64,000 nucleotides of DNA from a virus: positions 1-64,000 of the IMG/VR virus record IMGVR_UViG_3300044612_001963; one strand, written 5' to 3'. The notes under the pieces were generated by a model. That model ran no database searches, was not told where the DNA came from, and worked only from the letters and a program-made list of their open reading frames with translations. The position numbers were made by a program, and so were the translations under genes. This document shows positions 1 through 64,000 of this stretch, one piece after another; positions within the stretch are counted from its first letter, which is position 1; each line of letters begins with the position of its first letter.

Positions 1-127
1 GCCAGGCAACCAGATCATCTATGCCCTCATCCACCTCAGGCTCGGGCTGGTCGTAACGACCCCAAAACACTTCGGCCAAGCCCTCCGCATCACCAGGCAC
101 TGGCATGGGCAACCCCTCCGGCTCGGG
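1..127. repeat. 127-bp exact terminal repeat, left copy
   Basis: Bases 1-127 are identical to 63755-63881. Identity begins at the first base of the window and stops at base 128 (c here, t at 63882). Imperfect similarity continues for about 25 more bases and reappears near 227. The exact length of 127 equals a common maximal k-mer of de Bruijn assemblers, so I read this as a graph-junction overlap (circular closure or strain variant) rather than a biological duplication. Confidence 0.9.
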
Positions 128-262
128 CTGGGCCAGGGCGGTGCGGGTGCGGTCCAATAAGTCTTGCTCTGGATCTTCTCCGGGCCAGCCGCACTCAAGG
201 TCTTTCCTGCCCTGTAGATGATTGGCCAGCTCAGCACACAACGCTCTGAAATCAGTGGTCAT
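1..262 (-). CDS. hypothetical protein, N-terminal part (runs off left edge)
   Basis: The reading frame starts with ATG at 262 and is open to base 1, giving 87 residues. From about residue 39 it is nearly identical to the protein at 63438-64000 (shared TRTALAQPEPEGL and the following acidic, Pro-Glu-rich stretch). The first residues (MTTDFRALCAELA) have a counterpart in ARCAELA at the right edge. If the genome closes, this is the true 5' end of the gene whose 3' end is at 63438. The start overlaps the stop of the upstream gene by 4 bases (ATGA). Function unknown. Confidence 0.75.
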   Translation of the reverse strand, partial: MTTDFRALCAELANHLQGRKDLECGWPGEDPEQDLLDRTRTALAQPEPEGLPMPVPGDAEGLAEVFWGRYDQPEPEVDEGIDDLVAW

Positions 263-537
263 CGTGCATCTCCAGCGTGGGTGAATCCATCCAGCCAGTC
301 CGCCACTGAACTGGACCCGCCGTGCCGCTCCCTGAGCACCTGCCACAGCTCACCGGCGACGCTGCGGGCGACACCAGAGCACATTTTGCAGGGCTTAGAG
401 CACCGGGCCGGCATGGGGCAGGCGGCCAAGGATAACCGGGTGGAGGGTGTTGGCGTGGGCTGGGCCTGATCGCTGGTGACAGGCGCGGTGGCAATGCGGG
501 CCATGGCTTGCTGGGTGGGGGTGGTAAGGGTGATCAT
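259..537 (-). CDS. hypothetical small Cys-containing protein
   Basis: This 92-residue protein has a C-x2-C pair (KPCKMC) in its middle and a C-terminal half (VAGELWQVLRE...ADWL) that matches the 64-residue protein at 62419-62613 (VAGELCLVLLE...ADWI), including RLSLAACP versus RLALAACP. The two are therefore paralogues in the same minus-strand operon. ATG at 537 follows a CCCCACCCC-type leader without Shine-Dalgarno. The Cys pair could bind zinc, but four ligands are not evident. Function unknown. Confidence 0.7.
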   Translation of the reverse strand: MITLTTPTQQAMARIATAPVTSDQAQPTPTPSTRLSLAACPMPARCSKPCKMCSGVARSVAGELWQVLRERHGGSSSVADWLDGFTHAGDAR

Positions 538-576
538 TGCGGGGTGGGGTTGTGGATGCGGTCGTTGGGGAGGAGG

Positions 577-1095
577 TCAGGCCACCTCCCGGTCACGAGG
601 GTCCGCCCAGGCCAGGCCAATCAGGCGGAACAGCTCTGGCTCGGTGCGCACTGGCACCACCGATCCGTCGGCGCGCCGAAGCAGACCGCCTTCGGAGTGG
701 AACCCGCCACGCACCCAGCCCCTGGCCAGCACCTGGTGACTCCACTCTGCGGAGCCAGTGCGGATCGCCCGCTGCAGGCCGTAGCCATCGGCCTCGACCA
801 TGAACAGGTCGAGGCCGATGCCCTCGGGCAGAATCCGCTGCGTGTACTTGCATGGGAGCTCCCCCCGCACCTTCGGCCACTGGTTCACCACGGTGGCTAG
901 GCCGCTGGCGAACAGGGGCGAGGGGTCGTAGGGCTTCGGCACGCAGACGATCTCGATGTCGCCGATCGTGGGCCGCTGCCGTCGGATGCTGCCGGCGAGG
1001 CTGATCACCTCGCAGTGCGGGTCGAGCTGCTCCATCACCCCCACGGCGATGGCCTCGGCCTGGGCCAGGGGGATGCGACTGGTGGTGGTGCTCAT
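577..1095 (-). CDS. minimal PolX-type nucleotidyltransferase (DNA polymerase beta-like)
   Basis: 172 residues carrying the palm signature of family X polymerases: AGSIRRQRPTIGDIEIV (G-S-x-R-R and the D-x-E metal pair) near residues 34-50, and LDLF near residue 95 as the third acidic position. The C-terminal part (RTGSAEW...LARG...TEPELFRLIGL...R) resembles the PolX thumb, whose families read TGS...N...A..KG...TE..I...LGL. The usual N-terminal 8-kDa/HhH domain is missing, so it is much shorter than cellular PolX (over 300 aa). Probably a repair or end-processing enzyme working with the SSB, recombinase and nuclease of this operon. Fold assignment is firm; activity is inferred. Confidence 0.75.
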   Translation of the reverse strand: MSTTTSRIPLAQAEAIAVGVMEQLDPHCEVISLAGSIRRQRPTIGDIEIVCVPKPYDPSPLFASGLATVVNQWPKVRGELPCKYTQRILPEGIGLDLFMVEADGYGLQRAIRTGSAEWSHQVLARGWVRGGFHSEGGLLRRADGSVVPVRTEPELFRLIGLAWADPRDREVA

Positions 1096-1232
1096 CGGGA
1101 GGTGGGGTTGTGGAGTCGGTCGTTCACGATCCGCCGGAGCAGATCGTTCATCCCCTCGCCAGGACGGAGCTGGCGGCGGAGCGACTCAATCTCGGGGAGG
1201 GTGAGGCAGATGGTTAGGCGGCGGGTTTCCAT
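1092..1232 (-). CDS. small ribbon-helix-helix protein (46 aa)
   Basis: ATG at 1232 overlaps the methyltransferase stop (TAATG), and the stop overlaps the next gene's start. The 46-residue product begins METRRLTICLTLPE and continues IESLRRQL...GMNDLLRRIVNDRL: a short beta strand and two helices as in MetJ/Arc proteins. Such proteins bind operators as dimers. The tight coupling on both sides indicates one transcript with the methyltransferase and PolX-like gene. The target is unknown; autoregulation of this operon is an inference. Confidence 0.65.
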   Translation of the reverse strand: METRRLTICLTLPEIESLRRQLRPGEGMNDLLRRIVNDRLHNPTSR

Positions 1233-2203
1233 TAGGCGGCCTCCATCTCATCAAGGTTGATCAGACTGCCCTGGTCAGGGTCGCGTGTGTCCTCTACGGC
1301 GATCTCCATGTTCTTGATTGCTTGATTGAAATACGACTCTTTCAACTCGATACCGATGCCACGGCGGCCTAGCGACACCGCCCCGTAGACCTCACTGCCC
1401 ACACCCATAAATGGGGTTAGCACTGTCTCACCAGGGTTTGACCGCAAGCAGATGGCACGATCGATCACATCCAGTTGCAGCGGGTGAACGTGTTTTTCGT
1501 CATCAGGATCCTTGCCATCACGAAACGGCAGAACCCGGCCCATGTTGATGTCATCCCAGATAGATGAGGCATACCGACGCCAGATCCAATGGCTGAAACG
1601 GTTTTCGGTTTGCTTGCCTTTCCAGCCCTTGTAGCGGTGCAGCTCTTGGGGAATGGGACACTCTCCAGCGTAATGGTCAAGACCGGTCGGATTGGCGATG
1701 GGGATCTTGTTCTCTCCGCTGCGGCGGAAGATCAGCAAATAATCAGCGGATGCAACACCAGCAAAAGCCGCATCATCCACGATCGTTTTATGCGCCAGGT
1801 TCTTCACCATCGTGCGATTGCGCACCCATAGCGGTTCTTTCCAGATGGTGTGGCGGGCCACGTAATGCCAGCCGTGCTGCTCATGCAACCGCACAATTGC
1901 GCCAGGCAGATCAAACAGCGCATCCTGCCCGCTGTTGCCGGTTGGAATGTCCGTGCAGTGAACAGCGGTCAACCTGCCAGGCAGTGTTAGGCGGTGCAGT
2001 TGCGACACCACATAGCCGTAGTGAAGCAGGAACTGATCATAGTCGTTGTTGTTGCTGATGTCCCTCTCGTTTGAGCTGTAGACGTACAGGCCAGCGAACG
2101 GTGGGGAATAGATCGAAAAGTGAACGGACTCGCTCGGCAGTCCCTGCATCACTTCGATGCAGTCGCCGTGATAGATCGCGTAACGGTCAGTGATTACAGC
2201 CAT
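1232..2203 (-). CDS. DNA methyltransferase (N4-cytosine/N6-adenine type)
   Basis: 323 residues of the amino-methyltransferase fold in beta-class order: motif IV SPPF at residues 33-36, preceded by the target-proximal GDCIEVM, and the AdoMet-binding motif I FMGVGS at 265-270 followed by GIGIELKESY at 282-291. SPPY/F is most frequent in N4-cytosine enzymes, but N6-adenine cannot be excluded. No partner restriction endonuclease was found, so it is probably an orphan phage methylase protecting against host restriction or marking phage DNA. It overlaps the SNF2-like gene upstream by 10 bases. Confidence 0.88.
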   Translation of the reverse strand: MAVITDRYAIYHGDCIEVMQGLPSESVHFSIYSPPFAGLYVYSSNERDISNNNDYDQFLLHYGYVVSQLHRLTLPGRLTAVHCTDIPTGNSGQDALFDLPGAIVRLHEQHGWHYVARHTIWKEPLWVRNRTMVKNLAHKTIVDDAAFAGVASADYLLIFRRSGENKIPIANPTGLDHYAGECPIPQELHRYKGWKGKQTENRFSHWIWRRYASSIWDDINMGRVLPFRDGKDPDDEKHVHPLQLDVIDRAICLRSNPGETVLTPFMGVGSEVYGAVSLGRRGIGIELKESYFNQAIKNMEIAVEDTRDPDQGSLINLDEMEAA

Positions 2204-3561
2204 GGCGGCAGGGTGATGGTGGTAGTGTTGTAGGTGGGCTTGCTGATGGCGATGGAGTGGTTCATCTCTGTCACCAGATTGGAAAACATCTGCTCAGCCT
2301 GTTGCCGTTTGCGGCTGAGGTTTTCCATGATTCGCCGCTCCCCTTCCGTCAGGATGATGTCAACCTTGACGGCATGCTTTTGGCCGAACCGCCAGCATCG
2401 GCGGACCGACTGGTAGTACTGCTCAAAGCTGTGAGATGGGAAATACGTGATGTGGTTGCAGTGTTGGAAGTTGAGGCCCCATGCGCCGATCTTGGGCTTA
2501 GTGATCAGCACCCTGGCGCGACCTTCTGCAAAGTCCACCAGCCTTGACTCCTTCACATCATCCCGATCAGATCCAGAGACCTGAATTGAGTCGGGGACTA
2601 GCTGCTGCAACAGGTTTCCCTCCTCGTTCAGGTGGCACCACACCAGAGCGGGTTTGCCCGTAGTGGCGACCATGTCCGCGACCTGTTCGCAGCGCTCCTG
2701 AACGGTGCGCTTCTTCTCTGCCCGCTGCTCCCGTAGGTCGGTGGCAGGCATGGCAAACAGCATCCCCTCCGGCACCGTGCTGGTTTCGATCAGGTGATCG
2801 ATCTCATTCAGTGGCGGCAGGATGAAGCGGCCATCGTCAAAGCCAAGGTCTGAGGGCTTGCGGCAGGCCCTGGCCCAGCTGGTGACCCATCTCCAGAACG
2901 GCTGCTCAGCGTGCCCCTTAAAGCGCCATTTAGGAGCCTCTCCGTACATCCGCCGGCTAGTCAGGTTGTTCTGGTCGTTCTTGAAGAACCGCGCCAGCAT
3001 GTCCATGTGGCCCATGTAGCCGAGGGCCTCAGAGCTGGTGCCCAGCTCAATGAAGTCATTGGGCGCGGCGGTGGCGGTGGCCAGCAGCCGGTAGGGCACC
3101 TTGCGCATGAAGTCGGTGATCTCGTTACGGCGTGCCCCGTCAAACGACTTGAGGATGCTGGATTCATCGCAGACAACACCGCCGAAGTCGGCGGGGTTGA
3201 ATGCTGACAGCCGTTCATAGTTCGTGATCACGATCCGCCCCATCACGCTGCCATCGCTGGAGCGGTGAGCCTCAATGCCGAACTTTTCACCCTCGCGGAT
3301 GGTCTGCGCGGCGACGGCCAGCGGGGTCAGGATCAGCACCGGGCGGCCGGTGTGACGCGCCACGTTTTCAGCCCATGTGAGCTGCATGGCGGTTTTGCCC
3401 AGGCCGCAGTCCGCAAAGATTGCAGCGCGGCCCTTGCGGACAGCCCACTCGACTAGGGCTTGCTGGAAGTCAAACAGCTGCGGCGGCATGAACACTGGAT
3501 CGAAGCCGTGGTCGGCGCCGGTGTGGAGCTTGCGGTCTAGGAACTCGGCGTAGGTGGTCAT
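2194..3561 (-). CDS. SNF2-like superfamily 2 helicase/ATPase
   Basis: 455 residues with Walker A DCGLGKT (51-57), motif II DESS (132-135, in place of DEAH), motif III TATAAPND (162-169) and a C-terminal motif VI QSVRRCWRFGQ. This matches phage SNF2-family helicases that translocate on duplex DNA. It sits directly upstream of and overlaps the DNA methyltransferase, and the pair is encoded with SSB and a RecA-like ATPase, so a role in replication or recombination, or remodelling together with the methylase, is likely. ATG at 3561 overlaps the previous stop by 4 bases. Confidence 0.88.
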   Translation of the reverse strand: MTTYAEFLDRKLHTGADHGFDPVFMPPQLFDFQQALVEWAVRKGRAAIFADCGLGKTAMQLTWAENVARHTGRPVLILTPLAVAAQTIREGEKFGIEAHRSSDGSVMGRIVITNYERLSAFNPADFGGVVCDESSILKSFDGARRNEITDFMRKVPYRLLATATAAPNDFIELGTSSEALGYMGHMDMLARFFKNDQNNLTSRRMYGEAPKWRFKGHAEQPFWRWVTSWARACRKPSDLGFDDGRFILPPLNEIDHLIETSTVPEGMLFAMPATDLREQRAEKKRTVQERCEQVADMVATTGKPALVWCHLNEEGNLLQQLVPDSIQVSGSDRDDVKESRLVDFAEGRARVLITKPKIGAWGLNFQHCNHITYFPSHSFEQYYQSVRRCWRFGQKHAVKVDIILTEGERRIMENLSRKRQQAEQMFSNLVTEMNHSIAISKPTYNTTTITLPPWL

Positions 3562-3773
3562 CGCAGATCCTCCCGCAGCATCCGCGCTGCGTCGTGCGCC
3601 GACAGCCGGCCCTCATTGCGCTGGTGCATCACCAGCAGCTCAGCGGCCAGATGCTCGATCACGGCAGCCACGCCACGGCGGCGGGCGGAGGCGTCGGGCC
3701 AGGCCTGCAGTGCATCGTTGAAGGCCTCTTCATAGGCCACGGTGCAGCGGCCTAGCAGGGTGTTGTCAGGCAT
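3558..3773 (-). CDS. hypothetical small helical protein
   Basis: 71 residues (MPDNTLLGRCTVAYEEAF...), largely alpha-helical, with an Arg-rich stretch (ASARRRGVAAVIEHLAAELL). No family recognised. ATG at 3773 overlaps the preceding stop as TGATG; a GTG three bases upstream (3776) is an alternative start. Its stop overlaps the SNF2 gene start, so translation is probably coupled. Confidence 0.6.
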   Translation of the reverse strand: MPDNTLLGRCTVAYEEAFNDALQAWPDASARRRGVAAVIEHLAAELLVMHQRNEGRLSAHDAARMLREDLR

Positions 3774-3898
3774 CACTCCCCCTCCCCCACCAACCGCTCA
3801 CACAATGCCCACCACAGCGACGTGGCCAGGGCGGCGGTGCCGACAATGATCAGCACGGCGATGCTTTCGACCATGCCGGCGAGGATGGAGAGGGTCAC
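3773..3898 (-). CDS. small single-span membrane protein (41 aa)
   Basis: GTG at 3898 overlaps the upstream stop (GTGA). The 41-residue product has one hydrophobic segment, roughly residues 4-31 (ILAGMVESIAVLIIVGTAAL...), ending in an acidic tail (LVGEGE). It lies in a tightly packed operon with 4-5 base overlaps on both sides, which supports it being real despite its size. Function unknown. Confidence 0.5.
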   Translation of the reverse strand: MTLSILAGMVESIAVLIIVGTAALATSLWWALCERLVGEGE

Positions 3899-4182
3899 TG
3901 GGATACCTCCGCATCGGCCGGTGGTTTCATGGCCTGGATTCGGCCGTGCTCGTTTTGTGCACGCTCGAGCCGGCTACGGGCGGCGTCCAGTTCGAGCTCA
4001 GCCTTGGCCAGCATCGCGGCGTGGGCATCGGCCCAGGTTTCGTGGTAACTGGCCCAGCTGCCTGATCGGGATTCGCGGCGGCCGTTGCGCTCAGCAGGCC
4101 ACACGAAACCGGCTGTGACCTTGGTGCAGGGGACGGGCTTGATTTCGCCCCACGAGAGGCACCACATCGTGATGGTGCTCAC
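3895..4182 (-). CDS. hypothetical protein
   Basis: 95 residues. The N-terminal half carries aromatic and Cys residues (MWCLSWGEIKPVPCTK, WASYHETWADAHAAM); the second half is a helical, Ala/Glu/Arg-rich coiled-coil-like segment (LAKAELELDAARSRLERAQ). No known family recognised. It overlaps both neighbours by 4 bases, so it belongs to the same polycistronic message as SSB. Confidence 0.6.
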   Translation of the reverse strand: MSTITMWCLSWGEIKPVPCTKVTAGFVWPAERNGRRESRSGSWASYHETWADAHAAMLAKAELELDAARSRLERAQNEHGRIQAMKPPADAEVSQ

Positions 4183-4457
4183 AACTCCACCTCCCTCACC
4201 TGCTGCCGCAGCGCCCGCAGCAGCACCGCCGTGGGCGATTCCCTGAGCATCCCCAGCTGGTGATCGATCAGCATCAGCACCCGGCCGCGCATCAGCTCCT
4301 GGCCCTGGGATAGGGCAGCCTGCAGCGCCGGGGATTCGTGCAGCGCCTCAGTGGCACGGGCCACGGCGGCCTGCTCGGCGGCGAGGGCTTGGCGGTCGGT
4401 TTCGATGTAGGCCAGCAGGTCGTTCAGCTGCTGGCGGATGGTGTCGATTTTCGGCAT
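4179..4457 (-). CDS. hypothetical coiled-coil protein
   Basis: 92 residues, almost entirely helical (IRQQLNDLLAYIETDRQALAAEQAAVARATEAL...), compatible with a dimeric coiled coil. It is placed three bases downstream of the SSB gene. No enzymatic motif is visible. A role as an SSB or replication accessory is only suggested by position. Confidence 0.6.
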   Translation of the reverse strand: MPKIDTIRQQLNDLLAYIETDRQALAAEQAAVARATEALHESPALQAALSQGQELMRGRVLMLIDHQLGMLRESPTAVLLRALRQQVREVEL

Positions 4458-4460
4458 GGG

Positions 4461-4910
4461 TCAGAAGGGAACGTCGTCTTCGTTGATGTCGCTAGCGCTC
4501 GACTCCCACACCGACCCACCGGCAGCAGGTACTGCAGCAGGCTTGGCAGCGGTGGCCGGCGCGGTGGTGTCAACCGGCGCCCAGCTGTGCAGCTTCAGTA
4601 CCGGCTGGTGGCGGGGCTCGCCGGTTTGCTTATCGGTCCATGACTCGAAACGGATCCGACCGGTGCAGTCGATCAGCTGGCCTTTCTTGGCGTTGTTGGC
4701 GAACTCTTGGGCTGCCTCAAACCAGATTTCAAGCTTCAGCCAATCAGGCTCCTTGCCGTCATCACGACCCTTCTTTTCAGGGTTATCAACTGCAATCTTG
4801 GCGTTGGCCACCATGGAGTTGGCGAGGTACTTGATCTCAGGGTCGGCAGCCAGTCGGCCACGGAAGCTGTAGGTCTGGGCGCGGAGCAGGGTCTGGACTA
4901 GAGCGTTCAT
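4461..4910 (-). CDS. ssb: single-stranded DNA-binding protein
   Basis: 149 residues with an OB-fold-like core (YSFRGRLAADPEIKYLANS, W.KLEIWFEAAQEFANNAKKGQLIDCTGRI, SWTDKQTGE...LKLHSW), a Pro/Ala-rich linker and a C-terminal acidic tip ending DDVPF, the hallmark that recruits replication and recombination partners. It binds ssDNA during replication and recombination, immediately downstream of the RecA-like gene. ATG at 4910 is preceded by an AACACCCACC leader. Confidence 0.9.
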   Translation of the reverse strand: MNALVQTLLRAQTYSFRGRLAADPEIKYLANSMVANAKIAVDNPEKKGRDDGKEPDWLKLEIWFEAAQEFANNAKKGQLIDCTGRIRFESWTDKQTGEPRHQPVLKLHSWAPVDTTAPATAAKPAAVPAAGGSVWESSASDINEDDVPF

Positions 4911-4955
4911 GGTGGGTGTTGTGGTTGTTAAACAGCATCGCAGCAGGGCAGCCGA

Positions 4956-5999
4956 TCAGGCCGCCCATGCTGCTGGCAGGTCGTCCGGGTCGTCCTGCTC
5001 GTCGGGATCTGGGAATCCAGGCTCGCTGAACACCTCAGCCGGCACAGAGTCATCGGCAGCTGGTGCCGGTGCCGCCGCCGGTGCGCTCCCCAGGTCCAGC
5101 GCCGCCCCGGTCCTGCTGTCTGCCCCAGCATTCCACGACTGGATGATCCCTGCTGTGTTTAGCGCATGGTTCATCAGGTGCTGGAGCACCGCCGGCTTGG
5201 CACCCTCCAGCGTGCCCGTACTGCTGCCAGTGCACTGCGCCAGCATCGCTTGCTGGCCTAGCTCGGTCAGTCCAACAGCTCGGGCCTTCGCCATGATCTG
5301 CTGCGCCATCGTCATCGGCGGTGCACCTTCGTCAAGCCATGACGCCATCGCGGCACCCAGATCCTCGCCGGGCTTTTCAATGATCTGATCTTGGAACTTC
5401 CCAGAGCGATCCTTGAGTACCGTCAGCATGTGCTCAGTGGTCAGCTCAAACAGCATGTCGAACTCGTACTCGATTCCCTTGCCTTGCTCAGGCGTCAGGC
5501 CAACGCGCACTGGCTTGCTCTTGCCGCCGCCAGTCTGCTCGGTGCTCCACTCGGTCTTCGATCGCATCGTGGCAATCACGTGACCTGGGAAGTCAAGGAT
5601 GGCATCAACGAGTGCTTTCTGCTTCGGCGTCCCCTCAGACCAGGCTGACCAGGTATTCCCCCGGTACTTGGCCTTAGCGATGGCATCGATCTCAGTCAGC
5701 AGCTCTTGCCATGCGTGAGTCATGCTGTCAATGATCAGCACGTTGTAACCGGCCTGGCCGGCAGCGTTGATAGCGGTCACGTAATCCTTGATCGTGTGCT
5801 GCTTACTGGGCAGGTTGCACACGTCAAAATCAAACCGATCGGCGTACTTCGATGCGGTGCCCCGCTCGCTGTCAACAACAGCTATGGGACCGCCAATGCC
5901 GGTCGCGAGCCGCAATGCGGTAAAGGTCTTGCCAGCTCCTGACGGGCCGAACAGCGCGGCCCGGAGCTTGGCGGCCTCCTTGGTGGCCTTCTGAAACAT
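4956..5999 (-). CDS. Sak4-like RecA-fold recombinase ATPase
   Basis: 347 residues. Walker A GPSGAGKT at 18-25, a VVDSE strand near 41-45 and Walker B VLIIDS ending at Asp91 form a RecA-type P-loop core. The C-terminal third is Pro/Ala-rich and ends in acidic clusters (DPDEQDDPDD). The architecture fits phage Sak4-type single-strand annealing/recombination ATPases that work with SSB, and the SSB gene is next downstream. The operon promoter lies just upstream at 6026-6054, and the leader reads CCACCACCACACACCACC before ATG 5999. Confidence 0.8.
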   Translation of the reverse strand: MFQKATKEAAKLRAALFGPSGAGKTFTALRLATGIGGPIAVVDSERGTASKYADRFDFDVCNLPSKQHTIKDYVTAINAAGQAGYNVLIIDSMTHAWQELLTEIDAIAKAKYRGNTWSAWSEGTPKQKALVDAILDFPGHVIATMRSKTEWSTEQTGGGKSKPVRVGLTPEQGKGIEYEFDMLFELTTEHMLTVLKDRSGKFQDQIIEKPGEDLGAAMASWLDEGAPPMTMAQQIMAKARAVGLTELGQQAMLAQCTGSSTGTLEGAKPAVLQHLMNHALNTAGIIQSWNAGADSRTGAALDLGSAPAAAPAPAADDSVPAEVFSEPGFPDPDEQDDPDDLPAAWAA

Positions 6000-6025
6000 G
6001 GTGGTGTGTGGTGGTGGCTCCCCGT

Positions 6026-6054
6026 ACTATACCGTTGCGGTTGCGAAAACGCAC
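6026..6054 (-). promoter_or_regulatory. operator-bearing promoter for the early left operon
   Basis: On the minus strand a -10 box TATAGT (6026-6031) lies 17 bp from a weak -35 (GTGCGT, 6049-6054). The spacer holds the tandem half-sites CGCAACCGCAACGG shared with the promoters at 61238 and 11844. Transcription would start about 20 bases before ATG 5999. Confidence 0.6.
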
Positions 6055-6064
6055 CCCCCCCCCC
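6054..6064. repeat. C11 homopolymer between divergent genes
   Basis: Eleven consecutive C residues lie between the -35 of the minus promoter and an operator palindrome. Tracts this long are prone to slippage and to sequencing length error. Confidence 0.8.
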
Positions 6065-6069
6065 ATGCA

Positions 6070-6085
6070 GTTGCTGCATAGCAAC
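6070..6085. promoter_or_regulatory. operator palindrome GTTGC-N6-GCAAC
   Basis: GTTGC TGCATA GCAAC is a perfect inverted repeat. It belongs to the same half-site family as the promoter-embedded operators and sits in the divergent control region between the recombinase operon (minus) and the gene at 6134 (plus). Confidence 0.6.
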
Positions 6086-6133
6086 GGCTGCTGCATTTCT
6101 GCACTAAAACGCAGCACATCGGCCTCACCCCTC

Positions 6134-6334
6134 ATGATCCGTATCCACTGCGCCACCCAGGACGAAGCCGACGCCGCCTGGCGCATGCTCACCCACGTCC
6201 CTGATCCCGACTTCCAGCCGGTCGCCCTACACCTGGACGGTCACGGCCAGCTCTACGTCGTCACTCGTGACCAGGAGGGCTCCCAGACATCAGCTCATCT
6301 CTCAGCTCACGTGGTCCGTACAGACCAGGCTTGA
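6134..6334 (+). CDS. hypothetical small protein, divergent from the recombinase operon
   Basis: ATG at 6134 gives a 66-residue product starting MIRIHCATQDEADAAWRML and containing an HLDGHGQLYVV beta-strand segment. The earlier start at 6008 would run through the promoter and operator region and is unlikely. The 3' end overlaps the convergent minus gene by 74 bases, which lowers confidence. No family recognised. Confidence 0.45.
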   Translation: MIRIHCATQDEADAAWRMLTHVPDPDFQPVALHLDGHGQLYVVTRDQEGSQTSAHLSAHVVRTDQA

Positions 6335-7109
6335 GCCGCCGGATAATGCGGATCATTTCCGCCAGGGCATGCAGCTCGCCTTCCAGCTCATCTGCGCTCA
6401 GCACGTGCTCACCAGCAATCACCCGCCGCATCCGCTGCTGCCGACCCCGATCACCGACCGGGTATGCCTGCATCAGGTTACGAGCGCCAACCATCGGCCC
6501 CCAGTTCCGCTCGCCGCAGATCCGGTCCAGCAGCTGCGCCAACGCGCCACTTGCAAGCCGTGCATCCGTCGCGGTCATCGGCGCGGCGCCCAGGTATGGC
6601 AGGTCGAGGTAGCCGGCCAGCACCTCGGCCATGTCGGCGAACTCCAGCGGTTCGTTGGGATGATCAGGATGCGGCAGCCATGCGGCGGAATCCAGCCATT
6701 TATCCTGCACGCCCCAGCCTGTATGGGGCCCGAGCTTCCGATGCGCGTACTCGCTGCCCTTTACCTGCCACAGCCAGATCGCCTGATTGGCGGCCGCCAT
6801 GGCGTCCAAATGTCGCCAGCTGGCGCCACGTGTGCGGCTGCCAGACTTGATCCGGCTGAGGGTGCCCTTATCCAGCATCCCCCGCTCGTTCAGGCCCCAA
6901 TCAGCAATCAGCAGCAGCTGCTCATAGCTCAGCCCTGATCGCGTCAGCCAGTAGTTCAGCAGCGATGACAGGTGCCGCACCCCGTTTTCGTGTCGGATCG
7001 TCGCCAGCCGCAAGGGTTCTGCCAGCCCGCCAAGCGGTTCTGGCGGTGGCTCGGGGCCGTTGGAAAACGGGAACGGCAGATCGGGGTGAGCCCCTGCGGT
7101 TAGTTTCAT
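6261..7109 (-). CDS. putative HTH DNA-binding protein (candidate repressor)
   Basis: 282 residues. Residues about 51-92 (LLNYWLTRSGLSYEQLLLIADWGL...GTLSRIKSGSRTRG) have the layout of an XRE-like helix-turn-helix with a conserved SRIKSG turn. The remainder is helical, with a basic patch (RGRQQRMRRVI) and no peptidase-type cleavage domain visible. It lies between the nuclease and recombinase genes and overlaps the nuclease stop by 4 bases. A lysogeny regulator acting on the GTTGC operators is plausible, but another replication-associated DNA-binding role cannot be excluded. Confidence 0.5.
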   Translation of the reverse strand: MKLTAGAHPDLPFPFSNGPEPPPEPLGGLAEPLRLATIRHENGVRHLSSLLNYWLTRSGLSYEQLLLIADWGLNERGMLDKGTLSRIKSGSRTRGASWRHLDAMAAANQAIWLWQVKGSEYAHRKLGPHTGWGVQDKWLDSAAWLPHPDHPNEPLEFADMAEVLAGYLDLPYLGAAPMTATDARLASGALAQLLDRICGERNWGPMVGARNLMQAYPVGDRGRQQRMRRVIAGEHVLSADELEGELHALAEMIRIIRRLKPGLYGPRELRDELMSGSPPGHE

Positions 7110-7531
7110 TGGCCAACCGTACCGCTATTGGTTGGTGTCGCGCTATGCAGTAGCGATTGTGCTTCCGCAACGCTACGAACTACACCCGAAATGCCCCCCG
7201 CTGCAGCGATGTGGTTGAGAAACGTTGCCTGCTCCGCCGTGGGGCGGCCCCGTTCGCTCTTCACCTCCAGCGCCACGAACTGTGCCAGCTCACCCACCCG
7301 CCGGTAGCCGATCAGGTCACTCGACCCGACGCATAGGCCAGCGTGCAGCGGCCGGCCGTTCCTGATCACCACGTCACCAGGCCGCAGACCAGCCGCCACC
7401 GCCCGCAGGTTCCCAGCCGTCACCCTGGTGGACTGCCCGGCCCAGCCCAGTCCGGTGTTGTTCCGCCACAGCCGCACGTCACCGCTGCCGCAGCTCAGCA
7501 GGATCCGTTGCTGAACAGCATGTTCTGACAT
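7106..7531 (-). CDS. VRR-NUC domain nuclease
   Basis: The chosen ATG at 7531 gives 141 residues starting MSEHAVQQRILLSCG, a typical VRR-NUC opening (E at the first helix, then RLWRNNTG). Catalytic-type residues follow: GSSDLIGY and FVALEVKSERGRPTAEQ (D...E-x-K of the PD-(D/E)xK fold). These standalone phage VRR-NUC proteins are thought to act as structure-specific nucleases in recombination. The longer frame to 7720 would cross an operator-like GCAAC stretch near 7540-7555 and the terminator, so the short start is preferred. Confidence 0.8.
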   Translation of the reverse strand: MSEHAVQQRILLSCGSGDVRLWRNNTGLGWAGQSTRVTAGNLRAVAAGLRPGDVVIRNGRPLHAGLCVGSSDLIGYRRVGELAQFVALEVKSERGRPTAEQATFLNHIAAAGGISGVVRSVAEAQSLLHSATPTNSGTVGQ

Positions 7532-7584
7532 TCGCTGCCGTTGCGATTGTGAAACGCCATAGTGCCACCAGAGAACACTTCTCG

Positions 7585-7611
7585 CCCCGCCCTGGTCCGG
7601 CGGGGTTTTTT
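7585..7611 (+). terminator. rho-independent terminator upstream of lysis cassette
   Basis: CCCCGCC (7585-7591), a 7-base loop, GGCGGGG (7599-7605) and six T residues (7606-7611). On the plus strand it lies just before the lysis genes, so it would shield them from read-through antisense to the early operon. Confidence 0.8.
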
Positions 7612-7655
7612 CTTGCAGGCCGGAAAACTCAGGTAGCCCGCCTGCAGCTGAATCG

Positions 7656-7913
7656 ATGAATCGCCAGAGCATCCTGGCCGGCATGTTCTCTGCTGCCACC
7701 CTTTCAGTGTTGGTGGGCACGGTTTACATCATCGACTGCCGTCGCTCTGGTGGCGAGGTGGACAAGTGCTGGCTGACCGGTGCGCCATTTATGGGCCTGG
7801 GCGGTGCTGCCGGTGGTGCGTTCCAGTTGGGCTACGAAACATTGAATCCCAGGCTCCGTAAGGACGACGCCCCGCCTGGCGCCCGCAGATTCCCGACCGA
7901 CCCGGACGCATGA
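7656..7913 (+). CDS. small membrane protein of the lysis cassette (holin candidate)
   Basis: 85 residues with an N-terminal hydrophobic segment (residues about 6-26, ILAGMFSAATLSVLVGTVYII) and a second Gly/Ala-rich hydrophobic stretch (about 43-60), then a polar tail. First gene of a tightly overlapping set that ends with the endolysin, so a holin or other membrane lysis factor is likely by position. A start-associated GGAAAACT element lies at 7622-7629, 26 bases before ATG 7656. Confidence 0.65.
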   Translation: MNRQSILAGMFSAATLSVLVGTVYIIDCRRSGGEVDKCWLTGAPFMGLGGAAGGAFQLGYETLNPRLRKDDAPPGARRFPTDPDA

Positions 7914-8056
7914 ACGATCTCCACTTGGTGGCCGATCTGCTGCTGGCCAAGCTCGCCTGGACAGCCGTTGTGGAGCTGCTGTTCAAACCGGTCCTGTTTC
8001 GCCTCTACGCCCACGCCGATCAAGCCACTGGCGACCGCTTGCCTGATCTGAAATGA
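7910..8056 (+). CDS. small lysis-cassette protein (48 aa)
   Basis: ATG at 7910 overlaps the previous stop (ATGA) and its own stop overlaps the endolysin start in the same way. The 48-residue product has a moderately hydrophobic helix (LVADLLLAKLAWTAVVELLF) and a polar C-terminus. Position between a membrane protein and the endolysin suggests a second holin or antiholin component; sequence alone does not prove it. Confidence 0.55.
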   Translation: MNDLHLVADLLLAKLAWTAVVELLFKPVLFRLYAHADQATGDRLPDLK

Positions 8057-9243
8057 CACTCGCCTCAGTCCGCGCCGCTGCTGAGCACGTCGCACGGGTC
8101 GGATCGATCACACCTCACCAGCTGGCCGCTCTGGGACGGTTGGATGAACGCTTGAAGGCGCACCCGGACATATTGCAGGAGTTCACCGAAGGCTGGAGGG
8201 CCGCTGGCAGCCCGGCGGCACCGGCGCCCGTGGCTGCCTGGTTAGCACCGGCTCAGCGGATCGTGAAGGAATTTGAGGGTTGCAAACTCCAGGCCTATAT
8301 CTGCCCTGCTGGTGTGCCAACGATCGGATGGGGCAGCACCACCATCGGCGGCAAGGTGGTGCGTGAGGGCCAATCCATCAGCCAGGCACAGGCCGATGCT
8401 CAGCTGAACGCCGACCTGCAGCGGTTCTACGACGCGCTCGCCCGTGCCATCCCTGCAGTCACCAGCTGGCCAGGAAACAGGGTGGCGGCACTTGTAAGTT
8501 GGACTTACAACATCGGCGTCGGCGCCATGCAGGATTCAACCCTGCGGCGCCGAATCCTGGCCGGTGAGGATCCCGCCAAGGTGGCCGCCGAGGAGCTCCC
8601 CAGGTGGATCAACAAAGGAACCCCAGTCGAGGCAGGCCTCACCCGTCGCCGTGCTGCAGAGCTGTCGTTGTTCCTGGGGCAGCAGCTGCAGCAGCAGACC
8701 GGCTACGGAAACCCGCTGCAAGTGCCCTGGTACGCGCAGATGGACTCAGCCGACCGGGCCCAGGCGGCGCGGATGTGTTTCAGCTCCAGCTGCGCCATGC
8801 TGCTCCAGTACCTCAAGCCCGGCACGCTCACCGGCCCGAACGGCGACGACCAGTACCTCAAACGGGTCCAGCAGTTCGGCGACACCACTGACCCAACCGC
8901 GCAGATCAGGGCGCTGTCGAGCTATGGCGTCAAGGCACGATTCACCAAGGTGGCCGGCTGGCGAGTGGTGGAAGATCAGATCGCCAAGGGCATCCCCGTG
9001 CCCTGCGGGTTCCTGCACCGTGGCCCCGTGTCAGCACCATCCGGCGGCGGCCACTGGCTGATCGTGGTAGGCCACACCCGAGATCACCTCATCGTGCATG
9101 ACCCCTTCGGCGAAGCTGACATGGTGAACGGCACCACGTTGGGAGGTGTGGCACGGTTCGCCAGATACAGCCGGCGGAATTTTGGGCCTCGGTGGATGGT
9201 CGAGGGCGCCAACACCGGCTGGGCCGTCATCGCCGAGCGCTAA
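8053..9243 (+). CDS. two-domain endolysin: GH24 lysozyme plus C39-like cysteine peptidase
   Basis: 396 residues. After a helical N-terminus and a Pro/Ala linker, residues about 66-210 form a T4-type lysozyme: Glu75 in FEG, Cys84 in AYICPAG and Thr90 in PTIGWG match the E-8-(D/C)-5-T triad, with Cys at the second position as in P1 Lyz. Residues about 223-396 look like a papain-fold C39-type peptidase: Cys247 in MCFSSSCAML, His334 in GGGHW and Asp350 in VHDPFGE. It would cut both glycan and peptide bonds of peptidoglycan. No N-terminal signal is evident, so export would use the holin. Confidence 0.85.
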   Translation: MTLASVRAAAEHVARVGSITPHQLAALGRLDERLKAHPDILQEFTEGWRAAGSPAAPAPVAAWLAPAQRIVKEFEGCKLQAYICPAGVPTIGWGSTTIGGKVVREGQSISQAQADAQLNADLQRFYDALARAIPAVTSWPGNRVAALVSWTYNIGVGAMQDSTLRRRILAGEDPAKVAAEELPRWINKGTPVEAGLTRRRAAELSLFLGQQLQQQTGYGNPLQVPWYAQMDSADRAQAARMCFSSSCAMLLQYLKPGTLTGPNGDDQYLKRVQQFGDTTDPTAQIRALSSYGVKARFTKVAGWRVVEDQIAKGIPVPCGFLHRGPVSAPSGGGHWLIVVGHTRDHLIVHDPFGEADMVNGTTLGGVARFARYSRRNFGPRWMVEGANTGWAVIAER

Positions 9244-9279
9244 CCCGACAGGAAACCTACCGGTAGAGGCTCGCTGCCC

Positions 9280-9606
9280 ATGTCGGAGTTCCGATCGCTG
9301 ATCGATGAAACCGAACTCCAGACCAAACGAGCAACCAAACACCGATTCAGAGCACGAATCTTTGAGGCCTGGGGTCACCAGTGCGCCTACTGTGCTGAAC
9401 GCGCAGACACGTTGGATCACGTCATCCCGCGCTCCGCTGGTGGCCTGACCGTGGCCCAGAATCTGGTGCCAGCCTGCCGGCGATGCAACCTGGCTAAATC
9501 GAGCGTCAGCTGGCGGGAGTGGTTCGCCGCTCAGGCCTGGCACTGCCCCGACCGTGCATTACGAATCGATGGCTGGCTGGGTGCGGCGCAGCGGGAAGCG
9601 GCGTGA
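9280..9606 (+). CDS. HNH endonuclease
   Basis: 108 residues. CAYC near residue 33, LDHVIPRSAGG (H of the HNH core), QNLVPACRRCN and KSS give a classic Cys4-HNH nuclease. No terminase-associated features are seen and the terminase is 7 kb away, so it is probably a free-standing homing-type or accessory nuclease. A GGAAACCT element lies at 9251-9258, 21 bases before ATG 9280. Confidence 0.88.
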   Translation: MSEFRSLIDETELQTKRATKHRFRARIFEAWGHQCAYCAERADTLDHVIPRSAGGLTVAQNLVPACRRCNLAKSSVSWREWFAAQAWHCPDRALRIDGWLGAAQREAA

Positions 9607-9607
9607 G

Positions 9608-10096
9608 CTACGCACGGCACCCACTCACCTGCTCTGCTCCCACCTCATCCCACGGACTCGTGACAATTCGCCACCGGCGGCGCAACGTCAGCTGATACCC
9701 GTTCAGGAATGACTGCATAGTCGCCTTCGGGATCTCATGCGCATCTGCCCAGCTCCAACGGCGGCTGATGGGGATCTTGATGACAGCTTGAGTTGTCATG
9801 TCCCGAATCCGCCATCCCGGTTCGGCACCTGCCAGCGGCTTGTCATCAGGGAAGCGTTTCACCCACCACAGCCAAGTGCCACCGTTCTTACCCATTACGG
9901 TCGTCCTGATCAGACCGTCCTCACGCAGTCGAGTGAGTGCATCGGTGAGCGTGCGGCGCTCAGTGCCAAGCTGCTCAGCCATTTCAATCTGAGTTGACCA
10001 CCATCCAGGCGAAACCTGTTCAAGCTGCACGAAGGCAATCACCAGCTCGGCGCGATATTGCCGGCGGATTTGGGCGAGGTATGTGGGATCAATCAT
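9608..10096 (-). CDS. winged helix-turn-helix protein
   Basis: ATG at 10096 gives 162 residues: MIDPTYLAQIRRQYRAELVIAF, then WWSTQIEMAEQLGTERRTLTDAL and LREDGLIRTTV, a winged-helix DNA-binding unit with recognition helix and wing. The C-terminal half contains further basic/aromatic stretches (RRRWRIVTSPW). Last gene of a three-gene minus operon with the helicase; it may be a replication initiator-like or regulatory protein. Function not determined. Confidence 0.6.
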   Translation of the reverse strand: MIDPTYLAQIRRQYRAELVIAFVQLEQVSPGWWSTQIEMAEQLGTERRTLTDALTRLREDGLIRTTVMGKNGGTWLWWVKRFPDDKPLAGAEPGWRIRDMTTQAVIKIPISRRWSWADAHEIPKATMQSFLNGYQLTLRRRWRIVTSPWDEVGAEQVSGCRA

Positions 10097-10242
10097 GGCC
10101 GATACCAGTGCGACGTACCCCAGAACGGGAAGAGTTCCGGCCACCACTCCCGGCCGGTATAGGGGATCGTGTTCACCCACCAGAACCGGCCGATGCAGCC
10201 GCCCTTGTCGGTGATCTGGAAGGTTGGGGCTCGAGTGGTCAC
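10093..10242 (-). CDS. hypothetical small protein (49 aa)
   Basis: GTG at 10242 overlaps the helicase stop (GTGA) and its stop overlaps the next ATG. The product is rich in Trp and Tyr (RFWWVNTIPYTGREWWPELFPFW). The compact 4-base overlaps on both sides support it as a real gene. No family recognised. Confidence 0.5.
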   Translation of the reverse strand: MTTRAPTFQITDKGGCIGRFWWVNTIPYTGREWWPELFPFWGTSHWYRP

Positions 10243-11642
10243 GCCACCGCCCTCCAGTTGCCCTTCGCCTGCCTGGCCGCCATCACGTGCCGGGCCCAGC
10301 CACGGGGGTTTTTCATGCCCCGGCGTTTGCCGATCGCGATTAGGTCTTCGACGGTCTGGGCTTGGGCTTGTTCGCGCTTGGCTTCCCGCCGCTGGATCTC
10401 AACCAGCTCACCGTCCACGGTCGTGATCTCTCGCCGCTCAGGCGTGAACTGGTGGCCGCAGTCGGGGCACACAGCCTTTGCCGAGGGCATGCAGCTGAAA
10501 CACTGGGGGCAGACCTTTACCGATGGCGACTTTTCGCCACCTTGGCGGCCAACCTTGCCTTCTAGGCTCCACTCACGATCATCGGTCGGGAGGCCGTGCC
10601 GGTGGCTGTTGCCAACGTGATCCAACACCACGGCATACGGCTTGCCGTCGCACTTCCGCAACCCACGGCCTACCTGCTGGAGATATAGCGACAGGCTGTC
10701 TGTGGGCCTGAATAGCTGCACGCCTGCGACACTGGGAATATCAGTGCCTTCGCTCACGATTTCACAGCTAAACAGCGCCTTGAGCACTCCATCACCCAGG
10801 TCGCTGATCATCTGCCGGCGCAGGGTTGGATCGGTCTTGCCATCCAAAGCCGCTGCAGGGATTCCGGCCTCTCGATACAGCTCAGCCATCGCTGTGGCAT
10901 GCGGGACGCTGACGCAAAATCCCAGCACCGTGCCGTTGTGGATAGGCGCAATCTCCCGTTGATAATGACCAACAGGATCGCCCATCGCTTCGCGAGTGCC
11001 GAGGATTTGGGAGGCCTTCGCTTTGCCGGTCGGCGTGTCAAAGTTCTTGATACCAGACAGGTCGATCCCTGGTGGTGCCAGCACTTTTGCCCTGGCAAGG
11101 AACCCTTCATCGGTCAGCCACTGAGCGGTAGGACCTAGCACCAGATGCCGGAAGTATCCGCCGTAACCCTCACCCAGGCCTTCACCTGACAGCCGCTGTG
11201 GTGTTGCCGTGAGCCCCACCAGATAGGCCTTGGGCCATGCGGCGATGACTTTGCCCCACTTGTTCCCTTCGATCAGATGGTGCGCCTCGTCCTGAATGAT
11301 CAGCGTTGGCGCCGGCACCTTGTGCAGCCGCCTGGCCAAGGTGTCCACGCTGCACACTTGGACCGGCTGGCTCAGGTCCATGCTTCGATTCATGGCGATC
11401 AGACCATGGCGTACGCCATGACTGCTCATCCGGCCCGAGAGATCCTCAATCAGCTCCTTTCGATGCGCTAGCACATACACCCTGTGGCCGCGCTCGGCAG
11501 CAGTGGCCGCCATGTGCGCAGCCACCGTGCCCTTGCCTGAGCCGGTCGCCATCGTGCCCACCACGCGGCGGTGGATACGCAGGGCGGTGGAGATGTCGGC
11601 GGTGAAGGTTTGCTGGTAGGGGCGGAGGGTGGGGGTGGTCAT
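10239..11642 (-). CDS. DEAD/DEAH-box superfamily 2 helicase with zinc ribbon
   Basis: 467 residues from ATG 11642 (MTTPTLRPYQQTF). Q-motif LRPYQ, Walker A GSGKG, motif II DEAHH, motif III TATP and a C-terminal QQVGRGLR motif VI define an SF2 helicase of the type III restriction/UvsW-like class. A C-terminal zinc ribbon (CPQC...CPDCGHQF) follows, near 10450-10510. Likely acts in phage replication or recombination. The leader before ATG is TTCACCACACACGCACC-like and lacks a Shine-Dalgarno. Confidence 0.88.
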   Translation of the reverse strand: MTTPTLRPYQQTFTADISTALRIHRRVVGTMATGSGKGTVAAHMAATAAERGHRVYVLAHRKELIEDLSGRMSSHGVRHGLIAMNRSMDLSQPVQVCSVDTLARRLHKVPAPTLIIQDEAHHLIEGNKWGKVIAAWPKAYLVGLTATPQRLSGEGLGEGYGGYFRHLVLGPTAQWLTDEGFLARAKVLAPPGIDLSGIKNFDTPTGKAKASQILGTREAMGDPVGHYQREIAPIHNGTVLGFCVSVPHATAMAELYREAGIPAAALDGKTDPTLRRQMISDLGDGVLKALFSCEIVSEGTDIPSVAGVQLFRPTDSLSLYLQQVGRGLRKCDGKPYAVVLDHVGNSHRHGLPTDDREWSLEGKVGRQGGEKSPSVKVCPQCFSCMPSAKAVCPDCGHQFTPERREITTVDGELVEIQRREAKREQAQAQTVEDLIAIGKRRGMKNPRGWARHVMAARQAKGNWRAVA

Positions 11643-11701
11643 GGCTGTGGTGCGTGTGTGGTGAATAACAGCCACCGCCCACCCCGCTTGCTGCCGCCCG
11701 G

Positions 11702-11842
11702 ATGGTCATCAACCTGGAACCAGCGGCAGTCCTCGATGGGACCCGTACAGATGAGAGGCCGATTGAGACCCACCGCCTGGTCCGGGCAGTGGTCGGCATC
11801 GTCAGGGAGCGGGGCTTCGGTGCGGTGGCTCTCACATCCTAG
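11702..11842 (+). CDS. possible small protein (46 aa)
   Basis: ATG 11702 to TAG 11840-11842 encodes 46 residues (MVINLEPAAVLDGTRT...VRAVVGIVRERGFGAVALTS) with a plausible strand/helix pattern, ending just before the operator promoter at 11844. It lies in an otherwise unassigned 200-base gap between divergent operons. No homologue is recognised; it could be chance. Confidence 0.25.
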   Translation: MVINLEPAAVLDGTRTDERPIETHRLVRAVVGIVRERGFGAVALTS

Positions 11843-11843
11843 C

Positions 11844-11873
11844 GTTGCGGTTGCGCAACTGCAACCCTATAAT
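11844..11873 (+). promoter_or_regulatory. strong operator promoter for RHH-primase operon
   Basis: TTGCGG (11845-11850), 17-bp spacer, consensus TATAAT (11868-11873). The -35 is part of a near-palindrome with half-sites GTTGC at 11844 and GCAAC ending at 11865, around an inner TTGCGCAA. Repressor binding there would block RNA polymerase. The TATAAT lies 29 bases before ATG 11902. Confidence 0.8.
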
Positions 11874-11901
11874 GCGGATCAACACCACCCACGCTGCACC
11901 C

Positions 11902-12237
11902 ATGCCCACCTGGCCCCCAGTCGCCGGTAAGCGATCCATCTTCCTGGAGCTCCCACCTGAGCACCTCGCGCACCTCGACGCTCAGGCCCACTACGAAGGC
12001 TGCTCTCGTGCCGCGTACTTGCGCCGCTTGGTGATCACCGACCGCGACCGCGACACAACCCACGTCGCCCTCACCCCAGTCCCGCCAGGCGACAGCCCCC
12101 GCGCTGCCACCTTCGAGATGCTTGACACCCTCGTTGATCACCTCGACCTCCAAGCCTCCCGCCACGACTGCAGCCGGGCCGCATTCATCCGCCACCTGAT
12201 CGCCCGCGACATCCGCCGCAACGGGCCCGCACGCTGA
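11902..12237 (+). CDS. tandem ribbon-helix-helix DNA-binding protein
   Basis: 111 residues from ATG 11902. Two similar units occur: IFLELPPEHLAHLDAQAHY then CSRAAYLRRLVITD, and ATFEMLDTLVDHLDLQASRH then CSRAAFIRHLIARD. Each has a short strand followed by two helices, as in RHH repressors, which normally dimerise. Here two RHH units are fused in one chain with a Pro-rich linker (LTPVPPGDSPR). First gene behind the 11844 operator promoter and three bases before the primase gene, so it is a candidate regulator of its own operon. Confidence 0.65.
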   Translation: MPTWPPVAGKRSIFLELPPEHLAHLDAQAHYEGCSRAAYLRRLVITDRDRDTTHVALTPVPPGDSPRAATFEMLDTLVDHLDLQASRHDCSRAAFIRHLIARDIRRNGPAR

Positions 12238-12240
12238 CCC

Positions 12241-14847
12241 ATGCCCCTCGATGCCGCAGACGGCCAGTGGCCACGTCTGCTGATGGAACTTGGCGGCCTA
12301 TCGCCTGATCAGCTCGAAGATCGCCACCAGCCCTGCCCAAACTGCGAAGGCACCGACCGCTACCGCTGGGATCGTGACGACGGGCCCGGTGGCTGGTACT
12401 GCTCACAGTGCGGCGGGAAATCTGGAACAGGCGGCGCCGGTTCCGGCCTCGACCTCCTCATGCGCGTTACCGGCTGGGACTTCAAACAGGCCACCGCTCG
12501 CGTCGAGCAACACCTGGGCCTGCCCGCAGCCAAACCACGCAAGCCGAAACGCCCCGCACGCACACCCGACACCCCGCCACCGGACGCCGCACCCCCAGCA
12601 CTCGGCCGCGCTGTCGCCCAGTGGTGTTACCGCAACGCAGCCGGTCAGCAGCTGTTCTGGATTCAGCGGATCGATCAGCCCGACAACAAAAAACTCTTCA
12701 TCCATCGCACATGGCTGGACGGCGCCTGGCACTTCCCCTCACGCCGCGACCCGTTCACATCCGAGTGGCCAGCACCCCGCCCGCTCTACCGCCTACCCGA
12801 TCTCACCGATCGCCCTAACGCGACGGTGATCGTCTGCGAAGGCGAGAAAGCCGCTGACGCTGCCGCCGAACTCTTCCCCGACCACGCCTGCATCGCCTGG
12901 TGTGGCGGCACCGGTGGCGTCAATGCCGCCGACTGGTCACCGCTCGCTGGCCGTTCCGTTGTGCTGTGGCCCGATGCAGACGATGCCGGCCGGCAGTGCA
13001 TGGCCAAGCTCGGACCACGGCTCCTGCAGATCGGTGCCACCGTCGTTGTCTATAACCCGCCTACCGGCGCACCCGCAAAGTGGGATCTCGCCAACGCACT
13101 CGCCGAAGGCTGGAAACCAGGCCAAGCGGCCAAACTCCTCGCTGCCAACACCGTTGAACTGCCGCCACTTCCGGAGCCGAAACCAGAACCGAAACCGCCA
13201 GCGCCGCCGCCGACAGCTCAGGTGGCCGAAATCCCCAAGGGCCAGCCGTTCGTTTGCCTGGGGTTTGATGACGCCAGCTACTTCTATCAACCCAGCTCTA
13301 CCGGTCAGGTGGTCCGCATTGGACGGGGCAGTCACACCGGCATCAACCTGCTCCAGCTCTGCCCATCCATGGCCTACTGGGAAACCCTCTACCCCGGCAC
13401 AAAAGGCCCCAACTGGAACGCTGCCGCTGCATCGCTGTTCGCCCAGCAGGCTGCTGTCGGTATCTACTCCCCTGACCGGATCCGGGGCCGTGGCGCTTGG
13501 TGGGATGACGGACGATCCGTGCTGCACCTTGGCGACCGGCTCCTGGTGAACGGCGAGGCCTACCCCGTCACTAATCCGCCGCCGTCGCGGTTCAAGTACC
13601 AGCGGCTTGTTGCGATTGACCTTCAAACCGGCCTAGAGCCGCTCACCGACGAGCTCGGCATGGAGATCATCGACATCGCCAGCCGTTTCCATTGGGAGGT
13701 GCCTGCATCGGGCCTGCTGCTGGCCGGCTGGGCCGCTCTTGCCCCAATCTGCGGTTCCCTGTCCTGGCGGCCACACGTCTGGCTGACCGCTTCGGCTGGC
13801 TCCGGTAAATCGGCCATCCTCAACCGATTCCTTGGCACCCTGCTGCAGGACATCGCCCTATGGCCCGAGGGCAGCACAACCGAGGCGAGCATCCGTCAGG
13901 AGCTTCGCGCCGACGCCCTCCCCGTTGTCATGGATGAAGCCGAATCCAACGAACAGGCGGACCGCAAACGAATCCAAGACGTACTAGCGCTCGCCCGTGT
14001 GGCCAGCAGCTCAGGCCGTGGCTTCATCGGCCGTGGTGGTGCCGAGGGCGCAGCGCAGCGGTTCGTTATCCGCTCCATGTTCCTACTCTGCTCCATTTCC
14101 ACCGCGCTTAAACAGGGCGCCGATGCATCACGATTCGCTCAGCTCACACTGCGCAATCCATCCTTCCTACCCAAAGAAGAACGCGCCGCGCACTGGTCAC
14201 AGCTTGACCGCGATCTCACCGCAATCATCACGCCTGAGGTTGGCCACCGGATGATGCTGCGCTCTGTTTCCCTTATACCTGTCATCCGCGATTCCGTCGC
14301 CGTCTTCCGCCGTGCTGCTGCAGATCACTTCGACTCCCAGCGGCAGGGTGATCAGTTCGGCACCCTGCTGGCTGGTGCCTGGTCACTGACCAATCAGCAC
14401 GTCGCCAGCGAGGCTGAGGCCTTCGCGCTCATCAATCGCGAGAACTGGCAGCAGTACCGCGACGACGCCGAGCAGCCGGATGAGGAGCGCTGCCTGCAGC
14501 ACGTGCTGCAGCACCAGCTGCGCGTTGAAGGCGACCGGGGCAACGGCTACATGCGCACCGTCTGGGAGCTGATTGAGCTGGCGCGTGGCAGCGTCGCATC
14601 AATGGAGATCGGCCCCGGCAGCGCCGAAGCGCACCTCGGCCGCGTGGGCATCCGCGTGGAGGGTGACCGATTGCTCATCAGCAACACCGCTAAGGCGTTA
14701 CGCCGCATCCTTTCAGAGACCCCATGGGCTGACAGCTGGGGCACCGTGCTCAGCCGGCTACCCGGTGCGCAACGTGCAGGCGTGACCCGCTTCCGTGGGC
14801 TTGCAGGCGTCAGCAGAGCCGTTTCGGTGCCCGTTCCAGCCGCCTGA
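12241..14847 (+). CDS. replicative primase-helicase (zinc ribbon, TOPRIM, DUF927-like ATPase)
   Basis: 868 residues. Residues about 27-60 form a zinc-binding primase domain (CPNCEGTDRYRW...WYCSQCGGKSG). Around 190-260 lies a TOPRIM-like segment (VIVCEGEKAADAA... and SVVLWPDADDAG). A Pro-rich linker follows (about 300-325), then a C-terminal ATPase with Walker A TASAGSGKS near residue 520 and VVMDEAES near 565, as in DUF927 helicases. It would prime and unwind the phage origin. The iteron-rich region immediately downstream (14849-15112) is the likely target. Confidence 0.85.
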   Translation: MPLDAADGQWPRLLMELGGLSPDQLEDRHQPCPNCEGTDRYRWDRDDGPGGWYCSQCGGKSGTGGAGSGLDLLMRVTGWDFKQATARVEQHLGLPAAKPRKPKRPARTPDTPPPDAAPPALGRAVAQWCYRNAAGQQLFWIQRIDQPDNKKLFIHRTWLDGAWHFPSRRDPFTSEWPAPRPLYRLPDLTDRPNATVIVCEGEKAADAAAELFPDHACIAWCGGTGGVNAADWSPLAGRSVVLWPDADDAGRQCMAKLGPRLLQIGATVVVYNPPTGAPAKWDLANALAEGWKPGQAAKLLAANTVELPPLPEPKPEPKPPAPPPTAQVAEIPKGQPFVCLGFDDASYFYQPSSTGQVVRIGRGSHTGINLLQLCPSMAYWETLYPGTKGPNWNAAAASLFAQQAAVGIYSPDRIRGRGAWWDDGRSVLHLGDRLLVNGEAYPVTNPPPSRFKYQRLVAIDLQTGLEPLTDELGMEIIDIASRFHWEVPASGLLLAGWAALAPICGSLSWRPHVWLTASAGSGKSAILNRFLGTLLQDIALWPEGSTTEASIRQELRADALPVVMDEAESNEQADRKRIQDVLALARVASSSGRGFIGRGGAEGAAQRFVIRSMFLLCSISTALKQGADASRFAQLTLRNPSFLPKEERAAHWSQLDRDLTAIITPEVGHRMMLRSVSLIPVIRDSVAVFRRAAADHFDSQRQGDQFGTLLAGAWSLTNQHVASEAEAFALINRENWQQYRDDAEQPDEERCLQHVLQHQLRVEGDRGNGYMRTVWELIELARGSVASMEIGPGSAEAHLGRVGIRVEGDRLLISNTAKALRRILSETPWADSWGTVLSRLPGAQRAGVTRFRGLAGVSRAVSVPVPAA

Positions 14848-14848
14848 C

Positions 14849-15112
14849 CGTAACGGTAACGCTTCGCGTAACGGCTCAGATCCCAGTCAGGGACTGGATC
14901 GTAACGATGTTACGGTCTGGCGCGAGAACACACCCCTATACGTGCGTGCGTGCGCGTGTGCGCATGCGCATGCTGTTGCGCAATACCGGCCCCCTTTCTT
15001 CTTCTATATCTTCCTTTTTAGGTGTAACTAACGTAACTAAGAGAGCCCAGCCTTGTCGTGCCAGTCGATTTCGCGTTACGCCGACCGTAACAGCACCGTA
15101 ACGCAGCGTAAC
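14849..15112. other. putative replication origin: GTAAC iterons, AT tract and Z-DNA-prone run
   Basis: A non-coding gap after the primase gene holds eleven (C/T/G)GTAAC sites on either strand, starting at 14849, 14855, 14867, 14900, 14909 (reverse), 15023, 15032, 15075 (reverse), 15086, 15097 and 15107. Two form the palindrome CGTAAC-GAT-GTTACG (14900-14914). Between the clusters lie an alternating purine-pyrimidine run of about 40 bases (14940-14981) and a pyrimidine-rich AT tract (about 14994-15020), a candidate unwinding element. Iterons plus AT tract beside the primase gene are typical of phage origins. Confidence 0.6.
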
Positions 15113-15161
15113 CGCTCAGTTGTTTCGCGTTTCCTGCTACTGTTGCGTTTTACCAACCACC

Positions 15162-15467
15162 ATGTTTCAAATCTTGCCCCCCGGCCAAGTGCCTCAAGCC
15201 ATTGCCAAGCAGGCAAAGCCCGAGTACCAGATCCCCGCCCTGCCCTTTGACTCCATCCCTCCTGGTGGGGCGATCAAAATCCCTTTTGATCGGTTCCCCG
15301 ACTCAATCCCCGCACTGAAGCGCATTCATGGCGCACTTCGCGTCAGGGCATGCAGAGCATCCACACGCTTTGGCGTCCGCTTTTCTGTGCATCGAACCTC
15401 CGACGGCTTCTACATCACCCGCCCTGACTACCCCGGCAAACTGCAGCAACAGCCACAGTCCTGGTGA
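15162..15467 (+). CDS. hypothetical protein
   Basis: 101 residues from ATG 15162 (MFQILPPGQVPQAIAKQ). A Pro-rich N-terminus is followed by a basic segment (RIHGALRVRACRASTRFGVRF) and a beta-rich end (HRTSDGFYITRPDYPG). The stop overlaps the phosphoesterase start (GTGA). A DNA-binding role near the origin is conceivable, but no family is recognised. Confidence 0.6.
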   Translation: MFQILPPGQVPQAIAKQAKPEYQIPALPFDSIPPGGAIKIPFDRFPDSIPALKRIHGALRVRACRASTRFGVRFSVHRTSDGFYITRPDYPGKLQQQPQSW

Positions 15468-16333
15468 CGCTCAGCAAGCTCCAGCTGATCCGCCACAGCC
15501 CTGAGCTGTTGGAAATTCGCATCCCCTACAGCCGCGCTGATCCCCACGAGTTCCTACTCGCATCAGATATTCACCTCGACAACCCGCATTGCGACCGCGA
15601 GCTGCTGCGCAAGCACCTCAAGCACGTTCAAGGTCGCGGTGGCCATGCTCTCTTCTTTGGTGACATCCTCTGCCTGATGCAAGGCAAGAAAGATCGCCGT
15701 GGTTCCAAATCCTCAATACGCCCTGAACACCTCGGCGCAAACTACTTCGACCTAGTGTTCAGCGAATGCGCAGAATGGCTTAAACCATTCGCGCAAACCA
15801 TCCTGATGATGAGCGATGGCAACCACGAAACCGCCATCATCAACCACAACGAAATCGACCCGCTCGGTAACATGACGCGCCTCATGCGCGATCGTTACCG
15901 CTCACCGGTCGAGCACATGCGCTACCAGGGCTGGCTCTGGTTCACCTTCTACCGGCCTGGCAAGACCCGTGGTGAACGCATCCGCCGCGTTGCCCTCTTC
16001 TTCCACCACGGTGCATGGGGCGGCATCATCACCAAAGGCACCATGGGCGGCGGCCGCTACGCATCCATCGCACCCGATGCTGACCTGGTGGTCAACGGCC
16101 ACAACCACGAACGCACCATCGTTGCCCACCCCTGCTATCGCCTCACCGCTGCTGGCCGTCAACGCATCGCCCAGCGCTGGCACGTCCAGACCGGCACCTA
16201 CAAGGAAGAGTTTGCGGACGGCGCCGGCTGGGCAGTCGAGCGCATCGTGATGCCCAAATCCCTCGGTGGTGTGTTCCTCCGTCTCAAGCCCACCCACGAA
16301 GGCGTAGACGTCGCCCTGGAGCCCGCCACCTGA
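15464..16333 (+). CDS. calcineurin-like metallophosphoesterase
   Basis: 289 residues from GTG 15464. Metal-binding signatures are in canonical order: SDIHLDN (D-x-H), FFGDILC (GD), SDGNHETA (GNH[ED]), HHGAWGG and NGHNHERT (GHxH). Phage members of this fold include nucleases and phosphodiesterases; the substrate is unknown. It follows the putative origin and precedes the terminase, overlapping the upstream gene by 4 bases. Confidence 0.85.
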   Translation: MTLSKLQLIRHSPELLEIRIPYSRADPHEFLLASDIHLDNPHCDRELLRKHLKHVQGRGGHALFFGDILCLMQGKKDRRGSKSSIRPEHLGANYFDLVFSECAEWLKPFAQTILMMSDGNHETAIINHNEIDPLGNMTRLMRDRYRSPVEHMRYQGWLWFTFYRPGKTRGERIRRVALFFHHGAWGGIITKGTMGGGRYASIAPDADLVVNGHNHERTIVAHPCYRLTAAGRQRIAQRWHVQTGTYKEEFADGAGWAVERIVMPKSLGGVFLRLKPTHEGVDVALEPAT

Positions 16334-16338
16334 TGCGG

Positions 16339-16368
16339 TTGCCCAACAGCAACGCAACCCGCTAAGCT
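16339..16368 (+). promoter_or_regulatory. operator promoter before terminase genes
   Basis: TTGCCC (16339-16344), 18-bp spacer, TAAGCT (16363-16368). The spacer includes the GCAAC half-sites of the operator family (CAGCAACGCAACCC). The leader to GTG 16393 is C/A-rich (ATCACCGCACCGCCACC). Confidence 0.55.
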
Positions 16369-16392
16369 GTAGCCGATCACCGCACCGCCACC

Positions 16393-16851
16393 GTGCCAGC
16401 TGGCAGGCCTACTTCCCTCACCCCCGCCATGATCCAAGTGGCTGCGGAAGTCGCTGCTAAGTGCCCCTCCTATCGCGCCATTGCCCGCTCCATCGGCGTT
16501 CACCATTGCACTATCCGTGATTGGCTCGACAAGGGTGAAGATCCTGGCTCCCCAGAGTTGTTCCGCAGATTTTCCGAATCCATCCATGAAGCGCTGCTAA
16601 CGGCTGAAAAAAACCTCACCGAAAAGATCACTTCCGGTGAGCCTAAAGACGCTGCATGGATGCTTACTCATTCGCCATTCTTCCGCGAGGAATGGTCAGA
16701 TGCTGCAGCGGAGCGCCGCGCTGAGCGCCGCACCATGTCCACTGTGGTGGATGCCATCGCCGCAGCAGGGCTCCCCGCCGAGCAAGAACGCACCGTCCTG
16801 TTGCAGCTTCAGGCACGCGGGCTAAGCGGCAGGACCGATGCCAACCCTTGA
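16393..16851 (+). CDS. terS: terminase small subunit
   Basis: 152 residues from GTG 16393. The N-terminal HTH (AAEVAAKCPSYRAIARSIGVHHCTIRDWLDKG, residues about 16-47) recognises the packaging site; a helical middle and a polar tail follow. The HTH-plus-helices architecture and the 14-base overlap with the large terminase gene make the assignment secure. Confidence 0.85.
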   Translation: MPAGRPTSLTPAMIQVAAEVAAKCPSYRAIARSIGVHHCTIRDWLDKGEDPGSPELFRRFSESIHEALLTAEKNLTEKITSGEPKDAAWMLTHSPFFREEWSDAAAERRAERRTMSTVVDAIAAAGLPAEQERTVLLQLQARGLSGRTDANP

Positions 16852-18424
16852 CGTAGCAGCCCGCATGGCCCAGCTGGATCTGGACCAGCGAGCCACCTCC
16901 GTCACTCCACCCTCTGCCCCCTACACCCGCTCCTTCGGCGACTACATCGCCGCTGTCTTCCCCAGCTTTGCCTTCACCCGTCACACCAACCGCCTGATCG
17001 CCATCGCGCAGCGTGTTGCTGATGGTGAACTACCACGGCTGATGGTTGAACTGCCGCCACGGCACTTCAAGTCCACCATCTTCAGCCGGTTCCTGCCTGG
17101 TTACTTCCTCCGCCGCTATCCCGATCGCACCTGGGGCCAGGGCGCCAACACCCAAACCCTCGCCGCTGAGTTCGGCGAAGCTGCCCGCGATTACTACCTC
17201 GCCTCTGGTGGCACGCTGCACCCCTCCAGCACCGGCAAGGATCGATGGAAGACTGCCGGCGGCCTCGGTGGGTTCTGGGCCGCAGGCGTCGGCAAAGGAA
17301 CCGGCCTGCCAGCTGATTTCCTAAACGTGGACGACCCAATTAAAGGCCGCGAGGAAGCCGAATCCGCTGCCTACCGCCGCCAGCTCTACAACTGGTGGTC
17401 AACCGTTCTGAACACCCGCGAAGAACCGGGTGGCATCAAGCTCATCACCCACACCCGCTGGGCAGAGGCCGACCTGATCGGCTGGCTGCTGCAGCAGGTG
17501 GAGCAGCTGGAACGTGACGGCGACGGCGACGCGGCTGAGCCCTGGCACGTCATCAGCCTGCCGATGATCGCTGAGCCGGTGATCAAACCCCTGCCGACCC
17601 TGGTCACCCGCGAGCCAGACGACCGCGAGCCTGGCCAGGCACTGGACCCGTCGAGATACGACGAGGAATGGGCCCGCCGTAAACGGCTCAACACCCCTAT
17701 CCGCGACTGGGAGGCGCTGTATCAGCAGCGGCCAACACCCGGCAAGGGAACCATCTTCAGTGCGGAGATGTTCCGCTACTACGGCACCGCCGAGCGCCCC
17801 GGCCAGCCGGATGATGCCACCCTCCCTGGTCGATTCGTGCGGCGCCTGGCATCGATCGACTGCACGTTCAAAGACTCAGCCGGCACGGACATGGTGGCCT
17901 TCACCCTCTGGGGCCAGGACAGCGCCGGCCTGTGGCTGCTGGACATGATCAACCAACGCCTCGATTTCGCCGGCACGATGGACACCATTGCCGCGCTGTG
18001 GCCCACCTGGGGGTTCGGTGAGCTGCTGGTGGAAGACAAGGCCAACGGCCCGGCTGTGATCAGCACCCTGAAACGTGCCGCTGCAGGGTTCAGCGTGATC
18101 GCTGTGAACCCCATTGGCGGGAAGATCGCCCGCGCCAATGCTGCTACGCCTGAGTTCAACCAGGGCCGCGTCTGGCTGCCGCGTAACCACCCGTTGCTGT
18201 CGGTGTTGGTGTCGCAGTTGGTCAGGTTCCCTGGCGATACGTTCGATGACCTCGTGGACTCCACCACGCAGGCAGTAAACTACGTGCAGGGCACCGGCCC
18301 GATGCGCGTTTCAACAGTCCACTACGGCCACGGGTCTGGTGCACCGCCACCAGATCCGTTCGCTGATGCCGACACCTTCAAACCCAGGCAGCGCCGGCTC
18401 TCCACGACGCCGGGTTTCAGGTGA
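16838..18424 (+). CDS. terL: terminase large subunit
   Basis: 528 residues. The packaging ATPase has a Walker A variant PPRHFKST (73-80) and acidic LNVDDP near residue 165 as Walker B. The C-terminal RNase H-like nuclease starts at ASIDCTFKDSAGTDMVAF near residue 340, with further acidic sites in LLVEDKANG and DTFDDLVDS. It cuts and pumps DNA into proheads through the portal encoded at 24600. ATG 16838 overlaps terS by 14 bases. Confidence 0.92.
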   Translation: MPTLDVAARMAQLDLDQRATSVTPPSAPYTRSFGDYIAAVFPSFAFTRHTNRLIAIAQRVADGELPRLMVELPPRHFKSTIFSRFLPGYFLRRYPDRTWGQGANTQTLAAEFGEAARDYYLASGGTLHPSSTGKDRWKTAGGLGGFWAAGVGKGTGLPADFLNVDDPIKGREEAESAAYRRQLYNWWSTVLNTREEPGGIKLITHTRWAEADLIGWLLQQVEQLERDGDGDAAEPWHVISLPMIAEPVIKPLPTLVTREPDDREPGQALDPSRYDEEWARRKRLNTPIRDWEALYQQRPTPGKGTIFSAEMFRYYGTAERPGQPDDATLPGRFVRRLASIDCTFKDSAGTDMVAFTLWGQDSAGLWLLDMINQRLDFAGTMDTIAALWPTWGFGELLVEDKANGPAVISTLKRAAAGFSVIAVNPIGGKIARANAATPEFNQGRVWLPRNHPLLSVLVSQLVRFPGDTFDDLVDSTTQAVNYVQGTGPMRVSTVHYGHGSGAPPPDPFADADTFKPRQRRLSTTPGFR

Positions 18425-18446
18425 TCACTTACCCACCGCATGCGCC

Positions 18447-18626
18447 ATGACCACCACCATCCCCGAAGCCAAAGCGGCCAAGGCCGCGCTTGAGCAGATC
18501 ATTGCTAATGCCCTGCGGCAGTTCTCGGCTGACACCGGCGCCACGGTCACCAACGTGTTTATTGATCCTGTGATCGTGCTGGGCGCTCCCGCCAGCTACC
18601 GCGTCGAGGTGGAGGCGAGGTTGTGA
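18447..18626 (+). CDS. hypothetical small protein
   Basis: 59 residues from ATG 18447: a helix (EAKAAKAALEQIIANALRQF) followed by beta strands (TVTNVFIDPVIV..ASYRVEVEARL). The stop overlaps the next start (TGATG). No family recognised; it travels between terminase and sigma factor genes. Confidence 0.6.
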   Translation: MTTTIPEAKAAKAALEQIIANALRQFSADTGATVTNVFIDPVIVLGAPASYRVEVEARL

Positions 18627-18970
18627 TGATCACCGCCGCCGAGGTCCTCGAGCGCCACCCGCAAGGCTGCTGGGTGTTCGATGCCACCGGCCGCCGGCTG
18701 AAGCATGTCTTCGCCTGCAACCCTGACACCGGCGAGGTGATCATGGTGGACTGGCGGCCGACGCTCTGGCAGCGGCTCACCACCACGCTGCGCAGCAGAC
18801 GCCATCAGCGCTGGCGGTGGCTGGCGTTCAGGTCACACGTCCCCACCCGCCACGGGTTCTGGCCCGCGCCGCTGCACATCGTGCCGAAGCCTGTCTGGCC
18901 TGGTGGTCCCATGCCCGATGGTCAGGCCTGCATCGTTGGCAACGGTGAGCGCGAGGCCTTCCACCCATGA
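18626..18970 (+). CDS. hypothetical basic protein
   Basis: 114 residues from ATG 18626 (GTG 18623 is an alternative). N-terminal ITAAEVLERHPQGCWVFDATGRRLK, a basic/aromatic centre (SRRHQRWRWLAFR) and a Pro-rich end. It overlaps the sigma factor start by 4 bases. Function unknown. Confidence 0.6.
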   Translation: MITAAEVLERHPQGCWVFDATGRRLKHVFACNPDTGEVIMVDWRPTLWQRLTTTLRSRRHQRWRWLAFRSHVPTRHGFWPAPLHIVPKPVWPGGPMPDGQACIVGNGEREAFHP

Positions 18971-19758
18971 CCGCAACCACCTTCCCCACCCCCACCGCGA
19001 TCAGCGAGGATCTGATCACCGCCAACCTCGGCCTGGCACGGCAGTCCGCCTGGCGGTTCCATCGCAAGACCGGCCAGCCCTATGACGAGCTGGAGGCGAT
19101 TGCCTACGTCGGCCTGATCCGTGGCTGCCGGCGGTATGACCCCGACCGCCTCAACCCAGGTTCAGGCAAGCCCTACGCCTTGTCCACCATCGTGGTGCCG
19201 TTCATCCAAGGGGAGATCCTGCACTGGTTCCGCGATCGTGGGTTCGCCATGAAGTTTCCAACAAAGTGGCGGGAGAAGTGGGGCAAGGTGCAGCGCCTGA
19301 TGAGTGATCCCGACCTGACCGCTCAGGATGTTGCCGAGCGCTCAGGCCTCACCATCGCTGATCTCACAGAGATGCTTGGCGCGATGACCGGCACCGCCAA
19401 CCTTGACGATATCCATGGCGCTGATGGTTACGACGTACCTGAGCTGGAGCTGCCCCGCATTGATCCGCTCAAGGATCTGGTCAACACCGCATGGGGGAAC
19501 ATTCATTCTGCCGATCGCGGGCTGCTGCTGAAGTGGTGGGCCAACCCCAGACGTTTGGCATACCCTGCCGGGCCGATGGAGCAGTTCCACCGCCGGGTGA
19601 AGGCAATCCTGCAGGGCCGGCGGCTGTCGGAGGTGCTGCAGCTGGGTCTACAGATCACCGTGCCGCTGGTCACGCCTGAGCCGAAGGCACCTAGGCGGAA
19701 GCGGTCGCGGAAGGCGCTGGAGGCAGCGGCGCTGCAGCTGGGGCTCATCGTCGCCTGA
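18967..19758 (+). CDS. phage sigma-70 family RNA polymerase sigma factor
   Basis: 263 residues. Region 2 is clear: DELEAIAYVGLIRGCRRYDP (about 38-57), YALSTIVVPFIQGEILHWFRDR (melting and -10 recognition helices), then a region 3-like HTH (LTAQDVAERSGLTIADLTEML, about 117-138). The C-terminus is basic (KAPRRKRSRKALEA). Region 4 is weak, so it may read a -10-centred promoter. It lies just before the accessory and structural genes and is a candidate switch to late transcription; its promoter sequence is unknown. Confidence 0.78.
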   Translation: MTATTFPTPTAISEDLITANLGLARQSAWRFHRKTGQPYDELEAIAYVGLIRGCRRYDPDRLNPGSGKPYALSTIVVPFIQGEILHWFRDRGFAMKFPTKWREKWGKVQRLMSDPDLTAQDVAERSGLTIADLTEMLGAMTGTANLDDIHGADGYDVPELELPRIDPLKDLVNTAWGNIHSADRGLLLKWWANPRRLAYPAGPMEQFHRRVKAILQGRRLSEVLQLGLQITVPLVTPEPKAPRRKRSRKALEAAALQLGLIVA

Positions 19759-19762
19759 ACCG

Positions 19763-19791
19763 TTGCCATTGCCCAACCGCAATGGTAGGAT
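19763..19791 (+). promoter_or_regulatory. operator promoter
   Basis: TTGCCA (19763-19768), 17 bp, TAGGAT (19786-19791). The palindrome CATTGC-CCAACC-GCAATG fills the spacer. It drives the gene at 19815. Confidence 0.7.
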
Positions 19792-19814
19792 TTATGGCAA
19801 TTGCCCACCAACCT

Positions 19815-20099
19815 ATGAAGCCCATCACGCTTCAAACGCCCAATGCTATCGAGGTGTTGATCCATTGCCACTGCTGCCCCGAGCCCCATCCCAGGATTGA
19901 TGCGCCTGCCGTCAGGGACGCACTGCAATGTTTGCAAGAATGCGGCGCGATCACGACCCACAAAGAGCCAGGCAGGTGGATGACAACTGCTCTCGGCGCC
20001 GCTTGGCTGCATGCACTGTGCCGGGTGCCGATCCCCACTACGAGGAAGTTTTTTGTGGATGCCGATGGCGGGCTACTGGGGGAATTCCCGGACGTCTAG
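19815..20099 (+). CDS. hypothetical HTH-like protein
   Basis: 94 residues from ATG 19815, chosen because the -10 box ends at 19791 and the ATGs at 19782 and 19794 fall in or next to the promoter. NAIEVLIHCHCCPEP...AVRDALQCLQECGAIT...LGAAWLHALC resembles a small winged-helix domain. Cys and His residues cluster near the N-terminus. Function unknown. Confidence 0.55.
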   Translation: MKPITLQTPNAIEVLIHCHCCPEPHPRIDAPAVRDALQCLQECGAITTHKEPGRWMTTALGAAWLHALCRVPIPTTRKFFVDADGGLLGEFPDV

Positions 20100-20187
20100 C
20101 TTGGGTTTGCAAGACCATCAACTGTTAGAGGTACTGCAGCTGGGGCTGCTGGTTGCATGACGGATTGTGAACCGGCCTGCCCGAAGG

Positions 20188-20217
20188 TTGCCAGTCTGTC
20201 CGCCACGGGTTACAGTG
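20188..20217 (+). promoter_or_regulatory. promoter (first copy of a duplicated 20-bp element)
   Basis: TTGCCA (20188-20193), 17 bp, TACAGT (20211-20216). Bases 20198-20217 are identical to 21291-21310. It drives 20266 through a leader containing a GC hairpin. Confidence 0.6.
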
Positions 20218-20225
20218 TGATCACA

Positions 20226-20241
20226 GGGGCGAGAGAGCCCC
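20226..20241 (+). other. leader hairpin GGGGC-GAGAGA-GCCCC
   Basis: A 5-bp GC stem with a 6-base purine loop in the 5' leader of the gene at 20266, followed by CACCACACCACC leader sequence. Confidence 0.5.
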
Positions 20242-20265
20242 GCCCACCACACCACCGCACCAGCC

Positions 20266-20616
20266 ATGACCACTACCTTCAAGTTTTTCTGGAACGGCAT
20301 CAAAGTCAACAACGGACCCCTGCAGAAAGCCAGCTTCAGCATCGGCAACACCCTGAATCACCCCCAAGGCACGATCACCATCTACGCCAAGAACTACCGC
20401 CGTTTTTCTGCTGAGGTGTGGGAGGCCTTTGACGTTCAGAACGATTCCGACAGCATGACTGACTACTTCGAGACAGACCGGATTCGCGTCCGCCCTGATC
20501 ACCCCTTCTACGCTCAGGCGCTCAAGGCGGTGCATGCCTCTGATGCCCACCACGCCAAGATGCAAGCCAAGCGGGAAGAGCGCTGGGCCCAGCGTCGCCA
20601 GCTGGCCGCCGCCTAA
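20266..20616 (+). CDS. hypothetical protein
   Basis: 116 residues. The first half is beta-rich (FKFFWNGIKVNN, GTITIYAKNYRRFSAEV), then an acidic segment and a basic helical C-terminus (HAKMQAKREERWAQRRQLAAA). Shares the promoter-leader architecture of nearby early genes. No family recognised. Confidence 0.65.
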   Translation: MTTTFKFFWNGIKVNNGPLQKASFSIGNTLNHPQGTITIYAKNYRRFSAEVWEAFDVQNDSDSMTDYFETDRIRVRPDHPFYAQALKAVHASDAHHAKMQAKREERWAQRRQLAAA

Positions 20617-20630
20617 CCCACCCCACGGCC

Positions 20631-20649
20631 CGCCGGAGCCTATCCGGCG
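20631..20649 (+). other. post-stop GC hairpin
   Basis: CGCCGGA-GCCTA-TCCGGCG, a 7-bp stem 14 bases after the stop at 20616. It has no T-tract. Recurs in similar form at 21761, 28413 and 28655. Confidence 0.5.
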
Positions 20650-20672
20650 CCTACCCCACCACTCCACCAGCC

Positions 20673-21044
20673 ATGCAAGCGCTCTACATCACTGACGAGA
20701 TCGACACCTGCGACTGCTGCGGTCGCACTGATCTAAAAGCCACTGTCGCTATGAAACTCAGCGATGGCGGGATCTTGCATTACGGCCGCACCTGTGCAGC
20801 ACGTAATAGCGGCAAGACCAGCAAGCAAATCAAACAAGAAGTGTTTGCCGAAGAGGCTCGCCAACGGAACCGCAAAGCAAAGATGGCATCATGCGCCAAA
20901 GCGTTCACTGCCTGGCAGTCTGAAGATCTGAGTTGCCTAGACCTCCAAGTGCAGCGAAAGAACTACCACCAGACAGGTGGCCACCAAGTACACGGCAACT
21001 TCCCCGAATGGCTGCGCAGCAGAGCGCTCGGCCTGTCGATCTGA
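20673..21044 (+). CDS. zinc-finger-like small protein
   Basis: 123 residues with CDCCGRTDLK near residue 13 and a further Cys at GRTCAARN, giving a possible C-x2-C...C site, followed by a Lys/Arg-rich helix (KTSKQIKQEVFAEEARQRNRKAK). Probably nucleic-acid binding; function unknown. Confidence 0.6.
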   Translation: MQALYITDEIDTCDCCGRTDLKATVAMKLSDGGILHYGRTCAARNSGKTSKQIKQEVFAEEARQRNRKAKMASCAKAFTAWQSEDLSCLDLQVQRKNYHQTGGHQVHGNFPEWLRSRALGLSI

Positions 21045-21050
21045 ACTGAC

Positions 21051-21263
21051 ATGCCCCGCCAACCCAGCCGCGAGAAAACCCAGCGATTCCGCCTCCGCCA
21101 GGCTGGTGATCTCCCCGCCCTACCCACCTGCCCCCAGTGCGGCCGCACCGTGATCAGCGACCGCACGGCGCCCCTGTGTAGCAGGTGCTGGAAGCTGACG
21201 CCTGAGGGCAGGGCTGCTGACGCTGAGCGGAAACGGCAAGCCCGGAAACGTGACGCTGTGTGA
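21051..21263 (+). CDS. zinc-ribbon protein
   Basis: 70 residues: basic N-terminus (REKTQRFRLR), CPQCGRTVI and CSRCWK (a C4 zinc ribbon with about 16 residues between pairs), and a basic tail (ERKRQARKRDAV). Likely nucleic-acid binding. Located 6 bases after the preceding gene. Confidence 0.6.
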   Translation: MPRQPSREKTQRFRLRQAGDLPALPTCPQCGRTVISDRTAPLCSRCWKLTPEGRAADAERKRQARKRDAV

Positions 21264-21290
21264 ACTGGCTGCTGCTGTGCTCGCGCTGGT

Positions 21291-21310
21291 GTCCGCCACG
21301 GGTTACAGTG
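21291..21310 (+). promoter_or_regulatory. promoter (second copy of duplicated element)
   Basis: GTCCGCCACGGGTTACAGTG is identical to 20198-20217 and includes the TACAGT -10. Downstream, GAACCG-GAA-CGGTTC forms a leader hairpin before the CACCACCACACC leader of gene 21355. Confidence 0.55.
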
Positions 21311-21354
21311 AGGGGACCGAACCGGAACGGTTCACCACCACACCACCACCAGCC

Positions 21355-21747
21355 ATGGCCGTTACCAAACTCCGCAACGCCACCTGCACCTGCCCCTTCT
21401 GCGGTGGCTCCGGCAAGCTCCCACATTTCTCCCACATACAGAACGGCGACTGCTTTGCCTGCGGTGCTACCGGCAAGCTGCGCGATCTCAATGCTTTCAT
21501 CGGTGACAACTCAGATCTGCTGCTGACCGTCTGGGTTAACAACGGCACTTTCAGCGGTGCTGAGCTGCGGCGCCGCACATGGAAGCTCAGCAAGTGCTCA
21601 GTTGGCTCTGGCAGCAATCAGACCATCGGAATCTCTAAGACATGGGGTCGCGACAGCTTCTACCGAGTGATCGAATCGGTTGATGAGGCCCGCGAGATCT
21701 GGCGGAATGCCAAGCGGCTGGGCATCATCACCGAGCTGGTGGACTGA
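21355..21747 (+). CDS. DnaJ-type zinc-finger protein
   Basis: 130 residues from ATG 21355. CPFCGGSGKL and CFACGATGKL form two C-x2-C-x-G-x-G repeats as in the DnaJ cysteine-rich domain. The C-terminal half (SGAELRRRTWKL...REIWRNAKRLGII) is helical. Not a full DnaJ, since no J domain is present. A chaperone-like or nucleic-acid role is inferred. Confidence 0.65.
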   Translation: MAVTKLRNATCTCPFCGGSGKLPHFSHIQNGDCFACGATGKLRDLNAFIGDNSDLLLTVWVNNGTFSGAELRRRTWKLSKCSVGSGSNQTIGISKTWGRDSFYRVIESVDEAREIWRNAKRLGIITELVD

Positions 21748-21760
21748 CCCACCACAGCCC

Positions 21761-21779
21761 GCCGGGGGCTCACCCCGGC
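21761..21779 (+). other. post-stop GC hairpin
   Basis: GCCGGGG-GCTCA-CCCCGGC, 7-bp perfect stem, 14 bases after the stop at 21747; no T-tract. Member of the recurrent hairpin family. Confidence 0.5.
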
Positions 21780-21802
21780 ACCACCACACCGCTAACACCA
21801 CC

Positions 21803-21979
21803 ATGGCCCACGCAACCACAGATACAGACGCTCTCCTGGCGGAGATCGATGCCGCAGTGAAGGCCTACAGCGCATCCATCGATCGGGGCCTGGCGCTGGC
21901 GGCTGAGATGCACCAGTTGGCCGACACGATCGACGGCGGCATGGCCGATGCCCGCGCCGAGCTTGATGAGTGGTGGTGA
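21803..21979 (+). CDS. hypothetical small acidic helical protein
   Basis: 58 residues from ATG 21803, acidic and helical (TDALLAEIDAAVKAYSASID...MADARAELDEWW). The leader reads CACCACACCGCTAACACCACC. No family recognised. Confidence 0.55.
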   Translation: MAHATTDTDALLAEIDAAVKAYSASIDRGLALAAEMHQLADTIDGGMADARAELDEWW

Positions 21980-22008
21980 CCGATGGCGCTGCATATTGGC
22001 TGCAGCCG

Positions 22009-22038
22009 TTGCCGTTGCCCAACCGCAACCCTTACGCT
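22009..22038 (+). promoter_or_regulatory. operator promoter
   Basis: TTGCCG (22009-22014), 18 bp, TACGCT (22033-22038). GTTGC-CCAACC-GCAAC lies between. The transcript leader is CACCACCACACCACC before ATG 22070. Confidence 0.6.
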
Positions 22039-22069
22039 GTGAACACCACCACACCACCACTGCTATGCC

Positions 22070-22219
22070 ATGGACTCCCTACTTGAGTTCGACACTGAGG
22101 CCGAGGCCCATGCCCTTGGCGCCGTCTACGTCCACGACAACCCAGGCGCGTGGTTCCGCGTCGAGCGGCTGCCTGATGGCCGCTACCGGTTGGTGGTTGA
22201 GGATCCGCCGGTAGCCTGA
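22070..22219 (+). CDS. hypothetical small protein (49 aa)
   Basis: ATG 22070 encodes 49 residues with a beta-rich second half (GAWFRVERLPDGRYRLVVED). An overlapping ATG at 22065 in another frame is less protein-like. Directly behind an operator promoter; function unknown. Confidence 0.5.
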   Translation: MDSLLEFDTEAEAHALGAVYVHDNPGAWFRVERLPDGRYRLVVEDPPVA

Positions 22220-22318
22220 TGCTGCCGGGTCGGTCCTACCCGTAAGGATGGACGCGGTGGCGGAGTTTCGTTGAGCTCTGCCTGGAACCGTACCGAAGGC
22301 CCGGTTTCATTCCGGCGA

Positions 22319-22345
22319 GGGGTTGGCGTTGCCGGCCCCTTTTCT
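22319..22345 (+). terminator. rho-independent terminator
   Basis: GGGGTTGGC-GTT-GCCGGCCCC (9 pairs, two of them G-T) followed by TTTTCT. It ends the 22009 transcript. The 100 bases before it (22220-22318) contain further GC hairpin sequence but no recognisable gene. Confidence 0.7.
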
Positions 22346-22404
22346 ATGGGCTATGCTCGAAATGTCCAGCAGAGGTGCTGGGCATCATCAACGGAGCATT
22401 TCAA

Positions 22405-22593
22405 ATGAAGACCTGCACGCCGTCCCCCGCGTGGGACTGTGGCCCCTTTGCGGACGCGATGGATCGCGCCCTTTGGGAGCTGGGCTATCCCAACGACTTT
22501 GACACCGTGGCCGATGCACAGGCCGCTGTCGATCACGCCATGCGCGTCTATCCGCAGCTGCTCAGCCTGTCCATCGTCATGACGGAGGCCTGA
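22405..22593 (+). CDS. hypothetical small protein
   Basis: 62 residues from ATG 22405 (MKTCTPSPAWDCGPFADAMDRAL...); an in-frame start at 22375 is possible. A -10-like TATGCT lies near 22353. Mostly helical. It ends three bases before the KilA-N gene and is probably co-transcribed with it. Confidence 0.5.
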   Translation: MKTCTPSPAWDCGPFADAMDRALWELGYPNDFDTVADAQAAVDHAMRVYPQLLSLSIVMTEA

Positions 22594-22596
22594 GCG

Positions 22597-23385
22597 ATGC
22601 GCACCTTCACCCGTGACTGCCCCTGCTGTGGGGCCACCTTCACCGCCAAGCACCAGGCCGCCAAGTGGTGCAGCAGCCGCTGCAGCATGCGTGCCTACCA
22701 ACGCCGCCGTCGTGGCGCACCGGAGGCCGATCCTGGCGCCGCCCTGGTGGCTGCGGTGGTTCAGCCGCAGATTCTTGATGACGTGGAGATGCCCGCCGCG
22801 TGGGCCTATCCCGAACCGAACGTGGCCAATGGCCTGGAATCCCGCTACTGGCATGGCACCGCGATCGAGCGGCGGCAGGCCGATGGGTTCGTGAATGCCA
22901 CGGCGATGTGTCAGGCCAACGGCAGGGAGTGGTTCACCTACGCCCGCTCTGAGCGCACCAGGGAGTACGTGGCAGCGCTGGCAAGCCACCTGGGTGGGTC
23001 GCCGCAAATCTGCGGTGGCCTCTCAGATGGGTCACCGCAAAATCCGGGGACGCTGATTCAGTCCATCACCACCGGGCCCAACCACCTACGCGGCACCTGG
23101 GTTCACCCACGCCTCGCCGTTGACCTCGCCCGTTGGATCTCCCCAGCCTTCGCCGTATGGATGGACGGCTGGTTCCTGGAGTCCCTCACCCAGCCCCAGC
23201 GCCCTGCACTACCCAAGGGCGTGCACGTCGTGGCCGACACCCACCGCGAGGCCTGTCAGCTCTGGTGGGATGCCATCAGGTCCGAAGTCTCAGGCGCCCT
23301 CGCTTGCCGCCTGAACCCAGCACACCGCAGCGATGCAGGGCTGCCGCTCTCCAGCACCTACAGCTGGCAACCCAGCCTGATCTGA
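22597..23385 (+). CDS. KilA-N domain protein with N-terminal zinc motif
   Basis: 262 residues. The N-terminal CPCCGATF...AKWCSSRCSMRAYQRRRRG is a treble-clef-like zinc motif with a basic tail. Residues about 87-198 form a KilA-N domain (RRQADGFVNATAMCQANG, ARSERTREYVAALASHLG, GTWVHPRLAVDLARWISPAFAVWMDGWF). KilA-N is a DNA-binding domain common in phage regulators and antirepressors. The C-terminus contains a further helical segment. Confidence 0.85.
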   Translation: MRTFTRDCPCCGATFTAKHQAAKWCSSRCSMRAYQRRRRGAPEADPGAALVAAVVQPQILDDVEMPAAWAYPEPNVANGLESRYWHGTAIERRQADGFVNATAMCQANGREWFTYARSERTREYVAALASHLGGSPQICGGLSDGSPQNPGTLIQSITTGPNHLRGTWVHPRLAVDLARWISPAFAVWMDGWFLESLTQPQRPALPKGVHVVADTHREACQLWWDAIRSEVSGALACRLNPAHRSDAGLPLSSTYSWQPSLI

Positions 23386-23445
23386 ACGCCCCAACCACAC
23401 ACCATCGGAAACCTGACCCAGCAACACCCGCCAGGCCTCTCAACG

Positions 23446-23493
23446 ATGCCCAAACCGGCGGGTCACTCTTTTACCACCACCACTACGCCATGA
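23446..23493 (+). CDS. possible 15-residue leader peptide
   Basis: ATG 23446 opens a 15-codon frame ending in a run of Thr codons and a stop that overlaps the next ATG (ATGA at 23490). A GGAAACCT element lies 31 bases upstream of this ATG. It may couple translation to the next gene; it could also be chance. Confidence 0.25.
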   Translation: MPKPAGHSFTTTTTP

Positions 23494-23696
23494 CCAAAGA
23501 CCCGCTCTGGCTGCGCCTGCGCAACCATCCCAGCCTGTTCTGCCTGCACCCGACGCCATCACAGCTGGCGGTGCTGCTGCGGCAGATCGTGGCCGAGGTC
23601 TACGACCAGGACATGTGGGACTGGGGCGAGGTTGCGGAATGGCTGGATGCAGAGGCGGCGGTTGCTGATGCTGCAGCGGAGGGGCGCAATGCCTGA
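23490..23696 (+). CDS. hypothetical small acidic protein
   Basis: 68 residues from ATG 23490 (MTKDPLWLRLRNHPSLFCLHP...). Trp-rich acidic helix near the end (DMWDWGEVAEWLDAEAAVAD). It overlaps the next gene by 8 bases. No family recognised. Confidence 0.55.
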   Translation: MTKDPLWLRLRNHPSLFCLHPTPSQLAVLLRQIVAEVYDQDMWDWGEVAEWLDAEAAVADAAAEGRNA

Positions 23697-23901
23697 GCAG
23701 GCTGCCTGCACTTGCGGGCGGATCAGGATCGGCACTCAGCTATCCGATCACTTGGCTTGGCGATCTACCTGCTCAGTTCATGGCTCTGCATCGCGTTGGT
23801 ACAACTCGCCTGAGCAGGTAGATCGCCGAGAGCAGCAGCGCGTCAGGCTGAGAGCCCTGCAGATGGAGGCTGCCGCTGCGCGGGCCAGGCTGGCAACCTA
23901 A
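23689..23901 (+). CDS. hypothetical Cys/His-containing small protein
   Basis: 70 residues from ATG 23689: ACTCGRIRIGTQLSDHLAWRSTCSVHGS carries a C-x-C and C-x2-H arrangement compatible with a zinc site, then a helical basic tail (REQQRVRLRALQMEAAAARARL). Function unknown. Confidence 0.5.
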   Translation: MPEQAACTCGRIRIGTQLSDHLAWRSTCSVHGSASRWYNSPEQVDRREQQRVRLRALQMEAAAARARLAT

Positions 23902-23910
23902 CACGACAGA

Positions 23911-23939
23911 GCCCAGGCCCCTGCTCCGCACGCCTGGGC
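23911..23939 (+). terminator. stem-loop at the end of the early plus operon
   Basis: GCCCAGGC (23911-23918) pairs perfectly with GCCTGGGC (23932-23939) across a 13-base loop, just after the stop at 23901. There is no strong T-run, so termination is only probable. Confidence 0.45.
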
Positions 23940-23944
23940 CTTCC

Positions 23945-24018
23945 CACCCAGTCCGAGCCAACTGGACAGGACGGCTCCGCTGCTGCGGGGCGATGCGGGT
24001 TCGATTCCCGCCTGGGTG
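23945..24018 (+). tRNA. tRNA-like element, probably degenerate
   Basis: A perfect 7-bp acceptor stem CACCCAG/CTGGGTG encloses a consensus T-arm (GCGGG-TTCGATT-CCCGC, 23995-24011), a D-loop with the GG pair and a 5-bp anticodon stem CTCCG/CGGGG. The anticodon loop has 6 rather than 7 bases (CTGCTG), the D-stem is only 3 bp, and no CCA is encoded. I cannot assign an amino acid. It may be a decayed tRNA, a tRNA mimic or a processing signal ahead of the structural operon. Confidence 0.45.
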
Positions 24019-24055
24019 CTTCCTCGGCCATGCTGGTGATAGCCCACCCACCAGC

Positions 24056-24565
24056 ATGAAACCCACCATCTGGCTAATCCCTGCCGCTGCACTCGGCATC
24101 GCAACAGCTATCGCCAGCCTTGCCTTCCTGCCAATCGGCCGGCCGTCGGCACAGTACGCACCGCCGGTTATGCCACCGCCGCCACGTGATCAGCCGCCTG
24201 CAGTCGAAGCGCAACCACCAGCCGCTCCAGTCACCAAAATCCCTGATCTGCAGCCGGATGCTCCGCCACCGCAGCAACAGCTGCCGCCAGTTGTTCGCAA
24301 TCAGCCAGCACCAAAGCCAGTAACGGTTAACCCTGAGCAAAGGTTGTATCAGCAAGAGATCAGTAGTCTCGCCAGCTCGGTTGATTTCAAGACCAAAGCC
24401 GCTAAAGAGTTGATGGCCATTGGATCGCTCTCATCGGCAGAGCGCTACCTAATCGAGGGCAAAGCGCAGAACGCCATCAGGGGCTGCCTTCTGAACCAAC
24501 AACAGCGAGGCGTCCCCTTCTACCAAGGCAAGGCAACCTGCGCGGCCGCTGAGCCCGCTCCCTGA
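24056..24565 (+). CDS. membrane-anchored proline-rich protein
   Basis: 169 residues from ATG 24056. An N-terminal hydrophobic segment (IWLIPAAALGIATAIASLAF, about 5-25) is a signal anchor. A long Pro/Gln-rich region follows (about 35-90), then a helical domain (YQQEISSLASSVDFKTKAAKEL...) with two Cys residues. Looks like a periplasm-facing protein. Its location just before the portal suggests an envelope or superinfection role, but this is unproven. Confidence 0.55.
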   Translation: MKPTIWLIPAAALGIATAIASLAFLPIGRPSAQYAPPVMPPPPRDQPPAVEAQPPAAPVTKIPDLQPDAPPPQQQLPPVVRNQPAPKPVTVNPEQRLYQQEISSLASSVDFKTKAAKELMAIGSLSSAERYLIEGKAQNAIRGCLLNQQQRGVPFYQGKATCAAAEPAP

Positions 24566-24599
24566 ACCGGAAAACTCCCATGACGGCCAGGCGTGGGCA

Positions 24600-26054
24600 G
24601 TGCAGCTCGATCTCGATCATCCATCCAACGATCCACGGCTGCCCAGCTACAGGCACCCAACCCTGCGCGAGCTGCAGGAAGACCTGGACCGCGCTTACGA
24701 CGCCTTCCACATGCTCCGTGGCGTCAAATCCAAGTACCTCCCGCAAGAACCAGCAGAACCGGATGATGCCTATCAATCCCGGCTGAACTGCTCCGTCTTC
24801 GCTGATTTCTTCCGTAGTTCCATCGTTGCCTTTACCGGCATCCTCTCCAAGTTCTCGCTGTCCAATCCACCACCGTCCATGGCCGATGCCGTGGACAACA
24901 TCGACCTAGAAGGCAACAGCATATCGGTATGGCTAGAAAAAGCCGACACCCTCATGCTCCGTGATGGTGGTGTGCTCCTGGCAGTGGACATGCCCGCCGG
25001 TCGGCCGATGAACGCTGCCGAAGAGATCGCCCAAGGCCGCAGGCCGTATCTCCTCATGCACCCTCGCGCCAAGGTGCTCAACTGGATCGCCGCCCTTGAC
25101 AATGGCGTCGAAACACTGCAGCAGGTTGGCATCCTGCTGCTGCAGGAAGAACCCGACCCGCCGTTTGGTGTTCGCACCGTTCCCCGCTACAAGGTCATCA
25201 CCCGCGAAGGCTGGACGGTCTACCGCATCGATCGTGATGCCACCAACGAGCTCACCGCCACGATCGAATCCGAGGGCCTGTATCAGACCCCATCCGGCCA
25301 GCCGCTACCCTTCCCGCCCGTGGTCTGGTATCCCGCCGAACATGCCGGGTTTGGCCAGGGTGAGCTGCCGCTCCGGCAGGTGGTGGAGCACAGCATTGAG
25401 CATTTCCAGCAACGCTCAGACCTGCGCAACAAGACCCGCCGCTGCGCGATGCCAGTCCCCGTCGCGATCGGCCGCACGCCACCTGCACCCGGCGAGGCAC
25501 GCAAGCCGCTGGTGATCGGGCCCAACAGCATCGTTGATCTCGATGCTGGCGGTTCGTTCTCCTTCGCAGAACCATCAGCCAGCAGCCTGGCGGAACAGCG
25601 GGAGCAGATCAAGGAGGTTGAGAAGCTCATCTCCCGCCAGACACTCGGGTTCCTTTACGGCGATCCGGGCAGCACGAAAACCGCCACGCAGGCGGGCCTT
25701 GAAGGTGCGCAAACTGAGGCGACCATCGCCAGCATCGCTGAGCGCAAGACATCCGCCGTGCAATCGCTCATGCAGATCTGGTGCGCGTTCACCGGTGAGC
25801 AGCTCCCCGAAGATGCCGGCATCGCCATGAGCGCGTCGCTGTTTGAGCGGCCACTGGAAGCAACGGACATCAAACAACTCCAAGACCTAACCGGTGGTGA
25901 GCAGCTCGTCTCAGTGCAGTCCGCAATCGAGGAACTGCAACGCGCCGGCCGGCTCAAGGCCACAACCAGCGTCGAGGACGAAATGGACCGCATCCGTGCA
26001 GAACGTCCAGCACCTGCCGATGACGTGGGCCTGAACGACCTGGGCGAGCTGTAA
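24600..26054 (+). CDS. portal protein (DUF4055 family)
   Basis: 484 residues from GTG 24600. LRELQEDLDRAYDAFHMLRGVKSKYLPQ, SRLNCSVFADFFRSSIVAFTGILSKF and the later PVVWYPAEHAGF...VEHSIEHFQQRSDLRNK region match DUF4055-type portals. It forms the dodecameric DNA gate that docks the terminase. A GGAAAACT element at 24569-24576 lies 23 bases before the GTG, matching the spacing elsewhere and supporting this start. Confidence 0.85.
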   Translation: MQLDLDHPSNDPRLPSYRHPTLRELQEDLDRAYDAFHMLRGVKSKYLPQEPAEPDDAYQSRLNCSVFADFFRSSIVAFTGILSKFSLSNPPPSMADAVDNIDLEGNSISVWLEKADTLMLRDGGVLLAVDMPAGRPMNAAEEIAQGRRPYLLMHPRAKVLNWIAALDNGVETLQQVGILLLQEEPDPPFGVRTVPRYKVITREGWTVYRIDRDATNELTATIESEGLYQTPSGQPLPFPPVVWYPAEHAGFGQGELPLRQVVEHSIEHFQQRSDLRNKTRRCAMPVPVAIGRTPPAPGEARKPLVIGPNSIVDLDAGGSFSFAEPSASSLAEQREQIKEVEKLISRQTLGFLYGDPGSTKTATQAGLEGAQTEATIASIAERKTSAVQSLMQIWCAFTGEQLPEDAGIAMSASLFERPLEATDIKQLQDLTGGEQLVSVQSAIEELQRAGRLKATTSVEDEMDRIRAERPAPADDVGLNDLGEL

Positions 26055-26088
26055 CCGGAAACCTAAGCCGTCCCAGACACCACCCACC

Positions 26089-26289
26089 ATGTCTGCCGCA
26101 AGCCTCTACGAAGCGCTGCACAACACCGTCTCGGAGCAGATGGATCTTGACGATCCGCTGTCCATGATGGAAATCGTCGGTGCCATCGAAATGGTGAAGC
26201 ATGATCTGCTGGTCGCCTTCGATGATGCCGAGAACGACGACGACCCTGAGCCGATGGATGGCGCGTGCTGCATCCCTGAAGCAGCCTGA
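26089..26289 (+). CDS. hypothetical small acidic protein
   Basis: 66 residues, strongly acidic (MDLDDPLSMMEIVGAIEM, FDDAENDDDPEPMD). Lies between portal and head morphogenesis genes. GGAAACCT at 26057-26064, 24 bases before ATG 26089. Possibly a head assembly accessory; no family recognised. Confidence 0.6.
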   Translation: MSAASLYEALHNTVSEQMDLDDPLSMMEIVGAIEMVKHDLLVAFDDAENDDDPEPMDGACCIPEAA

Positions 26290-26296
26290 TCGCTGA

Positions 26297-27385
26297 ATGG
26301 CAACACCAGGGCCACGGCAGCTCACCGGCATCGCTGATGACTACGCCAAAACCCTGGCGGAACTAGAGCGGCGCAGCGTTAACAATACGCTCGCGCTGCT
26401 CCGTCGTTCGCTTGACGGCACGCTCACCACACTTCGCCGGTCGTATAACGCCTACCTGAGCGACATAGGCGGTATCACAACCGACCCTGAAGGGCAGGTC
26501 ACTCGCCGGCCCGGTGCATATACCACCGCTGAATCGACAGCGAAGTTCAGGGCGATCCTGCAGGATGCCCAGCAGTTCATGTCACCCACTGAGGTGGCGT
26601 TCTGGCGTGAGGGCTACGAACGCGACCTACGCGCTGCTACCCAGCTCGGAGGCGACCTGGCAACAGAGCTGATCCGTATGGTCAGCCAGCCGGATTCGAT
26701 GGTGCCATTCGCTGGTGCTGATCCCTTGGCTGTACGCGCTGCAGCGTTGAATGCCTCAGCGTTTATCCAGAACGAAACGGCCCGGTTTCGTGCGCAGATG
26801 GTGGAGATCGTGGGTGAAGGCATCGCCCGTGGCTGGGGCCCCACTCGCCTGGAACGCCAGATTCGCGAAGCACTACGCGGCGCCCGTGACCCGAAACGGC
26901 TCAACCAACGGCTAGGGCTTGAGCAGCGTGCTGCGTTGATCGCCAGGTCGGAGCTGGCTACTGCATACGTGAAAGGCAGCCTGCAGCGTGCCCGTGAAAG
27001 GGGCGATGGTTACGTGAGGGTGTTGGCATCGAATGATGAGCGGACCTGCCCGACGTGTGCCAGCAGGAACGGGAGGATCTATCCGGTGGATCGGGCGCCA
27101 ATTCCGTTTCATCCGCGCTGCCGATGCGTTGCTATCCCCGTTCCCAACGAGGCTGTCGAGGAATCCGATCCCGAAACGCAGGATGTTTTGCTGGATTCCA
27201 AACGCTGGCGAGCTGAACATGAGCGTGGCGTTGAGGCTTACGCCAAAGCGCGAGAGATCAGCATTGAAAAAGCCCGCGCCGAACTGGCACGGGCATTGCG
27301 TACACCTACGGCATCAGAGCGACGGCTGTACCCGAAAGGTCAGCCGTCGCTAGATGAATCGGTGCCGTTGTTCAGAACGGAGTAA
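26297..27385 (+). CDS. minor head protein, Mu F/SPP1 gp7-like
   Basis: 362 residues. The helical N-terminal two-thirds leads to the MuF core (LERQIREALRG, ARSELATAYVKGSLQRARERG, ASNDERTCPTCASRNGRIYPVD, FHPRCRCVAIPV) with a four-Cys/His cluster typical of this family. Located after the portal, it is a capsid-internal morphogenesis protein. The 3' end overlaps the convergent cyAbrB gene by 14 bases. Confidence 0.88.
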   Translation: MATPGPRQLTGIADDYAKTLAELERRSVNNTLALLRRSLDGTLTTLRRSYNAYLSDIGGITTDPEGQVTRRPGAYTTAESTAKFRAILQDAQQFMSPTEVAFWREGYERDLRAATQLGGDLATELIRMVSQPDSMVPFAGADPLAVRAAALNASAFIQNETARFRAQMVEIVGEGIARGWGPTRLERQIREALRGARDPKRLNQRLGLEQRAALIARSELATAYVKGSLQRARERGDGYVRVLASNDERTCPTCASRNGRIYPVDRAPIPFHPRCRCVAIPVPNEAVEESDPETQDVLLDSKRWRAEHERGVEAYAKAREISIEKARAELARALRTPTASERRLYPKGQPSLDESVPLFRTE

Positions 27386-27836
27386 CCGCACCGGCCAGGG
27401 CAGGCTCAGGCTGGGGAACAGAGTCATAGGTGACGACGGGCGAACCGATCGCGGCGACCGGTTCAGCAGTAGCGGCAGGTGCCGGCACAACAGCAGCGGT
27501 GAGGATCAGAGCATCACGCAGATGGGTGATCTGCACAGTGCCGCCAGGCTCGATACCCAGCAGGGCGGAATAGCCGCCAGCCATCACGATGTTCCCGGTC
27601 TTGCCGGTCGTGACCGTGAAGGAGAGCGGTTTGCCCTTGCGGCCGCCGGTCTTGGCGGGCTTGAGGCTCAGGCCATGGGCAGCCAGGAGGGCATCCTTGA
27701 ACGCTGAGAGCTTGGCTTTGCCGTTGGCGGTGATGTAGCCGCAGGCGATGGCGATGTCGGATTCGGGCTGCGGGCCGAGTTCAGCGACCTTGGCCTTAAG
27801 CGCATCGCCGGTGAGTGCGGTGGTCTGGCTGGGCAT
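27372..27836 (-). CDS. cyAbrB-type AbrB-like transcription regulator
   Basis: 154 residues from ATG 27836. The N-terminal LTGDALKAKVAELGPQPESDI, IACGYIT and KAKLSAFKDALLAAHG match the cyanobacteria-specific cyAbrB domain, followed by an AbrB-like swapped-hairpin segment (GKTGNIVMAGGYSALLGIEPGGTVQI). Host cyAbrB proteins regulate nitrogen and carbon metabolism. Carried against the direction of the structural genes behind its own operator promoter, it is probably expressed in lysogeny and may reprogramme the host. The Pro/Ala-rich C-terminal tail is unusual. Confidence 0.85.
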   Translation of the reverse strand: MPSQTTALTGDALKAKVAELGPQPESDIAIACGYITANGKAKLSAFKDALLAAHGLSLKPAKTGGRKGKPLSFTVTTGKTGNIVMAGGYSALLGIEPGGTVQITHLRDALILTAAVVPAPAATAEPVAAIGSPVVTYDSVPQPEPALAGAVTPF

Positions 27837-27862
27837 TAACTGCACCTTGGTGGGGAACTGCC

Positions 27863-27891
27863 ACAATAGCGGAGCAGTTGCGCAACAGCAA
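27863..27891 (-). promoter_or_regulatory. operator promoter for cyAbrB gene
   Basis: On the minus strand TTGCTG (27886-27891), 17 bp, TATTGT (27863-27868), with an inner palindrome GTTGCGCAAC in the spacer. Start of transcription would be close to ATG 27836. Confidence 0.7.
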
Positions 27892-27893
27892 CA

Positions 27894-28088
27894 GTGGAAC
27901 TCCCATCCGATCTAGCCGCTTTTCTGCTGTGCCATGCCTGCGTGTCCGCACGGGATGAGGACGCCACCAGGCAAGCGCTGAGGGCTGCTGCAGTGGAACT
28001 GCCGGACGCCCAGGCGCACAAGGTGGCCACGGTGCTGCATGCGTCGATCAGTGGCGGTGGGCGGCTGTGGCTGAGCAAGATGGCGTAG
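27894..28088 (+). CDS. hypothetical small helical protein
   Basis: 64 residues from GTG 27894, divergent from cyAbrB across the shared operator. Mostly helical (DLAAFLLCHACVSARDEDATRQALRAAAVEL, HKVATVLHASISGG). The start lies 3 bases from the -35 of the divergent promoter, so the mRNA leader must be short or come from upstream. Confidence 0.5.
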   Translation: MELPSDLAAFLLCHACVSARDEDATRQALRAAAVELPDAQAHKVATVLHASISGGGRLWLSKMA

Positions 28089-28092
28089 GTTG

Positions 28093-28121
28093 TTGCAGTT
28101 GGGCAACCGCAGCGGTATGAT
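28093..28121 (+). promoter_or_regulatory. operator promoter of the accessory island
   Basis: TTGCAG (28093-28098), 17 bp, TATGAT (28116-28121), with GTTG/GCAAC half-sites in between. The leader TTCACCACCACACACCACC precedes ATG 28161. Confidence 0.78.
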
Positions 28122-28160
28122 GCGGGAGGTTCACCACCACACACCACCTGCCCGCCAGCC

Positions 28161-28397
28161 ATGGCCCGTCCCTCCATCACCACCCAGATCGCCGCTCAAG
28201 CGGCTGTCTGCACCCACCTGGGCACGGATCTCACCATGGCCAGGGTTAACGGCCTCAACATCCGCTGGCGCGGAATGGAGTCTGGTGACCACGTGGTCAC
28301 CGTTGGCGCCAAGCGCGTCTATCGGGTTGATCTGGTGATCAACAGCGTGCAGCTTCGCGTGGGCAACATCCCCGACTGCTGCAGGGGCGTTTTCTGA
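28161..28397 (+). CDS. hypothetical small protein
   Basis: 78 residues; a helix (TTQIAAQAAVCTHL) then beta strands (NGLNIRWRG, GDHVVTVGAKRVYRVDLVINSVQL). First gene behind the 28093 promoter and upstream of the TM-HTH and Tad2-like genes. No family recognised. Confidence 0.6.
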   Translation: MARPSITTQIAAQAAVCTHLGTDLTMARVNGLNIRWRGMESGDHVVTVGAKRVYRVDLVINSVQLRVGNIPDCCRGVF

Positions 28398-28412
28398 CCC
28401 CCACCAAGGCTC

Positions 28413-28429
28413 GCCGGAGCCCATCCGGC
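28413..28429 (+). other. post-stop GC hairpin
   Basis: GCCGGA-GCCCA-TCCGGC, 6-bp stem, 15 bases after the stop at 28397. A looser copy (CCGGA...TCCGG, 28655-28675) follows the next gene. Confidence 0.5.
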
Positions 28430-28455
28430 ACCCATCCAAACCACCACACACCACC

Positions 28456-28641
28456 ATGACCACCACCACCATTGCCCTGCTGATCGCCCTGCTGCTGCTG
28501 CCCATCCTGTTCCTGCTCTGGGCCACGGAATCCCGCCAGCAACGCGCCCGCCGCTGGCGGCGCGACGGCTGGACACAGCAACGCATCGCTGATCGACTGG
28601 GGTGCTCGCGCACCACGGTTCGGCGGTTGTTGGCTGCTTGA
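28456..28641 (+). CDS. membrane-anchored HTH micro-protein
   Basis: 61 residues. Residues 5-22 are a strongly hydrophobic helix (TIALLIALLLLPILFLLW), then a basic connector (RQQRARRWRR) and a resolvase-type helix-turn-helix (GWTQQRIADRLGCSRTTVRRLL, quoted in parts: GWTQQRIADRL, SRTTVRRLL). A DNA-binding domain tethered to the membrane in so short a chain is unusual. It precedes the Tad2-like gene. Confidence 0.7.
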   Translation: MTTTTIALLIALLLLPILFLLWATESRQQRARRWRRDGWTQQRIADRLGCSRTTVRRLLAA

Positions 28642-28696
28642 CCGTCACGGCCCGCCGGAGCCGTGTCCAATCCGGTAACCACTCGCTTCCTTTTCT

Positions 28697-28930
28697 GTGG
28701 AACAAAACGACTCATTCGGCCTCGTTCTCGCCGACTTCAGCGACAACTTCCGCCACCGCTGGTCCCGCCGAGGCTGGAACGGCCCCGGTCAGTTCATCGA
28801 GCTGCAAGTCCCCGACGAGCACAGCAAGATGACGCTCCCCTACATCTACATCACCACCGTGAAAGGTGATCGGGTGCCTTGGCTTGCCAGCCAGACTGAT
28901 CTCCTCGCCCAAGACTGGTACATCGTCTGA
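28697..28930 (+). CDS. Tad2-like anti-Thoeris protein (DUF2829 family)
   Basis: 77 residues from GTG 28697. The C-terminal VPWLASQTDLLAQDW is the family signature and the RRGWNGPGQFIELQ segment matches the GWNG strand of DUF2829 proteins. Phage Tad2 proteins of this family sequester the gcADPR signal of Thoeris defence, blocking abortive infection. The pocket residues cannot be verified without structure, so anti-Thoeris activity is an inference from family membership. It lies in an accessory island of small genes between head genes. Confidence 0.75.
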   Translation: MEQNDSFGLVLADFSDNFRHRWSRRGWNGPGQFIELQVPDEHSKMTLPYIYITTVKGDRVPWLASQTDLLAQDWYIV

Positions 28931-28985
28931 GGAGTACGGCCCGCCGGGTCTATCCCCGCCAGCACACACCACACCCTGACCAACC

Positions 28986-29489
28986 ATGACCGACCAGCAC
29001 CGCGCCACGCCTGAGCAATGGGCCGAGACAGAGAAGTGGGCTCAGGGAGACGAACTGGACAGCTCCTGCATCCTCGAACTCCGCGCCCGCATCGAGGCCC
29101 TAGAGGCCGCCCAGCTAGATCAAGCCGAGAGCCACAGGTTCTGCACTGATGCCATCGTGCGTCGGGTGGAGGCGCTGGAGGCGTCGGCAGGTATTGGCAA
29201 GCCTGTTGCGCCAGTCAATACTTCAGGCCCTGCTGGGACGCTGGTGGAGAGGGTTGAGGAGGCGATTATGAACGAAGACTGGCTGAACAACGGACTTGAT
29301 GAATCCGTATGCAGCGACGATGACCCCAACTACAGATATACCAGTGCAGCGTGCAACAGGGGTCAATCGTTTCATACTCTCCAAGCTCGCGCCGCGATTC
29401 GTGAAGTAATAGCAGCCGCTAAAAAGGCTGATTTTATTCATGCGAGCACCCTCGTCCATTGGCTTGAGCAGGAGGCCGACCGTGGCTGA
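28986..29489 (+). CDS. hypothetical coiled-coil protein
   Basis: 167 residues: acidic N-terminus, a coiled-coil-like helix (ELRARIEALEAAQLDQAESH and VRRVEALEA), then a more variable C-terminal half with two Cys. Similar small proteins are common in cyanobacterial phages and prophages. Function unknown. Confidence 0.6.
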   Translation: MTDQHRATPEQWAETEKWAQGDELDSSCILELRARIEALEAAQLDQAESHRFCTDAIVRRVEALEASAGIGKPVAPVNTSGPAGTLVERVEEAIMNEDWLNNGLDESVCSDDDPNYRYTSAACNRGQSFHTLQARAAIREVIAAAKKADFIHASTLVHWLEQEADRG

Positions 29490-29673
29490 CCTCTCCCCAG
29501 CGGCTCAGGCGGTGTTGGATGCCTTGAAAATGGAAGGCTTAACAGGTCCAGAGCGGTTCTGGGCTCGCGCTCATGCCGCCGCCGCCCTCCGCGCTGCAGC
29601 AGATCACCTTGGCAGCTGCAACGCATCGACGGAACTCCTCGCCATCGCCACCGAACTGGAGGTCACCCCATGA
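29482..29673 (+). CDS. hypothetical helical small protein
   Basis: 63 residues from GTG 29482, overlapping the previous stop by 8 bases. Helical, Ala-rich (SPAAQAVLDALKME, ARAHAAAALRAAADHL). The stop overlaps the next ATG. No family recognised. Confidence 0.55.
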   Translation: MADLSPAAQAVLDALKMEGLTGPERFWARAHAAAALRAAADHLGSCNASTELLAIATELEVTP

Positions 29674-29930
29674 CCGACCCCTGCAGCTGGATCACCTTCG
29701 ATGAGTGGGCCATCGACGTGACCTGCGCAAAGATAAGCGACTCCATTGCCTTCGTGCCGATCTGCGGCGATGAAGTGGTCTGGGGCCTGACCATGATCCA
29801 AGACCGAGCACCGGGCCCGCTGGTGGGCGTAGTCTCTCAGGACGGCATGGCTGACGTTGAGCAGTGGGTGGCCAGCAATCCCGACTGGAAGATCCGATTC
29901 AGCAAGGTGGAGGATCTCTGTGGCACCTGA
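29670..29930 (+). CDS. hypothetical protein
   Basis: 86 residues, acidic and Trp-containing (WITFDEWAIDVTCAKI, DEVVWGLTMIQD, VEQWVASNPDWKIRF), with an alternating strand/helix pattern. 4-base overlap upstream. Function unknown. Confidence 0.55.
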   Translation: MTDPCSWITFDEWAIDVTCAKISDSIAFVPICGDEVVWGLTMIQDRAPGPLVGVVSQDGMADVEQWVASNPDWKIRFSKVEDLCGT

Positions 29931-30156
29931 CCACCTCCAGCCCGGCGACATCTGGCGCCATCCCGGCATGGGGCTGCTGTACGTCACCGATGAAGATCGG
30001 GACGCATACCCCGGCACGTTGAAGTGCTACTGGGGGATGGGCGGCAACCCCAATGCGCCATACACGTTCCGCCACCCGAACAACACCACCAACCTCACCC
30101 TGGTGCAGCGGCTGGGTGAGCAAGACGCCAACGGCGAATGGCACCTGAAACGATGA
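29920..30156 (+). CDS. hypothetical protein
   Basis: 78 residues from GTG 29920, overlapping the previous gene by 11 bases. Beta-rich (QPGDIWRHPGMGLLYVTDEDRD, LKCYWGMGG) with an Asn-rich turn. The stop overlaps the next ATG. No family recognised. Confidence 0.55.
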   Translation: MAPDHLQPGDIWRHPGMGLLYVTDEDRDAYPGTLKCYWGMGGNPNAPYTFRHPNNTTNLTLVQRLGEQDANGEWHLKR

Positions 30157-30299
30157 TCCCCCGCCTCTACCACGTCCAGCTCACCACCGGCCCCATCGAG
30201 CTCTACGCCGTCACCCAGGCCCAGGCCATCGCCACTGCCCTAGAGCTGGCGGGACCTGGCGCGAAGGTGCTCAGGGTTTGGCGGGAAGGGGAGTGGTGA
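30153..30299 (+). CDS. hypothetical small protein (48 aa)
   Basis: ATG 30153 overlaps the upstream stop (ATGA). The product has a compact strand-helix-strand pattern (RLYHVQLTTGPIELYAV, AQAIATALELAG, AKVLRVWREGEW). Function unknown. Confidence 0.5.
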   Translation: MIPRLYHVQLTTGPIELYAVTQAQAIATALELAGPGAKVLRVWREGEW

Positions 30300-30339
30300 C
30301 CGCTACGGAAACCTCAAGCACCACGCACGCCGCTACACC

Positions 30340-30528
30340 ATGGCCCGCGAATGGGACACGCCTACACGGGCGCCATGGAATCCGCTGATCAAACAATCCC
30401 TCGACGCGATCGACCGTCACGAACACCTCTACCGCTCCACTGGTGACGGCCGCCATGCACGCCTCGCACACCAGCTCAGGCAGTACGTGGCCGAGCTGAA
30501 GGATTGGATCCTGTCTCAGGAAACCTAG
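30340..30528 (+). CDS. hypothetical small protein
   Basis: 62 residues, helical (LIKQSLDAIDRHEHLYRST, HARLAHQLRQYVAELKDWIL). A GGAAACCT element at 30307-30314 lies 25 bases before ATG. Its last codons (GAA ACC TAG) themselves form the element used by the next gene. Confidence 0.55.
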   Translation: MAREWDTPTRAPWNPLIKQSLDAIDRHEHLYRSTGDGRHARLAHQLRQYVAELKDWILSQET

Positions 30529-30531
30529 GCC

Positions 30532-31038
30532 ATGGCAGTTCCAACCCTTAACCCGCTCTGGCGGCCGAATGCCGGCAGCGCCCGCGATGATCGCGAGCTC
30601 ATTCGTGGTTATGCCCTCTGGCCCGTTTCCGAATACAACCTCACGATCCTCACAACCATCCTCAACCGCGCTGCAGACGTGTCACCCGGCACCGTTGCAC
30701 GCTGTCAGGCATGGATTGATGAGATCGAAGACCTCGAACAGGACTGGTCTGATCAGGTCGCCGCAGGCACCGCCCACCTGAGCAACGCGCAAGAGTATGA
30801 AGGGCCGATCCCTGGCACCACACTCACCCGTCAGGACCGGCAGAAGAAAGCTGACGTGCTGGAGTGGGATACCTCGCTGCTCAAGGTTCGCACCGTCTCT
30901 GGTGGCCGGGCTGACGCTACCGCTGGCGGTGTACTCGCCGCACGCATGGCGCAGCTGAAACACAAGATCCTCCAGGCACTCGGCATCAAGCCCTACGACG
31001 GTGGCGACGGTTCCAGCGCACGGCTGATGCGGAGCTGA
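30532..31038 (+). CDS. putative head-tail connector component
   Basis: 168 residues. Helical N-terminal part (RDDRELIRGYALWPVSEYNLTILTTILNRA) and a conserved-looking segment (QDRQKKADVLEWDTSLL). First gene after the accessory island in the connector block. The GGAAACCT element (30519-30526) is 5 bases from the ATG. Assignment is by position, since head-tail adaptor genes normally fall here. Confidence 0.5.
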   Translation: MAVPTLNPLWRPNAGSARDDRELIRGYALWPVSEYNLTILTTILNRAADVSPGTVARCQAWIDEIEDLEQDWSDQVAAGTAHLSNAQEYEGPIPGTTLTRQDRQKKADVLEWDTSLLKVRTVSGGRADATAGGVLAARMAQLKHKILQALGIKPYDGGDGSSARLMRS

Positions 31039-31082
31039 GTTCAGACAGGAAAGCTAGATCAGCTACCTGATCTCCCTCCGCA

Positions 31083-31625
31083 ATGGCTAGAACGTACAAA
31101 CGTGATCGCATCGGTCGCTTCTCTAGCACTGGTGGCGGCGGTGGACGTAAGGGAAGTGGTAGTAAAGGCAAAGCCAAATCCAAGTCCAGCAATGTGGCTG
31201 AGCGTAAGCAGAAGCTGGTCAAGGAAGTTAGCAGCAACGCCCTCGCTGGCCGCAAGAACTCCAGCGCACGCACCAGCTACGTTCGCGCTCAGCAGCAATC
31301 CAAGGTTGCTGCTCAATCAAACCGTGGCTCGGGCAATAAGGCCGCACGTCGCGCTGCTGCAGCAACTGCCAAGGCTGCCCAATCCGCACGCACCAAACAG
31401 TTCAGCAGCAAGGCCAGCAGCAGCAAGGCGAAGGCTGCCTACAAGGCTGCTACATCCGCCGCACGTGAGGCCAAGATGCTTGCCGGTGGCCGCACCTCAA
31501 CCCGTGGTCTCAGCGGCCGCAAAGATTCCGGTGCTACCAATATCCGCGCCAACGTGAAGCGTGCGCAGGCTGCTGCAGCGAAGGTGCGGAAACTTGAGCG
31601 GAACCGTGGCACCAGCCGCCGCTGA
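31083..31625 (+). CDS. highly basic histone-like protein
   Basis: 180 residues dominated by Lys, Arg, Ser and Ala (GRKGSGSKGKAKSKSSN, AARRAAAATAKAAQSART) with no hydrophobic core. The N-terminus MARTYKRDRIGRFSS resembles the start of phage head-associated proteins. Composition recalls linker histone tails, so it may bind packaged DNA or be an internal head protein. A variant element GGAAAGCT lies 27 bases before ATG. Confidence 0.55.
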   Translation: MARTYKRDRIGRFSSTGGGGGRKGSGSKGKAKSKSSNVAERKQKLVKEVSSNALAGRKNSSARTSYVRAQQQSKVAAQSNRGSGNKAARRAAAATAKAAQSARTKQFSSKASSSKAKAAYKAATSAAREAKMLAGGRTSTRGLSGRKDSGATNIRANVKRAQAAAAKVRKLERNRGTSRR

Positions 31626-32104
31626 TGGCAACTGACCTCGCGCCCTACGCCAACCTGCGGATCCTGCTGCCCCAGCCGGTCGCACCAGCAAACTTCCGTT
31701 CTGGTGTGCCGGCTGCAGCCGGTAGCTGGGTGGTTGAGTGTTTCGCCAAGAACAGCGGCACTGACCCCGCGACAGGCCTGCCCAGCATCGATCCACGCCG
31801 GCAGATCCTCGACGGTTACATCACTCAGTGGGCGGTGCTGCCAGCGAACACGCTATGGATCGCCGCACGCTCAGCCTTCGCATGGAACACCACCGGCCTA
31901 GCGCCTGCAGGGTTGCTGCCTGGCGCCAATGGCAGAGGGATTCTCACGGTGCTGGAGCAGCTGCCGACGCTGACGCAGCCAGCGCAGCAGGGTGAGGTGA
32001 CGGTGCTAGGCCTGGCGGATCCGTTCGGCCCTGGCGGCATCGGCGCCGAGGTTCGATCGGTGCTCGGTGACAAGATCCGCCTTGAGTTCCAAGCGGCAGG
32101 CTGA
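31625..32104 (+). CDS. putative head-closure/adaptor protein
   Basis: 159 residues, beta-rich (WVVECFAKNSGTD, RQILDGYITQWAVLPANTLWIA, EVTVLGLADPFGPGG, GDKIRLEFQ). The gene abuts its neighbours by single-base overlaps, in the position of head-closure proteins. Family not recognised from sequence alone. Confidence 0.5.
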   Translation: MATDLAPYANLRILLPQPVAPANFRSGVPAAAGSWVVECFAKNSGTDPATGLPSIDPRRQILDGYITQWAVLPANTLWIAARSAFAWNTTGLAPAGLLPGANGRGILTVLEQLPTLTQPAQQGEVTVLGLADPFGPGGIGAEVRSVLGDKIRLEFQAAG

Positions 32105-32559
32105 TGTCAGTTCGGGTCACGGTTGAATCAGGCAACCTGACGCGCCTTGCGGAGCAGGCCGCGCAGCGGGCCACCGAAATCGTGATGGGTGAGCTCTACG
32201 GCGCCTTCCAGCAGTCGTTCACCGCGCAGGCCTGGGCATGGCCCCGTGAAACGCAGCGCACGGTTGGCACGGTCGGCAGCCCGCGCAACATCATCGACAC
32301 CGGCAGCCTGCGGCAATCCGGCTCTTACCAGATGAGTGGCCCGTATCAGGCCACCTTCACATGGTCCGCGAACTACGCCACCGCCGTGCATGAGGGGGCC
32401 CGCATCTTCCCCTGGGGGAACCGCGACGCGCAGCGTGTTCAGCTTCCCGCCCGCCCCTGGACCCGCGCCGTGCTGGGTCAGGAAAACGTTTCCGGCATTG
32501 TCACCTACGACATAGGCGATCGGCTCAAAAACGTCTGGCTCGCGCAGCTCCGGCGCTAA
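32104..32559 (+). CDS. HK97 gp10-like tail completion protein
   Basis: 151 residues: helical N-terminus (GNLTRLAEQAAQRATEIVM), then IIDTGSLRQSGSYQ and ANYATAVHEGARIF, the typical DTG.L..S.....Y...VE.G pattern of gp10/neck-type proteins, and a C-terminal helix (GDRLKNVWLAQL). Likely joins the tail to the head. Confidence 0.7.
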   Translation: MSVRVTVESGNLTRLAEQAAQRATEIVMGELYGAFQQSFTAQAWAWPRETQRTVGTVGSPRNIIDTGSLRQSGSYQMSGPYQATFTWSANYATAVHEGARIFPWGNRDAQRVQLPARPWTRAVLGQENVSGIVTYDIGDRLKNVWLAQLRR

Positions 32560-32594
32560 GCCGGAAACCTACGGTACCCCCACCCGGCGCAGTC

Positions 32595-33329
32595 GTGCCC
32601 CAGCTTCCATTCGTTGTCGCGCCCAAGCGCGAAACGCGCACCATTTCAGCCACCGTCAACGGTGAGGTGTGCTCCCTTGAGTTCCCTGTTTTCGGCTCGC
32701 TGCTGGCTGGTGAAGAGATCGCCATCAGGGAACACGAATACCAGGCAGTCGTTACCCGTGAGTCGAGCAGGCTGGCTGATGCCATCCTTTACAGCGACTC
32801 CAACGAGGTCTGCTTCGAGGGCGAGGCTCAGCGACTAGCAATCCGTATCCTCTCAACTCGCCTGGGGATACCAGTGCCGCTGGAGCCCACAGAGCAGCGG
32901 ATCATGCTGCAGCAATGTGACCTGATCGCTGAGATGACCATCACCCTCGGCAAGGCACACCGCCAGCAGGTCTTGCGCACCGTTACCGCTGCCATCGCCC
33001 ACCGGCTGCCCGGTTGCAAAGCCTGGACCGAAGCTGATTCATCCGAGCTGCCCGAGCCGCTCCAAACCGCGATCTACAACTTCATCGGCGATGAACAGAA
33101 CGGTCACCAGCCCGCCAAATCCCCTGAAGAACTGATCGAAGGGATGGTTGAAACGCTGGGAAAGCTCGCGCCTCAGGACAACTCAGCCCCGCCCCAACCG
33201 ATTGGGCCGCAGCATTCTGGCGATGCCGCAGACTCTGGCCCGCTGCTCCTGAGTTCAGCCGCGAACGATTCGCATCCCTCCCCGTCTCCTACATCACAGA
33301 AGCGATCGAGGAAGGTGAGCGCTGGTTGA
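32595..33329 (+). CDS. tail assembly chaperone, G-type product
   Basis: 244 residues from GTG 32595. N-terminal beta domain (ETRTISATVNGEVCSLEFPVFGSLLAGEE), helical centre, then a Pro/Ser-rich tail produced only in the zero frame. The heptamer GGGAAAG at 33158-33164 permits a -1 shift into the overlapping frame, giving a longer GT-type protein, exactly as in phage lambda. GGAAACCT at 32563-32570 is 24 bases upstream of the start. The next large gene group is the tail module with the tape measure. Confidence 0.82.
   Translation: MPQLPFVVAPKRETRTISATVNGEVCSLEFPVFGSLLAGEEIAIREHEYQAVVTRESSRLADAILYSDSNEVCFEGEAQRLAIRILSTRLGIPVPLEPTEQRIMLQQCDLIAEMTITLGKAHRQQVLRTVTAAIAHRLPGCKAWTEADSSELPEPLQTAIYNFIGDEQNGHQPAKSPEELIEGMVETLGKLAPQDNSAPPQPIGPQHSGDAADSGPLLLSSAANDSHPSPSPTSQKRSRKVSAG
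33158..33164 (+). other. -1 programmed frameshift site GGGAAAG
   Basis: In the zero frame the codons read G GGA AAG; slipping by -1 gives GGG AAA and continues GCT. Lambda uses the same heptamer for G/GT. The alternative frame is open from here to 33832. Confidence 0.85.
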
Positions 33330-33832
33330 TGCAGCAGCTGCACTGGGCTGAGCTCCCAGTCGCATCCCTCACTCAGACCTATGTGAACGCGCACGCTGAC
33401 GGCAAGCCGCCGCCGCTGGCAGACTTCTGTTTCTTCCGCCAGCAGCAGCCTGGTGAACGCCCGCCATCAGAGGCTGGTGCTGCCATGCTCGCGCTGCTCA
33501 ACCAGCACCAGTTCCCAGGTTTCGCCCTCGCGTTCTACGACGTGCTGCACACTGCCGGCCAAGGCCAGCCAACACCCCAGCGGCTCGCGCTCATCGCCAC
33601 TGATGCCATCCTGCTGGCGCCTGAACCCACCGCCGATGGCTGGCGAGGATTCCTGATCGCGGAAGGCACCGCTACAGGCCAGACCCGGCAGTTTCACTGG
33701 CCTGGTGATGATCAGCCGGTGTGCTGTCTTGCAGTGCCTGCTCCCGTTTCTGGAGCAGTGGGAGCAGTGTGGGCGGAGGAAGCTGCATCTCTTTCCACTC
33801 GGCCATCTCCCGATACACCCGATTCACCTTGA
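33158..33832 (+). CDS. tail assembly chaperone, T extension (GT fusion after -1 shift)
   Basis: After the slip the frame encodes 224 codons without a stop: PAPTDWAAAFWRCRRLWP, ERFASLPVSYITEAIEEGE, RWLMQQLHWAELPVASL and onward. The DWAAAFWRC segment is typical of T domains. The fused product is about 412 residues. An internal ATG at 33329 exists, but the well-conserved-looking residues upstream argue for frameshifting. The last 160 bases overlap an antisense AP2-like gene. Confidence 0.78.
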   Translation, partial: GKARASGQLSPAPTDWAAAFWRCRRLWPAAPEFSRERFASLPVSYITEAIEEGERWLMQQLHWAELPVASLTQTYVNAHADGKPPPLADFCFFRQQQPGERPPSEAGAAMLALLNQHQFPGFALAFYDVLHTAGQGQPTPQRLALIATDAILLAPEPTADGWRGFLIAEGTATGQTRQFHWPGDDQPVCCLAVPAPVSGAVGAVWAEEAASLSTRPSPDTPDSP

Positions 33833-33971
33833 TCTCAGCTTCCGTGATGCTGGCGAAGTACCCAAGGCTCCAGTACCGACCAGCCCACCACACCCGTGCC
33901 TGAAACGGCTTGCGGGTGTTGTTTGGGCAGTGGCACACACCACGAGGGTAACAGCTCACAGCAGCAGGCAC
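33672..33971 (-). CDS. AP2-like DNA-binding domain protein
   Basis: 99 residues from GTG 33971. Residues about 20-55 (NTRKPFQARVWWAGRYWSLG, YFASITEAEIKVNRVYREM) match the three-strand plus helix AP2 fold (xxARVxxxGRxxxLGxFxxxxEA). A GGAAACCT element lies 16 bases upstream on the same strand. It is encoded against the tail operon and its 3' half overlaps the GT gene. Probably an accessory DNA-binding protein acquired later. Confidence 0.6.
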   Translation of the reverse strand: MPAAVSCYPRGVCHCPNNTRKPFQARVWWAGRYWSLGYFASITEAEIKVNRVYREMAEWKEMQLPPPTLLPLLQKREQALQDSTPADHHQASETAGSGL

Positions 33972-34067
33972 AGGGCGGGTTGCCGCTAGGTTTCCGCGCC
34001 ATCCTTAAGCCGTTAGCACGGCATACCGGGTAGTGGACCGCTGAAAGGGAAGCGATCACGCATCCCC

Positions 34068-34907
34068 ATGTCTTCGGTCTACTCCCAAGCCTACGGCTAC
34101 AACTTCTTTTTCCAGGTCCTGAAGAAAGGATCGGTGAACCTGTCCACCCTGCTGCCTAATGCAGGCCTCGGTGCTGGTAAGTTCATCGACAACACCACGG
34201 TGATGGCTAACACCTCGCTGGTGTTCCCGCATGGCACCGGCCCCACCTTCAAGCTGCTGGCTGGCGAGGGCAAGGTTGTCACCAAGGCTGCCATCGCATC
34301 CAACGTGGTGACACTGACGTTCGGCAGCGCCCATGGCATCGCCAACGGCAGCGTGATCGGCGTGGCCAACTTGCCCGCACCGTTTACTGCTGCAAACGGC
34401 ACCTTCACGGTCACCGCCGTGACGACCACTGCGCCGTTCACGCTGACCTACGCACTGACCGCAGCCAACCAGACCGAGGCCACCGTTACCAGCGGGGCAG
34501 TGGTTGGCAGCTCGATGCTGCTCAACGGCACCGATGCACCGATTCGCCTGCTGGGCCTCACCAACTGCGCTCCCAGCGAGTCTGAGAGTGAGGAGACGGT
34601 GATCACCTACGACGACGAATCCAAGTCGTTCGACACGTCGATCGCTACCAGCAAGTCCATGTCCTGGAGCCTGGAGGGTGTCACCAACCACTCTGATGCG
34701 GCCTACAAGCTGCTGCGCATTTCCGCTAAGGAGTCAGTGCGCGAGGGCCTGATGGTGAAATACGCGAGGGTGGGCCCGACCGGGTTCAACGAAACCAGCT
34801 ACGGCTACGGCCGCTTCACCGGTTTCGAGGAGTCCAATGCCGCCGGTGAGATCGTGAAGTACAGCACCACCCTGCGGGCCTACGGGCCCTATGAGCTGGA
34901 GTTCTGA
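34068..34907 (+). CDS. major tail (tube) protein
   Basis: 279 residues, beta-rich. N-terminal YGYNFFFQVLKKGSVNLSTLLPNAG; a central Ig-like/HanA-type insertion (AAIASNVVTLTFGSAHGI...TAANGTFTVTAV, about 85-145) common in tail tubes; C-terminal ESEETVITYDDESKSFDTSIATS and GRFTGFEESNAAGEIVKY match phage tail proteins. Placed between tail chaperones and tape measure. Confidence 0.75.
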   Translation: MSSVYSQAYGYNFFFQVLKKGSVNLSTLLPNAGLGAGKFIDNTTVMANTSLVFPHGTGPTFKLLAGEGKVVTKAAIASNVVTLTFGSAHGIANGSVIGVANLPAPFTAANGTFTVTAVTTTAPFTLTYALTAANQTEATVTSGAVVGSSMLLNGTDAPIRLLGLTNCAPSESESEETVITYDDESKSFDTSIATSKSMSWSLEGVTNHSDAAYKLLRISAKESVREGLMVKYARVGPTGFNETSYGYGRFTGFEESNAAGEIVKYSTTLRAYGPYELEF

Positions 34908-34921
34908 TCTCCACTCTGCTG

Positions 34922-34953
34922 CACCCCGGCTGCTCAGGCGGCTGGGGTGTTTT
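34922..34953 (+). terminator. rho-independent terminator after major tail gene
   Basis: CACCCC (34922-34927) pairs with GGGGTG (34944-34949), followed by TTTT. It lies between the convergent ends of the major tail gene and the small minus gene and may serve to raise tail-tube transcript levels. Confidence 0.6.
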
Positions 34954-35128
34954 GCTGTCTGGGCAACCCTGCAGCGGCCTGCTGCAACGCGAACTGTCGG
35001 TTGGTTTCGGCATAGTCGAGGATGGCCAGCGCAACGGTTTTCAGGTTTTCTAGGTCGCGGCTGCCCGCACCCTGAATCATTCGCCGCCACTGCTCATTCC
35101 TCAGCTGTTCCTGCAGTGGCAGTTCCAT
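34934..35128 (-). CDS. small helical protein on the opposite strand
   Basis: 64 residues from ATG 35128 (MELPLQEQLRNEQWRRMIQ, LENLKTVALAILDYAETNRQFAL), a compact helical pattern seen in small cyanobacterial and phage proteins. It fills the gap between the major tail and tail terminator genes. Real coding is likely but not certain. Confidence 0.5.
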   Translation of the reverse strand: MELPLQEQLRNEQWRRMIQGAGSRDLENLKTVALAILDYAETNRQFALQQAAAGLPRQQNTPAA

Positions 35129-35169
35129 GGCCTGGCTGGCGTTTGGTGAGTTTGCCGGAAAACTGAGCC

Positions 35170-35598
35170 ATGGCCCTGCCGACCACTGCACAGGCGATCT
35201 ATGACCGGCTGCTGGCTGATACGGCCATCGCAGCGGCGCTTGGCACGTACACCCTGCCCAGTGGGTCCACAATGCCCGCGATGGCGGTGCTGGCGGCGAA
35301 TGAACAGCTGCCGCCTGGCACGGTGGTAAACGGCATCGAGATCGTCATTACTGCCGTGCCACGGTTCGCTGAGCAGGTAATGCTGAGCACCGAGACGCTG
35401 ACGAATCCCACCTGGCGGATCTATGTCTCCGGCTGGCAGTCGGCCGGTCAGCTGCAGACCGTTGCCGGTCGTGTGGTGGCGTTGCTGCCCGGTGCAACCA
35501 GCACCAGCATCGAAGGCGATGCACCGGGGCAAGGCATCGGCGTGATTGATCAGATCGTCATCCGCTGGACCAATCCAACCGTCGTGGTGACCCCGTGA
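35170..35598 (+). CDS. putative tail terminator protein
   Basis: 142 residues: helix (TTAQAIYDRLLADTAIAAAL) followed by beta strands (GIEIVITAVPRFAEQVMLS, WRIYVSGWQ) and a final strand pair, the mixed fold of tail terminators. The GGAAAACT element at 35157-35164 is 5 bases from ATG 35170. It overlaps the tape measure start by 4 bases. Confidence 0.55.
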   Translation: MALPTTAQAIYDRLLADTAIAAALGTYTLPSGSTMPAMAVLAANEQLPPGTVVNGIEIVITAVPRFAEQVMLSTETLTNPTWRIYVSGWQSAGQLQTVAGRVVALLPGATSTSIEGDAPGQGIGVIDQIVIRWTNPTVVVTP

Positions 35599-38500
35599 GT
35601 GATTTTCAGTTCAAGGTTGGTGGTGATTTTTCGGAGCTGCTGCGTGGGTTTCAGCAGTTAGAGACCCGTGCCAAGACCGCTGGCGACAATGTTGGCAAGG
35701 GGATCGGCGATGGCATCCAAGGGTTCAGCAGCAAGAGCCTTGCTGCACTGAACCAGGAGCTGAACCGACTGCAGCAACGGCAGTTGAAGGTAGCCGTTGA
35801 TTCGTCCGCGTTTGAGAAGGCTGGCGCACAGATTAAGGAAGTCCAAGCGCTGATCAGCGCTGTACAGCGCCAGCAGGTACTGATCCAGGTAGACGATCGC
35901 TCTGTTACCGCACTGCAAACCAAGCTGGCGGATCTGCAGAGCAGGCAGGTCAAGGTAGACGTTGACTCTCAGGAGTTCATTGAACTGCAGCGGCAGATCA
36001 ATGCAACAGAAAAGGAGCTGCAAGAGATCAGCCAACGGAAGGTGCTGATTGATGCTGACGCTAACTCGTTCTTAGCAGTTACAGCCAAGCTGCGCAATGA
36101 GCTCAATGGGCTCCAAGAACGGCAGCTCAAGATTGATGTTGATTCCCAGGAGTTCGTTGCCCTTGGCAAGGAGATTGATCGTGTTGAGGGTGAGCTGCAA
36201 GCGCTGGAACGCAAGCGCACTGCAGTCACGATTGACGCCAGCTCAATCGAGGCACTACAGGCCAAGCTGACCGATCTGCAAACCAGGCAGACCAAGGTAT
36301 CGGTTGACTCTCAGGAGTTTGCTGACCTGCAGGTTCAGATCAACAACGTACAGCGTGACCTTGCCGAAGTTGAGCAGAACAAGATTCTGATCAATGTAGA
36401 CGGCAACAGTATCACTGCGCTCACCACCAAGCTCAAGGCCGAACTCACGGCACTGGAGCAGCGGCGCGTCACAATTGACGTGGACTCTCAGGAGTTCATT
36501 GAAGTCAGCCAGCAGATTGATCGCGTCGAAGGTGAACTGCAGGCGCTGGAGCGTAAGAAGCTCCTGATCAATGCTGATCCCAGCAGCATCATCGCCCTAC
36601 GCTCACGGCTTGGCGAACTGCAAGGCGAGCTAGAGAAAACGCAGATCGGCAGCCAGCGGTTTAGGGAGCTGCAGGGGGAAATTAACAAGACCGAAACCGA
36701 GCTGAGAGAGGCCACGCAGTCCGCTGGTGGCCTGCGTGGCGTGATTCAACAGCTAGGCCCGGCGATTGCTGCAATCGGCATCGGTACAGGCCTTGTCGCG
36801 TTCACTCAGGGGGCGTTTGATGCTGCCACCGCTGCAGAGTCTGCGGAGGTGCGGATCAAGGCGCTTGGCGATCAGTTTGGCGAAGCTGACAAGGTGCAGC
36901 AGCTGGTTGCCAAAAGCGCTCAACAGCTGAACCTCAGCAACACTGAAGCAGCTGATGGATTCCTCCAGCTCTATGGCGCCCTGCGACCGGTAGGCATCGG
37001 CCTGGATGACGTGGCCACCGTGTTCACAGCGGTGAACGCCACGGCCAAGAACTTCGGCCTCAGTGCTGGCAACGTGAACGCTGCAGTGCTGCAGCTCAGC
37101 CAAGGCCTCGCCGCTGGTGCACTGCAAGGCGATGAGCTGCGATCCATCATGGAGCAGTTGCCGCCTGTCTCTCAGGCGATTGCGAAAGAGCTGGGCGTCA
37201 CTGTTGGCCAGGTTAAAAAACTAGGCAGCGAAGGAAAGATCACTTCCGAAGTGGTGATCAATGCAATCAAGGGTCTGAATGATACCGAGCTGGGCAAGCT
37301 CGACCAAACCCTGAACACAACTCAAGAAAAACTGAAGGCTCAAGGCGTCGCATGGAATGAACTTAGCGTCACCGTAGGCAGTGCATTCGTTCAGGCATCA
37401 CTGCCAGCTATTGAGCTACTTACCGGTCTAACACAAGGCTTGACCAGTGTTGCGCGTGCGGCTGCCGATGCCCCCTTGGCGCTGAAAGCTCTTGCTGGCG
37501 TACTGCTGGGCCTGCCGGCGGCCTACATTGCTGCGCGGCTCGCGTTGATCGCATTCAACAGCGAGCTGATCGGCGGGCAGATCAAAGCAGCAATTGCAGG
37601 AATCCAACAGCTGGGCCTGCTGCTCAGAACTCAATTCATAGCCGACCTGGCAACTGCCAAAGGTGCATGGGTTGCATTCAGCACCTCAATTCAGACTGGC
37701 GCACTGCAGCAGCAGATCGTTGCGTTAGGCGCAAAGTTTGGGCCGCTAGCGTTGGCGATCGGCGCTGTTACTGCTGCAGTGGTGGCGTTCAACAAGTCCA
37801 CTGCAGACTCACAGTCGATTGCAAAGGCTGCAGCAGACGGCCAAGATGAGCTCACCGCTGCGCTCACTGCAGCCGGCGTTGAAACCAGCAAGCTGACCAC
37901 TCTTGGCGGGCCATTTGCTCGCGGCCTAGAGGATGCTGCGACAGCTGGTGAAGCGCTGCTGGCTCCATTGCGGGCAATCCCAGGTATCGGCCCACTGGTG
38001 GCAGATGCAATCAAAGGAATCTGGCAAACGCTTAAGGTGGTGATCCCTGGCCTCAAAGGTGCCACTGAAGGGATTATTGCACTCATCAATGCCTATAAGG
38101 GTGCGGTTGCCAATGCCAACGCTACGCAAGGGCTAGAGCAAGCGGCGATAGCGCTAACTAACCTGCAAAGCCAAGCCGGATTGGCTGAAAATGCAGCTGG
38201 TGCATTGTTCGCTGAACTCAAAAAGGCAGGCGGCAAGCCCAATACTGCGCAGACTGAGCAGATTGAAAAGTTGGTTACTGCGCTGGAAAAGGCAAAAGCC
38301 CAAGGCATTGCACTCGCTGAGCAATACGACCTGCTGGCAGCTGCTGCAAGAAACAGCGGTAACGATGAATACGCGGAAGAACTGGAGCGACTGGCGGAAG
38401 CTGCCAGAAACGGAATACCCCTCACAGACGTGCGGATTCAGCAGCTGCAAAGCCTGATCCCCGAAACGCAGAAAGCAACGCAAGCGACGAAAGAACAGGA

Positions 38501-40544
38501 GGCTGCTGTAAAAGCCCGCGCCGAAGCCGAAGCGCAGCTCAACAAGATCATCGCAGAAGCACCAGTTCGCAACCTAGATGCGCAGCTGGCGGTAGGCCAG
38601 CAACTGGTAGGCCTTAGCAAAGCACTTGCTGATCAGGAACAGTCACGGTTCGCGGTAGTGAAGGCTGGCCTGGAGTTCGAGCTATCTAAGGCCCAAGAGC
38701 GTGGTGCATCCGAAAGCCAGATCGGGGAGATCAAGTCCCGCATTCAAGAACAAGACCGGCAATCCCTAGAGGCGCGGTATCAGGCGCTGATCCAACAGCA
38801 GCAACTGGAAGCCAAACTGCTGGAGCTGAGCCAGCAGAAGGCACGCACCGAAGCAGACCTAAGTGTGTTTGAAGCACGCAAGGCATTACTCCAGGCAGAA
38901 GTTGAACTGAAGAAACTATCAGCAGATGCCAGCACCGAAGAGCGAGCTAAAGCTGAAGCAATCGTTGAACTGCAGCGTGCTGCGCTTGGTGTCAATGAGG
39001 AACGTTTAGGCGTCCTCGCCCAGACCCAACCCCTAGAGCGGCAGATTGCTGCAGCAACAGCTGAAACCGCACGCAACGGACTGCAAGCGCAAGCTGCTCA
39101 AGCTGGGTTCAACATTGAAGCCGATGGATCTGTTACCAAAACTGCAGCCCTCGCTGCTGAAACAAGCAAGGTCAAGCAAGCCGCCGAAGCCCGCAAGAAA
39201 GTAGAACAAGAGATCGGTGAAGTCATCAAGCAATCGAGCCTGCGCCTGGCAACGGAACAGCTATCGGTTGCAGAGAAGCTGGTTAGCCTCTCACGTGCAC
39301 TTGCTGCAGAAGAACAGAGCCGGTTTGATCTAGTACGCAGCAACCTAGAGTATGAACTGCAAAAGGCTGAAGAACGCGGCGCATCCGAATCTGAAATCGG
39401 TTCAATTAAAGAACGGATCCAGAAAGTAGACCGCGCCGCTGCCGAAGCTCGCTACAAAGCACTCCTGCAGCAACAGCAGCTGGAAGCAAAGATGCTGGAG
39501 ATCGCCCAGCGCAAACAGGTGCTTGAGGCGAATGTTGAGTTCAGGAAACAGCAACTCGCTCTACTTGAGGCGCAGAAGAAGCTGCAGGAAGCCATCGCCG
39601 CTGGTGATCAGGGTGCCATCGCACTCGCACGCTCCCAGGTGGGCCTCCAGCAACTGATGCTCAGCGTGCGTGGTGAGCAGCTGGGCCTGCTCGCTCAAAC
39701 CCAGCCCCTCGAAGCGCAGATCCTTGCCGCGCAGCAGAGTGCCGCGATCAACGCAGAGCGGGCCCGTGCGGCACAGAACGGCTACCAGCTTGCCGCTGCA
39801 CAGTCGGCCGTCAACCTGGGCAACGTCGCCAGCATCGCCGGTGGGCTGAACAACATCGCCGCAGGCTATGCCCAGAACCTGGGCGCTGCAGCGACACAGG
39901 CCGGCCAGCTCGAAGGTGCGGTGAGTGACGCGCAATCCCCAGCTGATGGCATCGCCGATGCGTTCACTACCACGGGCGATCGTGCGCCAGCTGCAGCGCA
40001 AGGCGCTCGGGACTTCGCCGCCTGGCTGTCATCTGCCAAGACCTTCGCCGAACGCATCGCGGGCCTGTCACTGGACACGCAGATGGCCACCGTCGCCACA
40101 CGCACCGCGCAGGCTGCCGGCGCTGCCAAGGTGTTCTACGAATGGCTCGAACGCGCCTCACGCCTCCCCGGCTCCCGCTGGACGGGTGGCCCGGTGGAAG
40201 CTGGTGAGCAGTATCGCGTGAACGAACTGGGCCAGGAAGCACTCCTCTCTGGTGGGCGCCTCTCCCTCATCAATGCCGCACCCAACTCCATCTGGCGTGC
40301 ACCAACCAACGGCACCGTGATCCCCGCAGGCATCACCTCAAGGCTGCAAGATCAAGGTGCCCTGCCATCACGCCCCGGCACCACGCCAATCATGACCAGT
40401 GGCAGCAGCAATGCCGCCCTCGCCGTCGAAGTCGGAAAACTGCGGCAGGAGGTTGGCGAGTTGGCGCGGAAAAATTGGAACGTCAACGTTGCCATGAAGA
40501 CCGGACCAACCGGCAGCCAGGTGATCCGCCAGATGATGAGGTGA
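35595..40544 (+). CDS. tail tape measure protein
   Basis: 1649 residues from GTG 35595, the longest gene. Residues 62-348 are five coiled-coil repeats of alternating 55 and 59 residues; residues about 380-600 form the conserved tape-measure domain (AESAEVRIKALGDQFGE, MEQLPPVSQAIAKELGVTVGQVKKLGSEGK); hydrophobic segments near 620-650 may insert in the host membrane. Residues about 990-1400 hold a second, duplicated coiled-coil block. Tail length scales with this protein, so a tail of roughly 250 nm is expected from the usual relation. Confidence 0.92.
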   Translation: MSDFQFKVGGDFSELLRGFQQLETRAKTAGDNVGKGIGDGIQGFSSKSLAALNQELNRLQQRQLKVAVDSSAFEKAGAQIKEVQALISAVQRQQVLIQVDDRSVTALQTKLADLQSRQVKVDVDSQEFIELQRQINATEKELQEISQRKVLIDADANSFLAVTAKLRNELNGLQERQLKIDVDSQEFVALGKEIDRVEGELQALERKRTAVTIDASSIEALQAKLTDLQTRQTKVSVDSQEFADLQVQINNVQRDLAEVEQNKILINVDGNSITALTTKLKAELTALEQRRVTIDVDSQEFIEVSQQIDRVEGELQALERKKLLINADPSSIIALRSRLGELQGELEKTQIGSQRFRELQGEINKTETELREATQSAGGLRGVIQQLGPAIAAIGIGTGLVAFTQGAFDAATAAESAEVRIKALGDQFGEADKVQQLVAKSAQQLNLSNTEAADGFLQLYGALRPVGIGLDDVATVFTAVNATAKNFGLSAGNVNAAVLQLSQGLAAGALQGDELRSIMEQLPPVSQAIAKELGVTVGQVKKLGSEGKITSEVVINAIKGLNDTELGKLDQTLNTTQEKLKAQGVAWNELSVTVGSAFVQASLPAIELLTGLTQGLTSVARAAADAPLALKALAGVLLGLPAAYIAARLALIAFNSELIGGQIKAAIAGIQQLGLLLRTQFIADLATAKGAWVAFSTSIQTGALQQQIVALGAKFGPLALAIGAVTAAVVAFNKSTADSQSIAKAAADGQDELTAALTAAGVETSKLTTLGGPFARGLEDAATAGEALLAPLRAIPGIGPLVADAIKGIWQTLKVVIPGLKGATEGIIALINAYKGAVANANATQGLEQAAIALTNLQSQAGLAENAAGALFAELKKAGGKPNTAQTEQIEKLVTALEKAKAQGIALAEQYDLLAAAARNSGNDEYAEELERLAEAARNGIPLTDVRIQQLQSLIPETQKATQATKEQEAAVKARAEAEAQLNKIIAEAPVRNLDAQLAVGQQLVGLSKALADQEQSRFAVVKAGLEFELSKAQERGASESQIGEIKSRIQEQDRQSLEARYQALIQQQQLEAKLLELSQQKARTEADLSVFEARKALLQAEVELKKLSADASTEERAKAEAIVELQRAALGVNEERLGVLAQTQPLERQIAAATAETARNGLQAQAAQAGFNIEADGSVTKTAALAAETSKVKQAAEARKKVEQEIGEVIKQSSLRLATEQLSVAEKLVSLSRALAAEEQSRFDLVRSNLEYELQKAEERGASESEIGSIKERIQKVDRAAAEARYKALLQQQQLEAKMLEIAQRKQVLEANVEFRKQQLALLEAQKKLQEAIAAGDQGAIALARSQVGLQQLMLSVRGEQLGLLAQTQPLEAQILAAQQSAAINAERARAAQNGYQLAAAQSAVNLGNVASIAGGLNNIAAGYAQNLGAAATQAGQLEGAVSDAQSPADGIADAFTTTGDRAPAAAQGARDFAAWLSSAKTFAERIAGLSLDTQMATVATRTAQAAGAAKVFYEWLERASRLPGSRWTGGPVEAGEQYRVNELGQEALLSGGRLSLINAAPNSIWRAPTNGTVIPAGITSRLQDQGALPSRPGTTPIMTSGSSNAALAVEVGKLRQEVGELARKNWNVNVAMKTGPTGSQVIRQMMR
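35778..36638 (+). repeat. five tandem coiled-coil repeats in the tape measure
   Basis: Unit starts (RQLKVAVDSS, RQVKVDVDSQ, RQLKIDVDSQ, RQTKVSVDSQ, RRVTIDVDSQ) are spaced 55, 59, 55 and 59 residues, and the last unit is 59. The 4-residue difference alternates, so the duplicated unit was probably a pair of 114 residues. Confidence 0.85.
38561..39800 (+). repeat. two long direct repeats in the tape measure C-terminal half
   Basis: About 38561-39120 and 39237-39800 encode homologous blocks: LSKALADQEQSRF/LSRALAAEEQSRF, ERGASESQIG/ERGASESEIG, ARYQALIQQQQLEAK/ARYKALLQQQQLEAK and LAQTQPLE in both. Period is about 676 bases. Confidence 0.8.
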
Positions 40545-40548
40545 GCTG

Positions 40549-41295
40549 ATGGCGATCACCGTTGGCAGCCTCACCATTTCCGCACTGCAGCAGATCCCCT
40601 TCACCCACTCTGGTGATGCGCAGTCTGGCCGCACCGTGCGTCGCTGGCCCGTTCAGTGCATCCTCACCCCGGCAGATTGGCTGACGCTTGACGGGATCTA
40701 CACCACCTGGCGGGCGCTGCGGATCGCAGAACCCGACACCATGATCAGCCTGGCCGTGGGCAGCACCGTGGCCTGCAGCGGCACGCTGTACGGCATGGCC
40801 TGGACCAACGTTGGCGCCTGGTTCAGTGAGCCTCCCGTGCCGACCGCGATCGGCGCGATGGTCGGCGTGTCGTTCGAGCTGGTGGATGCCACCCAACAGC
40901 TCGCCGTGATGCTGCGCGAGCTGGAAGTTGGCACCCTCGTAGACGATGTTGAGCAGGCAGCCGGCACCTACACCCTCGGCACGATCACACTCAACCTCAC
41001 CGCACAGCCAGAAGGCCATGACGACGGCCCAACGCTGGAGCTGGCTGGCACCGGCACCCATGTGATCCGTGGCCCGCTGCTGGCCACCAAGGTACGGCGC
41101 ATCGAAGGCTGGACGCAGACCGCTGGAGCGGATGCAACGATCCGCACATGGTATGAAACCACCATCGCCACCGTGCCAGCGGTCGGCTCCTGGTTCCCCG
41201 TATCACCGCCGGTGATTGATCAGGTGCCGGTGATCGTGGCAGGTGCCAGGGTGACGCGGTATCTGGTGAGCATTGAGCTGAGGCAGGTGCGATGA
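40549..41295 (+). CDS. putative distal tail protein
   Basis: 248 residues, beta-rich throughout (GSLTISALQQIPFTHSGD, WTNVGAWFSEPPVPTAIG, VSFELVDATQQL). It is the first gene after the tape measure, the place of the distal tail (Dit) protein in siphoviruses. A central PEGHDDGPTLELAG segment suggests a second domain. Assignment is by position. Confidence 0.5.
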   Translation: MAITVGSLTISALQQIPFTHSGDAQSGRTVRRWPVQCILTPADWLTLDGIYTTWRALRIAEPDTMISLAVGSTVACSGTLYGMAWTNVGAWFSEPPVPTAIGAMVGVSFELVDATQQLAVMLRELEVGTLVDDVEQAAGTYTLGTITLNLTAQPEGHDDGPTLELAGTGTHVIRGPLLATKVRRIEGWTQTAGADATIRTWYETTIATVPAVGSWFPVSPPVIDQVPVIVAGARVTRYLVSIELRQVR

Positions 41296-42158
41296 CGGTT
41301 GACTTCCGCGCCACTGTTGCCACCGACCTGGGCGTGTGCATCTCCGGTGATGTTGGCTCCAACCATATTGGTGATGGCAGCGGACTGATCAAAACCAGCG
41401 GCCGTCTGCTGATGGATGGAATCCTCAACCCAGCAAGGGGCACGCCGGCCAACCTGGCGATTGTGCGCGAACAGCTGGGGCTGATTACGGCATTTCCTAA
41501 GCCGATGTATGTGCTGCGGGCGTTGCCGAACGTGATTGAGCGGACGACTGAAATTGAGATCGGCTGCAAACTCACGCTGATGGAAGGGCTAAAGCGTAAA
41601 GAGCTATACAAAGCATGGGAGCATGAGCCACCGAACTGGGTAACCGTGCCGGTTTATATCCCGTATGGCAGCTGGATAGGACCGGATCGCCCAGAAAATC
41701 AATACCAGACGCAGCGCGTTGCCGTTGCAGCGAATACGATCAGAGCGCAAAGCCTGCTGGAATACTGCCTAGAAAAGATCGACCTTGAACTGTCAGATGA
41801 TAGTGCCAACCTTGATTTCGTATTCCTTCGCTCTACAATCAACCTAGACAGCGGCTACGTTCAAATCATCGGTGACCTAATCCGCTCTGAAACGAAGTTT
41901 GGCAGAATCATGCCTGACGGCAAGCTACAGATTCGCGGTTTGAACTTTCAGCTTGGACGGCTTGGCCCAGTGCTCACAACCGATAACCTATTCAGCATCG
42001 AGGCGATTGATGGTGCCGTCCAGCCACCTGATGAATACACAGTGCAATATAACGGCGCCGAAGCTAATGCCCAGTATCAAGAACGTAAGCGGCTCAATTG
42101 GCAGGGATGGGTTGATCGGCCGTTTACTTTCAGTAACTCAGCTGCTACCGCGCCATGA
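41292..42158 (+). CDS. putative tail-tip/hub protein, N-terminal component
   Basis: 288 residues, mixed alpha/beta (NPARGTPANLAIVREQL, RALPNVIERTTEIEIGCK). Codon usage is more AT-rich than that of the head genes. It overlaps the next gene by 4 bases, and the two may be a split tail-hub. No catalytic motif recognised. Confidence 0.5.
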   Translation: MTVDFRATVATDLGVCISGDVGSNHIGDGSGLIKTSGRLLMDGILNPARGTPANLAIVREQLGLITAFPKPMYVLRALPNVIERTTEIEIGCKLTLMEGLKRKELYKAWEHEPPNWVTVPVYIPYGSWIGPDRPENQYQTQRVAVAANTIRAQSLLEYCLEKIDLELSDDSANLDFVFLRSTINLDSGYVQIIGDLIRSETKFGRIMPDGKLQIRGLNFQLGRLGPVLTTDNLFSIEAIDGAVQPPDEYTVQYNGAEANAQYQERKRLNWQGWVDRPFTFSNSAATAP

Positions 42159-43048
42159 CAAACTGGACATACGACAACACCGTATCACCGCCGCGCACGA
42201 TCACGATTCAGTATGTCACTGAAGATGGTGCAGCTAGCTCAGTATCGCTGACCAGTGTAGACACCAGTGAAACAGATATTGCTTACACCCGGATGGAATA
42301 CACTGACATCCTGGGGATGCAGAATGCTGCTGATGTCGCTGTTTTGAAAGTTGAAGAACGGCGCACCACGCAAGCATCAGTGAATGGTTCACTTGTGGCC
42401 AATCGGCTATCCCGTGGTGAAGGCTTGCCCTCTGGTGATGCCATTACATTGATCGAGACCGAATATGAATCAGAATCATCTGTTGACGGGCCTGTACTGA
42501 TCAAGGAGCGGATCGAAACCAGTATCACTACATCTGAACTGGCCGGCAGCCTTGCAGTGCCAAGCTACGAAGATTATACGCCTGGCGTTCAGCTATTCCT
42601 TTCAACCGTACGCGAGCTTGACCATACCACCGTATTTGATGATGCTGGTGCCGCCACAACTCGCACCACTGCTAAAACATGGATCGCCTATGGTTTAACG
42701 CAAGACGGGCAGCAATCCTTTGCAGAGCAGATGCGTCAACTGCAGTCCAGCAGCATTGATCCATCAGAATGGGGCCAACAAATCAGTGACGCAGTGGAAT
42801 CAATGAAGGCTTTGGTGTTTCAAGGCACCGAGGTGCAAACTAACGCAGGCCGGCCATCAGCGCCCACCAAGCCAAGCGACCAGGCGATCAACCGCAATGA
42901 GCTAACCGAAAATGATACCGGCATCCGGTACATCAACGGTCGGCTATCATTCATCAGTGACTTAACCAACAGCATTACAACGGCAGTCAGAGATTACGTG
43001 ATGCCGTTTGCTCCAGATGATTTCTTTTCCTGGGATGAGGTGGCATGA
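42155..43048 (+). CDS. putative tail-tip protein
   Basis: 297 residues, rich in beta strands and Thr/Ser (TITIQYVTEDGAASSVSLTS) with a helical C-terminal part (FAEQMRQLQSSSIDPSEWGQ). Overlaps both neighbours by 4 bases within the tail-tip block. Function inferred from position only. Confidence 0.5.
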   Translation: MTNWTYDNTVSPPRTITIQYVTEDGAASSVSLTSVDTSETDIAYTRMEYTDILGMQNAADVAVLKVEERRTTQASVNGSLVANRLSRGEGLPSGDAITLIETEYESESSVDGPVLIKERIETSITTSELAGSLAVPSYEDYTPGVQLFLSTVRELDHTTVFDDAGAATTRTTAKTWIAYGLTQDGQQSFAEQMRQLQSSSIDPSEWGQQISDAVESMKALVFQGTEVQTNAGRPSAPTKPSDQAINRNELTENDTGIRYINGRLSFISDLTNSITTAVRDYVMPFAPDDFFSWDEVA

Positions 43049-43422
43049 CCGAATACATCCGGAACTTAAACCAAAGCAGGGCGCAACGGAGGGCGGAAGA
43101 GTTCGGCCTTGCGCAAGCATTGCTGGAAGCAGGCCATGCCTATGGCTTTAATGTCATCACTGGTTTCAACGAACTGCCCACCCGCGATCTGTCACCGGTG
43201 TATGTGCGTGTGCAAGGTGTTGAGGCTGCCTTCCTTACTGATTCGGTGAGTTATGCCTGGGACAGCAACGGCTTGGTCGTGAGTGCTGATCTGCTGTATC
43301 TCGGTGCAACGGGATACTACGGAGCATCACCACCAACCAGTAGCTGGGTGCGGATTCCAGTGCCAGTTAATCAGCTGCAGCCATCGCCCGCGCCTGGCTC
43401 AAACGTTGAGGAGGATCCATGA
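43045..43422 (+). CDS. hypothetical tail-tip accessory protein
   Basis: 125 residues: basic N-terminus (NLNQSRAQRRAEEFGLAQAL) and a beta-rich remainder (VYVRVQGVEAAFLTDSVSYAW, GLVVSADLLYLGATG). It ends in a Pro-rich tail just before the fibre gene. No family recognised. Confidence 0.5.
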   Translation: MTEYIRNLNQSRAQRRAEEFGLAQALLEAGHAYGFNVITGFNELPTRDLSPVYVRVQGVEAAFLTDSVSYAWDSNGLVVSADLLYLGATGYYGASPPTSSWVRIPVPVNQLQPSPAPGSNVEEDP

Positions 43423-44588
43423 CCATTAAGGCGAACAGCATTGCCATCCCGGTCGGTTTCAACCCTCGCAACCCGGCAAGTGTTGCTGCAGCAGTGGCGT
43501 TGCTGCCTGATGATGGCCTGGATACCTACAGCCTTGCGCAGGCTGCTGGACTGAAGCTGATCGGTCCAGCACTGGTGATTGAACGGCTTGAGGCAAGCAG
43601 TGGGCCAACAGTGCAGGTGGTTGATTACAGCTATGCGTTGACGCTGCCGGCTGAGACGTTCAGCTTGGCGACTGGTGGTGTGGTGGAGGTGTTCGCTGGT
43701 GGTGTGGTGCCTGCTGCGGAGGTGACGGTCGCGGCGTTGGTGCCTGGCGTAAGCACTGGTGCGAGTGTGGGGGTGCCGGCGGCTGGGGTGACGGTGGTGG
43801 GCCTGGCGCCAGTGGTGGCAGCCGGAATCAGCGTGCTGGTGCCGGCGGCTGGTATCGCTGTGACCGCACTGGCGCCTGTGGTGACATTTGAAGTCAGCGT
43901 GACGCTGCCTGCAGCAGGTGTCGCTGTGGCCGCTCTGGCACCGACTGTGAGCGCTGGCGCAGGTGTCGCCGAGCCAAACATCGGCGATGCCTACGGCGGC
44001 GGATACTTTGCTGGCTACATCTCGCACACGGCTGATGGTGTGGCTACGCATAGGTTGATTGTGGCGCCTGCGGCGACTGGCGCGTCGGGGACTGGTTACA
44101 CAATTAGCACTAATTTGAGATGCAAAACCGCAGCCTCAAGCACAACTGGAACCACAAGCCAGTTTGATGGCGCCGCAAATACGGCAGCCATGGTTACCGC
44201 AGGGATTAACAGCCACCCCGCCGCTCAGTTTTGCACTGAGCTCACGATCGGCGGCTTTTCTGATTGGTATCTGCCGGCACGTTATGAGCTCGACATTGCC
44301 TACGAAAACCTAAAGCCAACGACTGCCAGCAACAGTACATCGTGGGGGATCAATGATTACTCTGTCCCCAAGCGCACCGCCAATCGCACCACGTCCGCGC
44401 CAGGCCAGACTGCTGTGACGGCGTTCCAGAGTGGTCAGGCTCAAAGGTTCCAGGCGACAAATCATTGGTCATCAGCCGAAATTGCAGGTGCTAACTCATG
44501 GAGGCATAACTTTGATAGTGGTCTTATGTCTTCAACTAGTAAAACGACTTTCTTGGCTGTCCGCGCCTTCCGTCGCGAGGCAATCTGA
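43419..44588 (+). CDS. tail fibre/receptor-binding protein with DUF1566-like C-terminus
   Basis: 389 residues. Residues about 85-185 contain four roughly 24-residue repeats (VPAAGVTV..LAPVV..G type). The C-terminal 200 residues resemble DUF1566/Lcl_C (C-type-lectin-like) domains: CTELTIGGFSDWYLPARYELDIAY and NHWSSAEIAG...FLAVRAFR. Such domains often bind surface glycans. No reverse transcriptase was found, so diversity generation is not supported. Confidence 0.65.
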   Translation: MTIKANSIAIPVGFNPRNPASVAAAVALLPDDGLDTYSLAQAAGLKLIGPALVIERLEASSGPTVQVVDYSYALTLPAETFSLATGGVVEVFAGGVVPAAEVTVAALVPGVSTGASVGVPAAGVTVVGLAPVVAAGISVLVPAAGIAVTALAPVVTFEVSVTLPAAGVAVAALAPTVSAGAGVAEPNIGDAYGGGYFAGYISHTADGVATHRLIVAPAATGASGTGYTISTNLRCKTAASSTTGTTSQFDGAANTAAMVTAGINSHPAAQFCTELTIGGFSDWYLPARYELDIAYENLKPTTASNSTSWGINDYSVPKRTANRTTSAPGQTAVTAFQSGQAQRFQATNHWSSAEIAGANSWRHNFDSGLMSSTSKTTFLAVRAFRREAI

Positions 44589-44623
44589 CCTCTCCATAGC
44601 CTGACCCCAACCCCCAGACCACC

Positions 44624-44713
44624 ATGGCCAGCCTGATTTACAACTCGTTCCATGAGGATCTAGCCCGTGGTGCCAACTTCACCCCGCCCACCGCACCATT
44701 CCCCTCGGCCTAA
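44624..44713 (+). pseudogene. truncated paralogue or 29-residue small protein
   Basis: ATG 44624 to TAA encodes 29 residues (MASLIYNSFHEDLARGANF...). The beginning matches the N-terminus of a common phage protein class (MASLxYNSxxxDLARG), related to the neighbour at 44747, but the frame ends early. It may be a remnant or a short leader. The GGAAAACT element follows its stop. Confidence 0.4.
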
Positions 44714-44746
44714 CCGGAAAACTAAGGCCACAGCCCGCCGAGCACC

Positions 44747-45178
44747 GTGGCCCCCACCATCAGCCTCTACAACCACACCCGCGCACGCTTTGGCAGCGGT
44801 GCCAATGCTGTTGGCGACACCTACAAGGTAAAGCTGCTCACGGCAGCCACCTTCAACGCCACGCACACCACACTGGCGGCCACTGGTGGCACCGAGGTTG
44901 CTAACGGCAACGGCTATACCACCGGCGGCGCCACGCTTGCCAATGTGGCGGTGACAACCGTCAACACGAACGAGGCAAAGTTCGACGCAGATGATGCGAC
45001 GTGGGCGGCCAGTGGTGGCGCGATCACGGCCAGTTTCGCGATTCTCTACAACGACACTGACGCCGATGATCCGCCGGTTGCATTCATCGACTTCGACGGC
45101 GCCGAGACTGCTGGCACTGGGACTGATTTCAAGATCATCTGGAACGCTAACGGCATCGTGACCTTCACGGTGGCCTGA
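44747..45178 (+). CDS. hypothetical structural (tail/fibre-associated) protein
   Basis: 143 residues from GTG 44747, beta-rich (TYKVKLLTAATFNATHTTLAA, GNGYTTGGATLANVAVTTVN, AITASFAILYNDTDADD). Similar proteins accompany tail fibre genes in many phages. GGAAAACT at 44716-44723 is 23 bases before the start. Confidence 0.55.
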   Translation: MAPTISLYNHTRARFGSGANAVGDTYKVKLLTAATFNATHTTLAATGGTEVANGNGYTTGGATLANVAVTTVNTNEAKFDADDATWAASGGAITASFAILYNDTDADDPPVAFIDFDGAETAGTGTDFKIIWNANGIVTFTVA

Positions 45179-45180
45179 CC

Positions 45181-45582
45181 ATGAGCTTCGTTATCACCCA
45201 AGGCGAGCTTGAGTTCCAGTCAGGCCTGATCCTCAACGGTCAGACCTACAGGGTGTTCCTCGCCACCAGGGGCAGCCTGACCGTTGCCAGTACCCTCAGC
45301 GCATGGGAAGCAGCCAAGCTGGCATCAGCGAACGGTTATGCCGATGTGACCGGCACCGTCGGCAACGGCGTCTACAACGCCACCAATGGCCGGGTGGAAT
45401 CGCCCGTGATCACCGGCCAGTTTGGCCCTGCAACCGGCGCTGGGTTCACCTTCGATGCGATGATCATCAAGATCGGCACCACCAGGACCAGACCCTATGC
45501 TGTGCGGTTGTATGACGTGCCGCAGGTGCTCGCTGCTGGTCAATCCCGTGCGTTCAATATCACGCTCGGCATCAAGCCATGA
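45181..45582 (+). CDS. hypothetical structural protein
   Basis: 133 residues, beta-rich (GQTYRVFLATRGSLTVAST, GNGVYNATNGRVESPVITG, FDAMIIKIGTTRTRPYAVRL), the same general fold pattern as the preceding gene. It overlaps the next gene by 4 bases. Probably part of the fibre assembly. Confidence 0.55.
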   Translation: MSFVITQGELEFQSGLILNGQTYRVFLATRGSLTVASTLSAWEAAKLASANGYADVTGTVGNGVYNATNGRVESPVITGQFGPATGAGFTFDAMIIKIGTTRTRPYAVRLYDVPQVLAAGQSRAFNITLGIKP

Positions 45583-47030
45583 CGCTCAACGTCAGCCTTG
45601 AGGAAGTGCCTGATGCAATCCTTGAAGCTGTAATGGCCAGGATTCTACGCAACAGGCAAAAGCTAAAAGACAACCAACAACAAATTCAGCGGCCACTGCT
45701 CCAGCCGAAACCGCAGGTCAGGAATCAAGGCGCAGACAATCGCACATGGAAGAAACCTGAGCCGGCGGCAACTTTACAGCCATCTGGCACTGGTTGGCTG
45801 CTGGTGCCTAGTGGACCGCCTGACGGCTTGAGTCTTCGGTGCATAACCTCGTTCCCCAACAAGCTGCTTTCCGCAAAAACCGGTTCAGAATCACTGGGCC
45901 GGCTTCTTAATGGTGGCTTGGCACCGGTCATATCTCTTGGGGAAGGACAGGAGTACACCAGCACTGCGGAAGGATATGCAGATCTTTCAAGCAGTACAAA
46001 CGTGAGCAGCTATAACATCGACGAGTCGCAGATTCAAGTATCAAACGGCATTGCTACTTTTACGTTTCCATTTCCAGCCTTAGCCACATCGTATCCAGCC
46101 GCTAAATTGCGCTCTTACACTTTTGAATGCTTAATTAAGCTAGGTGTAGACGCAGATGCGCCTAGGCCGTCAGTGTTAGAACCTTCTACGCTGCGTGGAT
46201 TCTGGAGCACAACAGTGCCATCTCCGCCGGCCGCATCGCTTGATGGACTGGTTTATGTTCCTTTTTCGCCCCCACTAGGTGGGCAGGTATTTGAGCCAGG
46301 CACAACCGTCACAATTCCCTGCGGCGGATCAGTTGGCGGATTCCCTGACTGTTCAGGCTGGGATGGAGAGATTAGGTGGTACTTTTATGGCCCAAATAAT
46401 AACGGGGTGATTTCTTTATACAGCTTTGGATTTAGCTCTACCACGGAAGGTGGATTCCCAGGTCCAGGGTTGACATACACCCCATCCCAGACGGTGGATG
46501 GGCCAAATTACTACTCATGGGCCGCAAGTGGTACAGCGAATGTTGGACTGGCCTTGATCGCAAACGGAGAAATCCTGCAAGGCGCGGCATTCAATGCAGG
46601 CGTTGGCATTGGCAATAATTATTTGGATGGAACCTTCTCGGAGTATATTAGCTGCAATGCCGGAATAATCAGCTCAGCATCCGAGGATAGTCCTTCCCCG
46701 TTAGGCATTGATGCAGCATTGCTGCAGAAAAACCAAAAAAGCCATTTCGCGGCAGTCAAAACAAGCGAAGCATTCAATTTCTATTTCAATGGCCAAAATG
46801 TGGGTAGCATCCCAGTCGCCGAGGAACTTGACCCGGCATCCTCGTATCAAATTGCAGTTTCCGTTAGCTCGCAAATCTTTCAATCCGGGGGCGAGCCAGA
46901 TTTTAATAGCAAGTACAACACAATGACTCCTTACGTGATGCCAGTCTCCGGCATCCGCTTCACCCCAGGCCGCTCTCTCTACACCGGCGAAATCTTCACC
47001 CCGCCAACCAGCATCACCCGCCTGGCATGA
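45579..47030 (+). CDS. putative tail fibre / adhesion protein
   Basis: 483 residues. The N-terminal 60 residues are helical and basic (attachment-like); the rest is beta-rich with many aromatics (GWDGEIRWYFYGPNN, FNFYFNGQNVGSIPVAEEL, concanavalin-like). Base composition is distinctly more AT-rich from about 45960 to 46900 than in the head genes, suggesting horizontal exchange of a host-range domain. Confidence 0.6.
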   Translation: MTLNVSLEEVPDAILEAVMARILRNRQKLKDNQQQIQRPLLQPKPQVRNQGADNRTWKKPEPAATLQPSGTGWLLVPSGPPDGLSLRCITSFPNKLLSAKTGSESLGRLLNGGLAPVISLGEGQEYTSTAEGYADLSSSTNVSSYNIDESQIQVSNGIATFTFPFPALATSYPAAKLRSYTFECLIKLGVDADAPRPSVLEPSTLRGFWSTTVPSPPAASLDGLVYVPFSPPLGGQVFEPGTTVTIPCGGSVGGFPDCSGWDGEIRWYFYGPNNNGVISLYSFGFSSTTEGGFPGPGLTYTPSQTVDGPNYYSWAASGTANVGLALIANGEILQGAAFNAGVGIGNNYLDGTFSEYISCNAGIISSASEDSPSPLGIDAALLQKNQKSHFAAVKTSEAFNFYFNGQNVGSIPVAEELDPASSYQIAVSVSSQIFQSGGEPDFNSKYNTMTPYVMPVSGIRFTPGRSLYTGEIFTPPTSITRLA

Positions 47031-47155
47031 CCCAACCACAACACGAACCCCAGCCAATCACGAACGAAACCCCAGTTCAGCATCTGGTGGAAGCCGTCCA
47101 AATCCGCATCGCCACGCAACGCCTCAAGCTGGCCGGAAAACTCAAACGCACCTAG
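47027..47155 (+). CDS. hypothetical small protein (42 aa)
   Basis: ATG 47027 overlaps the previous stop (ATGA). Pro/Gln-rich start then a helix (HLVEAVQIRIATQRLKLAGKLKRT). The basic helix may interact with nucleic acid or the scaffold. Ends 12 bases before the scaffold gene. Confidence 0.45.
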   Translation: MTQPQHEPQPITNETPVQHLVEAVQIRIATQRLKLAGKLKRT

Positions 47156-47167
47156 CCGTGATGGCAC

Positions 47168-47962
47168 ATGCGTTTCCGATTCACCCCCACCCGGCCCGAA
47201 CTCACCCTCTGGCCGTCCATTGATCCTGACCCCGCTACAGACCAGCAAGGCGGCGGCACTGATACCACCGACAACAGCGACACCAGCGGCCAGGGCGAAA
47301 CCGACGCTGATCGCCTCAAGCGTGCCCTGGAGGCAGAACGCAAACTCAACCGGCAGAACGCTGCACGTGCCGCACAGCTTGAAAACCAGCTGAAAGAGGT
47401 TGGCCAAGTCAACCCGCAGCTGCTGGCCGAAGCACAGGCCAAAGCCGAAGCGGCCGAACGGCAACGCCAGCTACTGGAGCAGCAGATCAACACCCGCCTT
47501 GCTGACGCAGAGCGGAAGTACCAGGAACAGCTCTCACGGCTCACCTCCGAGCTGCAGATCAAAGCATCCGCTGCCGAACGTGAAGCCCTGCGGGTCAAAG
47601 CTGAACGCGAGTTCCTCGCCGCCAAAGGCCTCACCGACGCATCGGAAATCGACGGCCGCACGCCGTTTGACTACATCTGGCAGCTGTTCGGCGGCCAGTA
47701 CGCCGAGGACAAGAACGGGCTCTACATCGTTGACGCAGACGGCAGCCCTGCACTCGACGCTGAAACCGGCAAGCGGATCACCCTACGCGAGCACTACAAC
47801 AAGCTCCGCAAGGATCCCGTCCACGGCATGCACTTCCAGCCGGAATACGGCTCTGGTTCTGGTGGCCGCGCCGGTCGTGATGGCCGCATTAACACCACCG
47901 CCGATCTCTCCAAGGTGCCAACAGGGCAGCTGTTTAGCGAGGCATTTGGTAAGCGCCGGTAA
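47168..47962 (+). CDS. capsid scaffold protein
   Basis: 264 residues. A long charged coiled-coil region (DADRLKRALEAERKLNRQNA...AERQRQLLEQQINTRLADAER, about 40-140) is characteristic of scaffolds. The C-terminal part contains an acidic-basic mix with LFGGQY and GLYIVDADGSPALD. It lies immediately before the major capsid gene. Confidence 0.7.
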   Translation: MRFRFTPTRPELTLWPSIDPDPATDQQGGGTDTTDNSDTSGQGETDADRLKRALEAERKLNRQNAARAAQLENQLKEVGQVNPQLLAEAQAKAEAAERQRQLLEQQINTRLADAERKYQEQLSRLTSELQIKASAAEREALRVKAEREFLAAKGLTDASEIDGRTPFDYIWQLFGGQYAEDKNGLYIVDADGSPALDAETGKRITLREHYNKLRKDPVHGMHFQPEYGSGSGGRAGRDGRINTTADLSKVPTGQLFSEAFGKRR

Positions 47963-47977
47963 CGGCTTAAGCGCAAA

Positions 47978-48045
47978 GGGTCTGCTGGTGATGACACGGG
48001 CTGCGTGATGCAACCCAACCCGGCGTGACGCCACCAGCAGATCCC
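47978..48045 (+). other. long stem-loop in the capsid gene leader
   Basis: GGGTCTGCTGGTG (47978-47990) pairs with CACCAGCAG-A-TCCC (48032-48045), 13 pairs with one bulged base and a 41-base loop that is itself GC-rich. It lies 18 bases before the capsid ATG and may stabilise or regulate the abundant capsid mRNA. Confidence 0.6.
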
Positions 48046-48063
48046 TTTCTCCCCTGATTCCAA

Positions 48064-48984
48064 ATGGGCCTGACCCTTCTGGAGGCGGCCAAGTCGGAAC
48101 GCGACCCGGCTCGCCTCGCTGTTATCCGTGAACTCGCTGAAGGCGAGCTGATGTCTGTCATCCCCTTCCAAAACGTGGAAGGGGAAGGCGTGTTTTACGA
48201 CGTTGAAGCCGAACTGCCTGCAGTTGGTTTCCGTGGCATCAATGAATCCCTCGACGCCACCTATGGCGTGCTCAATCCCCAAGCTGAAAAGCTCAAGATC
48301 ATGGGGGCTGAGATCGATGTGGACACCGCCATCATCGATATGCGTGGCTCGCAGGCCATCGCTGATCAAGTCCAGATGAAGGTGCGCTCTATGCGTATGA
48401 CCTTCGAGGACCAGTTCATCAATGGTGATGAAACCGCCAACCCTCGCGCATTCGATGGCCTCCGCCGCCGGATCAATACCGGCAGCTCCCAGGCAATCAG
48501 CATGGGCGGCGCGCTGTCCCTGTCCGCACTGGATGAACTGATCGACGCCTGCGACGCCATGGGCGGCAACAAGGTGCTGATCATGAACAAGAAAATGCGC
48601 CGGCGCCTGAACACCGCCTCGCGTAATTCCAGTATCGGTGGTTTCATCAACTACAGCCAAAACGAGTTCGGCCGTCGCGTTACCCAGTACGGCGACGTGC
48701 CGATCATCGTTACCGATGTGAATGCACAGAATCAGCCTGTGCAGCCGTTCACCGAGGCCTCCAGCTCCACCAGTATCTACTGCGTGGCGTTTGGCGACCT
48801 GCTCACCACCGCCCTGCAGGGTCGCGCTCGCGGTCAGTTCGGACCTTCCGTCCGTGCCCTGGGTGAAGTTCCCGATGCGCCGGTCGATCGCACCCGGATC
48901 GAGTGGTACTGCGCGATGGCTGTTTACAACGGCCGTTCCGCTGCTCGCCTCACCGGCGTCACCGATGCGGCTGTGGTCGCCTGA
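48064..48984 (+). CDS. major capsid protein (HK97 fold)
   Basis: 306 residues. The order of segments fits HK97-type coats: N-terminal arm (LTLLEAAKSERDPARLAVI), E-loop-like (GEGVFYDVEAELPAVGFRG), spine helix and P-domain (QAIADQVQMKVRSMRMTFEDQFINGD, LDELIDACDAMGGNKVLIM), and the C-terminal A-domain (NEFGRRVTQYGDVPIIVTD). No N-terminal delta domain is present, consistent with a separate scaffold gene. Confidence 0.82.
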   Translation: MGLTLLEAAKSERDPARLAVIRELAEGELMSVIPFQNVEGEGVFYDVEAELPAVGFRGINESLDATYGVLNPQAEKLKIMGAEIDVDTAIIDMRGSQAIADQVQMKVRSMRMTFEDQFINGDETANPRAFDGLRRRINTGSSQAISMGGALSLSALDELIDACDAMGGNKVLIMNKKMRRRLNTASRNSSIGGFINYSQNEFGRRVTQYGDVPIIVTDVNAQNQPVQPFTEASSSTSIYCVAFGDLLTTALQGRARGQFGPSVRALGEVPDAPVDRTRIEWYCAMAVYNGRSAARLTGVTDAAVVA

Positions 48985-49013
48985 TTCTCCCTGATTCCCT
49001 GAGGTAACGCCTA

Positions 49014-49475
49014 ATGTCCCGCTCTACTGGTCTCGCCCCGCGTAGGGGCTACATGATCGACGCAGCCACCGTCCTGGTGGGTGCTGTCGCTGCTGGCGCC
49101 CGAGGCCGCGCCGCTGCTACCCGTACGGGTGCTGCTCAGATCCTGAACACCCGCCTGGAAGCCCAGGACGTGTTCAAGATCGTTGCTCACGGTAACGCCA
49201 GCGCTGCTGGTCAGTACACCATCCAGGTGGCCCACGTGCCCGAGGGTGGCACCGTGAACAACAGCCACTACGCCACCGTGGCGGTGGTCACCTGCGCCCC
49301 TGGCGTTCAGGAGATCCCCATCTCTGGCGTGCAGGCTCGCGCCCTGGCTGCTGCCGGTGCATCCATCACCTCCGGTGATGTGCGTGTGGTGGCGATCCGT
49401 GCCAACGCTGGCACCGATGCCAACGCCCCGGCTGGTGTGAACACGATCAGCCTGCAGGTTGCCCCCGGCGCCTGA
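49014..49475 (+). CDS. putative capsid decoration/head protein
   Basis: 153 residues, Ala/Gly/Val-rich and beta-rich (GAAQILNTRLEAQDVFKIVAHG, AGQYTIQVAHVPEGGTV), ending before a strong terminator. Directly downstream of the capsid gene, the usual place of decoration proteins. A GAGGTAA Shine-Dalgarno-like sequence precedes ATG. Confidence 0.5.
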   Translation: MSRSTGLAPRRGYMIDAATVLVGAVAAGARGRAAATRTGAAQILNTRLEAQDVFKIVAHGNASAAGQYTIQVAHVPEGGTVNNSHYATVAVVTCAPGVQEIPISGVQARALAAAGASITSGDVRVVAIRANAGTDANAPAGVNTISLQVAPGA

Positions 49476-49482
49476 TTCAACC

Positions 49483-49511
49483 GGGGCCCTACGGGGCCCC
49501 TTTGATTTTTT
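49483..49511 (+). terminator. rho-independent terminator after capsid genes
   Basis: GGGGCCC-TACG-GGGCCCC (7-bp perfect stem) followed by TTTGATTTTTT. It separates the abundant capsid transcripts from downstream fibre genes. Confidence 0.85.
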
Positions 49512-49526
49512 ATCTGAGGTGATCTG

Positions 49527-49676
49527 ATGGCAAGTTTCGCCGTGCCCTATGGGGTGAGCGAGGAAGAGATGGCCAAGGCGATGGGTACCGTGGTGGCTGA
49601 ACCGCAGCCTGAACCCGAGCCGGAGCCGAAGGCTGAGCCTGCACCGCGCCGTCGTGGTGTGAAGGCGGAAAACTGA
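49527..49676 (+). CDS. hypothetical small Pro/Glu-rich protein (49 aa)
   Basis: ATG 49527, product begins MASFAVPYGVSEEEMAKAM, has an alternating Pro-Glu stretch and a basic end (APRRRGVKAEN). GAGGTGATCTG upstream gives a possible ribosome binding site. The 3' end contributes a GGAAAACT element (49667-49674) for the next gene. Confidence 0.5.
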   Translation: MASFAVPYGVSEEEMAKAMGTVVAEPQPEPEPEPKAEPAPRRRGVKAEN

Positions 49677-49696
49677 TCTTATAGCGAGCACCGGTC

Positions 49697-50374
49697 ATGC
49701 GCAGAGTTCTGACACCCGCTCACGCGACGTTCTCGGCAGCAAACCGGACGATCACGTTTGCAACTACCGTTCCGGCCAGCATTGGTCACATCCTGCGGGT
49801 GGTGAACCTGACGCGGGCAACGGTTTACTTCGACCCAACTGCTGAAAGTGGGTTGGGTTACCTCAGCAGCGCAACGTATGCGTCACCGGTGCTGACGTTA
49901 GGCGTGAACACTGATGGGCACGCCAACAGTGATGTGCTGTTCATTGAGTATGACGACGGGTTAGGTGCAACGGATGTAAACCTGTCGGGGCCGGTCACGG
50001 TCTCAAATGAGGTTGAGATCAAGAATGACTCAGGGTCTCCGATCCCGGTCACAGGCCCGCTCACCAACGCTGAGCTGAGGGCCGCAGCTGTGCCCACCGA
50101 ACCCCTCGGCATCCCCGGCGTTGCCCGTCAGCTGGCGGCTGGGGCCTCCAGCGCGAACACAGCTCTCACCAGCACCTGCCGGCGGATCTCGATGCGAGCC
50201 GTGGGGGCCGACATTCGGTATGCGATCGGCAGCAGCAGCCAGACGGCCAGCGCCACGTCGCACCTGATCGGCATCGGCGAGCGGCTGGATGTGGCGGTGC
50301 CTGCCACGCCGAACATTGCCGTGATCCGGGGCGGGACGACGAACGGCACGCTGGAGCTGACGGAGCTGCTCTGA
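49697..50374 (+). CDS. phage structural protein (head/fibre)
   Basis: 225 residues. N-terminal AHATFSAANRTITFATTV, then GHILRVVNLTRATVYFDPT, DVLFIEYDDGLGAT and a C-terminal SMRAVGADIRYAIG...HLIGIGERLDVAVPATPNIAVIRGG, matching a widespread phage structural protein family of uncertain place in the virion. GGAAAACT is 22 bases before ATG. Confidence 0.6.
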   Translation: MRRVLTPAHATFSAANRTITFATTVPASIGHILRVVNLTRATVYFDPTAESGLGYLSSATYASPVLTLGVNTDGHANSDVLFIEYDDGLGATDVNLSGPVTVSNEVEIKNDSGSPIPVTGPLTNAELRAAAVPTEPLGIPGVARQLAAGASSANTALTSTCRRISMRAVGADIRYAIGSSSQTASATSHLIGIGERLDVAVPATPNIAVIRGGTTNGTLELTELL

Positions 50375-51420
50375 TGAGGCTCCACGCGACACGGCGAGCG
50401 GCGATTGCGCAGGGTCGCGGGCTGGGCAATCCGCTGTGGGACCTGGCGGGTGTGCCGGCGTCACTGGACCTGCGCTTCGCTGAGTCGAAATCGCTGATCG
50501 ATGCGGTCAGTGGGCAGCAACTGATCACGTTCACCAGGCAATCTGATCGAAGCATCATAACTTCCACTGGCGGAATGGACATAATCGGCACTGCCACGGC
50601 CGGCTTTACCCATGATCCATTCACGCTTGAATCACTTGGCCTATTCCTTGAAGAACCAAGGCCTAATCTGCTGCTGAATAGCGCAGCGCCTGCAAGTCAG
50701 AACATAACAGTAGCGGCAACTGCTTACACGCTCAGCTTCTACGGCAGCGGCGACATTGTGCTGACAGGTGCGCACTCTGCCACGGTAATTGGCACGGGCG
50801 TCTTCCCTAATCGTCGGGTTCTGACATTTACCCCTACGGCTGGCACGCTTGGAGTCACGGTGAGCGGCACGGTGGAGTTTGCCAATCTTGAGCCTGGATC
50901 ATTTGCAACGAGCTGGATTCCAACTGGCGCATCTCAGGCCACCCGCAGCGCAGATGTGGCGAGTATCACGGGCAGTGCGTTTAGTGGGTTTTACAATCAG
51001 ACAGAGGGAACAATTTTGGCAAGCGGCTTTAGATATGGCACGGCTGACGGAAGGTTTGCTGGATTTGATAGTGGGTCCATCAGCGATGCCTATGTATTAA
51101 CAGCTAGTTCTGTAAGAAACGTCGTAATCAGCTCTGTTAGTAATGGAGGTTTTGGAGGAGGAGTTACTACGGCTAACAGTTTTGCATATCTTGCGCCAAT
51201 AAAAGCAGCGGCCACCTTTAGCAGTGCAGACAATGAAACCGCGTGCCTTAATGGCGGTGCGGTTGCGTCAGGGGCGGCAACTGCTCCTTCGGCAAGCCTG
51301 ACAACAATGAGAATCGGTGCGCAAGCAGGCCCGGCTGGTTTTTACAACGGCACCATCCGCCGCCTCACCTACTGGCCCCAACGCCTCCCCAACTCCACGC
51401 TGCAAAATATAACCCTCTAA
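50374..51420 (+). CDS. fibre-like protein with concanavalin-type domain
   Basis: 348 residues. Middle and C-terminal parts are beta-rich (SLGLFLEEPRPNLLLNS, YGSGDIVLTGAHS, GSFATSWIPTG, and a final RRLTYWPQRLPNSTLQNITL typical of LamG-like phage fibres). Likely a glycan-binding adhesin of the head or tail. Confidence 0.65.
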   Translation: MRLHATRRAAIAQGRGLGNPLWDLAGVPASLDLRFAESKSLIDAVSGQQLITFTRQSDRSIITSTGGMDIIGTATAGFTHDPFTLESLGLFLEEPRPNLLLNSAAPASQNITVAATAYTLSFYGSGDIVLTGAHSATVIGTGVFPNRRVLTFTPTAGTLGVTVSGTVEFANLEPGSFATSWIPTGASQATRSADVASITGSAFSGFYNQTEGTILASGFRYGTADGRFAGFDSGSISDAYVLTASSVRNVVISSVSNGGFGGGVTTANSFAYLAPIKAAATFSSADNETACLNGGAVASGAATAPSASLTTMRIGAQAGPAGFYNGTIRRLTYWPQRLPNSTLQNITL

Positions 51421-51422
51421 CC

Positions 51423-51755
51423 ATGTACTGCTTCCGCTTCCCCACCCGCAACCAATTCCGCACCCTCGCCGCCGCCGAGGGCCTGATCACCGACGACGAC
51501 GAGCTGATCACCAGCAGCCACACCCATGCCCTCGATGAGGTTGGCACCATCCACGAAGGCGGCACCTACGACCCCGAGACGGGCGAAGTGATCACCCCGC
51601 CCGTTGCGCTCTCCGGCTGGCATGTGAACACCATCGGCCTAGCCCCTGAGGCGTGGGACCAGTATCTGGTGGTGGTGAACAGTCCATCCCGCGTGTTTCT
51701 CGGCGGCCCCACCCAGGCCCCTGATTCCGCCACCCTGGAGGCTATGGCCCAATGA
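51423..51755 (+). CDS. hypothetical acidic protein
   Basis: 110 residues (MYCFRFPTRNQFRTLAAAEG, DDDELITSSHTHALDEVGTI, GWHVNTIGLAPEAWDQYLVVV). Accompanies fibre genes in similar phages and may be a fibre chaperone-like partner. It overlaps the next gene by 4 bases. Confidence 0.55.
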   Translation: MYCFRFPTRNQFRTLAAAEGLITDDDELITSSHTHALDEVGTIHEGGTYDPETGEVITPPVALSGWHVNTIGLAPEAWDQYLVVVNSPSRVFLGGPTQAPDSATLEAMAQ

Positions 51756-51922
51756 CCAATCCCTATCTGCGTGCTGCCCAAAAATTCCCCGCCATCCGCC
51801 AGCAGGCCGCCGAGCGCCTCAGCAAGCGCCCCGATCATGCAGGCCGCCCGATCATCCCCGAGGTGGTCGAGGATCGCCCCCAGCGCCCGGCAGGCAGCCC
51901 GAACCCGCGCAGGATGCCGTAG
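51752..51922 (+). CDS. hypothetical small protein (56 aa)
   Basis: ATG 51752 overlaps the previous stop. Helical N-terminus (LRAAQKFPAIRQQAAERLSK) and a Pro/Arg-rich end. Single-base overlap with the next g of GTG 51922. Confidence 0.5.
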   Translation: MTNPYLRAAQKFPAIRQQAAERLSKRPDHAGRPIIPEVVEDRPQRPAGSPNPRRMP

Positions 51923-52011
51923 TGGTGCGCCGCGCCAAGGACGAACGGGGCCGGTTTAAGGCCGACGACCCAACCACGCCCGAGGACGAAGCATGGGAAG
52001 AAGTGCCCTGA
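51922..52011 (+). CDS. hypothetical micro-protein (29 aa)
   Basis: GTG 51922 encodes 29 residues (RRAKDERGRFKADDPTTPED...), a widely seen small phage peptide pattern with a basic start and acidic end. Overlaps the next gene. Confidence 0.4.
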   Translation: MVRRAKDERGRFKADDPTTPEDEAWEEVP

Positions 52012-52142
52012 TCCTGCTGATCGTCCTTTCCGCCCCGTGGACGGTGGGAATGTTCGCTGCAGCGTTGCAGGTTCCTGTTTGGATTGCGGCGGTTGCAGCG
52101 CTGCCGGTCTACGTCGTGCTGTTTGATGTGATCCAGCCATGA
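51993..52142 (+). CDS. small two-span membrane protein (49 aa)
   Basis: ATG 51993; two hydrophobic segments (ALILLIVLSAPWTVGMFAAA and VWIAAVAALPVYVVLF) separated by a short turn. Could be a second holin or a membrane factor linked with the depolymerase module. Overlaps the preceding micro-gene by 19 bases. Confidence 0.45.
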   Translation: MGRSALILLIVLSAPWTVGMFAAALQVPVWIAAVAALPVYVVLFDVIQP

Positions 52143-52180
52143 GAGCCCGGTAAACTATAAGCAACCACCACGATCATCCA

Positions 52181-55009
52181 ATGTCCGCCATCGAAACACG
52201 CGCCGCGTGGATAATCTCAACTTATCGCAATGTCACGCTCGGCAGCAGTCCACCGAACGGCCCGACTGCGCAGAAGTTTGGTTGGGCAGATACCCTGGCC
52301 CGGCTGACGCTGAACCCTGCTGATCCGGCGCCTGTTGCCCGGTTCATGGCGCTGCTGACCAGCACGCAGTATCGGTTCAACGAGTCGTTCATGCCTGCAG
52401 GCGCTGGCTGGATTCTCTGCAAACACTGGGACCGGTTCACGCCTGAGCAACGGGCCACGCTGGCGGCCAAGCTGAAAACCGTCAGCGGCCTGCTCAGCCA
52501 CGGCACCGAGAATCACTTTCTGATCAAGTACGTTGGCGCGTCGCTGTTCGCCCAGCTCTGGCCCAGTGAGACGGGATGGTATGACGCAATCACCCGCCGC
52601 CGCATGACGAGTGCTGAGTTTGGCGCTGTGGTGAAACAACGCATCCTGGCAACGCTGCGCAGTTACTTTGACAAGGGCTATAACGAACACCTCTCCCCTA
52701 ATTATCTGCCGGTCCATCTGTATCCGCTGCAGGCGTTGTATTCATGCACAACCGACCCAGAGATCAAGGCCGCTGCCGATGCCGTGCTCACCTATCACGC
52801 TGCAGACATGGCGGCGAACTTCTTTCACGGCAACACCATCGCCCCGTACAACCGGCCTGGCCCCTACCGCAACATCGAACCGCAGCGCAACACCGTGCTG
52901 AATACCCACCTCAAGGCGGTGCATTGGCTGTGGTGGGCTGAACTGATGCCAGTGAGCGACCGCCCGCCGATGCGGTTTCCGTCGCTCAACTCGTTTGAGG
53001 AATCGCGGCACTATGCCGTCTGCTCTGCAATTTCCGCCTGGCGACCGCCTGCAGTGCTGGCCGACCTGGCGGCAGGCAAGGGGATCTTGCCGTTCAGTCT
53101 GCGCGGATCTGCTGCAGGGTTTGGCGAGTTCGCCCGTGGTGATGCCGCCTACACCGAGCGCACTGTTTACCGCCATCAGGACTACGCCATCGGCTCAGGG
53201 AATTTCGTCACCAACATCAACAGCCCGGTGCCAGCCCGTGGCCAGGGCCTCAGTGAACGCTGCGGGCATCAGGTGCTGCTCAGGACCAGTAAGCCTCTGG
53301 CCGAGATTGTCTGCACCCACCCGTACTGGCGCACTGCCTCTGGCCAGTACGCCTGGCTCAGCCGCAGCTCACCGTTCCAGCAGAACGCGCAGCACGAATC
53401 CACGCTGATCTCGCTGTTCAGCATCCCCGTCACCGATCCGTTCAAGGGCCGCACAGACAGGACGTGGGAGACCTACCGGGGCCCGATGATCCAGCAGGCC
53501 TGGATCCGCTGGCCCAAGGGCCTCGACGAGGCTGTGCAGGCCAACGGCTGGCACTTCCTGAGGGAAGGTTCCACCTACGTGGCCATCCGCGCCTGGGGGG
53601 CGTCGGAGCTGATCTCTGGTGAGTTCCCCGACATGCACGTTCTCCACAGTTCTGGCGCACAGAACGTCGTGATCATGGACGTGGCATCGGCGGCTGAGTT
53701 CGCCACCTTCGCTGCGTTCCGCGCTGCTGCGCTGGCTGCTCCGCTGTCAGTGAATCTGGCAGGGCCGTCCGTTACCTACAGGAACGTTCGCGGCCAAACC
53801 ATCGCCGCCACCTGGGGGGCATTCAACCCGGCCAGTCAAATCATCGAATCATTCCCTCGCCTGGAGGTAAACGGCCAGGCCCAGCCTGCCCGATCCGCTG
53901 CCGTCATTCAGTCGGGGCCCATCAGCCTGATCGACCGGCAGCTCAAGGTAAAACTTCCCAGCGGCGGCCTGTCGGTGGACTGGCGCGGTGGGGTGCCTGT
54001 GTTCGGTGGGGTTCCGGCTCCGGCTCCAGCGCCTGCACCGGCCCCAGCGCCGCAGCCAGCACCAGCCCCGGCCCCCCAGCCTGCCCCGGCCCCAGCCCAG
54101 GGCAGCCCCATCGTGCAGTGGGGCGATTCCATGACCCAGGCCCTCGCCTCACGCCTCGCCACTGCCCTAGCCGATGGGCGCCGAATCGTCAACCGGGGCA
54201 ATGGCGGCCAGACATCAATGGAAATCGCCGGTCGTCAAGGCGGCCTACCTGTCCACGTTCGCGTGACCGGTGAGCGCATCCCTGCATCTGGTGATGTTGC
54301 CATTGCGTTCGTCGCGCCATCACCACCCATTGCCAAGTGGGCTGCTGTCGGCGTGCCCGTCACCATCGCAGGCGTGCAGGGCCTGCTCAAGCCCGTCGTG
54401 GCATCCAAGGAAACCCGGCACCGCCCACTGGGCTACACCTTCACCAGATCAACCCCTGGTGCCATCGTTGCCGCGCCTGGCAATCAGCTCGTCAGCCCGC
54501 ATCTCACCGACGAGCAGAACGGCAACAGCCTCAACAGCTACGCCTCAATTCTGTGGCTGGGCCGCAATGGTGTTGGTTCATCTCTGCACACTGATGTGAC
54601 GGTCTACCGCCGGATGCTGGAGATCATCACCACTGATCGGGTGATGATCCTGCCGGTGTTCAACGGCGCCCGTTCTGAATCTCTCGGCAGATCTCCCTGC
54701 AGAACAGTGATGGCCCGCAATGCTGCCGTCGCCGCAGCATTCCCGCAGCAGTTCTTCGATGCCCGCCGCGCCTTCATTGATGGCGCCGAAGCCTGGTTCC
54801 GCACTCGCTACCCAGCCGAGTACGCCCGCGACTGGCCAGCCAAGTTCCCTGAACGCTCCCCCGACAACCTGGGCACCGGCAGCGCATGGGACATCGCCAA
54901 CGACCTGCCGCCTCGCGCCTTGCGGAAGGACTGGATCCACCTCAACGAGTTTGGAAACGAGTTCATCGCTGAACTGCTGGCCGCTGAGGTGAAGCGGCGG
55001 GGGTGGTGA
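52181..55009 (+). CDS. large depolymerase: polysaccharide lyase-like plus SGNH esterase
   Basis: 942 residues. Residues about 1-310 form an alpha/alpha-toroid-like helical domain (AGWILCKHWDRFTPEQRATL, NYLPVHLYPLQALYSCTTD) and about 340-605 a beta-sandwich, as in alginate/heparin-type lyases. A Pro-Ala linker (about 609-645) leads to an SGNH hydrolase: G-D-S at 648-650 (QWGDSMT), a NGGQTSMEIAG block with the oxyanion Gly/Asn, and a C-terminal D917-x-x-H920 (DWIHLN). It would cleave and deacylate capsular or extracellular polysaccharide. Lyase assignment is by fold pattern; esterase assignment is firm. Confidence 0.72.
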   Translation: MSAIETRAAWIISTYRNVTLGSSPPNGPTAQKFGWADTLARLTLNPADPAPVARFMALLTSTQYRFNESFMPAGAGWILCKHWDRFTPEQRATLAAKLKTVSGLLSHGTENHFLIKYVGASLFAQLWPSETGWYDAITRRRMTSAEFGAVVKQRILATLRSYFDKGYNEHLSPNYLPVHLYPLQALYSCTTDPEIKAAADAVLTYHAADMAANFFHGNTIAPYNRPGPYRNIEPQRNTVLNTHLKAVHWLWWAELMPVSDRPPMRFPSLNSFEESRHYAVCSAISAWRPPAVLADLAAGKGILPFSLRGSAAGFGEFARGDAAYTERTVYRHQDYAIGSGNFVTNINSPVPARGQGLSERCGHQVLLRTSKPLAEIVCTHPYWRTASGQYAWLSRSSPFQQNAQHESTLISLFSIPVTDPFKGRTDRTWETYRGPMIQQAWIRWPKGLDEAVQANGWHFLREGSTYVAIRAWGASELISGEFPDMHVLHSSGAQNVVIMDVASAAEFATFAAFRAAALAAPLSVNLAGPSVTYRNVRGQTIAATWGAFNPASQIIESFPRLEVNGQAQPARSAAVIQSGPISLIDRQLKVKLPSGGLSVDWRGGVPVFGGVPAPAPAPAPAPAPQPAPAPAPQPAPAPAQGSPIVQWGDSMTQALASRLATALADGRRIVNRGNGGQTSMEIAGRQGGLPVHVRVTGERIPASGDVAIAFVAPSPPIAKWAAVGVPVTIAGVQGLLKPVVASKETRHRPLGYTFTRSTPGAIVAAPGNQLVSPHLTDEQNGNSLNSYASILWLGRNGVGSSLHTDVTVYRRMLEIITTDRVMILPVFNGARSESLGRSPCRTVMARNAAVAAAFPQQFFDARRAFIDGAEAWFRTRYPAEYARDWPAKFPERSPDNLGTGSAWDIANDLPPRALRKDWIHLNEFGNEFIAELLAAEVKRRGW

Positions 55010-55182
55010 TGATTACCTGGATTCGCGATCGACTGCCCACCGCCGCTGATGCCGACCTGCACGGCATGGTGCGCTGGAATCCGATGCTCCCCGGCATGCT
55101 CATCCCCTGGCATGAAGTCCGCACCGGTGAAGTCTGGTCGCGTTCTGCCGCATGGCAGGAAAACTCAGAGCATGGACACTGA
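55009..55182 (+). CDS. hypothetical small protein (57 aa)
   Basis: ATG 55009 overlaps the depolymerase stop (TGATG). The product (MITWIRDRLPTAADADLHGM, WNPMLPGMLIPWHEVRTGEVW) is Trp-rich. It overlaps the next gene by 11 bases. Function unknown. Confidence 0.5.
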   Translation: MITWIRDRLPTAADADLHGMVRWNPMLPGMLIPWHEVRTGEVWSRSAAWQENSEHGH

Positions 55183-55567
55183 GCCCGGTTCGCTGCTCCA
55201 GCTCGTTGACCGGCTCGGGAAGCTGGAAGGCCTCATTATCGGCCTGCAAACATCCATCGGCCAGTCGCAGACCCAGACAACGGCCTTCATGGCCAGGGTT
55301 GAACGCCTCGAATCAAGGCAGGTGGAGCTTGAGAGGAACATGATCACCAAGGATGACATCAGCAGCCTGGTGACCAAAGTGGACGCCCTGGCTACCAGCG
55401 ATGCACGGCAGCAGGGCGGTTCAGCTGTCGCTACGTGGTCAGTACAGCAGATCGCCAGCTGGGGTGCGTTGATCATCGCCACGCTCGCCCTGGTGGGCGT
55501 CGGCGCCAACCGCGATCGAATCCAGCACCAGACGCCTACGCCTGCTGGCCGGCACGGTTCGCCTTGA
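55172..55567 (+). CDS. coiled-coil membrane protein (XhlA/holin-like)
   Basis: 131 residues from ATG 55172. A helical coiled-coil region (LLQLVDRLGKLEGLIIGLQT, MARVERLESRQVELER, about 5-70) is followed by one C-terminal transmembrane segment (VQQIASWGALIIATLALVGV, about 92-114), the topology of XhlA-type phage proteins associated with lysis. GGAAAACT at 55158-55165 is 6 bases before ATG. Its 3' end overlaps a convergent minus gene. Confidence 0.6.
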   Translation: MDTEPGSLLQLVDRLGKLEGLIIGLQTSIGQSQTQTTAFMARVERLESRQVELERNMITKDDISSLVTKVDALATSDARQQGGSAVATWSVQQIASWGALIIATLALVGVGANRDRIQHQTPTPAGRHGSP

Positions 55568-55835
55568 ACAGGTCCATCAGCTCCCGGTAGTACGGCAGCA
55601 GGTGCGTTGGATCCGTGCCCCGGATGCCATACACCATCAGCGGATCACCGGTTGCAACGCTCCACTGGCCTGGTGCTGACCTTGAGGCGGTGTAACCAAT
55701 CACGCCGGCCAGCATCTCGCGAACACCAAACATGGTGCCGGATGGCAGCACCTGAAACTCGCGGCCATAGATTTTGGCGCCATCGCTGAACTCGAACACC
55801 TGCAGCTCACCCCATGCCACAGATGTTTCGGGCAT
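55536..55835 (-). CDS. hypothetical protein
   Basis: 99 residues from ATG 55835 (MPETSVAWGELQVFEFSDG); a GTG at 55841 is possible. Beta-rich with a C-terminal helix (HLLPYYRELMDLFKANR). A GGAAACCT element is 20 bases upstream of this ATG, supporting that start. First minus-strand gene after the late operon. Confidence 0.55.
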   Translation of the reverse strand: MPETSVAWGELQVFEFSDGAKIYGREFQVLPSGTMFGVREMLAGVIGYTASRSAPGQWSVATGDPLMVYGIRGTDPTHLLPYYRELMDLFKANRAGQQA

Positions 55836-55865
55836 CGCCACGCAGCGCCTGCTTCAGGTTTCCGG

Positions 55866-56084
55866 TCAGACGCCCGGCTCATCGGATTCAGACGGTCCAC
55901 GGCACGGCATGACCGGGCCGGTGCATGGTGCCTCAATGCCACGGCTGCTGCAGAGTGCGCGGAACGCTGCCATGGCGCGGGTGCCGGAGGCATCCTCGAC
56001 GCAGTAACCCTGGCCGCAGACCCGCCAGATCGGCTGGCCGTCACGGATCACCAGTTCCTGGGTGGGCAGCGTTCGCACGTCCAT
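55866..56084 (-). CDS. hypothetical Cys-rich small protein
   Basis: 72 residues from ATG 56084 (MDVRTLPTQELVIRDG). Several Cys residues (VCGQGYC, CSSRG, CTG, PC) could form a metal or disulphide site. The longer start at 56132 would invade the att region. No family recognised. Confidence 0.5.
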   Translation of the reverse strand: MDVRTLPTQELVIRDGQPIWRVCGQGYCVEDASGTRAMAAFRALCSSRGIEAPCTGPVMPCRGPSESDEPGV

Positions 56085-56277
56085 CACCAGGCAGCGGCTG
56101 GGGTAGTTTGCCGGTATGCACCGGATATGCACGCCCCCTGAGATCGGCTGCTACCACTGGCGAGTCACTACGACATCCGGGCCGTGGATGAGGATCTGTA
56201 TCTGGCGGTGCTGGCGTGTCGTAGAGCGGAGAGTGACTGCGCGGCAGGCGATCTGAGCACAGCAGCAGATCAGCAGC

Positions 56278-56323
56278 AAGGGACCACAAGGGACCACAAG
56301 GGCCCATAATCTCGCGGATTATG
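56278..56323. other. putative attP: tandem arm-like repeats and core palindrome
   Basis: AAGGGACCAC occurs twice in tandem with a partial third copy (56278-56304), followed at once by the inverted repeat CATAATC-TCGCG-GATTATG (56305-56323), 53 bases before the integrase ATG. Direct arm-type repeats next to an inverted core are typical of tyrosine-integrase sites. The remaining 56085-56277 shows no gene. Confidence 0.5.
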
Positions 56324-56376
56324 TACCGCCCGTCCATCGGTGCATCGGTTTCAGATTCTGCGCGTCGTATTCCCCC

Positions 56377-57375
56377 ATGGCCAACGTGAACGTCCACAGG
56401 GGCAGGCTGTACCTGCTGGCCAAGGTGCCGCGTCGTGATGGCTCGCCAGGACTGCAGCAGTGCAGGATCGCACTAAAGCTCGATGACACACCGGTAAATC
56501 GCCGTACCGCCGCAAAGCAGCTGCAGACCCTGGAACGGCAGCTGGCGACGGGGACGTTCGAGTGGGCCTACTGGCAGGACCGCGAGGGCGGCATCACCTG
56601 GCGGGAGGCCATCGCCAAGCTCCACCGCGCCAGGGTGACGCTGGGGCGCACCAGCGAGAGCACCTGGGAGATCAACTACATGGGCCGGCTCCGGCAGATC
56701 CCATCAGGCGCGGTGGTGACCACCGACTCCATCGCAGCGGCACTGCAGCGTTACGACCGCTCGACGTGCAGCTACAAAGAACTCTGGTATCTGCTGCGGC
56801 ACCTGGCCAAGCTGGTGGGCGTGGAGTTCCCCGAGCTGCCGGTGCCCACCTATGGCCAGGCCCAGCTGGTGGCGGTGCCCACCGATGCGGAAATTATCGC
56901 CTGGGTCGAGGCGGCCGGTGCGGCGAGCTGGTATTTCGGGATGATGGCCACCTATGGGCTTAGGCCGCATGAGGTGGAGCGCTCAACGCTGATCGAGCGG
57001 GATTACTGCCAGGTGCAGGAGGGCACCAAGACGGGATTCAGGACGGTGGTGCCGCTACCCCGCGAATGGGTAGAGCGGTTTCGGCTGCACGATCGACGGC
57101 TGCGGCCTGGTGGCGTGCCGGGCGAGAGGCCTGATGCCGTGTCGAAGTGGCTGCACAAGGAACTACGCCGGCTGGGGCTGCCGTGGAGGCCTTACTCGCT
57201 GCGCCATGCCTACGCGGGGAGGCTGTGGCGGCAGGGCGGCTCACGGCTGGACGTGTACACGGCGGCCAGGTTGATGGGGCACACGGCGAACCAGCACGCC
57301 AAGACGTACCGTGCGCACATTCAGCCGCATGCCGTGGCGGAGGCGGCCGAGAGGGCGTTAGGGGGTGGTCCATAA
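56377..57375 (+). CDS. int: tyrosine site-specific recombinase (integrase)
   Basis: 332 residues. N-terminal beta-rich arm-binding region (VNVHRGRLYLLAKVPRRDG), core-binding helices (about 70-160), and a catalytic domain with Arg196 (ATYGLRPHE), Arg276 (YSLRHAYA), His301 (MGHTANQH) and Tyr311 (AKTYRAH). At the HxxR box the first residue is Tyr273 rather than His, a variation seen in some phage integrases. It integrates and, with the excisionase-like partner at 57518, excises the prophage. Confidence 0.9.
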   Translation: MANVNVHRGRLYLLAKVPRRDGSPGLQQCRIALKLDDTPVNRRTAAKQLQTLERQLATGTFEWAYWQDREGGITWREAIAKLHRARVTLGRTSESTWEINYMGRLRQIPSGAVVTTDSIAAALQRYDRSTCSYKELWYLLRHLAKLVGVEFPELPVPTYGQAQLVAVPTDAEIIAWVEAAGAASWYFGMMATYGLRPHEVERSTLIERDYCQVQEGTKTGFRTVVPLPREWVERFRLHDRRLRPGGVPGERPDAVSKWLHKELRRLGLPWRPYSLRHAYAGRLWRQGGSRLDVYTAARLMGHTANQHAKTYRAHIQPHAVAEAAERALGGGP

Positions 57376-57379
57376 CGCA

Positions 57380-57409
57380 CACGGCCCCCGGAGTGAACCG
57401 GAGGCCGTG
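57380..57409 (+). terminator. GC stem-loop after integrase
   Basis: CACGGCC...GGCCGTG with inner CCGG/CCGG pairs, 5 bases after the integrase stop. No T-run follows, so it may be a transcript-stabilising or bidirectional structure. Confidence 0.5.
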
Positions 57410-57418
57410 TCGGGGCTC

Positions 57419-57517
57419 TTACCAGCGGGTCTTAGACACCATCTCGCCGCTGAGGTAGTTGGCGTCCCGGCTGCTGCAGCAGTTGGCCCGAGAGCGGGAG
57501 CGTCCAGACTGAGCAAG
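57419..57517 (-). other. in-frame C-terminal extension after the excisionase UGA
   Basis: Directly after the UGA of the gene at 57518 the same frame stays open for 32 codons to TAA, encoding GRSRSRANCCSSRDANYLSG and a basic end (SKTRW). There is no ATG, GTG or TTG near its start. The stop context is UGA-C, which can be leaky. It may be a readthrough domain or a decayed gene. Confidence 0.3.
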
Positions 57518-57748
57518 TCAGGCTGAGTGCTGAGCCAAGTTTACCACCGCCCCAACATTCACCCTCACCATCCGCCGTTGAGCCCCAACCGGCGCCAGGT
57601 CGATCAACTCCCGACCCCAGCGCCAGCGTGAACGGCGGGAACTGTCCGCTTCATGGATCAGCCGTTTGATATGCCGCTCACTGCAGCCGAGGGCCTCGGC
57701 GGCTTCGGCCACGGTGAGCAGCATTCTGCAGGCGTTGCGATTGCCCAT
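57518..57748 (-). CDS. excisionase-like HTH protein
   Basis: 76 residues if translated from ATG 57748 (TAATG overlap with the upstream gene), or 68 from ATG 57724. LTVAEAAEALGCSERHIKRL is a MerR/excisionase-family helix-turn-helix, followed by a basic wing (RRSRWRWGRELIDL). Its location beside the integrase suggests Xis. A GGCGTTGC...GCAACGCC inverted repeat covers the start. Confidence 0.65.
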   Translation of the reverse strand: MGNRNACRMLLTVAEAAEALGCSERHIKRLIHEADSSRRSRWRWGRELIDLAPVGAQRRMVRVNVGAVVNLAQHSA

Positions 57749-57759
57749 TAGCAACGCCT
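57730..57759. promoter_or_regulatory. inverted repeat over excisionase start
   Basis: AGGCGTTGC (57730-57738) and GCAACGCCT (57751-57759) form a perfect 9-bp inverted repeat with a 12-base spacer. The arms contain the GTTGC/GCAAC half-sites of the operator family, and in RNA they could fold over the coupled start codon. Confidence 0.55.
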
Positions 57760-58236
57760 CGGCTCATACAGGTTGCAGTCCTGGGCGAACCCTACCCCTT
57801 CAATCTGAGGATCTGGAAACCCCATCGCGCATGGGTCGGCGGACTCCAGCCCACGCCACTCGCGGCAGCGTTCACAGCTCGGATCATTTGGCCCTGGTGG
57901 CCGGCGGAAGTTCTCCGGCAGCAGATCCTGATAAACATCACCCACCTGGATCTGACGCACCATTTCAACGCTGATGCCATAGCGTGCGGCAAGTTCTTTG
58001 CGTGGGTCGGTTGATAGACGAATCGCAATAGCATCGGCATCACTTACCCTGCGATGCTTGCCTTGCGCTGAGCGTTCGATGATTTCATCTGCACTCAGTT
58101 CTTGCACGTCTTCACCCCTGACTGATAAATAGTGCTTGCAGGCTTTGCACTCCCAGCGTTTGTACCAGCCCTGGCCGGTTCGGCGGTTGTGCGTGGTCTT
58201 CATCTTCCCGTCGCACTTCGGGCAGTCGATCATCAT
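57748..58236 (-). CDS. zinc-ribbon HTH regulatory-type protein
   Basis: 162 residues. N-terminal zinc ribbon (CPKCDGKM...WECKACKHY), helix-turn-helix (ELAARYGISVEMVRQIQVG, about 85-105) and a C-terminal Cys cluster (CERCREW...C...C). Reminiscent of phage transcriptional regulators. Translationally coupled to the dCTP-deaminase-like gene upstream and the excisionase downstream. Confidence 0.6.
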   Translation of the reverse strand: MMIDCPKCDGKMKTTHNRRTGQGWYKRWECKACKHYLSVRGEDVQELSADEIIERSAQGKHRRVSDADAIAIRLSTDPRKELAARYGISVEMVRQIQVGDVYQDLLPENFRRPPGPNDPSCERCREWRGLESADPCAMGFPDPQIEGVGFAQDCNLYEPRRC

Positions 58237-58745
58237 CCTTTGCTCGCCATCACTGCTAGGTCGCCGTTATAGCGGCCAGTTTTGGCGTAAGAATTAACAG
58301 GCCGTTCATCCATCAGATGAAACACAACCTGGCCAATCTTCATCCCAGGCCACAACAGCTGCGGCCACAGCTGGCGGTTGTTGCGTAGCTCCAAGGTGAG
58401 CACTGAACCATGCCAACCGGGGTCGCACCACACGGCAAGAGCTTGATCCAATCCTTCTCTGGCGCGTGATGATTTCAGGCGGAACTCTGCTGCTACATCA
58501 TCCGGCAAGTTGAACACTTCCACGGTCTGCGCTAGGCAGAACTGCCCCGGCACCATTTCGTAGGGGTTGGCCTCGGTGTGCCGGCTGAGCGGATACGGCA
58601 GCAGCTCACGGCTGGATACCGACTCAATCAGCAACGTGTCACCCAGCCGTACATCCAAGCTGGCTGGGTTGATCAGCGCTGGATCGTAACCTTCAATCAT
58701 GCCGCCTTCACAGCGGCTGCGGATCTGCCAATCACTCAGCGGCAT
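58233..58745 (-). CDS. dCTP deaminase/dUTPase-like protein
   Basis: 170 residues: MPLSDWQI opening, ASLDVRLGDTLLIE, FRLKSSRAREGLDQALAVW, DPGWHGSVLTLELRN (position of the catalytic Glu in LTLE) and PGMKIGQVVF...GRYNGD, the segment order of trimeric dCTP deaminases. It would adjust the pyrimidine dNTP pool for phage replication. 4-base overlap with the next gene. Confidence 0.8.
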   Translation of the reverse strand: MPLSDWQIRSRCEGGMIEGYDPALINPASLDVRLGDTLLIESVSSRELLPYPLSRHTEANPYEMVPGQFCLAQTVEVFNLPDDVAAEFRLKSSRAREGLDQALAVWCDPGWHGSVLTLELRNNRQLWPQLLWPGMKIGQVVFHLMDERPVNSYAKTGRYNGDLAVMASKG

Positions 58746-58896
58746 TGATGGTCTCCAGTGGTTTGATCAGTTCGGTCAGTTCAAGCAGATGCTTAGCAAA
58801 CGCAATATGCGTCATGCGGGCGTGTATCGCTGGTGGTCTGCCGTAGCTGTCGATCCACCAGTCTTCAAACGCTGCAGCAATGCTGGTTTCATTCAT
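58732..58896 (-). CDS. hypothetical small protein (54 aa)
   Basis: ATG 58896; product MNETSIAAAFEDWWIDSYG, MTHIAFAKHLLELTELIKPL. Overlaps both neighbours, consistent with a coupled operon. Function unknown. Confidence 0.5.
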   Translation of the reverse strand: MNETSIAAAFEDWWIDSYGRPPAIHARMTHIAFAKHLLELTELIKPLETINAAE

Positions 58897-59032
58897 CGTT
58901 CAAGCCAGCCACTAGGCCGGTATAAAGTCCGTGAAAGAGGTGTTCGGGATTGTGCCGGCCATCGGCTAGATACAGCTCTTCAAGCTGTTCCTGGCGTGCG
59001 GTTTGTTCAATCGGGTTGCAGTCCTGGTTCAT
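58889..59032 (-). CDS. hypothetical small protein (47 aa)
   Basis: ATG 59032 overlaps the upstream stop (ATGA); the longer frame to 59083 is disfavoured. Helical and acidic (QTARQEQLEELYLADG). Function unknown. Confidence 0.5.
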   Translation of the reverse strand: MNQDCNPIEQTARQEQLEELYLADGRHNPEHLFHGLYTGLVAGLNDE

Positions 59033-59241
59033 GACGCATCGGGGATAGGTCGCCGGCTTAGCCGGATCTGTGCAATCCGCCATTCGTTGCCGTCAGGGTC
59101 GACGACGTAGTAAGCGGGGAACGGGCCGGGCACCGTGCCAGTCACCTTTCCTGATTCATCTGCTGACCAGCAACGGGCGAACACTTCATCGCCGGGCCGA
59201 TACCGCCAGCGGTTTGCGGTGAGCGTTGCAGTTAGTGCCAT
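59029..59241 (-). CDS. hypothetical small beta-rich protein
   Basis: 70 residues with an SH3/barrel-like pattern (WRYRPGDEVFARCWSADESG, YYVVDPDGNEWRIAQIRL). Small proteins of this kind recur in early phage operons. No family assigned. Confidence 0.5.
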   Translation of the reverse strand: MALTATLTANRWRYRPGDEVFARCWSADESGKVTGTVPGPFPAYYVVDPDGNEWRIAQIRLSRRPIPDAS

Positions 59242-59465
59242 GCCGCTGCCTGTTTAAGTGGAAGGACGGTGATTGACGTGGCATGCGGATGGCGGTTACG
59301 TGCAAACTCAGCCGCTTGCATCTTGCTGGTTGCGCGAATCGTTGCACGCATCGGTGAACCATTGCCGAATCGGACCATGACGGGCCAGAACTTGGCGCTT
59401 GGTGCGGTTGTGCGAGTGATGCCTTCGCCAGATGATTCGAGGCGTTCGTCGGCGGTGATCAGCAT
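59232..59465 (-). CDS. hypothetical protein
   Basis: 77 residues from ATG 59465, which overlaps the upstream stop. Mixed pattern (SAKFWPVMVRFGNGSPMRA, SKMQAAEFARNRHPHATSI). The farther ATG at 59501 would lie deep in the preceding gene. Confidence 0.5.
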   Translation of the reverse strand: MLITADERLESSGEGITRTTAPSAKFWPVMVRFGNGSPMRATIRATSKMQAAEFARNRHPHATSITVLPLKQAAAWH

Positions 59466-59614
59466 GGTTGTGATGGCGGTGGGGTTAAAACTGGCTGCCA
59501 TTCACCGCACCAGTTGTGGTGGTAAACGGTGGGCCATGGCGGCGGGTTGCGATGACAGGCCAGCCGGTCTGGATCGAGCTGTGAATATCGGCAGGTGTTG
59601 CAGGTGGTGGTCAC
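59459..59614 (-). CDS. small Cys4 zinc-binding protein (51 aa)
   Basis: GTG 59614 overlaps the upstream stop (GTGA). CNTCRYSQL, LACHRNPP and NWCGEWQP give four Cys at positions typical of a tiny phage zinc protein family (C-x2-C...C...C-G-E-W-x-P). Probably structural zinc; function unknown. Confidence 0.55.
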   Translation of the reverse strand: MTTTCNTCRYSQLDPDRLACHRNPPPWPTVYHHNWCGEWQPVLTPPPSQPC

Positions 59615-59784
59615 TGCTGGGCCTCCACCGCCTGAATCCGCACCTCCCGCTCAACCGTCAACACCGCCCCAACGATTCCCGCCAAGCACAGCGCCAACGC
59701 CACTACGGCTCGGCGACGGGCATGTTTCTGGGCAGCAATCGTGGCCCTGCGTCTCTGCGCCCGGTAAAGCGGCAAAGACACCAC
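59611..59784 (-). CDS. small single-span membrane protein
   Basis: About 57 residues from GTG 59784 (GTG 59781 also possible). A basic N-terminus (LYRAQRRRATIAAQKHARRR) precedes a transmembrane helix (VVALALCLAGIVGAVLTV). Sequence further upstream in this frame overlaps another gene. Confidence 0.45.
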   Translation of the reverse strand: MVSLPLYRAQRRRATIAAQKHARRRAVVALALCLAGIVGAVLTVEREVRIQAVEAQQ

Positions 59785-59794
59785 ACGCCCAGCA

Positions 59795-59956
59795 TCAGAG
59801 GGAACAGCATGGCCGCGCCTCGATGTTGACGATTTCGGCTTGAGGGAACCTGACGTTGAAGCATTCGCGGATTGAGTCGAGCGTCCAGCCGTTGCCGGCA
59901 ATCCACTCCAGTTCGTGTTGCTGTTCATCTTTCTGATAGGTGATGTAGAACGCCAT
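59795..59956 (-). CDS. hypothetical small protein (53 aa)
   Basis: ATG 59956; product MAFYITYQKDEQQHELEWIA, LDSIRECFNVRFPQAEIVNI, with a C-terminal Cys pair. Alpha/beta pattern. Function unknown. Confidence 0.5.
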   Translation of the reverse strand: MAFYITYQKDEQQHELEWIAGNGWTLDSIRECFNVRFPQAEIVNIEARPCCSL

Positions 59957-59959
59957 GGG

Positions 59960-60292
59960 TCAAACCAATTCCTTCCCTGTCATTGATGGCAGGGACCAGT
60001 CAGAGGTGTGATGATCACGACCCGCCTGGTCAAGATCGGTTGCGATCTTTCGGGCCTGTGCGGCAAGGCCTGCAGCGAGCCCCTTAGGCAGCGGCTGCGC
60101 CGTGTCGAAGGCGTTATCTGCCACTGCACCAGCGACAGACTGCAGCGCATCTAGCAGCCCCTCCAGCAAGGGGATCAGCGGCGCGTTGCGCTCGCCTACA
60201 TCAGTCCGTTTCTCGGCGTAAGTAGCGATGGCAGCGTGCGCCGACTGAAGAATCAGGTTGGAAACAGCGCCGGAGCATTCAAGGGTTGGCAT
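59960..60292 (-). CDS. hypothetical helical protein
   Basis: 110 residues from ATG 60292 (MPTLECSGAVSNLILQSAHA), chosen because the upstream TTG would lie in an operator-like GTTTGTCCAACCGCAAC stretch. Ala/Leu-rich helices (LIPLLEGLLDALQSVAGAVA). No family recognised. Confidence 0.55.
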   Translation of the reverse strand: MPTLECSGAVSNLILQSAHAAIATYAEKRTDVGERNAPLIPLLEGLLDALQSVAGAVADNAFDTAQPLPKGLAAGLAAQARKIATDLDQAGRDHHTSDWSLPSMTGKELV

Positions 60293-60328
60293 AGTTGGGT
60301 TGCGGTTGGACAAACGAAACGGTCAGGG

Positions 60329-60880
60329 TTACTTAATGGTCCAGCTGCGGCGCTCGACAAGCTGGGCGCCATCGATCTGGCTGCCGGCCTTGAGTGCAGC
60401 GGCCAATGCGGTCTTGTCGGCGCTGTAGGTGGTCTTCACCCGCTGGAACTCTTCCGGCAGGTCGGCTGGCTGCAGCTCGGGATCGAGCTCCACGCTGGTG
60501 GTCTTGCGGCTGCTTAGCGTGTGCTCTGGCAGCTTCCAGGTGGTTTCATCTGGTGCCACTTTCGCCAGTGCGGCCACCAGCCGATCCTTCAACACTTCGG
60601 CTTGCTGCTCTGCAGCCTTGGCCAGCTCGCTGAGCCGGCGGGCATGCTCGGTGCGGGCCTGGGCTTGGGCGCGGATGTGATCGATCGCCCAGCACCAGGC
60701 GTCAGCCTTGGCCTCGACGGCCTTGCGGTTGTCGGTTTCAGCGCTGATCAGCGCTTCAAGCGTGGCAGTGGCTTGAGCCACCTCGGCGGGGTCATCACTG
60801 AACAGCAGTTCAGCGGCTTCATTGATGCGGCCCTGCAGCTGCAGGGCTTCACCGGTAAGGGCAAACAGGGTGGAGGTCAT
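60329..60880 (-). CDS. Gp157-family siphovirus protein
   Basis: 183 residues. ALTGEALQLQGRINEAAELL, TLEALISAETDNRKAVEAKA and a long coiled coil (ARTEHARRLSELAKAAEQQA) match the siphovirus Gp157 family. A Streptococcus thermophilus member is linked to phage-resistance phenotypes; here a replication-associated early role beside SSB-type operons is more likely. Confidence 0.75.
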   Translation of the reverse strand: MTSTLFALTGEALQLQGRINEAAELLFSDDPAEVAQATATLEALISAETDNRKAVEAKADAWCWAIDHIRAQAQARTEHARRLSELAKAAEQQAEVLKDRLVAALAKVAPDETTWKLPEHTLSSRKTTSVELDPELQPADLPEEFQRVKTTYSADKTALAAALKAGSQIDGAQLVERRSWTIK

Positions 60881-60883
60881 GGC

Positions 60884-61078
60884 TCAGAAGGGAATACTTG
60901 GATCGACTGGATCAATGCCGCAGTTGATGCAGGCGTTGACGGCTTGCTGAAACTTCCAACGTGCCCAGTTCTCGGCGTCCATCGCCTCCATGGCAGCGAT
61001 GCGTGCTTTGACGTAGGCGTCGCGGGATTGATGCAGCTGGGTCAGCAGCTCTTGCTCGGGGTGTGCGGTGGTGGTCAT
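60884..61078 (-). CDS. hypothetical small helical protein
   Basis: 64 residues (EQELLTQLHQSRDAYVKARI, AENWARWKFQQAVNAC) ending in an acidic/Pro tail (GIDPVDPSIPF) that vaguely recalls SSB tips. It sits 3 bases before Gp157. Function unknown. Confidence 0.5.
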   Translation of the reverse strand: MTTTAHPEQELLTQLHQSRDAYVKARIAAMEAMDAENWARWKFQQAVNACINCGIDPVDPSIPF

Positions 61079-61212
61079 CGCGCCCCCATCAGCGAGTTCC
61101 GCTCGGATGCGCTGAGCGACGGGTGGTCGTACCAGTCGGGGTAGCTGTCGCTGTCGTCGTCGTCGCCGGGATCATCGATTAGATCCAGGTCGTCCAGGTC
61201 TGCGGTGGTCAT
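61075..61212 (-). CDS. small acidic protein, first gene of the right early operon
   Basis: 45 residues from ATG 61212, selected because the -10 box lies at 61238-61243 (the longer frame starts in the promoter). Highly acidic (DLDDLDLIDDPGDDDDSDS). It could mimic DNA or buffer a basic partner. Confidence 0.5.
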   Translation of the reverse strand: MTTADLDDLDLIDDPGDDDDSDSYPDWYDHPSLSASERNSLMGAR

Positions 61213-61237
61213 AGCCGGTGGTGTGGTGGCTGTGTGA

Positions 61238-61266
61238 ATCATACCGTTGCGGTTGCGAATCTGCAA
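61238..61266 (-). promoter_or_regulatory. operator promoter of the right early operon
   Basis: On the minus strand TTGCAG (61261-61266), 17 bp, TATGAT (61238-61243). The spacer contains CGCAACCGCAACGG, matching the 6026 promoter. Leader: TTCACACAGCCACCACACCACC. Confidence 0.8.
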
Positions 61267-61499
61267 CGCCTTTTGCAGCTTGAGTGGTGCCGGAACGCTG
61301 AGCCGGTGGGTTGCCGGCCCCTGGAGCCCTTGTGGTAACAGGGGTTTTCCTTCTGATCCGACCGGTTACGATGGTTGAAGCAGTTGGGGGTGGTGCCCCG
61401 CTGCCGACACCGTGACCTCGTGTCCCGTGTGTGGTGGTTGGGGCCTCTCGGGGCCCCACGACCGCCGCGCCGGAAACCTCAGCCAGCAGCGCTGGCCTG
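61267..61499. other. intergenic region with hairpins
   Basis: No gene seen. CCCCTG (61318-61323) and CAGGGG (61339-61344) followed by TTTT form a possible plus-strand terminator, and GGGGCC/GGCCCC (about 61441-61456) forms a second hairpin. A GGAAACCT element (61472-61479) lies 20 bases before ATG 61500. Confidence 0.5.
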
Positions 61500-62384
61500 A
61501 TGGCAGTCACCATTTCGGGCAACAGGTTCCTGGTGGACGGGAAACCGCGCCGGCTGGCGGGCAACCACACGTGGGACGTGGTGCAGCCTGTGGCAGGAAA
61601 CCGCACGCCGATCGACCGGCTTACGGGGAACTTCACCCGCCTGTGGACAATCGAGACGCGGGCGTTCGTGAACTATCGGCCGCCGTTCGTTGGTGCTGAC
61701 CCTGGCCTGATCCGCGTCAAGGGCGGGCCGTGGAAGTCGGACCTGTCACTGAATCCCCGGTTCTACCGCCGAATGGAGCAGGCCGTTGCCGCCGCCGATC
61801 AAAGGGACATGGTGACTGGGGTGGTGCTGTTCGAGGGCTCGATTCCTGATCTGTTCCCGAGGGCTTGGGAGTTCCACCCGTTCAGGGGGCATGGGCCGAA
61901 AGATCACCACAGCGTGCACACGCAAGGGCCGTGGAACAAGCACCAGAAGGCGCACGTGCGGCGGATGGTGAAGACGCTGGAGCCGTACTCGAATGTGCTG
62001 TTCGAGGTGGGCAACGAATTAACGAAGCCCAGCACGGTGTGGTTCCAGAAGTGGGTTGTCGGGCTGGTGAAACGCCTCACCGACAAACCCGTAGGCGTTT
62101 CGTATGCCAGGGCCGTCAAGCCTGAAGGCGGCCAGCAGTGGATGCGCACCACCGGCGCCGATTGGATCGCCCCTGGTGGCCCTGCTCCTGTCGCCGGGTT
62201 CGGTGGGCCTCAGGTGCTCGATACCGACCACAGCTGGGCGCTGCGGTCGAACGTTCCAGGTCTGCAGGCTGCTGCCAGGGCTGGCCGGCCGATCTGGTTG
62301 ATGGATGGCATGCGCGGCACGATGCTAAGAAACATCGATAACCTTGGGCCGGATCGGGCGTTTATTTCATCGCTGGTGTCTTAG
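61500..62384 (+). CDS. GH5-like glycoside hydrolase (TIM barrel) accessory protein
   Basis: 294 residues. N-terminal FLVDGKPRRLAGNHTWDVV resembles the first strand of GH5/cellulase-like barrels; TRLWTIETRAF, VLFEVGNEL (acid/base Glu after Asn) and QVLDTDHSWAL follow in barrel order. At the usual nucleophile position IWLMDGM carries Asp rather than Glu, so activity is uncertain. It is alone on the plus strand among minus genes, which marks it as an inserted accessory gene, perhaps acting on host or competitor polysaccharide. Confidence 0.6.
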   Translation: MAVTISGNRFLVDGKPRRLAGNHTWDVVQPVAGNRTPIDRLTGNFTRLWTIETRAFVNYRPPFVGADPGLIRVKGGPWKSDLSLNPRFYRRMEQAVAAADQRDMVTGVVLFEGSIPDLFPRAWEFHPFRGHGPKDHHSVHTQGPWNKHQKAHVRRMVKTLEPYSNVLFEVGNELTKPSTVWFQKWVVGLVKRLTDKPVGVSYARAVKPEGGQQWMRTTGADWIAPGGPAPVAGFGGPQVLDTDHSWALRSNVPGLQAAARAGRPIWLMDGMRGTMLRNIDNLGPDRAFISSLVS

Positions 62385-62418
62385 TTGTCGGCGGCGGTGG
62401 GTGGGGTGGTGTGCCAGG

Positions 62419-62613
62419 TCATGGCATGGCGTGGCAGGAGATCCAGTCGGCCGCTGCGGTGGTGGTGTCACTGGAGTGTTCCAGCAGCACCAGGCACAGC
62501 TCACCAGCGACCTGCGCCGCGGTTTGGCGGCAGTTGTCGCATGGCTCGACGCAGCGCCTAAGCGTTGATATCGGGCAGGCGGCGAGGGCTAGGCGGTCGG
62601 GTGTGGTGGTCAT
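62419..62613 (-). CDS. hypothetical small Cys protein, paralogue of 259-537
   Basis: 64 residues (MTTTPDRLALAACPISTLRR, CVEPCDNC, VAGELCLVLLEHSSD). Shares the RL.LAACP and VAGEL..VL.E blocks with the protein at 259-537. GGAAACCT lies 5 bases before the ATG at 62613, within the end of the preceding gene. Confidence 0.6.
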   Translation of the reverse strand: MTTTPDRLALAACPISTLRRCVEPCDNCRQTAAQVAGELCLVLLEHSSDTTTAAADWISCHAMP

Positions 62614-63011
62614 GGCTCAGGTTTCCGCACTGCATCGATGCCTGCCTGCGCGATCTCGAACGGTGTGCCGTGGCTCCAGTAGCTGGGCACCAGGCCACCG
62701 GCTGCAGCCATGTCACGCCGGAACTGCTCGATCAGCCTCAGTTGCCGATCGGTGTACGGCTGAAGTTGTGGTTGTGCAATCGCACGTTTTCGCATTGCAT
62801 CCTCCATTGCCTGCTGCGCGATCATCGCCGCTGCAGCCCATCTCGCCGTATCCGGTGTCACGTCATGCCGCGTACGGTAGTGGCCAGGATCGGGGCAATG
62901 GATTAGCCGGAAGCTGCCTGCCTCCATCGCATCGTGATCGGCATCCCAGTGCCGGCCATTGCCCCACGGGATGTAACGCCTGCCCTGTTTGATGTAGAGC
63001 TGGTGGGTCAT
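62610..63011 (-). CDS. hypothetical protein
   Basis: 133 residues. N-terminal LYIKQGRRYIPWGNGRHWDA is a small beta motif; the remainder is helical (WAAAAMIAQQAMEDAMRKRA, DRQLRLIEQFRRDMAAAGG). It overlaps the neighbours by 4 bases. Function unknown. Confidence 0.6.
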   Translation of the reverse strand: MTHQLYIKQGRRYIPWGNGRHWDADHDAMEAGSFRLIHCPDPGHYRTRHDVTPDTARWAAAAMIAQQAMEDAMRKRAIAQPQLQPYTDRQLRLIEQFRRDMAAAGGLVPSYWSHGTPFEIAQAGIDAVRKPEP

Positions 63012-63259
63012 GGCTGCCCCTCCTGCCGCAGCTCGGCGGCGAGGGCGAGGAGTTTATTTTTCCCTTCGGCTTGCTCACAAAAGACTATACTCAAGTAGTC
63101 GTAATCCCACGAGCAATCACACTCTTCTGGGTCTGGCATTCTCATCAAAGGAAATACCTGCTCCGCTGCAGCGATCAGCGCTGCACCTAGGCCGCTAGAT
63201 TTGTACGCATCCCGCACATTTTGCGCGGCGGTAGATAGGGGTGGGGTTGGGGTGGTCAT
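63008..63259 (-). CDS. hypothetical protein
   Basis: 83 residues, helical at both ends (AAQNVRDAYKSSGLGAALI, KNKLLALAAELRQEGQP) with an acidic centre (DPEECDCSWDYDYLS). Coupled to the next gene by ATGA. Function unknown. Confidence 0.55.
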   Translation of the reverse strand: MTTPTPPLSTAAQNVRDAYKSSGLGAALIAAAEQVFPLMRMPDPEECDCSWDYDYLSIVFCEQAEGKNKLLALAAELRQEGQP

Positions 63260-63438
63260 GGTTTAATTTTGGGAAAAGTGTGATAATCGAGAATGAATTG
63301 ATAAACGGCCTTTGCGAAACTGTCGCCGCCGCAGTGGCCGGCGTAGGTATCTGCGAGCAAGTCGCGGCTACCGTCGGCATTTTCTCTGTAGATTCGACTG
63401 CCGCCGTGGTCGTAGATTGTCTGCTTAATTGTTTCCAT
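63256..63438 (-). CDS. hypothetical small protein
   Basis: 60 residues from ATG 63438, which overlaps the upstream stop (TGATG). Beta strands (GGSRIYRENADGSRDLLADT) then a helix (GDSFAKAVYQFILDYHTF). Function unknown. Confidence 0.55.
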   Translation of the reverse strand: METIKQTIYDHGGSRIYRENADGSRDLLADTYAGHCGGDSFAKAVYQFILDYHTFPKIKP

Positions 63439-64000
63439 CACCCCACCTCCGCACCGGGCACCGGCAGGGCGTTGCGTTCCAGGTCGCTGAGTTTCTTGAG
63501 TGCACGCCTTACGAGTTTTTCGTCTGCGTCGTAAGTGCCAGCATCGTCAGAATTGCCCTTGCAAATTTGCACGAAAGCCAGATAGGCTTCTTCGGCAATC
63601 GCTGGCTGCCCAGCCTCCGGCTCGGGCTGGGCCAGGGTGGCGGGGCGCCAGTGAGTAGTTTCGGCGGCTTTCTGCCCCAGCAATGTGGCGGCCAGTCCAT
63701 ACCGGCGTTGCTCATCAGGGTTGCATTCCCCCGCCAGATCGCGCATTGACCACAGCCAGGCAACCAGATCATCTATGCCCTCATCCACCTCAGGCTCGGG
63801 CTGGTCGTAACGACCCCAAAACACTTCGGCCAAGCCCTCCGCATCACCAGGCACTGGCATGGGCAACCCCTCCGGCTCGGGTTGAGCCAGAGCGGTGCGG
63901 GTGCGGGTGATCAGTTGTCTCATGCTTCGCTCAGTGTCACTTTGGACCGTATAGGTCAGCGCGTCGTCTAAACGATCAGCCAGCTCAGCACACCGGGCTT
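63438..64000 (-). CDS. hypothetical protein, 5' end beyond right edge
   Basis: The frame is open from 63438 to the window edge, 187 codons visible. Acidic, Pro/Glu-rich, with repeated AQPEPE segments near residues 33 and 127 of the visible part (ALAQPEPEG and TLAQPEPEAG). Bases 63755-63881 are identical to 1-127, and the visible N-terminal part (ARCAELADRLDD) is a diverged version of the left copy (ALCAELANHLQG). An internal ATG at 63923 is unlikely to be the real start. Confidence 0.7.
   Translation of the reverse strand, partial: ARCAELADRLDDALTYTVQSDTERSMRQLITRTRTALAQPEPEGLPMPVPGDAEGLAEVFWGRYDQPEPEVDEGIDDLVAWLWSMRDLAGECNPDEQRRYGLAATLLGQKAAETTHWRPATLAQPEPEAGQPAIAEEAYLAFVQICKGNSDDAGTYDADEKLVRRALKKLSDLERNALPVPGAEVG
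63755..63881. repeat. 127-bp exact terminal repeat, right copy
   Basis: Identical to bases 1-127. After 63881 the two copies diverge within the same gene. Confidence 0.9.

Follow-up and report, generated by a model that had tools for sequence, protein, structure and literature searches.

The window, by which we mean the whole 64,000-nucleotide stretch of DNA analyzed here, from a virus of small freshwater cyanobacteria, carries an accessory gene for a short-form Tad2-family protein that is genuine and conserved. The best explanation for this gene, to which we assign a probability of roughly 0.6, is that it encodes an accessory counter-defense sponge for an ADP-ribose (ADPR)-type TIR signal.

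A conserved short-form Tad2-like gene

28697..28930, + strand: short-form Tad2-like gene (PF11195), 77 aa, GTG start

The encoded 77-residue protein, MEQNDSFGLVLADFSDNFRHRWSRRGWNGPGQFIELQVPDEHSKMTLPYIYITTVKGDRVPWLASQTDLLAQDWYIV, has RVPWLASQTDLLAQDWYIV as its C-terminal end and carries SRRGWNGPGQF further upstream in the chain. A sequence-only reading had placed this open reading frame in DUF2829, the Tad2 family, from its C-terminal sequence and a GWNG segment, and both are indeed present in it. The assignment to PF11195 (Tad2-like, the newer name of DUF2829) was borne out by the profile, the fold, and the conservation of pocket segments, and we regard it as solid. The hmmscan match had an E-value of 1.2e-18 and a score of 67.8 bits against a curated cut-off of 25, and it was the single PF11195 match in the entire 64,418-base virus record. 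Sequence searches of the PDB gave significant matches to Tad2/AcrIIA7 chains only. No PADLOC model matched the 77-aa Tad2-like protein, and the tad2 DNA region had no near match among named phages.

Because PF11195 includes AcrIIA7, a named inhibitor of type II CRISPR-Cas that the window protein matches significantly (9kzr, 8kbi) in a relation of sequence only, the protein might be considered an anti-CRISPR. This is highly improbable. HgmTad2 and AcrIIA7 are the same protein, and because it was solved with 1',2'-cADPR and cGG, the family is better accounted for by a signal sponge than by an anti-CRISPR.

Comparison with homologs indicates that the tad2 open reading frame is under strong purifying selection and is not a chance frame. 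Its start is conserved as MEQN(D/E)SF in three relatives (L002, L003, and L005), which also share its length. When the window gene was compared with relatives at 78-88% protein identity, third codon positions accounted for 36/48, 39/54, and 44/66 of the differences, and dN/dS was approximately 0.03-0.05 in the first two comparisons, with dS saturated. Thirteen columns were invariant among 59 homologs (R24, W27, N28, P39, M45, P48, Y49, P61, W62, Q66, D68, L70, and D73).

The window protein has a Tad2 fold with conserved pocket segments

The sequence-only reading had proposed superposing an AlphaFold model on Tad2 structures. We built a single-chain AlphaFold2 model from the 59-homolog alignment (mean pLDDT 89.6, pTM 0.78), and it matched Tad2/AcrIIA7 structures only. 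Foldseek against the PDB returned 24 matches at E<=1e-4, all of them Tad2/AcrIIA7, with query-normalized TM scores of 0.74-0.81. The same family was the only one present at E<=0.001, and the next match had an E-value of 0.64. The matches include ligand-bound structures of SPO1 Tad2 (8SMF, with 1''-3' gcADPR, and 8SMG, with gcADPR) and of ModTad2 (9EIB, with hisADPR).

In known Tad2 proteins, the gcADPR pocket is formed by the beta1-beta2 loop, the beta3-beta4 loop, and beta4 of one protomer, together with the beta1-beta2 loop, the beta4-alpha3 loop, and alpha3 of a second protomer (reviewed in PMC12043709). Two segments of the window protein correspond to walls of this pocket:

28772..28783, + strand: GWNG, residues 26-29, in the beta1-beta2 loop; in solved Tad2, it forms one wall of the pocket that holds the ligand between protomers
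28877..28900, + strand: PWLASQTD, residues 61-68, a loop and the start of the second helix; this is the pocket's other wall

Both pocket-wall segments, as defined from PMC12043709, rank among the most conserved of the window protein. Across the 59 homologs, W27 and N28 of GWNG are invariant and G26 and G29 are at least 90% conserved; in PWLASQTD, P61, W62, Q66, and D68 are invariant and S65 and T67 are at least 90% conserved. The GWNG residues are common to the SPO1, Spt, and Hgm Tad2 proteins, and the W, S, Q, T, and D of PWLASQTD are also found in SPO1 Tad2. By alignment, then, both predicted pocket segments (GWNG and W..SQTD) are conserved in the window protein.

Helix alpha-2 and an insertion present in longer Tad2s are missing from the short form

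28811..28840, + strand: PDEHSKMTLP, residues 39-48, a short linker where longer Tad2s have the beta2-beta5 insertion plus helix alpha-2

All solved Tad2 proteins are longer forms. The distance between the two signature tryptophans is 35 residues in the window protein and in 65 of its 80 nearest relatives, versus 48 in SPO1 Tad2 and ModTad2, 60 in SptTad2, and 66 in HgmTad2 (distances for solved proteins were derived from PDB-search alignments and match coordinates). In the AlphaFold model, the linker of approximately 10 residues, running from beta2 to the next strand, contains no helix, and helix alpha-2, which together with beta2 makes the dimer contacts of the homotetramer in known Tad2, is absent from the monomer.

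SPO1 Tad2 (Gp34.65; 8SME/8SMF/8SMG), which binds 1''-3' and 1''-2' gcADPR, resembles the window protein in fold (TM ~0.8), in the GWNG loop, and in a W..SQTD.LA.DW motif, but it has 89-90 residues to the 77 of the window protein, which also lacks the helix after beta2. ModTad2, from a Myroides odoratus prophage (9EIB/8V3E), binds His-ADPR and counters type II Thoeris; it shares the fold and motifs, matches the family profile at E 4.5e-16, and has a middle section 13 residues longer than that of the window protein. HgmTad2/AcrIIA7 (8KBI-8KBM, 9KZR) and SptTad2 (8WJD) are alike in fold and identical to the window protein in WLASQTD, and SptTad2 even retains the DE-SK-LP pattern of the linker; however, both carry the long insertion reported to bind cyclic dinucleotides, which the window protein lacks. 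The closest counterparts of the short form that we describe are PF11195 proteins of the Mycobacterium phages MalagasyRose and Curiosium, which are 65-78% identical to the window protein over the matched part, infect actinobacterial hosts, and are annotated only as hypothetical or DUF2829. The Curiosium protein has the same short spacing as the window protein.

These differences bear on the likely ligand. The binding site for cyclic dinucleotides is a separate insertion, located between beta2 and beta5, and the Tad2 dimer is built via helix alpha-2 and beta2 (PMC12043709). SPO1 Tad2, whose insertion is shorter, does not bind 3'3'-cGAMP (PMC11722364). Because the long beta2-beta5 insertion of the HgmTad2/SptTad2 type is missing, the short form is expected to lack the cyclic dinucleotide site. 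A pocket of the gcADPR/His-ADPR type may be kept. Since the missing stretch includes helix alpha-2, which is dimer-building in SPO1 Tad2, the model suggests that the tetramer assembly and pocket of the short form may differ from those of longer Tad2s. No tested short-form Tad2 was found in the literature that we searched, which excluded the primary Tad2 papers.

The absence of helix alpha-2 and the insertion might also mean that the window protein descends from a Tad2 but no longer binds a ligand. We give this very little credence: purifying selection on the gene is strong, pocket segments are invariant in the 59 homologs, and the short form is widely distributed.

tad2 is an accessory insertion in a siphophage-like cyanophage

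24600..26054, + strand: portal protein (phrog_145, 2.2e-74), conserved left flank
26297..27385, + strand: MuF-like minor head protein, conserved left flank
28129..29907, + strand: variable accessory spot between the conserved portal/MuF genes (to 28128) and conserved genes from 29908
28456..28641, + strand: 61-aa protein upstream of tad2; hydrophobic stretch at its N-terminus, helix-turn-helix at its C-terminus
28649..28980, + strand: tad2 insertion, missing in relatives L088, L089, L091, L096, and L103
28986..29489, + strand: 167-aa protein downstream of tad2, with no family match
56377..57375, + strand: integrase (phrog_1, 7e-12)

Genes for TerL, portal, MuF, tape measure, major head protein, and integrase were found in the phage, which is probably temperate because an integrase is present. 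Its gene relationships support a siphophage-like cyanophage, in agreement with the sequence-only reading. The nearest named portals belong to the Synechococcus/Prochlorococcus phages S-CRES3 and S-CBS2 (both Synechococcus phages) and cyanophage PSS2, and the major head protein is also nearest to that of PSS2. The sole genome match for the portal was a contig of a Cyanobium metagenome-assembled genome (MAG), at 57%, on which the TerL is 69% identical.

Relatives L088, L089, L091, and L103 are 95-97% identical to the window up to approximately 28128. Three of them (L088, L103, and L091) match again at 93-97% from 29.9-30.3 kb, while L089 and others stop earlier, and between the conserved flanks pieces are missing or diverged in the relatives. 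Near-identical relatives lack exactly 28649-28980, as does the more distant L096, and PF11195 was not found anywhere in the records of 20 relatives without tad2, several of which are fragments. Thus, tad2 is an accessory insertion with clean presence/absence at a variable site that has head genes on one side and tail genes on the other, as the proposal of an accessory island had anticipated. It is dispensable, because near-identical phages do without it. Relatives of tad2 also occupy other phage contexts, such as the copy in L002, which comes after a different type of head-tail connector gene. We considered exchange at CGGCCCGCCGG boundary repeats and rejected it, since these were not above chance.

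The neighbors at 28161, 28456, and 28986 had been put forward as further anti-defense candidates, a suggestion that found no backing: no anti-defense homology was detected for them by Pfam, PHROGs, or relatives. The 28456-28641 protein is retained in relatives without tad2. In close relatives, the N-terminal third of the 28986-29489 protein is conserved and its C-terminal part is swapped or diverged. Pfam and PHROGs gave no convincing family match for the proteins starting at 28161, 28986, 29440, 29670, and 29857, and few relatives were found for those at 28161, 28986, and 29670. These neighbors are accessory genes and not evident anti-defense genes. As a separate observation, ACCACACACCACC occurs four times in the window with at most one mismatch (28136 and 28443 on the + strand, 6000-6012 on the - strand, and a near-copy at 23394), where 0.18 copies were expected and none of 100 shuffles reached four; several of these sites lie directly upstream of start codons.

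Some short-form genes lie beside ribonucleotide reductase (H5; PF02867 neighbor), thyX, terminase, portal, or capsid genes, which would fit a phage-internal job unrelated to defense, such as one in head assembly or in nucleotide metabolism. We consider such a job very unlikely, given that the number of neighbors sharing a family never exceeds 4-5 among the 126 scanned and that the gene is missing from near-identical phages.

Short-form tad2 genes are linked to Acb2/Tad1-hairpin genes

Pfam and PHROG scans of the 126 neighbors of relatives revealed no single recurring partner besides a lead to the Acb2/Tad1 hairpin family (PF24729), which was matched by 2 of these neighbors. PF24729 scored over its cut-off in 15 of the 50 records with a short-form tad2. 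In nine of the 50 (L005, 8001-8445; L006, 7944-8413; L009, L010, L012, L026, L030, L053, and L057), the PF24729 gene lies less than 400 bp (20-325 bp) from the tad2-like gene, compared with 0.42 records expected under random placement (Poisson P ~7e-10, a value that is indicative only, given possible relatedness among some records). In L006 and L005, the end of one frame overlaps the start of the other. One PF24729 partner weakly matches the solved 'Acb2 homolog 43' (E 0.005), and the other had no PDB match by sequence. A PF24729 search of the window found no Acb2/Tad1-hairpin gene.

This linkage supports the view that the short form acts as a sponge or in counter-defense, whichever ligand it binds. 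Short-form tad2 and Acb2/Tad1-hairpin genes are candidate paired sponge cassettes in some relatives.

TIR-domain genes occur in the host family, but canonical Thoeris effectors were not found there

To place the gene in its host setting, we surveyed Cyanobiaceae, to which GTDB assigns the Cyanobium MAG. ThsB_TIR (PF08937) was found in 17 of 300 genomes, with strong matches (E<=2e-13) in 6. STALD effectors were found in 0 of 251 and ThsA_Macro effectors in 0 of 300 Cyanobiaceae genomes, counts to be read with MAG incompleteness in mind, and the control genomes also gave no match to either. Across the whole phylum, STALD was found in 3 of 292 and ThsA_Macro in 5 of 292 genomes; the models therefore work, since they yield matches elsewhere in the phylum.

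Four strong ThsB genes adjoin a small protein, giving the following ThsB-TIR then small-protein loci in Cyanobiaceae:

L119:1486-2348
L116:1363-2357
L117:1115-1809
L131:947-1962

The small proteins of L116, L119, and L131, the three that were scanned, match 8xMP (PF24838, E ~1e-32), a family of octameric membrane proteins that we did not trace in the literature searched. In L119, a protein weakly like MmeI lies on the other side of ThsB. From these arrangements, ThsB-TIR and 8xMP could form an alternative TIR effector pair without canonical ThsA.

The sequence-only reading had named the window protein a Tad2-like anti-Thoeris protein. Its Tad2-family part stands; its anti-Thoeris part needs softening to a possibility, as the short form lacks the beta2-beta5 insertion and helix alpha-2 and the searches of host-family genomes found scattered ThsB-TIR genes and no canonical effectors. 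That Thoeris in the host selects for the window gene is plausible.

An alternative that we judge possible, though clearly less probable than an ADPR-type sponge, is that the short form sequesters another signal, which could be a cyclic nucleotide, from CBASS or otherwise, or a molecule that the TIR protein of a different system makes. Besides gcADPR, longer Tad2s also bind cyclic dinucleotides, and ligands vary among members (PMC12043709; PMC13299392). The Acb2/Tad1-hairpin linkage fits a general anti-nucleotide role, and in the host family no canonical Thoeris effectors were found, yet ThsB-TIR and 8xMP pair there. On the other hand, the cyclic dinucleotide-binding insertion is missing, SPO1 Tad2, which has a shorter one, does not bind 3'3'-cGAMP, and the GWNG and WLASQTD segments match those of gcADPR/His-ADPR binders.

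Proposed function and implications

For the preferred explanation, a sponge for an ADPR-type TIR signal, we infer the oligomer, the ligand, and the host system that is countered. The phage would make the short Tad2-family protein, which would assemble into an oligomer in which the GWNG loop, together with the WLASQTD loop and helix, would form binding pockets between protomers. This sponge would bind, without degrading it, a small nucleotide alarm molecule from a TIR-domain (Thoeris-like) system of the host, and with the signal sequestered the effector would not be switched on. Without the beta2-beta5 insertion, the bound signal would be of the ADP-ribose type (gcADPR or His-ADPR class) and not a cyclic dinucleotide.

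A more specific and improbable proposal is that short Tad2s are a distinct sponge class for the signal of a ThsB-TIR and 8xMP (TIR-plus-membrane-channel) defense of picocyanobacteria, often in a two-gene cassette with an Acb2/Tad1-hairpin sponge. If true, that TIR-plus-membrane-channel system would be an undescribed defense system.

With this gene, freshwater cyanophages can be counted among the carriers of a signal-sponge family, and the form that is commonest among the nearest relatives of the window protein is shorter than every solved Tad2. Near-identical phages with and without tad2 provide a natural test pair, and the Acb2/Tad1-hairpin linkage offers a way to find paired sponge cassettes.
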